Origin: a virus
IMG/VR virus record: IMGVR_UViG_3300024999_000430
Location: 1 to 22,425 of that record
DNA length: 22,425 bases
Direction: 5' to 3' (one strand)
Part shown: one piece after another, positions 1 to 22,425 of the stretch
Layout: the number at the start of each line of letters is the position of its first letter
How positions within the stretch are numbered: position 1 is the stretch's first letter
Position numbers and translations under genes: made by a program
The notes under the pieces: generated by a model
Database searches by the model: none
The model's input: only the letters and a program-made list of their open reading frames with translations
What the model was told of the DNA's origin: nothing

Positions 1-2111
1 GGAAGTCTAATGAAACTGCAGTAGGAGAAATTGGCGACAGAAAATTATCTGATCCATCTTATACAGATAATACCGACTCCCTCATCCAAGAAGCAAATGC
101 TCTCTCCAATCTAACAGCAGAGCGCAATAAATCTCTCCAATCAGAAATCTCCCAAGCAAAATCCAATAAAGATTATTCCCTCGCACTAGAAAAAACTAAT
201 TCTCTCATCCAATCCCAACAAACTCAACTCCAACAATTAAGTGATGCAAAAGCAAAAATAAATGCAGAAACTCCACAAGGATATTGGCGTTGGTTTACAG
301 ATAATAATGAACAATCCACAACATATATTGCTGAATACAATGCTCAATCTGCTGAAACACAAAAGACAACAGAAGCATTGTTTACAAAAATCCAAAAACT
401 TCGTAAAGCTTGGGTAGAAAATAAAAATGCTACTGAGGAAGTAACTAAAGCACAGTCTGAACTTCAATCTTCTCTCCTAGACATAAATTATGACATCGTA
501 AAATCAGACCTAACCACCTACAACAAATCTATCGAATCCATCTCTGATTCCCTATCTCTCCTTAAAACTGAACAAGACCAATACGATCAATCCTCCACTC
601 AATATTCTGACAACCAAAAACAGCAAATTGAACTTCTTAAACAAAAAAGCGAAGCAATACAATCAGAAATAGATCATCTCCAAATTCTAATTGCTACAAC
701 TAATTTAACTGCTAATGCTCAAGAAGAATTAAAATCTACATTATCATCCTTATATTCTTCATTATCTTCAACAAAAAGTGAAACTTTGTCTATCTATAAT
801 TCAATTTCGGATGCAATAATTTCCACCATGAAGCGTGCTTATGAGAAACAAAAAAATATTGCAATAAAATCAATTGAAGATGAAATGGAAAAAGAAGATT
901 CAAGACATGAGAAAAAAATCGATAATCTTGATAAAGAAATGCAAAGATACCAAGACGCTTATGACGCTAAAATTAAACTTATTGATGATGAAGCAAATGC
1001 GGAAGACTACAATTTAAATCTCACAAATGCCCAAAAAGATGCACAAACTATTAAAAATGATATAAGTATCTTATCTTTAGATGATTCCATAGAAGCACAA
1101 TTCAAACGAGAAGAACTAGAAAAAGAACTTGCAGATAAAATTATTGAAATTGAAAAGATGCAAAAGGATCATTCTAGAGATTTAAGAAAAACTGCCTTAT
1201 CTGATCAATTAGATGCTTATAAAACTGATATGGATGCTAAGAAATCTTCAGAAGATGCAAAATATAAATCCATTAAAGATTCATTAAATAAGCAAAAAAC
1301 TGATACAGAATATATGTACAATGAACTCATTAATGATGAGAGAAAATATGCATCAATGAGATTATCAATTATTAATGGAAATACAGATGCAATTAAATCT
1401 AAATTAGGTTCATTCTTGAGTGATTTTGGAAGTATGAACAAATCAACTACAAGAGAATTGGGAGAATCTTGGAATGATTTATTAGATTTAATTGATGAAG
1501 TTAAATCTGCTTCAGAATCAGTTGATGATATTAAGGATAGTAAATCTGAATCTAGTGCTAAGTCGTCTAAAATCAATGTCTACGGAAATTCAATTGATAT
1601 TGGTCTTGCTAAAAGTGTGGATTCTGCTGATAAGTTTAATTTTATTACTGTGAATAATGGCGATGCATCTTCAGCAAAATCAGGAGATATAGTATTGGGT
1701 GGTTCTGCAGTAATCCCAAATATAGGTCAAGCTACTAGGGTTGGAGGTGCTGATAGAGAAGAAACATTGTCTTTATTTAAGAAGAAAATTGCTAGTCTTG
1801 ATTCAGGAGGTATGACTCCAAGTTTTCAAGGTGGAAAATTAGCTGTTTTACATGGTAGTGAAATTATTAATACAAAGTTTGATAGTTTAAATTTATTAAA
1901 AGCAATGGACATTAGTAAACAAATTATAAATAATTTTAAGTTGCCTGATTTCTCAAATTTAAAGTTGCCTTCTATGAATCCATCTCTATCTAGTGGTGCA
2001 GTTTATAATCTAAATGTAAATGTTGAAAATATGAATGGGACAAAGAAAGATATTGATTCAGTATCTAGTTCATTGGTAAAAGGATTGAAAAAAATGGGAG
2101 TAAAGCTTTAA
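1..2111 (+). CDS. Phage tail tape measure protein, C-terminal part (5' end outside window)
   Basis: Open from the left edge (reading frame begins at base 3) to TAA at 2109-2111, so this is the last ~702 residues of a longer protein; a TTG at 378 is not a plausible start. The visible part is very rich in Q, E, K, S and N with long heptad-like helical stretches (about bases 90-1500), as expected of the coiled-coil ruler that sets tail length and is ejected ahead of the DNA. The end is glycine-rich (around 1680-1870) and has the 'GGKLAVLHGSEIINT' pattern that closes many siphophage tape measure proteins. It lies directly upstream of dit and the tail-tip gene, the canonical order. Third-position C is frequent before about base 700 and then gives way to T/A/G, hinting at a recombination junction. 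Inferred from sequence character and synteny; function confidence is high. Confidence 0.88.
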   Translation, partial: KSNETAVGEIGDRKLSDPSYTDNTDSLIQEANALSNLTAERNKSLQSEISQAKSNKDYSLALEKTNSLIQSQQTQLQQLSDAKAKINAETPQGYWRWFTDNNEQSTTYIAEYNAQSAETQKTTEALFTKIQKLRKAWVENKNATEEVTKAQSELQSSLLDINYDIVKSDLTTYNKSIESISDSLSLLKTEQDQYDQSSTQYSDNQKQQIELLKQKSEAIQSEIDHLQILIATTNLTANAQEELKSTLSSLYSSLSSTKSETLSIYNSISDAIISTMKRAYEKQKNIAIKSIEDEMEKEDSRHEKKIDNLDKEMQRYQDAYDAKIKLIDDEANAEDYNLNLTNAQKDAQTIKNDISILSLDDSIEAQFKREELEKELADKIIEIEKMQKDHSRDLRKTALSDQLDAYKTDMDAKKSSEDAKYKSIKDSLNKQKTDTEYMYNELINDERKYASMRLSIINGNTDAIKSKLGSFLSDFGSMNKSTTRELGESWNDLLDLIDEVKSASESVDDIKDSKSESSAKSSKINVYGNSIDIGLAKSVDSADKFNFITVNNGDASSAKSGDIVLGGSAVIPNIGQATRVGGADREETLSLFKKKIASLDSGGMTPSFQGGKLAVLHGSEIINTKFDSLNLLKAMDISKQIINNFKLPDFSNLKLPSMNPSLSSGAVYNLNVNVENMNGTKKDIDSVSSSLVKGLKKMGVKL

Positions 2112-2153
2112 CGCTTTGCTCCTTTTCTCTAATAAAGCGAGGTGAAAACTTAA

Positions 2154-2936
2154 TTGATAAAATCAAGTTTATATATAATGTTTAATGGAATCAATTCACA
2201 AGATTTAAACGTGCTCAATGTATCAGTTGATTCTGGCCTTTATGAAGAACCATTTCTTGGGACTGTAAATATTCTTCAAGAAACAATTAGAGGTCGTACA
2301 AAACCTTATTATATGGGTAAGCAAATTGAGCAAAAGGAATTAAATTTAACATTATTTCTTCCAGAAAATTTCTCAGACGATCAACTCAGAGAAATAGCAA
2401 GATGGTTAGGCACACCAGATTTTTATGTTCCACTCATTTTTTCAGAAGATCCTGATAAAATCTATTTTTGTATGTTGAATTCTGATTCTTCTGTTTTTCA
2501 CGCAGGAACGAATAATGGTTATATCAAGATATCAATGCTATGTGATTCATGTTATTCCTATTCTCCTGTATTCTTATCTCCTCTCTACGATTTATCTTCC
2601 AATCTCATAGGAGGAACTGAACTTATTATAATTAATAATGGTGATATTGACTGTCACCTTTTAATAACAGTCCAAGTAATTTCAGGTGGAAGTTTTTCAA
2701 TAGTTAATAAATCCAATGGAGGAGAACTTATTAGTTTTACAAATATAGGAGATTTAGAAACACTAACAATTAACACTGAAAATGAATCAATTCAATCTGA
2801 CTTACCTTTAACTTATAGACTTGATAATATGAGTTCTAGTAGTGTATTCATTATGTTAAAACGAGGAATAAATAGATTACAAATTTATGGAAATTTAAAA
2901 ATACAATTCAAATATGAGGCAAGATTTCTAATTTAA
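2154..2936 (+). CDS. Distal tail protein (Dit), siphovirus tail family
   Basis: A 260-residue protein. Dit forms the hexameric hub that joins the tail tube to the tail-tip or baseplate proteins. The N-terminus (FNGINSQDLNVLNV..., then an arginine- and glycine-containing 'ETIRGRTKPYY' segment and a 'REIARWLG' helix at roughly residues 80-90) follows the Sipho_tail/Dit pattern. The part after about residue 140 is beta-rich and would be the galectin-like C-terminal domain. The start is TTG 2154, supported by GAGGTGA at 2139-2145 with 8 nt spacing. The gene sits 42 nt after the tape measure stop and 61 nt before the tail-tip gene, the standard siphophage position. The length is typical of Gram-positive siphophage Dit. 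Confidence 0.87.
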   Translation: MIKSSLYIMFNGINSQDLNVLNVSVDSGLYEEPFLGTVNILQETIRGRTKPYYMGKQIEQKELNLTLFLPENFSDDQLREIARWLGTPDFYVPLIFSEDPDKIYFCMLNSDSSVFHAGTNNGYIKISMLCDSCYSYSPVFLSPLYDLSSNLIGGTELIIINNGDIDCHLLITVQVISGGSFSIVNKSNGGELISFTNIGDLETLTINTENESIQSDLPLTYRLDNMSSSSVFIMLKRGINRLQIYGNLKIQFKYEARFLI

Positions 2937-2997
2937 CAAACTACAAATAAATAAAATTATAAATAAATAGCAATTGAATAAAAGGAGGTCAACCCCT

Positions 2998-5900
2998 ATG
3001 CTCACTGAAATAGACCTAACAAAACATCCAATAAAACCTAAATTGTATCTATGTAAACCAAACAAACAATCAATTGCAATCTTATCTGAATCTTACAATA
3101 TTCAGCATAATACAAAATTTTCTTCTGTAAACGAACTTAGTTTTACAATTCCTGTAAATCTAGAACTTAATCATCAATTTCAAAAAAATCCTCACATAGA
3201 TATGATTAAGGATAGATATTTAATAAAACTAATAAAAGATCAAGTAATTGAATATTATATGATTGATAAAATTATAGATGCAAGCGATGATTCTTCGGAT
3301 ACAAAACAAGTATCTTGTTTTTCATTGCAATATGAATTAGCAGATAAATTAATTCGTTCATATGAAGTAACTAGTTATAATGCATTGCAAGTGCTTACAG
3401 ATGCGTTATCACAAACATTATGGTCAATTGACTATATTGATCCAATTTTTTTATCTACATATCGCTCATTTAATGTATCTTCAAAAACTGTATTAAGTTT
3501 TGTCGTTGAAATCGCAGAGACGTTTTCTGCCTTAATTACTTACAATACAATTTTACGCACTATATCTTTGTATAATCCTGATAATATTGGTATAAATAAA
3601 GATTTAAGATTTTCATATGGTAATTTAATTAAAACAATTGAACAAACAATAAATATGGATAATTTTGCAACAAGATTAAAAATTTATGGAGAGAACAATT
3701 TAACTATTGCAAGTCGCAATCCAACTGGCACAGACTGGTTGGAGAACATGAGTAACTTTATGAATTTGGACTATATGAGTCAAGGATTGATTAATGCAAT
3801 TGTTGCATATGAAGCTAAAATTGTAGCAAATACAGACTCTTATTCTACGCTCTTATCTCAATTAACAGTTCAGCAAGAATTATTAACAACAAAATTAAAT
3901 GAAATGGATGCATTAGACATTCAGTTAACCATAATTTTAGATTCTTTAGATATTGCACAATCTACTTCTCAACCTACTGCTACATTAATTGCTCAAAGAG
4001 ACGTAAAACAATTAGAAATTGATGCGAAACAATTAGAAATAGATGCTGTAAATGCTCAAATAGTCATTATTAATGGTCAAATTACAGCATTGCAAAACAC
4101 TCTCTCAATTGAGAATAACTTTACGCCAGAACAAATTCAAGAAAGAAATATATATATTATTGAAAAAGAAGCAACAAATAGTAATTATACCAATGCACAG
4201 GATCTATATGAATATGGGTTAAAAGAATTTGAGAAGATTTGTAAACCTGAAATATCTATTAAACTTGATTTAATTAATTTCTTAGAAGTATTAGAAATGC
4301 AACATATGTGGGATAAGTTGGTGCTTGGAGATTTTTGCACAGTTTATTATCCACCATTGAATATTTCAATCAAGGCTAGAATAATTAACATTGATTTTGA
4401 TTATGAGAATGGAAGTATTACTCTTACTATTGCCAATGTAGAACAGATATTAACAGATGAGCAAAAGTTTCTGAACAACTTGTATAATACTATTAGTACT
4501 AGCACGAGTGTGAATATGGATAAATATAAATACGATGGAGCATATTCAACATCTACAGAAATTGAACAGATAATAAATAATACTTGGGATGCTGTAACTA
4601 GAAATATTAAAGCTGGAGTTAACGAATCTGTTACTATTGGTAGAGGTGGTATTATAATAACTTCTCCCGATAATAATTTAGATATGGTTAGATTAAATCA
4701 TTCTAATATAGCAGTTTCATCCGATGGTGGAAATACTTTTAAAAACGCTATCACAAAAAATGGCGTAATTGCAGAAAATGTGGTGGGTATCCTCGGCATG
4801 TTTTGTGAAATTAGAGCTGATCAAATAATCTTAGGTGCTTCAGGGGAAACAATTCCAGACAACATTATATCAAGTTCTGCTAATTGGAATTCATCTCAAC
4901 AAAATGCCATTGATTCAGCAAAAATCTATGCAGACAATACTTTCGTTGACAAAATCACTCATACAGCAGATTATACTGAATTAAAGGGTTTAATTGATGG
5001 AAGCGTTTCTACTTGGTTTTATGGTTATGCTCCTATTTTTGCAACAGTTGTAATTTCAACAATAGTTACTGACATAGTTATTCAACTTGACAATGTACTT
5101 GGATTAGTAGATGGAATGTCTATTAGTTTTATCCCAAAAGCTAATGGATTAGATGTCGATGGTGTATCTTTAACAACAAAAATTATTGCCACAGGTGGGG
5201 TAGATACAGTAAATAAAACAATTACATTAACAACTACAATTGGAATAGAACTTACAGCAAATCAAGTAATAATATATAATGCTCCTGCTAGTGATTGGAA
5301 TACAACTGCATTAAGAGATAACCATTTAGGAGATGTTTTCTATGATAATCTAACCGGATATGGATATAGGTTTGTTTTTATTTCAAATTTATATTCATGG
5401 TCTCTTATAACAGATAGTGCAATTACAGAAGCATTACAAAAAGCAAATGATGCTTATGATTTAGCAGACCATAAAAGGACTATATTCATATCAACTGAAA
5501 CTCATCCCACTCCTACTCCTCCCTATCAAGAAGGAGATTTATGGGATAATGGTTCTACTTTAAAAATTTGTACCCGTGTTTTAGGAAGAACAGTAGGAGA
5601 AAGTTATTCATCAGTCGATTGGAGTTTAACAAGTGTTGGTCAGTCACTAGAAGATATTTCCAGTGATAATAAGTTAACGGCAATTGAGAAAAAAACCGTA
5701 AAACTTCAGTGGGATGCAATTGTGGCAGAAAAATCAATATTAGATAATCAAGCAACAACCTATGGAATTCTTTTGCAAGATGTTTATACAATATATCATG
5801 GGAAATATAATGATTTAGATGCTTATCTCAATACATCTATAATTCCTCCCAATACTACTGCTTTATTGTTTAGTTTAACTGCTACTTCCGATATTGTAGG

Positions 5901-8900
5901 AAATGATTTTAGAACATGTTTCTCAAATTATTATACAGCAAAGAAAAATTTATTAAATTTAATGAATACTACAATCCCTACAGTCGGTACAGTAGGAATT
6001 CCAGTAGCAAATGCAGATGGGACAATAACTATAAGTTGGAGTGGTTTTACTGATAATGGTTCTGGAATTGCAGGTTATTATATTTGGAGAGCAACAAGTG
6101 CTATAGGTGCTAATAAACTTATTATAGGAACTGCAACTCAAAATGTAACATCATTTATTGATAAAACTACAGCACATAATACAACTTATTATTACTTCGT
6201 TTCTGCTCATAATAAAGCAGGGAATGAATCTTCTTTACCAGAATCAGAATGGAAATCATGCACTGCTAACAATACTAATGTTCCTTCTGCTCCAACAAAT
6301 TTAGTTGCTGTGGCAAGATTAGGTAGGATTGATATTACTTGGGATAAAAGTTCTAGCAATGATGTTGTAGGTTATATATTAGAAAAATCTATAGATAGTG
6401 GTTTAACTTATCCTACAATTTTTAATGTAAATACAAATAGTTATACTGAGTATAATATTTCTGTGTTAGGTTCATCTATGGGTAGTTATAAATATAAAGT
6501 AAAAGCGGTTGATATTATTGGTTTGGAAAGTTTGTATGTTTCAACATCTACTTCTCCAAATGTTGCGATTTATAGACCAGCAGACAATGTTGCTCCTAAT
6601 ACTCCAACAAATTTAACGTTAACACCAGATTATGATGGAAGAATAACTATTTCTTGGACAGCAAGCTCATCTACTGATGTAGAAAAATACAGACTTTATC
6701 GTAGTTTGAATAATTCAAATTATTATGTAATTGCTGAAACAACCTCTCTTCAATATACTGATTCATATTTAAAACCTGCTCAAACATATTATTATAAAAT
6801 TTCGTCTATAGATTATAGTGGCATGGAAAGTAGCTTAACCTCTGCTCAAAATAGTATTGCTGTAGATAATACAGCCCCTACTCCTCCTAACCCGACTACC
6901 ACTAGTCAATTTGGAGCCATAAAGGTTACATGGACTGAAATATCAGAACAAGGTTTAATCTATGAAATATGGAGATGTTCGGGTTCAACTTGGAGCGATG
7001 GTACAGCAACAAAAATAGCATCTGTAGCAGGAAGTGGTGCTTCACAAGGTTATTTTATTGACTATGATCCTCCTGTAGACATTCCTACAACTTATACTTA
7101 TAAATTAAAAGTTAGAGACAAATGGAATAATGTTTCAACATCTTTTAGTTTAAATTCAAGTTCAGCAACGTCATCTATACTTAATGATACAGTAGGATTA
7201 CTAAGCACTAATCCTAATTTTTCTAATTGGTTTGCATCTAGTAATTATCCTGTTGGATTTAGTGCATGGAGTTCTTATTCTGGCCCAACAAGAGAAACAA
7301 CTCTTAAAATTAATGGAAGTTATGCCTGTCGTTGGAATATAGGTACTGCGCAAGCTGGAATGGCTATGGATTCTTCAGCCTATGTTTCTAATATAGCCAA
7401 TCACAAATATTTAGTTATTGAAATTGATTTTATGTTGGTTAGTGGTGCTTTGACAGGTGCAGGAATTTTAATTAACTGGATAGGTATGTCAACGCCGTAT
7501 CATGCAACTATTAAATTATCAGACTATGTTTTAAGTCCAACTTTAGGAAAATGGTATACTGTTAGAACTTTAGTCACTAGACCACATGATAATTTAAATG
7601 GTTGGACTGGAATGACTGGATATGTAATGGCAAATAGTTACTCTATTAACGCAACAATAGCAACGAAAGATATTATTTTTGATAGGGTATCAATAAGAAT
7701 AGCAACTAGCGAAGAGATTAATACGAATGAATTTGTTAATATAATTTATCCTAATGATAAAACTACCCTTGAAGGTCTAATAGATGGTAAAATTGAATCG
7801 TATTTTACATCTACAGATCCTAATACTTGGATTGAATCAGATAGAACCAAACACAATGGAGATATGTGGTATAATACCTTAACTAAATTATTAAAGCGTT
7901 ACAATGGAACAACAAATACATGGGAATTAATTGAAGATCAAAAAGCTATAGATGCTTATAACGATGCTTCTACTGCTCAAGATACTGCTGATGGCAAAAG
8001 GACTGTCTTTGTAAATATTTTACCAGATCATCCTTCGACAATTTATAAATCTGGAGATTTATGGGATGATGGAATTTGTTTGAGAATTTGCAAACAAAAT
8101 TCAGCAACAGAACCATTTGTTTATAATGAAAATGATTGGGATTATACGAGTGTTCAACAACAGGTTAATGATATTGCAAGTGATAGTAAATTGACTCAAA
8201 GTGAGAAACAAGCAATATTAAAAGAATGGAATATTATTGTCAGTGAAAAGGCAATATTTGATACACAAGCAACAGCGTATGGTATTTCAGCATCAACTGA
8301 AAAAACTAATTATAATGATGCTTATGTTGCCTTAGATAATTATCTTAATTCTCCAATAGGCAGTGCTCTTTTAACTAGTTTAATAACAACATCAGAAATT
8401 GTTGGAACAACTTTTAGGGCAAACTTTAAGGATTATTATGATAAGAAAACTTTATTGTCAAATAAACTTTCAGATGTAATTAAAACAACTGCAGATAATT
8501 CTATTCAATCAGGTTTAAATTATAATAAGTGTTTTATTGATCAAAATGGTGTTCAGGTTAAGAACGCAACTGAAACAGAAGTCGTTAAAATGGGTGAATT
8601 TGATACAACAAATCATCTATATGGATTGAGAGCAACTCATAGTGATGGTAGTGGCTATACTCAATTATCACAGAATGGATTAGAGAGATTGGTATCAGGT
8701 GAAACCATACCTTATCAATATGAAACCTACATAATATCAGCTACGACTGTAGGAATAAGTAATTCTGCATGGATTAGCACTAGTGATCCTCAATATGCAA
8801 TTGATGTAGCTTTATGGGATGAAGGTATAACTTTATCTTTACCACCAAGATTTCATGGTAAGAATTTTCAATGTTTTTTAACTATGAAATCTTTAGAAAT

Positions 8901-9066
8901 ACCTATAGCCAATGAAGGTGGAACTGTACGGATGGTATTTAAAACTCCAGTTCTCAATATAGACAAAATTAATGGAACAGTTAATGTTGTCGGATATGCC
9001 TTTGATAATGCTTATGGACTTTATATGTACCAGGGTATAGATTTTAATTTAATTGTTACTCTTTAA
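2998..9066 (+). CDS. Tail-tip / tail-associated protein (Tal-like, prophage tail endopeptidase family N-terminus) with FN3 domains
   Basis: A 2022-residue tail-tip protein, probably the fibre-like hub that contacts the host wall. ATG 2998 is chosen because AAAGGAGG (2981-2988) sits 9 nt before it; an in-frame TTG at 2974 lies upstream of that site. Residues 1 to ~490 look like the Prophage_tail/Tal domain, interrupted by a long coiled coil (~270-410) containing a tandem 'KQLEIDA' repeat. Residues 649-990 (unit A) and 1579-1830 (unit B) are diverged copies of one another. Between them are four fibronectin type III domains (~994-1094, 1095-1192, 1196-1289, 1290-1395) and a beta-sandwich, carbohydrate-binding-like domain (~1400-1570). 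Unit A carries an extra 84-residue module at 680-763. The length is far above simple Tal proteins and reflects module accretion. Whether peptidase activity is retained cannot be judged. FN3 domains in phage tips are usually adhesive or spacer elements. Confidence 0.85.
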   Translation: MLTEIDLTKHPIKPKLYLCKPNKQSIAILSESYNIQHNTKFSSVNELSFTIPVNLELNHQFQKNPHIDMIKDRYLIKLIKDQVIEYYMIDKIIDASDDSSDTKQVSCFSLQYELADKLIRSYEVTSYNALQVLTDALSQTLWSIDYIDPIFLSTYRSFNVSSKTVLSFVVEIAETFSALITYNTILRTISLYNPDNIGINKDLRFSYGNLIKTIEQTINMDNFATRLKIYGENNLTIASRNPTGTDWLENMSNFMNLDYMSQGLINAIVAYEAKIVANTDSYSTLLSQLTVQQELLTTKLNEMDALDIQLTIILDSLDIAQSTSQPTATLIAQRDVKQLEIDAKQLEIDAVNAQIVIINGQITALQNTLSIENNFTPEQIQERNIYIIEKEATNSNYTNAQDLYEYGLKEFEKICKPEISIKLDLINFLEVLEMQHMWDKLVLGDFCTVYYPPLNISIKARIINIDFDYENGSITLTIANVEQILTDEQKFLNNLYNTISTSTSVNMDKYKYDGAYSTSTEIEQIINNTWDAVTRNIKAGVNESVTIGRGGIIITSPDNNLDMVRLNHSNIAVSSDGGNTFKNAITKNGVIAENVVGILGMFCEIRADQIILGASGETIPDNIISSSANWNSSQQNAIDSAKIYADNTFVDKITHTADYTELKGLIDGSVSTWFYGYAPIFATVVISTIVTDIVIQLDNVLGLVDGMSISFIPKANGLDVDGVSLTTKIIATGGVDTVNKTITLTTTIGIELTANQVIIYNAPASDWNTTALRDNHLGDVFYDNLTGYGYRFVFISNLYSWSLITDSAITEALQKANDAYDLADHKRTIFISTETHPTPTPPYQEGDLWDNGSTLKICTRVLGRTVGESYSSVDWSLTSVGQSLEDISSDNKLTAIEKKTVKLQWDAIVAEKSILDNQATTYGILLQDVYTIYHGKYNDLDAYLNTSIIPPNTTALLFSLTATSDIVGNDFRTCFSNYYTAKKNLLNLMNTTIPTVGTVGIPVANADGTITISWSGFTDNGSGIAGYYIWRATSAIGANKLIIGTATQNVTSFIDKTTAHNTTYYYFVSAHNKAGNESSLPESEWKSCTANNTNVPSAPTNLVAVARLGRIDITWDKSSSNDVVGYILEKSIDSGLTYPTIFNVNTNSYTEYNISVLGSSMGSYKYKVKAVDIIGLESLYVSTSTSPNVAIYRPADNVAPNTPTNLTLTPDYDGRITISWTASSSTDVEKYRLYRSLNNSNYYVIAETTSLQYTDSYLKPAQTYYYKISSIDYSGMESSLTSAQNSIAVDNTAPTPPNPTTTSQFGAIKVTWTEISEQGLIYEIWRCSGSTWSDGTATKIASVAGSGASQGYFIDYDPPVDIPTTYTYKLKVRDKWNNVSTSFSLNSSSATSSILNDTVGLLSTNPNFSNWFASSNYPVGFSAWSSYSGPTRETTLKINGSYACRWNIGTAQAGMAMDSSAYVSNIANHKYLVIEIDFMLVSGALTGAGILINWIGMSTPYHATIKLSDYVLSPTLGKWYTVRTLVTRPHDNLNGWTGMTGYVMANSYSINATIATKDIIFDRVSIRIATSEEINTNEFVNIIYPNDKTTLEGLIDGKIESYFTSTDPNTWIESDRTKHNGDMWYNTLTKLLKRYNGTTNTWELIEDQKAIDAYNDASTAQDTADGKRTVFVNILPDHPSTIYKSGDLWDDGICLRICKQNSATEPFVYNENDWDYTSVQQQVNDIASDSKLTQSEKQAILKEWNIIVSEKAIFDTQATAYGISASTEKTNYNDAYVALDNYLNSPIGSALLTSLITTSEIVGTTFRANFKDYYDKKTLLSNKLSDVIKTTADNSIQSGLNYNKCFIDQNGVQVKNATETEVVKMGEFDTTNHLYGLRATHSDGSGYTQLSQNGLERLVSGETIPYQYETYIISATTVGISNSAWISTSDPQYAIDVALWDEGITLSLPPRFHGKNFQCFLTMKSLEIPIANEGGTVRMVFKTPVLNIDKINGTVNVVGYAFDNAYGLYMYQGIDFNLIVTL
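4942..5967 (+). repeat. Internal duplication unit A of the tail-tip gene
   Basis: Encodes residues ~649-990. It aligns with unit B (7732-8487) throughout: 'LKGLIDG' versus 'LEGLIDG', 'GDVFYDNLT' versus 'GDMWYNTLT', 'EGDLWDNG' versus 'SGDLWDDG', 'DNKLTAIEK' versus 'DSKLTQSEK', and 'SDIVGNDFR' versus 'SEIVGTTFR'. Without the 84-codon insertion at 5027-5286 the two copies are nearly equal in length (about 258 and 252 residues). The copies are clearly diverged at nucleotide level, so the duplication is old. Confidence 0.8.
5027..5286 (+). repeat. 84-codon module inserted in unit A, bounded by 8-bp direct repeats
   Basis: The octamer ATGCTCCT occurs at 5027-5034 and again at 5279-5286, exactly 252 bp (84 codons) apart. 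The DNA between encodes a beta-rich module (residues 680-763) absent from the sister unit B. Its protein resembles residues ~888-965 of the baseplate protein encoded at 11330-16438 ('TKIIATGGVDTVNKTIT' versus 'TKTIATDGVDATLKKIT'). This suggests insertion by short-homology recombination or a duplicated target site. Confidence 0.6.
7732..8487 (+). repeat. Internal duplication unit B of the tail-tip gene
   Basis: Encodes residues ~1579-1830, the second copy of the ~250-residue module also found at 4942-5967. This copy lacks the insertion: its 'GLIDGKIESYFTSTDP' runs straight into 'NTWIESDRTKHNGD', whereas unit A is interrupted at that point. Confidence 0.8.
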
Positions 9067-9091
9067 AGAAATGAGGGGGTTTTTGTATACT

Positions 9092-9412
9092 ATGTTAATT
9101 ATTGTCGAAAAAAGTAATAACCATATTGTTGGATATTTTTCATCAGATCAAAAAATAGAAGATATTTATCGAAACAATCAATCTGCACTAGATAGATTAA
9201 GTGGAGTATATGCTGATGATGCCCTTGTTCCATCTGGTAATATAAGAGACTATAAATTTGTAAAAGGTACTTTTATAAAAATACCTCACGAAGAAAAAAA
9301 CAAAATACAAAACATTAGTCCTATTCAACAACAAATAGCCAATTTAAAAAAAGAAAATGCTCTTCTTTATTCTGCTATCGCCGAATTGAGTTTATTGTTA
9401 GGAAGTGTTTAA
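9092..9412 (+). CDS. Small phage protein with C-terminal coiled coil, function unknown
   Basis: A 106-residue protein that I cannot place in a named family. ATG 9092 is chosen because GAGGGGGT at 9073-9080 precedes it by 11 nt; in-frame TTG codons at 9053 and 9083 are too early or too close to that site. The first ~75 residues look like a small alpha/beta domain. The last ~30 (ISPIQQQIANLKKENALLYS...) form a short heptad-repeat coiled coil ending in a leucine-rich tip. Genes of this size and position, between the tail-tip gene and a CD1375/XkdX-like small gene, are common in Gram-positive siphophages and are usually thought to belong to the baseplate or assist its assembly. It is followed after 3 nt by the next small gene, so the two are probably co-translated. 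Confidence 0.7.
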   Translation: MLIIVEKSNNHIVGYFSSDQKIEDIYRNNQSALDRLSGVYADDALVPSGNIRDYKFVKGTFIKIPHEEKNKIQNISPIQQQIANLKKENALLYSAIAELSLLLGSV

Positions 9413-9415
9413 AAT

Positions 9416-9547
9416 ATGTTTAACACTGAAAGTGGTTTAGTGAAAATATGGGTAAGATTGGTCAAAGATGGATTATATACTTATCAACAAGTTCCAATTC
9501 TATCAAATCTTAAAGATATTGTAGGGCAAATACTGTTTGTCGAATAA
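9416..9547 (+). CDS. CD1375-like small phage protein
   Basis: A 43-residue ORF. ATG 9416 has AGGAAG (9400-9405) 10 nt upstream, inside the end of the preceding gene. The translation has the pattern 'VKIWVRLVKDGLYTYQQVP' followed by an amphipathic helix, which matches short CD1375-like or XkdX-like phage proteins ('K.Y..LIK.G..T...VP'). These lie just after the tail fibre or tip genes in clostridial and bacillar phages; their role is unknown. Its TAA (9545-9547) lies inside the stem of the following terminator, so it closes the first tail transcription segment. Assignment rests on length, position and short pattern similarity. Confidence 0.65.
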   Translation: MFNTESGLVKIWVRLVKDGLYTYQQVPILSNLKDIVGQILFVE

Positions 9548-9585
9548 TATAAATATTTAAATAAAAATATTTATATTATTCTTTT
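9543..9585 (+). terminator. Rho-independent terminator, all-A/T stem
   Basis: AATAATATAAATATTT (9543-9558) pairs perfectly over 16 bp with AAATATTTATATTATT (9565-9580) around a 6-nt loop AAATAA, followed by CTTTT. It lies at the end of the CD1375-like gene and just upstream of a strong promoter, separating the tail operon from the secreted-protein cassette. The stem has no G:C pair, so its strength is uncertain; it could act in both directions. Confidence 0.65.
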
Positions 9586-9594
9586 ATAATTTTA

Positions 9595-9623
9595 TTGAAA
9601 TTTTCCTTTCTTTATTGTATAAT
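9595..9623 (+). promoter_or_regulatory. Sigma-A type promoter of the secreted-protein cassette
   Basis: TTGAAA (9595-9600), a 17-nt spacer, then TATAAT (9618-9623): five of six and six of six consensus bases with ideal spacing. The expected transcription start is about 9630, 36 nt before the ATG at 9666, with GGGGAGG (9651-9657) as ribosome binding site. It is the best promoter in the window and follows directly after a terminator. Confidence 0.75.
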
Positions 9624-9665
9624 TATTATCAAATAATGAAAATTTAGTAAGGGGAGGAAAATATA

Positions 9666-10517
9666 ATGAAAAAGAATTTAGTTATTATTCCATTAATTGT
9701 TTTATCTCTATTGTTCTTTCAGGTACAATTTGTTCAAGCACTTCAAATCCAAAATATAGAAGTAGTAGAAACTGAAGGAATTGACCAACCTATTTCAATA
9801 CTTCAATCATTTAATTTAAAATTTAATGACAAATATAGACCAATTAATAAGGTTGGAGATCAAATGAATATTACTATGAGTATAATAAATGTTAAGGATG
9901 TTGTAATTGATGCAAAAGTAAATACTCAAATGGTTGTATGGTGCTGTAATAAAACAGATGATATTTTATGGAATTTCCAAAAAACATTTATCGAAGCAGA
10001 AGCAGGTATGTCATATATTAATAAGATTCGTTACTATGACAACACTTCTGCCATCGGTGATAACGAAGAAATATTGTCGAATATTAAATATTTAATTTTG
10101 CCTGAAACGTATCAATGTTTTAATGATGGATTAAGTGATAAATTTCTAGGAATCAACAATAATTATAAAAATATTAAAATATCTTTATCTGATCCATTGG
10201 ATGAAACTACAGTAAATAAAAATAATATTGAATTGTATGAGTCTGCCGATAAAATTAATATAGATTTTATTAGTAATACAAGCACATATAGTTTTAACAA
10301 ATTAATTGATTTTAGAATGACTCTTTCAGATGACAAAAAAACTATTACTATAAACAAAGCTGTAGAATTTGAACCAGAGAAGAATTATCATGTTGTAATT
10401 AAGGACTCAGTACAAGATATTAATGGAGTAAAACTTTCCAATCCTATGTGGATTAATTTTACCTATAAAGATTCTCAAACAAACCCTGGATTGGTGGATG
10501 TTGATAATGTTAATTAA
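9666..10517 (+). CDS. Secreted protein with C-terminal SbsA/Big-like Ig domain, probable lysogenic-conversion gene
   Basis: A 283-residue protein. Residues 1-25 are a clear Sec signal peptide (KK, a long hydrophobic core, cleavage predicted after VQA at 25), with no later membrane segment or LPXTG-type anchor, so the mature protein should be released or wall-associated. Residues ~165-275 fit a bacterial Ig-like (SbsA/Big_5) domain: 'ISLSDPLDETTVNKNNIEL', 'MTLSDDKKTITI', 'EPEKNYHVVIKDSVQDING', 'WINFTY'. The middle is not recognised; it contains the only cysteines, a CC pair near residue 97 and C at about 149. ATG 9666 has GGGGAGG 8 nt upstream. The gene has its own promoter and is co-transcribed with the next gene, whose mature N-terminus is similar (ALQIQNIEV versus ALNITNVEV). 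Placement between tail genes with private signals marks it as a moron; its function is unknown. Confidence 0.75.
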   Translation: MKKNLVIIPLIVLSLLFFQVQFVQALQIQNIEVVETEGIDQPISILQSFNLKFNDKYRPINKVGDQMNITMSIINVKDVVIDAKVNTQMVVWCCNKTDDILWNFQKTFIEAEAGMSYINKIRYYDNTSAIGDNEEILSNIKYLILPETYQCFNDGLSDKFLGINNNYKNIKISLSDPLDETTVNKNNIELYESADKINIDFISNTSTYSFNKLIDFRMTLSDDKKTITINKAVEFEPEKNYHVVIKDSVQDINGVKLSNPMWINFTYKDSQTNPGLVDVDNVN

Positions 10518-10539
10518 TGGAGGTAGAAAGGGAGTTGCG

Positions 10540-11211
10540 ATGAAAAAATTATTGTTTTATATGACAATAATAATGTTGTGTCTTTGTCATATAGGCAATG
10601 TCAATGCTTTAAATATCACAAATGTAGAAGTTCAATCTAAACCATCAATTTTAATACAGCAAGGGAGTAATGAAGATGGAGTAGGGTTATATATTGGATT
10701 AGACAATATTGATATAGAAAATTCACTTTCTAATTATGATATTGAATTGGATTTTTGTCCTACTGAGATTGATGTTTTAAATGTTTTAAATGAATCAAAT
10801 TTTGAACAATTCAGTCAAACCATTGATAATGTTTCTGGGAAAGTAATAATTTCTGGTTCAAATACAGGAACATTATCAATTCAAAAATTAGTATTTATTC
10901 CAATATCAATTAGTAATTCATCAAATTCAAAAGTCAATTTTAGTGTTAAATTCCTTAATCTAAAAGACAAAAATGCAAATTCAATTATATTACCTGAACC
11001 AGATACTTTAATCTTTCAACGTGGCAAAATTACTAAAAATGATTCAATTGTTAGTATTTCAGATGCAGTAGCAGGATTACAGTATTTAGTTGGATTAAAA
11101 AATGATAATGAAATTAATCTAATAAATATGGCATCCATTTTTCCTGATAACAAATTAAATATTAAAGATGTAATCGTCTTGATGCAGAAATTGGTTGGAT
11201 TAAGGGATTAA
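10540..11211 (+). CDS. Secreted cohesin-like / dockerin-like protein, probable lysogenic-conversion gene
   Basis: A 223-residue protein. ATG 10540 is preferred over an in-frame upstream codon because it has GGGAG (10530-10534) just upstream and opens a signal peptide (residues 1-23, cleavage after VNA). Residues ~30-150 resemble a cohesin-type beta-sandwich ('VGLYIGLDNI', 'YDIELDF', 'KVNFSVKFLNLKD'). Residues ~168-223 look like a dockerin: two repeats, 'SIVSISDAVAGLQYLVGL' and 'NKLNIKDVIVLMQKLVGL', with the typical F-helix pattern. Each loop keeps the acidic residues at positions 5 and 12 but lacks the usual position 1 and 3 ligands, so calcium binding may be weak. Cohesins and dockerins bind one another in clostridial cellulosomes and related surface complexes; finding both on a small phage-encoded protein is unusual. 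It is 22 nt after the Ig-like gene and shares its promoter. Confidence 0.7.
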   Translation: MKKLLFYMTIIMLCLCHIGNVNALNITNVEVQSKPSILIQQGSNEDGVGLYIGLDNIDIENSLSNYDIELDFCPTEIDVLNVLNESNFEQFSQTIDNVSGKVIISGSNTGTLSIQKLVFIPISISNSSNSKVNFSVKFLNLKDKNANSIILPEPDTLIFQRGKITKNDSIVSISDAVAGLQYLVGLKNDNEINLINMASIFPDNKLNIKDVIVLMQKLVGLRD

Positions 11212-11235
11212 TATTATATTGTATTATATTGTTTT

Positions 11236-11268
11236 AAAAGACTTCAATTATTTGGAGTCTTTTTATTT
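11236..11268 (+). terminator. Rho-independent terminator closing the secreted-protein cassette
   Basis: AAAAGACTTC (11236-11245) pairs with GGAGTCTTTT (11254-11263) over 10 bp, including one G-U, around an 8-nt loop, followed by TTATTTT. It lies 24 nt after the cohesin/dockerin gene stop and upstream of the baseplate gene's ribosome binding site. With the terminator at 9543 and the promoter at 9595 it makes a self-contained transcription unit. Confidence 0.75.
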
Positions 11269-11329
11269 TGTGTTAGAAAAGAATAAAAGGTTTATTTTAT
11301 CCCAAATACAAAAAGAAACGGAGGCGTTA

Positions 11330-14300
11330 ATTATCGAGAATCGCTTTTCCCTAATATTAGATTTCAAGCAAAGTTCATTTACAAATATTAAATTCGTACA
11401 AAATGATATAGATACATCTGTGTTGGAGTTTACTATTTGCAATCAAGGAGTACCAGTAGATATTACAGACCAAATCGTATCTTTTGCATTTCTTAAATCA
11501 GACAATACATTAGTAATACAAGATTTTAACACAGGTGTGAGTATTTTAGATGCAATTAACGGAAAATTACAGGTTATATTAAAATCACAATCCCTATCAG
11601 CAGTAGGCTTAGTTAAAACAGAAATATCTTTTTCAGATGCCACAGGCAAGAAATTAAGTACAGCACAATTTAATTTTACTGTAACTAGTTCTTTAGATAA
11701 CGGTGATGGAGTACTAAGTTCTAATGCAATACCAGTAATGGAAGCACAAATTGTTGTATGGAATTCTGAAATTGATAATAAACTTGCGGAAGCGACAAAT
11801 AAAATTAATGAGACAGAGGTTGCTCGTCAATTAGCTATTACGGCCACTTCTAACACGAACGCAGCCATAGTAAACGCACAAAACGCTACTGCTCTAGCAA
11901 ATTCATCCGTCGACACGACTCAGCTCATCTGGCAAGCTCCGGTAGCAAACTTCGCAGCCCTAGCGTCCACTTACCAAGCCCCTTCCGCTGGTTGGTGCGT
12001 TCAAACTCTAGATAGCAATCAATGGTATCGTCATAATGGAACGATATGGGAGTATAAAGGCAACTTTAGTATAACTGGAGCTGCAACTGTGGTTTCGCTT
12101 AATGACATTGATAAGGCAAAAGCAGATATAATTCGTAATCAAAGACATTCAGGAGTAGCAAATTATCTTCCTATCGCTACTGGTTCAACGACAAATCTAA
12201 ATTCCATTACCATTCCTGAAACTACGTATTCTATCAATGGATACGAGATAAAAATGCCTTTGACAGTAGTAACCTTACCGGTTGCTCCTGCAAACGTTGG
12301 AGAAAAGTGGGATGATTCAGTATTCCTCGAAACATATTTTCCAGCTAGCGGGAATGGGTACACTATGGCTGGACGATATAGAACCATATCAAATGTTAAT
12401 TTTAATGACTTTAATGAAGGTCTTACTGGCTATGGGATTTCGCCAAATTATAATGTTCAAGCACAAGGGGGTAATTCTTCACCTTTAACTTACAGCGATG
12501 CTTGGGGTTTATCTTCTAATATATCTAAATACGGTGCGTTTTATAGCCCTGCGATGCGCAGTAGTACAACCATTACAGGAAAGAACATTGCTATTGAAGA
12601 CAAAGGGGTTTATATTGCAGGAGATGGAACGACTACTTCCAAAACAGCACTCGCAACCTACGATGGCTACTCCTACGCAATTCCATTGTTTCGCGTTAAA
12701 AGACGGAATTCATCGGGTTTCAGTGCTAGTAATCCGAATGGGGCGAGGAATTATATTAAGCTAGACGGAACCGTTGCGTCAACGGTAGGACAAATAACAC
12801 AAATAGTAACACTACCGTCTACATCTGCCCTTCAAATTGGCGATAAAATTCTTATGGGAGCAGGAGGTACAACTTGGGGAACATATGTAATTATTGGACT
12901 AACAAGTACGACCCTAAACACGGTTAATAGTGCGGGTTTACCTAATGGCAGTACTGGTTCAGCCATTACTTGTTGGGTATCACTCGTCTCAGACCATCCC
13001 CAATCCCTCTACTCCAACGTTATCGACACAAGAGATATCACAGACCTTCGTCATCGTGTAGCAGGACAATTCAACTATGACTACGAGTTACGCAAGGCAA
13101 GCGACCAATTCATGCGTGGTGAAATAGGTTCTGCAAAGAAAATGATGACTGTCCATCATGGAATACCTAAGACAGAAATTGACATCAATACGGTATTTTA
13201 TGCTAGTTTAGATGGGACAACGGTTGCAGAAGTTGGGGGTTCGTTAAGTTTATCTGGAAACATTTCTTATGTTCCAATGCCGACAGGTTCAGGAGTAAAA
13301 CTTGGAGCATCTTCGTACTTAGCATTAACAAGCTTTTCACTTCCACAAACACAAGGCTCAATAGATATAATTGTCAATAAAGATGAGTTTGTCAAACTAG
13401 ATAATACTTCTTTATTTGATGTTTGTGGGATAAGATTTTATTATCATTCAGGTGGAATACGGTTACAGTTTAGAAGCTCTAGCGGAACTACATTGTATGA
13501 TGCTAGTAATAGTATTCCATTAAGTGCTTTGCCAATTAGTAAATTTATGAAAATAAGAATTGAATATACAACTTCGTCTGGAAAGTTATTGTTAAATAAT
13601 AAAGAGATACTCTCTTTTAATTATTCAGGGATAATTGGTGAAACAACTAATGGCGTAGGTGTTACGGGAATAAGGATTGGTTTAATATGTCCGATTGTTG
13701 ATGTTCACATTTCCAACATCGACAGAGGTTCTATTGATTATCAACTCCCTCCTGACTTCATCTCAGGTGATGCTATCATCATGCCAGCCTACACCAATCA
13801 AAGACGCATTTTATCGGAAAGTCAGACGACACAAACAGTCAATTCTATTGTAAAAGCGACAAATTTGTTAAATAGTCGTGGTGTTTCGCGTGTAATAATT
13901 GGAACTCCTAATGTGTGGGCAAGTGGAGATACGATTACTGTTACGGGTATGGCAGGAGAATTTATTAGTGGTGTATTTGATACGGATACTGCAAATGTAA
14001 CTGTGATTAAAGATGCTTTATCTACTGATACAGTTATCTATACAGATTCAGTTACAGGATTAGTCGCAGGTGATGAAGTAAAATTAATTGATAGAGTTTT
14101 GGGAACAGTTTTAGCAACTAAGACGATTGCTACTGATGGTGTAGACGCGACTTTAAAGAAGATTACATTTACAGCAACTTTAGGTGTAGCACTAAGTAAA
14201 TATCAAGTGGTAGTTATGGAGTCAACTGCTAGTTCAAGTGTTCCATTAGCTTACCACATGGTAGCAGGAGTCAAAACAGCAGTAGTTGGAACATGGGCAA

Positions 14301-16438
14301 CACTAGGAACAAATGTAGCAACATTCACATTAGGTACTAATGCAGGACTCACAACTCAAGATATTCAGATTGATTATTCCTTGATTATGCCTAGTGGACA
14401 GAATGCTTTGAGTGTTCCAACTACATTGACATTAGGTGGAGAAGCAGGATTTAGAGTACCTTATGCTAATCAGACGATTACGAGTGATTATGTAAATAAG
14501 GTGGCAGGTCAGACTTGGGCTAACCCTAATATTGCTAAGACAGGTTCAAAGATTGTAGCAAGTAATCCTGCACCTAGTACTTTTATTGATGAGTTTGTAA
14601 CTTCTGACTCAGTATTGCCATCATATGATAAAATTTACACTCAAAATGGTGTAGTGACTACATTTAGTACGAGTGTTGTAGGTGAGCAAGCGTGTATTGA
14701 ACTAGAGTTTGATTTGATTAAGATTGCTGAAAGAAAGCTTGGATGTAAGATACCTGCTGTTGGAGTGGTAGGGAAAGTTGCTTGGTTGAAGAGCAATATT
14801 GGTACAATTACATGGAGTCTGTGGGTTTATGGCAGTAGCCCAAATGGGAATAAAGCTACTGTCACGGTATGGGATATAGGCGGTGTTTGGAGTTCTGGGT
14901 TTAGTCAGAACACCACTAATAGCTCAATTACTAAACTTTCTCAAATATTACCTATAGGAAGTCCCCCAAATAAAATAACAAGTGACGGTTTTACCCATCT
15001 AATCATCTATGCAGACCCTGCATCTGATACAATCTCCTCAACCATCAACGTAGACTTCGCTTCACTAGACATTGTTTGGGCCAATAAAATCGTGAATTCA
15101 TATGGTTTAGTAACAGGTCAAACCGTTGATATTCGTGATGATTTTTTAGGCAAGATTTATAATAGCACTACCGAAAATCCAAACGTCGCGTATTTTACAC
15201 AGGACAATGGCAATTATTCAAGTCTATTAGTGCCTAGTTCTGGTTCATGGACTATATATGGCAATGATGTCTATTACGGTAACATTGCAAAATTAGATTT
15301 TACCCTTAAATCAAATACAACAAATGTAAATTTGTCTATGCCTCAACACCTCTTCTCATTTAACCTAATCCGCATAGTAGAAGATAAGTACGGCCCAATT
15401 CCTGCTATTGATAAGGTACAGTGGTTGAAGGATAATTTATTGAATATCGATTTTAATTGGTGGGGGTATGGTACAAATCCTTCAGGAAACTATGCTACTA
15501 TTTCAACATGGAATGGAGTATGGACAGCCCAATCTTACAATACTTTGGGGAGTGTTTTAAAAGTATCTGGAAATATTAAGGAATCAAATGCAAACGTAAA
15601 ATTATCTATATGTATTCAATCGGACGGATTCGTTCACTTCCTTTCATGGGCTAATGCAAGCAACGGAGAAATCCCCTCCATAATCTACACCGACTACTGC
15701 AACATTGAATTAACCTTTAAGAATTCTCTTACAGGTTATGATAAATTATCTTCTACAAATCCAAGAAGAGATGGTGGTTTAAGTAATATTTTGTACGTAA
15801 ATAAACAAACAAAAGAAGTGCAAACAATGTTTCCTTGGAGTAATGAATATAACCTTACCACTTATTCAGAACACTTACAATCTCCAACTGCTATCCCTTC
15901 AAGTACAGACGTAACAATTGTTTCAGAACTCCCAAATTGGGAAATTGTAGATATCGGTTCGTCCGTAGGAAACAAGTGGGGCAATCATCCTTGGTCTAAT
16001 TTGGCATACAAAGTTGGTCAAGATTCAGACTCATTGTATGGTGAAATGGGAATATCAAAATTAGATTTTGCCGAAGAAAGCGTTAATCTAAACACTGGTT
16101 CATTGGTGAATTTGAATGTTGGGGGTTTTGCAAATAATTATACTAAACAATATGGTTTAACTGCAATCTCTAAGCCTATGGTTGGAATTGGAAGATGGCT
16201 CGTAATGTATAATTCTCAACTTTATTTGCTCGTTTTTAGTAAACTAACTTCAAACGGGATCTTTAATACCGATAACGCAGGTCAAGCATTTTTAATTTCG
16301 TTGCAGGGAAATCCTTTGGTGAAAATGGAAAATGGTATTGTTAGGTCAGGCGTAGTTACTCCGACAACATTTAAAACAAATGGATTGGTTGTTCAAGGTT
16401 TTGTGAGTAAAGCTACCAATACATTGATTACTAGTTAA
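11330..16438 (+). CDS. BppU-type baseplate upper protein / receptor-binding tail protein
   Basis: About 1702 residues. The N-terminal ~150 residues (NRFSLILDFK..., 'FVQNDIDTSVLEFTI', 'GVPVDITDQIVSFAFLK', 'AVGLVKTEISFSD') match the phage baseplate upper protein family (BppU), which plugs receptor-binding modules into the baseplate. Next come a short helix (~160-195), a 'WQAPVANFAALASTY' tail-fibre element (~201), a central domain with 'FRVKRRN' (~454) and 'RDITDLRH' (~568), a LamG/concanavalin-like beta-sandwich (~640-806), a linker module related to one in the tail-tip protein (~888-965), and two tandem copies of a ~170-200-residue domain (~1085-1257 and ~1268-1464). Its role is host recognition. 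Start: GGAGG at 11320-11324 has no ATG, GTG or TTG after it; in-frame ATT 11330 or ATC 11333 fits. GTG 11270 and TTG 11219 are alternatives, but TTG 11219 precedes the terminator hairpin and neither has a good ribosome site. Confidence 0.8.
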   Translation: MIENRFSLILDFKQSSFTNIKFVQNDIDTSVLEFTICNQGVPVDITDQIVSFAFLKSDNTLVIQDFNTGVSILDAINGKLQVILKSQSLSAVGLVKTEISFSDATGKKLSTAQFNFTVTSSLDNGDGVLSSNAIPVMEAQIVVWNSEIDNKLAEATNKINETEVARQLAITATSNTNAAIVNAQNATALANSSVDTTQLIWQAPVANFAALASTYQAPSAGWCVQTLDSNQWYRHNGTIWEYKGNFSITGAATVVSLNDIDKAKADIIRNQRHSGVANYLPIATGSTTNLNSITIPETTYSINGYEIKMPLTVVTLPVAPANVGEKWDDSVFLETYFPASGNGYTMAGRYRTISNVNFNDFNEGLTGYGISPNYNVQAQGGNSSPLTYSDAWGLSSNISKYGAFYSPAMRSSTTITGKNIAIEDKGVYIAGDGTTTSKTALATYDGYSYAIPLFRVKRRNSSGFSASNPNGARNYIKLDGTVASTVGQITQIVTLPSTSALQIGDKILMGAGGTTWGTYVIIGLTSTTLNTVNSAGLPNGSTGSAITCWVSLVSDHPQSLYSNVIDTRDITDLRHRVAGQFNYDYELRKASDQFMRGEIGSAKKMMTVHHGIPKTEIDINTVFYASLDGTTVAEVGGSLSLSGNISYVPMPTGSGVKLGASSYLALTSFSLPQTQGSIDIIVNKDEFVKLDNTSLFDVCGIRFYYHSGGIRLQFRSSSGTTLYDASNSIPLSALPISKFMKIRIEYTTSSGKLLLNNKEILSFNYSGIIGETTNGVGVTGIRIGLICPIVDVHISNIDRGSIDYQLPPDFISGDAIIMPAYTNQRRILSESQTTQTVNSIVKATNLLNSRGVSRVIIGTPNVWASGDTITVTGMAGEFISGVFDTDTANVTVIKDALSTDTVIYTDSVTGLVAGDEVKLIDRVLGTVLATKTIATDGVDATLKKITFTATLGVALSKYQVVVMESTASSSVPLAYHMVAGVKTAVVGTWATLGTNVATFTLGTNAGLTTQDIQIDYSLIMPSGQNALSVPTTLTLGGEAGFRVPYANQTITSDYVNKVAGQTWANPNIAKTGSKIVASNPAPSTFIDEFVTSDSVLPSYDKIYTQNGVVTTFSTSVVGEQACIELEFDLIKIAERKLGCKIPAVGVVGKVAWLKSNIGTITWSLWVYGSSPNGNKATVTVWDIGGVWSSGFSQNTTNSSITKLSQILPIGSPPNKITSDGFTHLIIYADPASDTISSTINVDFASLDIVWANKIVNSYGLVTGQTVDIRDDFLGKIYNSTTENPNVAYFTQDNGNYSSLLVPSSGSWTIYGNDVYYGNIAKLDFTLKSNTTNVNLSMPQHLFSFNLIRIVEDKYGPIPAIDKVQWLKDNLLNIDFNWWGYGTNPSGNYATISTWNGVWTAQSYNTLGSVLKVSGNIKESNANVKLSICIQSDGFVHFLSWANASNGEIPSIIYTDYCNIELTFKNSLTGYDKLSSTNPRRDGGLSNILYVNKQTKEVQTMFPWSNEYNLTTYSEHLQSPTAIPSSTDVTIVSELPNWEIVDIGSSVGNKWGNHPWSNLAYKVGQDSDSLYGEMGISKLDFAEESVNLNTGSLVNLNVGGFANNYTKQYGLTAISKPMVGIGRWLVMYNSQLYLLVFSKLTSNGIFNTDNAGQAFLISLQGNPLVKMENGIVRSGVVTPTTFKTNGLVVQGFVSKATNTLITS
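14582..15721 (+). repeat. Tandem duplicated domain in the baseplate/receptor-binding protein
   Basis: Copy 1 (about 14582-15100) and copy 2 (about 15131-15721) encode related domains: 'FDLIKIAERKLG' versus 'FNLIRIVEDKYG', 'VAWLKSNIGTI' versus 'VQWLKDNLLNI', 'WVYGSSPNGNKATVTVW' versus 'WGYGTNPSGNYATISTW', 'ITSDGFTHL' versus 'IQSDGFVHF'. The aromatic, beta-rich character suggests carbohydrate-binding modules. The copies are diverged in DNA, so this is an old duplication. Confidence 0.65.
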
Positions 16439-16498
16439 ATATAATAATTTAATATCTGGTTGGTGGAACAAGGTTGCAAACTTATTTCTACCGTGATT

Positions 16499-16528
16499 AA
16501 AAGAGTTATGCTGACACATAACTCTTTT
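16499..16528. terminator. Rho-independent terminator after the baseplate gene
   Basis: AAAAGAGTTATG (16499-16510) and CATAACTCTTTT (16517-16528) form a perfect 12-bp stem with a 6-nt CTGACA loop. A-rich and T-rich flanks on both sides would let it work in either direction. It lies 60 nt after the baseplate stop codon and 41 nt before the nuclease gene, isolating the two. Confidence 0.75.
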
Positions 16529-16569
16529 CCCATTTCTTAAAACTTTTGTCAGAAAGGATTGAATTAACA

Positions 16570-17643
16570 ATGAATAAAAAAAGAACGCACGAGGAATTTT
16601 TGAAATTAGTTTATGATAAAGTTGAAGATGAATACACAGTATTAACTCCATATATAGATGCTTTATCCCATGTTCAAATGAGACATAATTGTGAAGAGTG
16701 TAATAATAATGAATTTCCAATAACCCCTGCACATTTCTTAGATAAAAGTAGAGGAAGAAGATGTCCAATATGTTCTCAAACGATTAGTATTAGAAAACGC
16801 ACAAGAACTCAAGAAAAATTCGAAAAAGAAATATACGATTTAGTGGGTGAAGAATATAGCGTTGTTGGAAATTATACAAAAGCAAAAGATAAAATAGAAA
16901 TAAGACATAATAAATGTTTAGACGGTAAAAGTCATCAATGGTCTTTAACACCGGATAATTTTTTATCTAAAGGTGAACGATGTCCTAAATGTGCAGAAAT
17001 ACTAAGAAGGCAAAAAAGAACAAAAGAACATGATAAATATGTTCAAGAAGTATTTGAATTGGTTGGAAAAGAATATACTGTAGAAAGTGAATATACTAAC
17101 GCAAAAACATATATTCAAATACATCATGCTCTATGTCACAGTACATATCCAATTATACCAGACAGCTTTTTATCAGGTACTAGGTGTCCAATTTGTATGG
17201 AATCATCTAAAGGCGAAAAAAGATTAGATGTTAATTTAGTTAAAAATAATTGGATTAAACTTAACCAAAAAGAATTTGAAAAATTAAGTGAAAATGATAA
17301 ATTCAATATAAAATATTTTATTCCGCAGAAAAAGTTTAAAGGCCTTGTTGGTTTAAAAGGTGGTTTATTATCATATGATTTTTATCTACATAAATATAAT
17401 TTATTAATTGAGTTTCAAGGAGAGCAACATGAAAAATTTATAAAAAGATTTCATAAAACTGAAGAAGGTTTCCAAAAACAATTAGAACATGATCGTAGAA
17501 AAAGACAATATTGTTTAGATAATAATATTAATCTTTTAGAAATTTGGTATTACGATATTAAGATAACTGAACAAATCCTAGAATCAAAACTCCAAGAACT
17601 ATCTAACTTCCAACAAGATAGTTCTTGTCTTATTGCCAAATAA
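16570..17643 (+). CDS. Free-standing nuclease with three zinc-ribbon repeats and Vsr/EDxHD-like domain (probable homing endonuclease)
   Basis: A 357-residue protein. Residues 5-68, 79-141 and 150-209 are three copies of one ~63-residue module: 'RT..E', 'YTV...Y..A', an 'I.I.H' strand, 'P..FL..G.RCP.C'. Each ends in CPxC (C65/C68, C138/C141, C206/C209) with upstream His/Cys (H39 C41 C44; H113 C116; H185/H186 C189) that could complete zinc sites, so they are probably DNA-binding. The C-terminus is nuclease-like: D270 ('YDFYL'), E281 and H287 ('LLIEFQGEQH'), then D308 and K311, then 'NLLEIWYYD'. This resembles the Vsr-like EDxHD/PD-(D/E)XK nucleases of phage homing endonucleases and DUF723-type proteins. 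Start ATG 16570 has AAAGGA at 16553-16558. It is bounded by a terminator on the left and a hairpin in its own 3' end, with no clear promoter of its own. Such genes spread between phages by cutting alleles that lack them. The exact family is inferred. Confidence 0.72.
   Translation: MNKKRTHEEFLKLVYDKVEDEYTVLTPYIDALSHVQMRHNCEECNNNEFPITPAHFLDKSRGRRCPICSQTISIRKRTRTQEKFEKEIYDLVGEEYSVVGNYTKAKDKIEIRHNKCLDGKSHQWSLTPDNFLSKGERCPKCAEILRRQKRTKEHDKYVQEVFELVGKEYTVESEYTNAKTYIQIHHALCHSTYPIIPDSFLSGTRCPICMESSKGEKRLDVNLVKNNWIKLNQKEFEKLSENDKFNIKYFIPQKKFKGLVGLKGGLLSYDFYLHKYNLLIEFQGEQHEKFIKRFHKTEEGFQKQLEHDRRKRQYCLDNNINLLEIWYYDIKITEQILESKLQELSNFQQDSSCLIAK
17593..17632 (+). terminator. Terminator-like hairpin within the 3' end of the nuclease gene
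   Basis: CAAGAACTATCT (17593-17604) pairs perfectly over 12 bp with AGATAGTTCTTG (17616-17627) around an 11-nt loop, followed by TCTTAT. It lies inside the last codons of the nuclease ORF (stop at 17641-17643). The T tract is short, so it could instead protect the mRNA end or limit read-through. Confidence 0.5.
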
Positions 17644-17691
17644 ATCAACTTAATCAAACATAAATCTTAAAAAGGAGGTACAAAAATAATA

Positions 17692-18528
17692 ATGAATAAC
17701 ATAACATTTAACCGTTCAACCAACATCGTTACTGGTTTAAATCGTTCCCCACTCCCATACGAATTTCAAGTTCTCACACCATTCCCCATTACCCTATCAA
17801 AATCAATCCAAGAAAGTACAAATCAACAAATCCAAAAAACAAACTCAGAAAACCAACCTCTCTTCAAAGACAATATCCAAACAGATGAACAGGGAATAGA
17901 AATTTTTGATGAAGTAACAAATCCAACAAAAGTAATTTCAACTCAAATGGTAACAAATGAATATAAAATTGCCACAGATCAATATACCTCAGAAACAATT
18001 ATCAATGAATTAGGTGAGGAAGAAGAAATTCAAATTCCAATCTATACTACCATTTCTACTTCAAGTGAAATTCCATTAGAAACAATTGAATTAGAACCTG
18101 TATTAGTAGAAGAGTTTATAACTAAAACTTATAATTTAGAGAATGGATATATGAATTTTGATTATTATGAGGTATTAGAAGCAAAGAAAATAAGTATAAA
18201 TAATAATTCATTGACAAATTTATTTTTTATGGATGAAGATTTTCTCGGAAACGATTTAATCTTATCAAATTGCTCTATTGGAGACGGAATTTTAATTATC
18301 CACCCACAAGGAAGTGTTTCCACACCAATTCTATCACTCACAAAATCCACAAATATCATAGAAATATATCAAGAATCACAAAATGCTGGATTAATATTCT
18401 ATATCAATAATGTTGAAGTTACTAATAGCAGAGTAAAACTACCAACTCAAGTAAATCAAATTACCATTAAAGTATCAAATCCAACAAGTAAGAATCTTGA
18501 ACTCTATTGTTTAGGAGGGTTGATATAA
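17692..18528 (+). CDS. Phage protein of unknown function, probably tail/baseplate associated
   Basis: A 278-residue protein that I do not recognise. ATG 17692 follows AAAGGAGGT (17671-17679) by 12 nt. The first ~140 residues are polar and rich in T, E, Q and I with little predicted order; the middle is acidic ('NELGEEEEIQIPIYTT'). Residues ~150-278 look like a compact beta-sandwich ('GDGILIIHPQGSV', 'NIIEIYQESQNAGLIFYINN', 'QITIKVSNPTSKNLELYCLGG'), as in small carbohydrate-binding or head-fibre/baseplate domains. No signal peptide or membrane segment. Its stop is directly followed by the next ATG, so the pair is translationally coupled. The position after the receptor-binding gene suggests a virion accessory protein. 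The first ~200 nt use many C-ending codons, unlike the rest of the gene. Confidence 0.7.
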   Translation: MNNITFNRSTNIVTGLNRSPLPYEFQVLTPFPITLSKSIQESTNQQIQKTNSENQPLFKDNIQTDEQGIEIFDEVTNPTKVISTQMVTNEYKIATDQYTSETIINELGEEEEIQIPIYTTISTSSEIPLETIELEPVLVEEFITKTYNLENGYMNFDYYEVLEAKKISINNNSLTNLFFMDEDFLGNDLILSNCSIGDGILIIHPQGSVSTPILSLTKSTNIIEIYQESQNAGLIFYINNVEVTNSRVKLPTQVNQITIKVSNPTSKNLELYCLGGLI

Positions 18529-18864
18529 ATGGATGATTCAATTGATTTATGGTCAATTTTAGAGAAAGACTTAGAAAAAAGAACTGGCAGTTTAAGCAAG
18601 AATATTTCTTATCTCGAATACATGGTTGACATAACATCATTAATTTTAAGAGATATTATATCAACACTTCCACAAGAATCTATTACTTCTGAATTGCAAG
18701 CAAAATTAAATATATTAAATACAATCTTAGAACACTCTAGTATTAATTTAGATAATATCTTAAATAATCCATTAGAATCATGGAAAATTCAAGGGATTAT
18801 TGATCTTAAAGATATTAATACAGAGTTGCGACAGCTTTATTTATCAGCGAAATTAGGTATATAA
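18529..18864 (+). CDS. Small helical phage protein of unknown function
   Basis: A 111-residue protein that I do not recognise. It is acidic and almost wholly alpha-helical by pattern (leucine/isoleucine every three to four residues, e.g. 'YLEYMVDITSLILRDIISTLP', 'LQAKLNILNTILEHS'), with a lone tryptophan-bearing segment near residue 84. ATG 18529 abuts the TAA (18526-18528) of the preceding gene, and its ribosome binding site AGGAGGG (18513-18519) is inside that gene; the two are almost certainly co-expressed and may form a complex. No cysteine, no signal peptide and no clear membrane span. Confidence 0.7.
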   Translation: MDDSIDLWSILEKDLEKRTGSLSKNISYLEYMVDITSLILRDIISTLPQESITSELQAKLNILNTILEHSSINLDNILNNPLESWKIQGIIDLKDINTELRQLYLSAKLGI

Positions 18865-18867
18865 AAT

Positions 18868-19356
18868 ATGGATAATATCATTTTAAAACAAGGAGATATC
18901 CTAGCCTATAAAGGTGATAAAAATAGTCCCATAAGCGAAACTGTGAAGTTTATAACGAAGTCTCAATATTCTCACTTATGTTTATATATTTCTGATGATA
19001 ATGCCATAGAAGCAGATGGAATTAAAGGTGATATAGACTATGTAAATATAAACAATTACAAAGGAAGATTGGATGTCTATACTTGTCCATCACTAACAGA
19101 CTTACAACGTAAACAAATCTGTGATTATGCAATATCACGCATAGGGCAAAAATATGATTATGGTTTGTTGTTTTTTCTATTTTTGAAAAGGTTGTTCAAA
19201 TTTAGATTCAGATTAAGAGATAGAAAAACTGATATCTGCTCGGAACTTGTGAATGATTCATATACTAAATGTGGTTGTAAATTAGTTAAAAAGAAATATC
19301 CTTCACCACAGGAGGTTATTTCATCTGATTTACTTAAATTTAATGGGAGTTATTAA
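18868..19356 (+). CDS. Permuted papain-like (NlpC/P60-type, YiiX/C92-like) enzyme
   Basis: A 162-residue protein. 'KQGDILAYKGD', 'SETVKFITKSQYSHLCLYI' with H36, 'NAIEADG' with E48, 'IGQKYDYG' and 'DICSELV' with C124 follow the order of circularly permuted NlpC/P60 proteins (YiiX/YebB-like, peptidase C92). There the His precedes the Cys and the pair hydrolyses amide or thioester-type bonds in cell-wall peptides or lipid-linked substrates. Between D97 and C124 is a hydrophobic then arginine-rich stretch (LLFFLFLKRLFKFRFRLR) that could touch membrane. Start ATG 18868 lies 3 nt after the previous stop, with a weak AGG upstream. There is no signal peptide. Its place just before the endolysin suggests a lysis accessory or second wall-active enzyme; a virion-borne enzyme is also possible. 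The enzymatic target is inference. Confidence 0.72.
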   Translation: MDNIILKQGDILAYKGDKNSPISETVKFITKSQYSHLCLYISDDNAIEADGIKGDIDYVNINNYKGRLDVYTCPSLTDLQRKQICDYAISRIGQKYDYGLLFFLFLKRLFKFRFRLRDRKTDICSELVNDSYTKCGCKLVKKKYPSPQEVISSDLLKFNGSY

Positions 19357-19377
19357 TAATAATCAATATCTCCCATT
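19342..19377. terminator. Weak hairpin between the papain-like gene and the endolysin
   Basis: AATGGGAG (19342-19349) pairs with CTCCCATT (19370-19377), 8 bp, with a 20-nt loop; no proper T tract follows. It overlaps the stop region of the papain-like gene. The remainder of the gap up to 19457 is A-rich, without a convincing promoter. Confidence 0.3.
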
Positions 19378-19457
19378 TAAAACTTGATTTGCTAGGATTT
19401 GATTGGACAGGAAGAAAAATTAATAACAAATAAATAATAAAAGGTCGGTGTTTGTAA

Positions 19458-20306
19458 ATGTCAAAAGGCACGATTAATTTTGGGCACGGTAAAAAATCTG
19501 ATGGAACATTTGATCCAGGATCTATTGGTCAAACAGGACTTAGAGAATCAGATGTTGTAAGAGCAATTGGTTTAATAGTAGTTTCTGAATTACAAAGATT
19601 AGGTCATAATATAAATTCAATACAAAGTGGTGATTTATGGGCAGTTACAGATTCATCAAATAATTTTAAGTCAGAGTGGTTCATCAGCATACATAATAAT
19701 AGTTTTCATGACAAGACAGCAAATGGTATCGAGACACATGTGATTTCTTTAGGTTCTAATGCAGAAAAATTAGCAAAAGCAATTCAATCAAATTTAATAT
19801 CTTCTACAGGTCTTCGGGATAGGGGAATTAAGGTAACAAATTTATATGTAAATAAATACACCAAATGCCCTAGTTGTTTAGTTGAACTACCTTTTATTAG
19901 TAATCCTACAGAAGAAGCATTGTTAGGGAATCCTGAGTTTCAAAGGAAATGTGCAATTTCTATAGTAAAAGGGATTCAGCAATATCTTGGATTGGAATAT
20001 GTGGCAGAAAAGATTGTTCAATCAACAATAAATAATAATCAAGGAGTGAATGATATGTTAGATGTTTGTGTACTTTTATATTCAAAAGAAGATTATTGGA
20101 GTGGAACTGATGTAGCAGAAAAGAATGGTAATTGTGCTATTTTTATTAGACCTTCTGATAAAAGTGTACCTAAAGATGCTATGAATAGTAAGAAGTTGAT
20201 TGTAGTAGGTGGTTCAAAAACTGGACATAAAAACGAGTTGCTTCTGAGTGGAAATGATAAATACGATACGGCAAATAAAGTCCACAATTACCTTTTAGGT
20301 AAATAG
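19458..20306 (+). CDS. Endolysin: N-acetylmuramoyl-L-alanine amidase (Amidase_3) with CTP1L-like wall-binding domain
   Basis: A 282-residue protein. Residues ~3-180 are an Amidase_3 domain, a zinc enzyme cutting the MurNAc to L-Ala bond: 'FGHGKKSDGTFDPGSIG' (H10), 'GLRESDV' (E30), 'SIHNNS' (H79) and 'VELPFISN' (catalytic E143). The common Asp before the first Gly-His is Asn/Phe here. After an N-rich linker (~181-199), residues 200-282 form a small wall-binding domain whose pattern ('VLLYSKEDYWSGTDVAEK', 'KKLIVVGGSKTGHKNELL', 'YDTANKVHNYL') follows the C-terminal domain of clostridial endolysins such as CTP1L and CD27L. There is no signal peptide, so a holin is needed; one follows. TAA directly precedes ATG 19458, so no upstream start is possible. 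A strong internal ribosome site and ATG lie exactly at residue 200, predicting a separate binding-domain product. Confidence 0.9.
   Translation: MSKGTINFGHGKKSDGTFDPGSIGQTGLRESDVVRAIGLIVVSELQRLGHNINSIQSGDLWAVTDSSNNFKSEWFISIHNNSFHDKTANGIETHVISLGSNAEKLAKAIQSNLISSTGLRDRGIKVTNLYVNKYTKCPSCLVELPFISNPTEEALLGNPEFQRKCAISIVKGIQQYLGLEYVAEKIVQSTINNNQGVNDMLDVCVLLYSKEDYWSGTDVAEKNGNCAIFIRPSDKSVPKDAMNSKKLIVVGGSKTGHKNELLLSGNDKYDTANKVHNYLLGK
20041..20057 (+). promoter_or_regulatory. Internal ribosome binding site and in-frame start within the endolysin gene
   Basis: AAGGAGTGA (20041-20049) stands 8 nt, counted from AAGGAG, before an in-frame ATG at 20055 (Met200). Translation from it would give an 83-residue protein that is precisely the wall-binding domain (20055-20306). 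The site is better than the one serving the full-length start at 19458. Independent production of the binding domain is established for clostridial endolysins CTP1L and CD27L. Confidence 0.7.
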
Positions 20307-20360
20307 GAACTAAGATTTTCATCAATATTATTTATTTATTCAGTTGTCATATGTATAGGT

Positions 20361-20399
20361 GGCAGATATTTACTGAATTGCCCTCAGTTTTTATCTGCC
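20361..20399 (+). other. Long hairpin in the leader between endolysin and XhlA-like gene
   Basis: GGCAGATA (20361-20368) pairs with TATCTGCC (20392-20399), and inside it ACTGA (20372-20376) pairs with TCAGT (20384-20388). The two helices are separated by a symmetric TTT/TTT internal loop and capped by ATTGCCC. No T tract follows, so it is not a standard terminator. It could be a processing site, a stabiliser or part of a regulatory leader. Confidence 0.6.
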
Positions 20400-20400
20400 T

Positions 20401-20439
20401 AGACTACGACATTGTGAGTGAAGTAGTCTTACACACAAT
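20401..20439 (+). other. Possible H-type pseudoknot upstream of the XhlA-like gene
   Basis: AGACTAC (20401-20407) pairs with GTAGTCT (20423-20429). Within that loop ATTGTG (20411-20416) can pair with CACAAT (20434-20439) downstream, which is pseudoknot topology. The last stem ends 11 nt before the ribosome binding site AGGAGGG (20451-20457). Loop lengths (3, 6 and 4 nt) are possible but tight, so the two helices may instead be alternatives. Confidence 0.4.
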
Positions 20440-20466
20440 ATATCATAAAAAGGAGGGCAAAGTCAA

Positions 20467-20916
20467 ATGTCAATTGCGAAAGAGGTGTTAGAAATGAGTT
20501 TGGATGATAATGAAGTTAAGGAAATATTAGACGATCATGGAAACAGGATTATTAAATTAGAGATTGACACTGCCACAACTAAAGAAAAAATGTTTGGATT
20601 AGAAGAACAAGTTAAAGACATTAAAGGCACATTGGTAAGATTCGAGAACAATTATTTGCAGACAACAAGTTCAATGACTAATTTGATGACACAGCTCGTT
20701 TTAAACACTAGTAATAATAATACGGAAATAATTAAATCAAAAGATATTAAAGAAACAGAGATTACTAAGTCGGAAAACGTAAAAGATACTGAAATTATTA
20801 AAACAAAGGATAATAATAAAAAGGATATAATTATTAAGGTATTGGCTATTTTGGGAGCTTGTCTTGCAGGAATGTTCATGGCAAAGTATGGGGTAACTAT
20901 TCCTGCAATTATGTAA
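20467..20916 (+). CDS. XhlA-like (hemolysin/holin-associated) membrane protein
   Basis: A 149-residue protein. The N-terminal ~75 residues form a heptad-type coiled coil ('HGNRIIKLEIDTATTKEKMFGLEEQVKDIKGT' region). One membrane span lies at ~123-142 (IIIKVLAILGACLAGMFMA) with a short tail. This is the plan of XhlA, which works with the holin and amidase in host lysis. Between them, residues ~85-118 hold three near-copies of an 11-residue T-E-I-x-K-S/T-K/E-x unit, making the protein longer than usual XhlA (~90 residues). ATG 20467 has AGGAGGG (20451-20457) 9 nt upstream. A second in-frame ATG at 20494 (Met10) has GAGGTG (20482-20487) 6 nt upstream, so two forms differing by nine residues are possible. 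The holin gene follows after 29 nt. Confidence 0.72.
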   Translation: MSIAKEVLEMSLDDNEVKEILDDHGNRIIKLEIDTATTKEKMFGLEEQVKDIKGTLVRFENNYLQTTSSMTNLMTQLVLNTSNNNTEIIKSKDIKETEITKSENVKDTEIIKTKDNNKKDIIIKVLAILGACLAGMFMAKYGVTIPAIM

Positions 20917-20945
20917 AATAAATAAATTTAAGGAGAATGATTTAA

Positions 20946-21296
20946 ATGGATATTGCAACAGCATTACAAAGTTTTATGGTTTTAGGTACTTTAACCCTCG
21001 GAACCACACAAGTTTATAAAGAAGTAATCTCAGACAAGAATACACAAAAAGTTAGTGTGATTATTGCTATGATTTTAGCGTTAGTTACGGGGACTAGTAT
21101 TTTACAACCTTTAGGTTTTGTTCCGGCTACTAATTTTGTTGATTTAGTAAGTCAATTTAAAGTTGGATTTAATGTTTTATATTGGATTGCAGACATTGGT
21201 GTGACTGGGTTTTTAGCTAGTAAGGGGAGTAACTTTGCCATTGATTTGTTTAGTAAGAAAAATATAAATGAAAACAAAACAGAAAAAGTAGATTAA
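20946..21296 (+). CDS. Holin
   Basis: A 116-residue small membrane protein. Hydrophobic stretches at about residues 8-24 (weaker), 36-57 and 72-93 suggest two or three membrane spans, with a charged K/N/E-rich C-terminal tail (KKNINENKTEKVD), the common layout of holins. It would open the membrane on schedule to release the endolysin, which lacks a signal peptide. ATG 20946 has AAGGAG (20930-20935) 10 nt upstream. The gene is last in the lysis cluster endolysin, XhlA-like, holin, and is followed by a large inverted repeat. I do not assign it to a specific holin family; the call rests on size, topology and neighbours. Confidence 0.7.
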   Translation: MDIATALQSFMVLGTLTLGTTQVYKEVISDKNTQKVSVIIAMILALVTGTSILQPLGFVPATNFVDLVSQFKVGFNVLYWIADIGVTGFLASKGSNFAIDLFSKKNINENKTEKVD

Positions 21297-21335
21297 TATC
21301 ATCTACATAATAAAAACCAATAATTTCACAAATAT

Positions 21336-21418
21336 AAACACTCTCTAAGCGTTTAGAAAAGTCTCTACCATACAAACTTACACAACATCAATTCAAACAG
21401 CTTAGAGAGTGTTTTCTG
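21336..21418. terminator. 15-bp perfect inverted repeat with 49-nt loop, possible terminator of the late operon
   Basis: AAACACTCTCTAAGC (21336-21350) is repeated inverted as GCTTAGAGAGTGTTT (21400-21414), followed by TCTGTGG. It is the first structure after the holin and so may end the late transcript. The loop is unusually long for an intrinsic terminator, and its last ~35 nt contain no G and should be single-stranded. Other roles (paired protein sites, an sRNA) are possible. Confidence 0.5.
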
Positions 21419-21571
21419 TGGATATTAGATTATTGTGCGGCCTGAAAGTGTTGATATGATTGGGTTTTTTAGAGGTTGGAATTTACATTTTTTAAGAGTT
21501 AGTTCACTAAGGTCACATTGGGTGTAATTAATTTAAAATGCTAATTTTAATTGGATGGTTTAGATTGTTTT

Positions 21572-21607
21572 GAGAGGGATTTATGAGAATAAATTTCCTC
21601 TCTTTTA
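21572..21607 (+). terminator. Rho-independent terminator upstream of the 61-residue gene
   Basis: GAGAGG (21572-21577) with CCTCTC (21597-21602), then ATTTAT (21579-21584) with ATAAAT (21589-21594), capped by a GAGA loop and followed by TTTTATT. Compact and GC-based at the bottom, it is a convincing intrinsic terminator. An in-frame ATG at 21583 lies inside it, which argues against that codon as the start of the downstream gene. Confidence 0.7.
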
Positions 21608-21645
21608 TTATGTTTAAATTTAAATTTATTGAAGGAGGTGAGAGG

Positions 21646-21831
21646 ATGGAAAATGATTCAAAGGATAAATATGTTTACCTATATGATCTTGTTCAAGTAC
21701 AGTTCTATATTTCTAAAGGGAAAATGGTTAAGGATGTAGGAGTTCATTACGCAACAAAAAAGATGTGGCATAAATTTGATAGAAAAGAAACGGCAGACGT
21801 ATATGAACTGTGGAAAAATTATCAAAGATAA
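21646..21831 (+). CDS. Small phage protein, unknown (weakly DUF5659-like)
   Basis: A 61-residue protein. ATG 21646 follows a near-perfect AAGGAGGTGA (21632-21641), with GGAGG ending 7 nt before it; the longer frame from 21583 would begin inside the terminator hairpin. The sequence has the look of short phage proteins of the DUF5659 type: 'YLYDLVQVQFYISKGKMVKDVGVHY' followed by 'KKMWHKFDRKETADVYELW'. That is, a strand or helix ending in a '[LY]..G' turn and a closing 'F.R.E....' segment. Such proteins are common in accessory parts of Gram-positive phages, with no known role. No promoter of its own is evident directly upstream. Confidence 0.65.
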   Translation: MENDSKDKYVYLYDLVQVQFYISKGKMVKDVGVHYATKKMWHKFDRKETADVYELWKNYQR

Positions 21832-21839
21832 AAGTGAGT

Positions 21840-21867
21840 TTGATATAAATTTTAGTTATTTTATAAA
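21840..21867 (+). promoter_or_regulatory. Candidate sigma-A promoter of the antirepressor-like gene
   Basis: TTGATA (21840-21845), a 16-nt spacer, and TATAAA (21862-21867): five of six bases match in each box. The expected start of transcription is about 21874, 26 nt before ATG 21900. The surroundings are very A/T-rich, so chance matches are likely, but the spacing and position are good. Confidence 0.45.
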
Positions 21868-21899
21868 GAAATAAAATTTAAAGAAAGAAGGAATTAATA

Positions 21900-22425
21900 A
21901 TGGAAAATAATAATGTATTAACAAGAATCTATGAAGAGCGAGAGGTAGCATTTAGAGAAAATAATGGACAAAATGAAGTTAGAATTGATGAAGTGGCTCG
22001 CTTTTGTGGATGGACTAGAATTGCTAATAGCGGAAATGAAGTTATTAGATGGGAAAGAGTTAATGGATTTTTAAAAGATTTATCGTGCCCACAAGTGGGT
22101 ACGGGTGATTTTATCCCAGAATACATAATGTATCCTCTAATTGGCAAGGCAAATAATGATAGAGCAACACAATTTATGTTGTGGGTTGGAAAAGTATTAG
22201 TGGAAATTAGACAAAATGGTGCTTATGTATCTCCTGATATAACTCCTTTACAAGAAGAAAAACTAGATAAATATTCAACAAATAAGAAAATTAAGAACAC
22301 CTTTAAATTCTGTAACATTGAATCAATAGAGCAAGAATTTAAAGAGTGTATGATATATTATAAAAATAAAGATGGTAAAGAAAAGAATGCTATTCAAAAT
22401 ACTGTAATTAATGCTTTAAATGATA
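21900..22425 (+). CDS. Phage antirepressor-like protein (Bro-N-type), 3' end outside window
   Basis: The first 175 residues are visible, open to the right edge. ATG 21900 is preceded by AAGAAGGA (about 21884-21891). The sequence follows phage antirepressor N-termini: 'EVRIDEVARFCGWTRIANSGNE', 'VIRWERVNGFLKDL', 'DFIPEYIMYPLIGKANNDRATQFMLWVGKVLVEIRQNGAYVS'. The 'A..F..W....L..IR.NG.Y' ending is the hallmark of Bro-N/ORF6N-like domains. These bind DNA or the phage repressor and tip the lysogeny/lysis decision. The later visible part (residues ~120-175) is K/N-rich and unassigned. The gene has its own candidate promoter and lies after the lysis module, where temperate phages often keep accessory or control genes. 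Exact subfamily and repressor target are unknown. Confidence 0.72.
   Translation, partial: MENNNVLTRIYEEREVAFRENNGQNEVRIDEVARFCGWTRIANSGNEVIRWERVNGFLKDLSCPQVGTGDFIPEYIMYPLIGKANNDRATQFMLWVGKVLVEIRQNGAYVSPDITPLQEEKLDKYSTNKKIKNTFKFCNIESIEQEFKECMIYYKNKDGKEKNAIQNTVINALND

Follow-up and report, generated by a model that had tools for sequence, protein, structure and literature searches.

A Promoter-Equipped Pair of Predicted Secreted Proteins in the Tail Operon of a Siphovirus-Type Phage as a Probable Moron for a Proposed Surface Complex

The window analyzed here is the whole of a 22.4-kb stretch of DNA (22,425 nucleotides, IMG/VR record IMGVR_UViG_3300024999_000430), which from its gene content derives from a siphovirus-type phage. 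Its genes run in the order tape measure, Dit, Tal, two small genes, a two-gene cassette, a BppU_N-type baseplate/fibre gene, a homing-endonuclease-like gene and the lysis genes. The Tal protein is 2030 amino acids long and carries fn3 repeats, the BppU_N-type product has 1739 amino acids, and no integrase gene is present in this 22-kb fragment. The cassette occupies positions 9595-11263, where a promoter, gene 1, gene 2 and a hairpin terminator follow one another; all features described in and next to it read on the + strand. The small tail-operon gene that precedes it (9416-9547, 43 amino acids) lies outside the cassette, matches PHROG 5056 (E = 5.6e-17), and is kept in two of the related loci described below, L001 and L002.

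Gene 1 (9666-10517) encodes a predicted secreted protein of 283 amino acids with two Ig-like domains, and gene 2 (10540-11211) a predicted secreted protein of 223 amino acids with a cohesin-fold domain and a helical tail. The two genes are 22 nt apart, and both have good Shine-Dalgarno sites; that of gene 1, read from the sequence, is AGGGGAGG at 9650-9657 and is kept in all four cassettes found. Signal peptides were called by eye from the translations, at 9666-9740 for gene 1, ending in VQA, and at 10540-10608 for gene 2, ending in VNA, in keeping with the pair of signal-peptide genes that the first-pass annotation of this DNA had reported. Neither signal peptide ends in a cysteine lipobox, and neither protein contains an LPXTG motif, an SLH domain or another recognised anchor. 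The mature N-termini, ALQIQNIEV and ALNITNVEV, are indeed alike, and similar starts are seen in the other cassettes. The G+C content of the cassette genes is 25-26%, as compared with 31% for Tal and 37.5% for the BppU gene; third-position G+C shows no clear difference between the cassette genes and these two flanks.

A gene-by-gene scan of IMG/VR for relatives found the same order of promoter, gene 1, gene 2 and terminator in three other contigs: 3300025012_000255 (G001, cassette locus L001), the 112.8-kb 3300025012_000042 (G002, locus L002) and the 41-kb 3300024999_001865 (G003, locus L003). The first two come from one shared metagenome sample. G001 and G002 have a tail operon of the window type, whereas G003 does not: small nuclease-like reading frames precede its cassette, further small genes and fibre-like ones follow it, and about 3.4 kb away the opposite strand carries a tyrosine integrase gene (4184-5170). 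As a separate observation, varied nuclease-like genes (CapR/treble-clef, HNH-like and GIY-YIG-like, assigned by eye) occur around the tail genes of the relatives, often adjoining the cassette or the BppU gene (window 16546-17643; L001 10637-11698; L002 8891-9853; L003 6502-7677). G001 also has, in its lysis region, a subtilisin-like protease gene (24971-26068, L021; by eye) adjoining an amidase gene. G002 (IMGVR_UViG_3300025012_000042) carries an actin-like segregation gene; its 57.7-68.6 kb region (L016/L017) encodes this ALP_N actin-like protein together with a VirB4/HerA-type ATPase, a Replic_Relax protein, a DndB-type protein and a PrgI-like protein, the last below its cut-off. G002 is perhaps a phage-plasmid with conjugation-type genes.

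The promoter, TTGAAA-17-TATAAT at 9595-9623, is of the sigma-70 type and is the sole + strand site in the whole window that matches at least 11 of 12 positions. Chance alone would place 0.63 such sites in a window, and one in 0.4% of 110-nt upstream regions, and in the promoter scan of the window 62 sites were found against 58 expected, so the match taken alone is not above chance. Its weight comes from recurrence at a matching offset in the other cassettes: a promoter of equal layout stands upstream of gene 1 in four of four, with a 17-nt spacer, a near-equal offset, and 11, 11, 9 and 11 of 12 matches. The G003 cassette retains TTGAAA-17-TATAAT, the ribosome site AGTAAGGGGAGGA and the closing hairpin. 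At the start codon position in that contig, as judged by the spacing from the ribosome site, gene 1 has ATA where the others have ATG (L003 7870-7901), and the first usual in-frame start codon, a TTG, comes 12 nt later. The closing intrinsic terminator at 11236-11263 is likewise matched by hairpins at the equivalent place in L001, L002 and L003. A second terminator, previously placed at 9543-9580 as the opening boundary of the unit, fares differently. The hairpin is real, with a perfect 17-bp stem (9542-9581) that contains a single G-C pair and is otherwise A/T, where ten simulated windows gave no arm reaching 12 bp; however, the stop codon of the small gene before it falls within its span, and it is common only to the window and L001, with no counterpart in L002 or L003. 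We therefore reject it as a cassette boundary, and it may be a weak terminator of the tail operon.

The first-pass annotation had proposed a comparison with relatives lacking the cassette, and one such relative is contig 3300024999_000193 (G004, locus L008). The BppU gene is present in this contig along with a Tal of 41% identity, and between them a fn3-like gene and a papain-like gene take the place of the cassette. G004 encodes further exported proteins, all on the - strand: a secreted protein with two Big_2 domains and leucine-rich repeats (28619-29857), whose gene stands next to that of the tape measure and has a promoter of similar layout as well as a terminator to itself, a putative lipoprotein (37857-38345), and a papain-type peptidase that is secreted and bears a SPOR domain (5734-7143). 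Since G004 and the cassette contigs carry various exported proteins, such proteins are exchangeable cargo in these phages. The proteins of the cassette were said to be unlike any virion component, and this holds: they have no significant match in PHROGs and no relatives in 50,697 phage records.

Virions often display Ig-like domains, and the cassette sits between tail-tip and baseplate genes, so we considered whether its Ig-like and cohesin-like products decorate the particle by attaching to the tail or baseplate. Both proteins have signal peptides, however, which are absent from structural proteins assembled in the cytoplasm, G004 has no cassette genes at the site, and the cassette has a promoter of its own; we regard decoration of the virion as highly improbable. 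The absence of an integrase from the fragment counts against the moron reading set out below, and so does the strand of the cassette, shared with the late genes, since the cassette may be part of a late set instead of one for lysogeny. The two proteins would then be secreted factors of the late lytic phase that alter the extracellular matrix and aid the spread of progeny or block re-adsorption to debris, with no role in lysogeny. The upstream hairpin is missing in L002 and L003, making late read-through possible, and the relative's site holds protein-degrading cargo. A late gene, on the other hand, would not need the strong private promoter and terminator that are conserved here, and we consider a purely late function unlikely.

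Gene 1 matches Big_5 (Pfam PF13205; CopC/SbsC-like) with E = 2.4e-7 and 31.9 bits against a cut-off of 23.6, the domain lying at 10167-10463, and the gene 1 homologue of L002 matches the same family at 26.1 bits. An AlphaFold2 model built from four sequences, of modest confidence (mean pLDDT 59), aligns with the domains of CopC and the S-layer protein SbsC at Z 10-11. As this alignment starts at residue 25, the beginning of the mature protein, the model suggests that the N-terminal strand is part of the Big_5 fold, with a filamin-like Ig domain (approximately residues 48-147) inserted into it. A search of an 84,980-species genome collection and of the Desulfosporosinus family, run with no positive control, gave no relatives of gene 1.

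The gene 2 protein of the window has no Pfam match by sequence, Cohesin (PF00963) included, and searches of PDB sequences with either cassette protein or with profiles gave nothing useful. Its structural model is also of modest confidence (mean pLDDT 63). With Foldseek the first 31 PDB chains are all cohesins (best E = 4.8e-6), and the model aligns with a cohesin structure at Z 13.3 with an rmsd of 2.4 over 124 residues. The homologous host module from Desulfosporosinus sp. Tol-M, moreover, scores above the Pfam Cohesin cut-off (27.3 bits against 24.1). As modelled, therefore, the domain at 10636-11025 has the fold of Cohesin (PF00963). Cohesin-type modules are the glue of bacterial surface assemblies, and no relative of this one was seen in the annotated phages searched. 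In the literature we found no paper that deals with cohesins carried by phages or with the CFI box motif, and a search with anti-phage defence profiles gave no match.

The tail of gene 2 (11020-11208) is its most conserved part, the last 63 residues being 61-88% identical across cassettes. A helix motif is present twice (ISDAVAGLQYLVGLK and IKDVIVLMQKLVGLR), a duplication score reached by 0 of 5000 shuffles, and the helices are predicted at low model confidence. This layout recalls that of a dockerin, although membership of that family is unsupported by the sequence tests. Neither hmmscan nor a genome family search gave a Pfam match to Dockerin (PF00404) in the tail up to E = 10, the tail profile scored 10.4 against five dockerin profiles where the best shuffles reached 17, and most ligand positions of the calcium loop DxNxDGxxxxxD are not conserved in seven tail-module sequences. 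The reading of the tail as a degenerate dockerin was dropped on the strength of the missing Pfam match and of profile alignments no better than shuffles.

A scan with the tail through the 84,980-species collection gave one relative, in Desulfosporosinus sp. Tol-M, for which a draft genome was obtained from a methanogenic toluene-degrading community (PMC4299902). The relative lies at the end of an LRR_5/beta-helix surface protein 1682 aa long and is 45% identical over the module, the duplicated-helix tail included. A second genome of the Tol-M family (G033) has three more modules, two at the C-terminus of large proteins and the third right behind a signal peptide; scans of 83 genomes from the class and of 398 drawn from across the phylum gave none further. 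Tol-M encodes additional cohesins and a secreted protein that ends in a true dockerin (L034 901-2181, G005 contig 31), a possible partner for the cohesin-type module. Related phage tail-tip genes are found in G011, of the same family, on short contigs only, where the parts read stop short of the cassette site, and are weakly matched in G082. Assignment of the host at the level of the Desulfosporosinus family is thus plausible. The host is only roughly placed because the phages have a G+C content of 29-31% and the module-carrying Desulfosporosinus-type genomes 41-45% in the stretches read, a gap that points to another host species, one richer in AT.

Comparison of the cassettes reveals that gene 2 has been exchanged. 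The window and L001 are approximately 90% identical in DNA over a stretch that begins at the end of Tal, takes in the promoter and gene 1, and runs to 10593, and the identity resumes at about 11282; the window and L002 are 88% identical from 10615 to 11291. A mosaic junction thus falls at 10594-10614, near the end of the gene 2 signal peptide, with L001-like DNA on its 5' side and L002-like DNA on its 3' side, and a second near 11282-11291. The exchanged segment begins where the signal peptide ends; window gene 1 resembles that of L001, and window gene 2 that of L002. In L001, the signal peptide of gene 2 is similar and the start reads FKITNVEV, and a CFI-box-CTERM domain with hydrophobic segments follows (NF041770; 95.2 bits, cut-off 40, E = 1.5e-27). 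The alignments indicate that gene 2 is modular and swapped independently of gene 1. The suggestion that the two proteins form a matched pair, made from their similar N-termini, is consequently weaker than originally stated, though the resemblance itself stands.

Both parts of the cassette bear the mark of purifying selection in these comparisons, with dN/dS of 0.28 for gene 1 (window against L001) and 0.23 for the swapped part of gene 2 (window against L002), which argues that both are working genes. These ratios bear on a further alternative, in which fragments of host surface genes were captured by recombination and are drifting as passive cargo. The likeness of gene 2 to part of longer host proteins, and the mosaicism, would fit such an origin. 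Drift is difficult to reconcile, however, with the selection, with promoters, ribosome sites and frames intact in four contigs, and with retention despite deep divergence, as gene 1 of the window is only about 30% identical to that of L002 or L003. We consider passive carriage very unlikely.

Taken together, the reading that we favor, with a probability of roughly 60%, is that the cassette is a phage moron making an exported two-protein surface complex. The fit to a moron, already proposed from the window, comes from the export signals of non-virion proteins, the cassette's own transcription signals (a conserved promoter and terminator), its patchy presence (absent from G004/L008), its occurrence in two phage backbones, and its low G+C. 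The cell envelope is the likely site of action because the cohesin-type module is common to phage and host surface proteins, and the cassette is probably used to remodel the host surface rather than to build particles. The cassette would occupy a cargo site within the tail operon, flanked by the tail-tip genes (Tal and two small genes) and the BppU-type gene; it would be transcribed independently, and the host secretion pathway would export both proteins from the lysogen or infected cell. Gene 1 is a two-domain Ig-like (Big_5) surface-type protein, and gene 2 a stand-alone copy of the cohesin and helical-tail module of large Desulfosporosinus-type surface proteins. The latter would settle on the host envelope through its host-type module, or in another phage through the CFI-box membrane segment, and hold gene 1 or a host partner there. 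The lysogen surface would in this way be remodelled, most likely excluding other phages or altering adhesion. Expression in the lysogen, contact between the two proteins, docking at the surface, and exclusion or adhesion are the steps that we infer. Superinfection exclusion in particular is a possible role, put forward tentatively, and the surface role may instead be adhesion or matrix building.

A more specific version of the surface complex would be a two-protein docking system. In it, gene 2 would be an exchangeable anchor, either a cohesin-type module or a CFI-box segment, whose conserved N-terminal ITNVEV strand binds gene 1 or a surface protein of the host, and phages would switch the attachment of the complex by swapping one module behind the signal peptide. 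The ITNVEV strand does resemble the gene 1 strand aligned with the Big_5 domain of that protein; even so, we offer this version as speculative and rather doubtful. If the broader surface-complex reading is true, a copy of a host docking module that places a phage protein on the cell surface would give lysogenic conversion a concrete route in Desulfosporosinus-like anaerobes, which have been little studied, and the swap of gene 2 would show which part of the pair selection keeps and which it exchanges.

The cassette shares with phage morons and prophage accessory loci (e.g., PMC7067206) its own promoter and terminator, its non-structural genes and its patchy distribution in related phages. It differs from the known morons (PMC7067206) in its content, a cohesin-fold and a Big_5 protein, which was not seen in the annotated phages searched, and in being known from sequence alone. 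Ltp of temperate Streptococcus thermophilus phages is a phage-encoded surface protein, and superinfection exclusion is an established role for proteins of this kind (PMC3952083). Compared by description only, the cassette resembles it in encoding exported proteins with a proposed action at the host surface; Ltp, however, is a lipoprotein from the lysogeny module (PMC3952083), whereas the cassette makes two proteins with no lipobox from within the tail operon. In CwpV of Clostridium difficile, the variable C-terminal part carries the antiphage activity (PMC4737114). This too is an exported surface protein with an exchangeable C-terminal part, again compared by description only, although CwpV is encoded by the host, as a phase-variable, repeat-containing protein of the cell wall. 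Cohesin modules (Pfam PF00963) of cellulosomes and other clostridial surface proteins share the predicted fold, the host homologue lying above the Pfam cut-off, while gene 2 is a single short exported phage protein with putative dockerin binding. Finally, the likeness to the module of the Tol-M LRR_5/beta-helix protein extends over the whole module, but where the Tol-M copy closes a far longer polypeptide, the phage module stands alone behind its own signal peptide.
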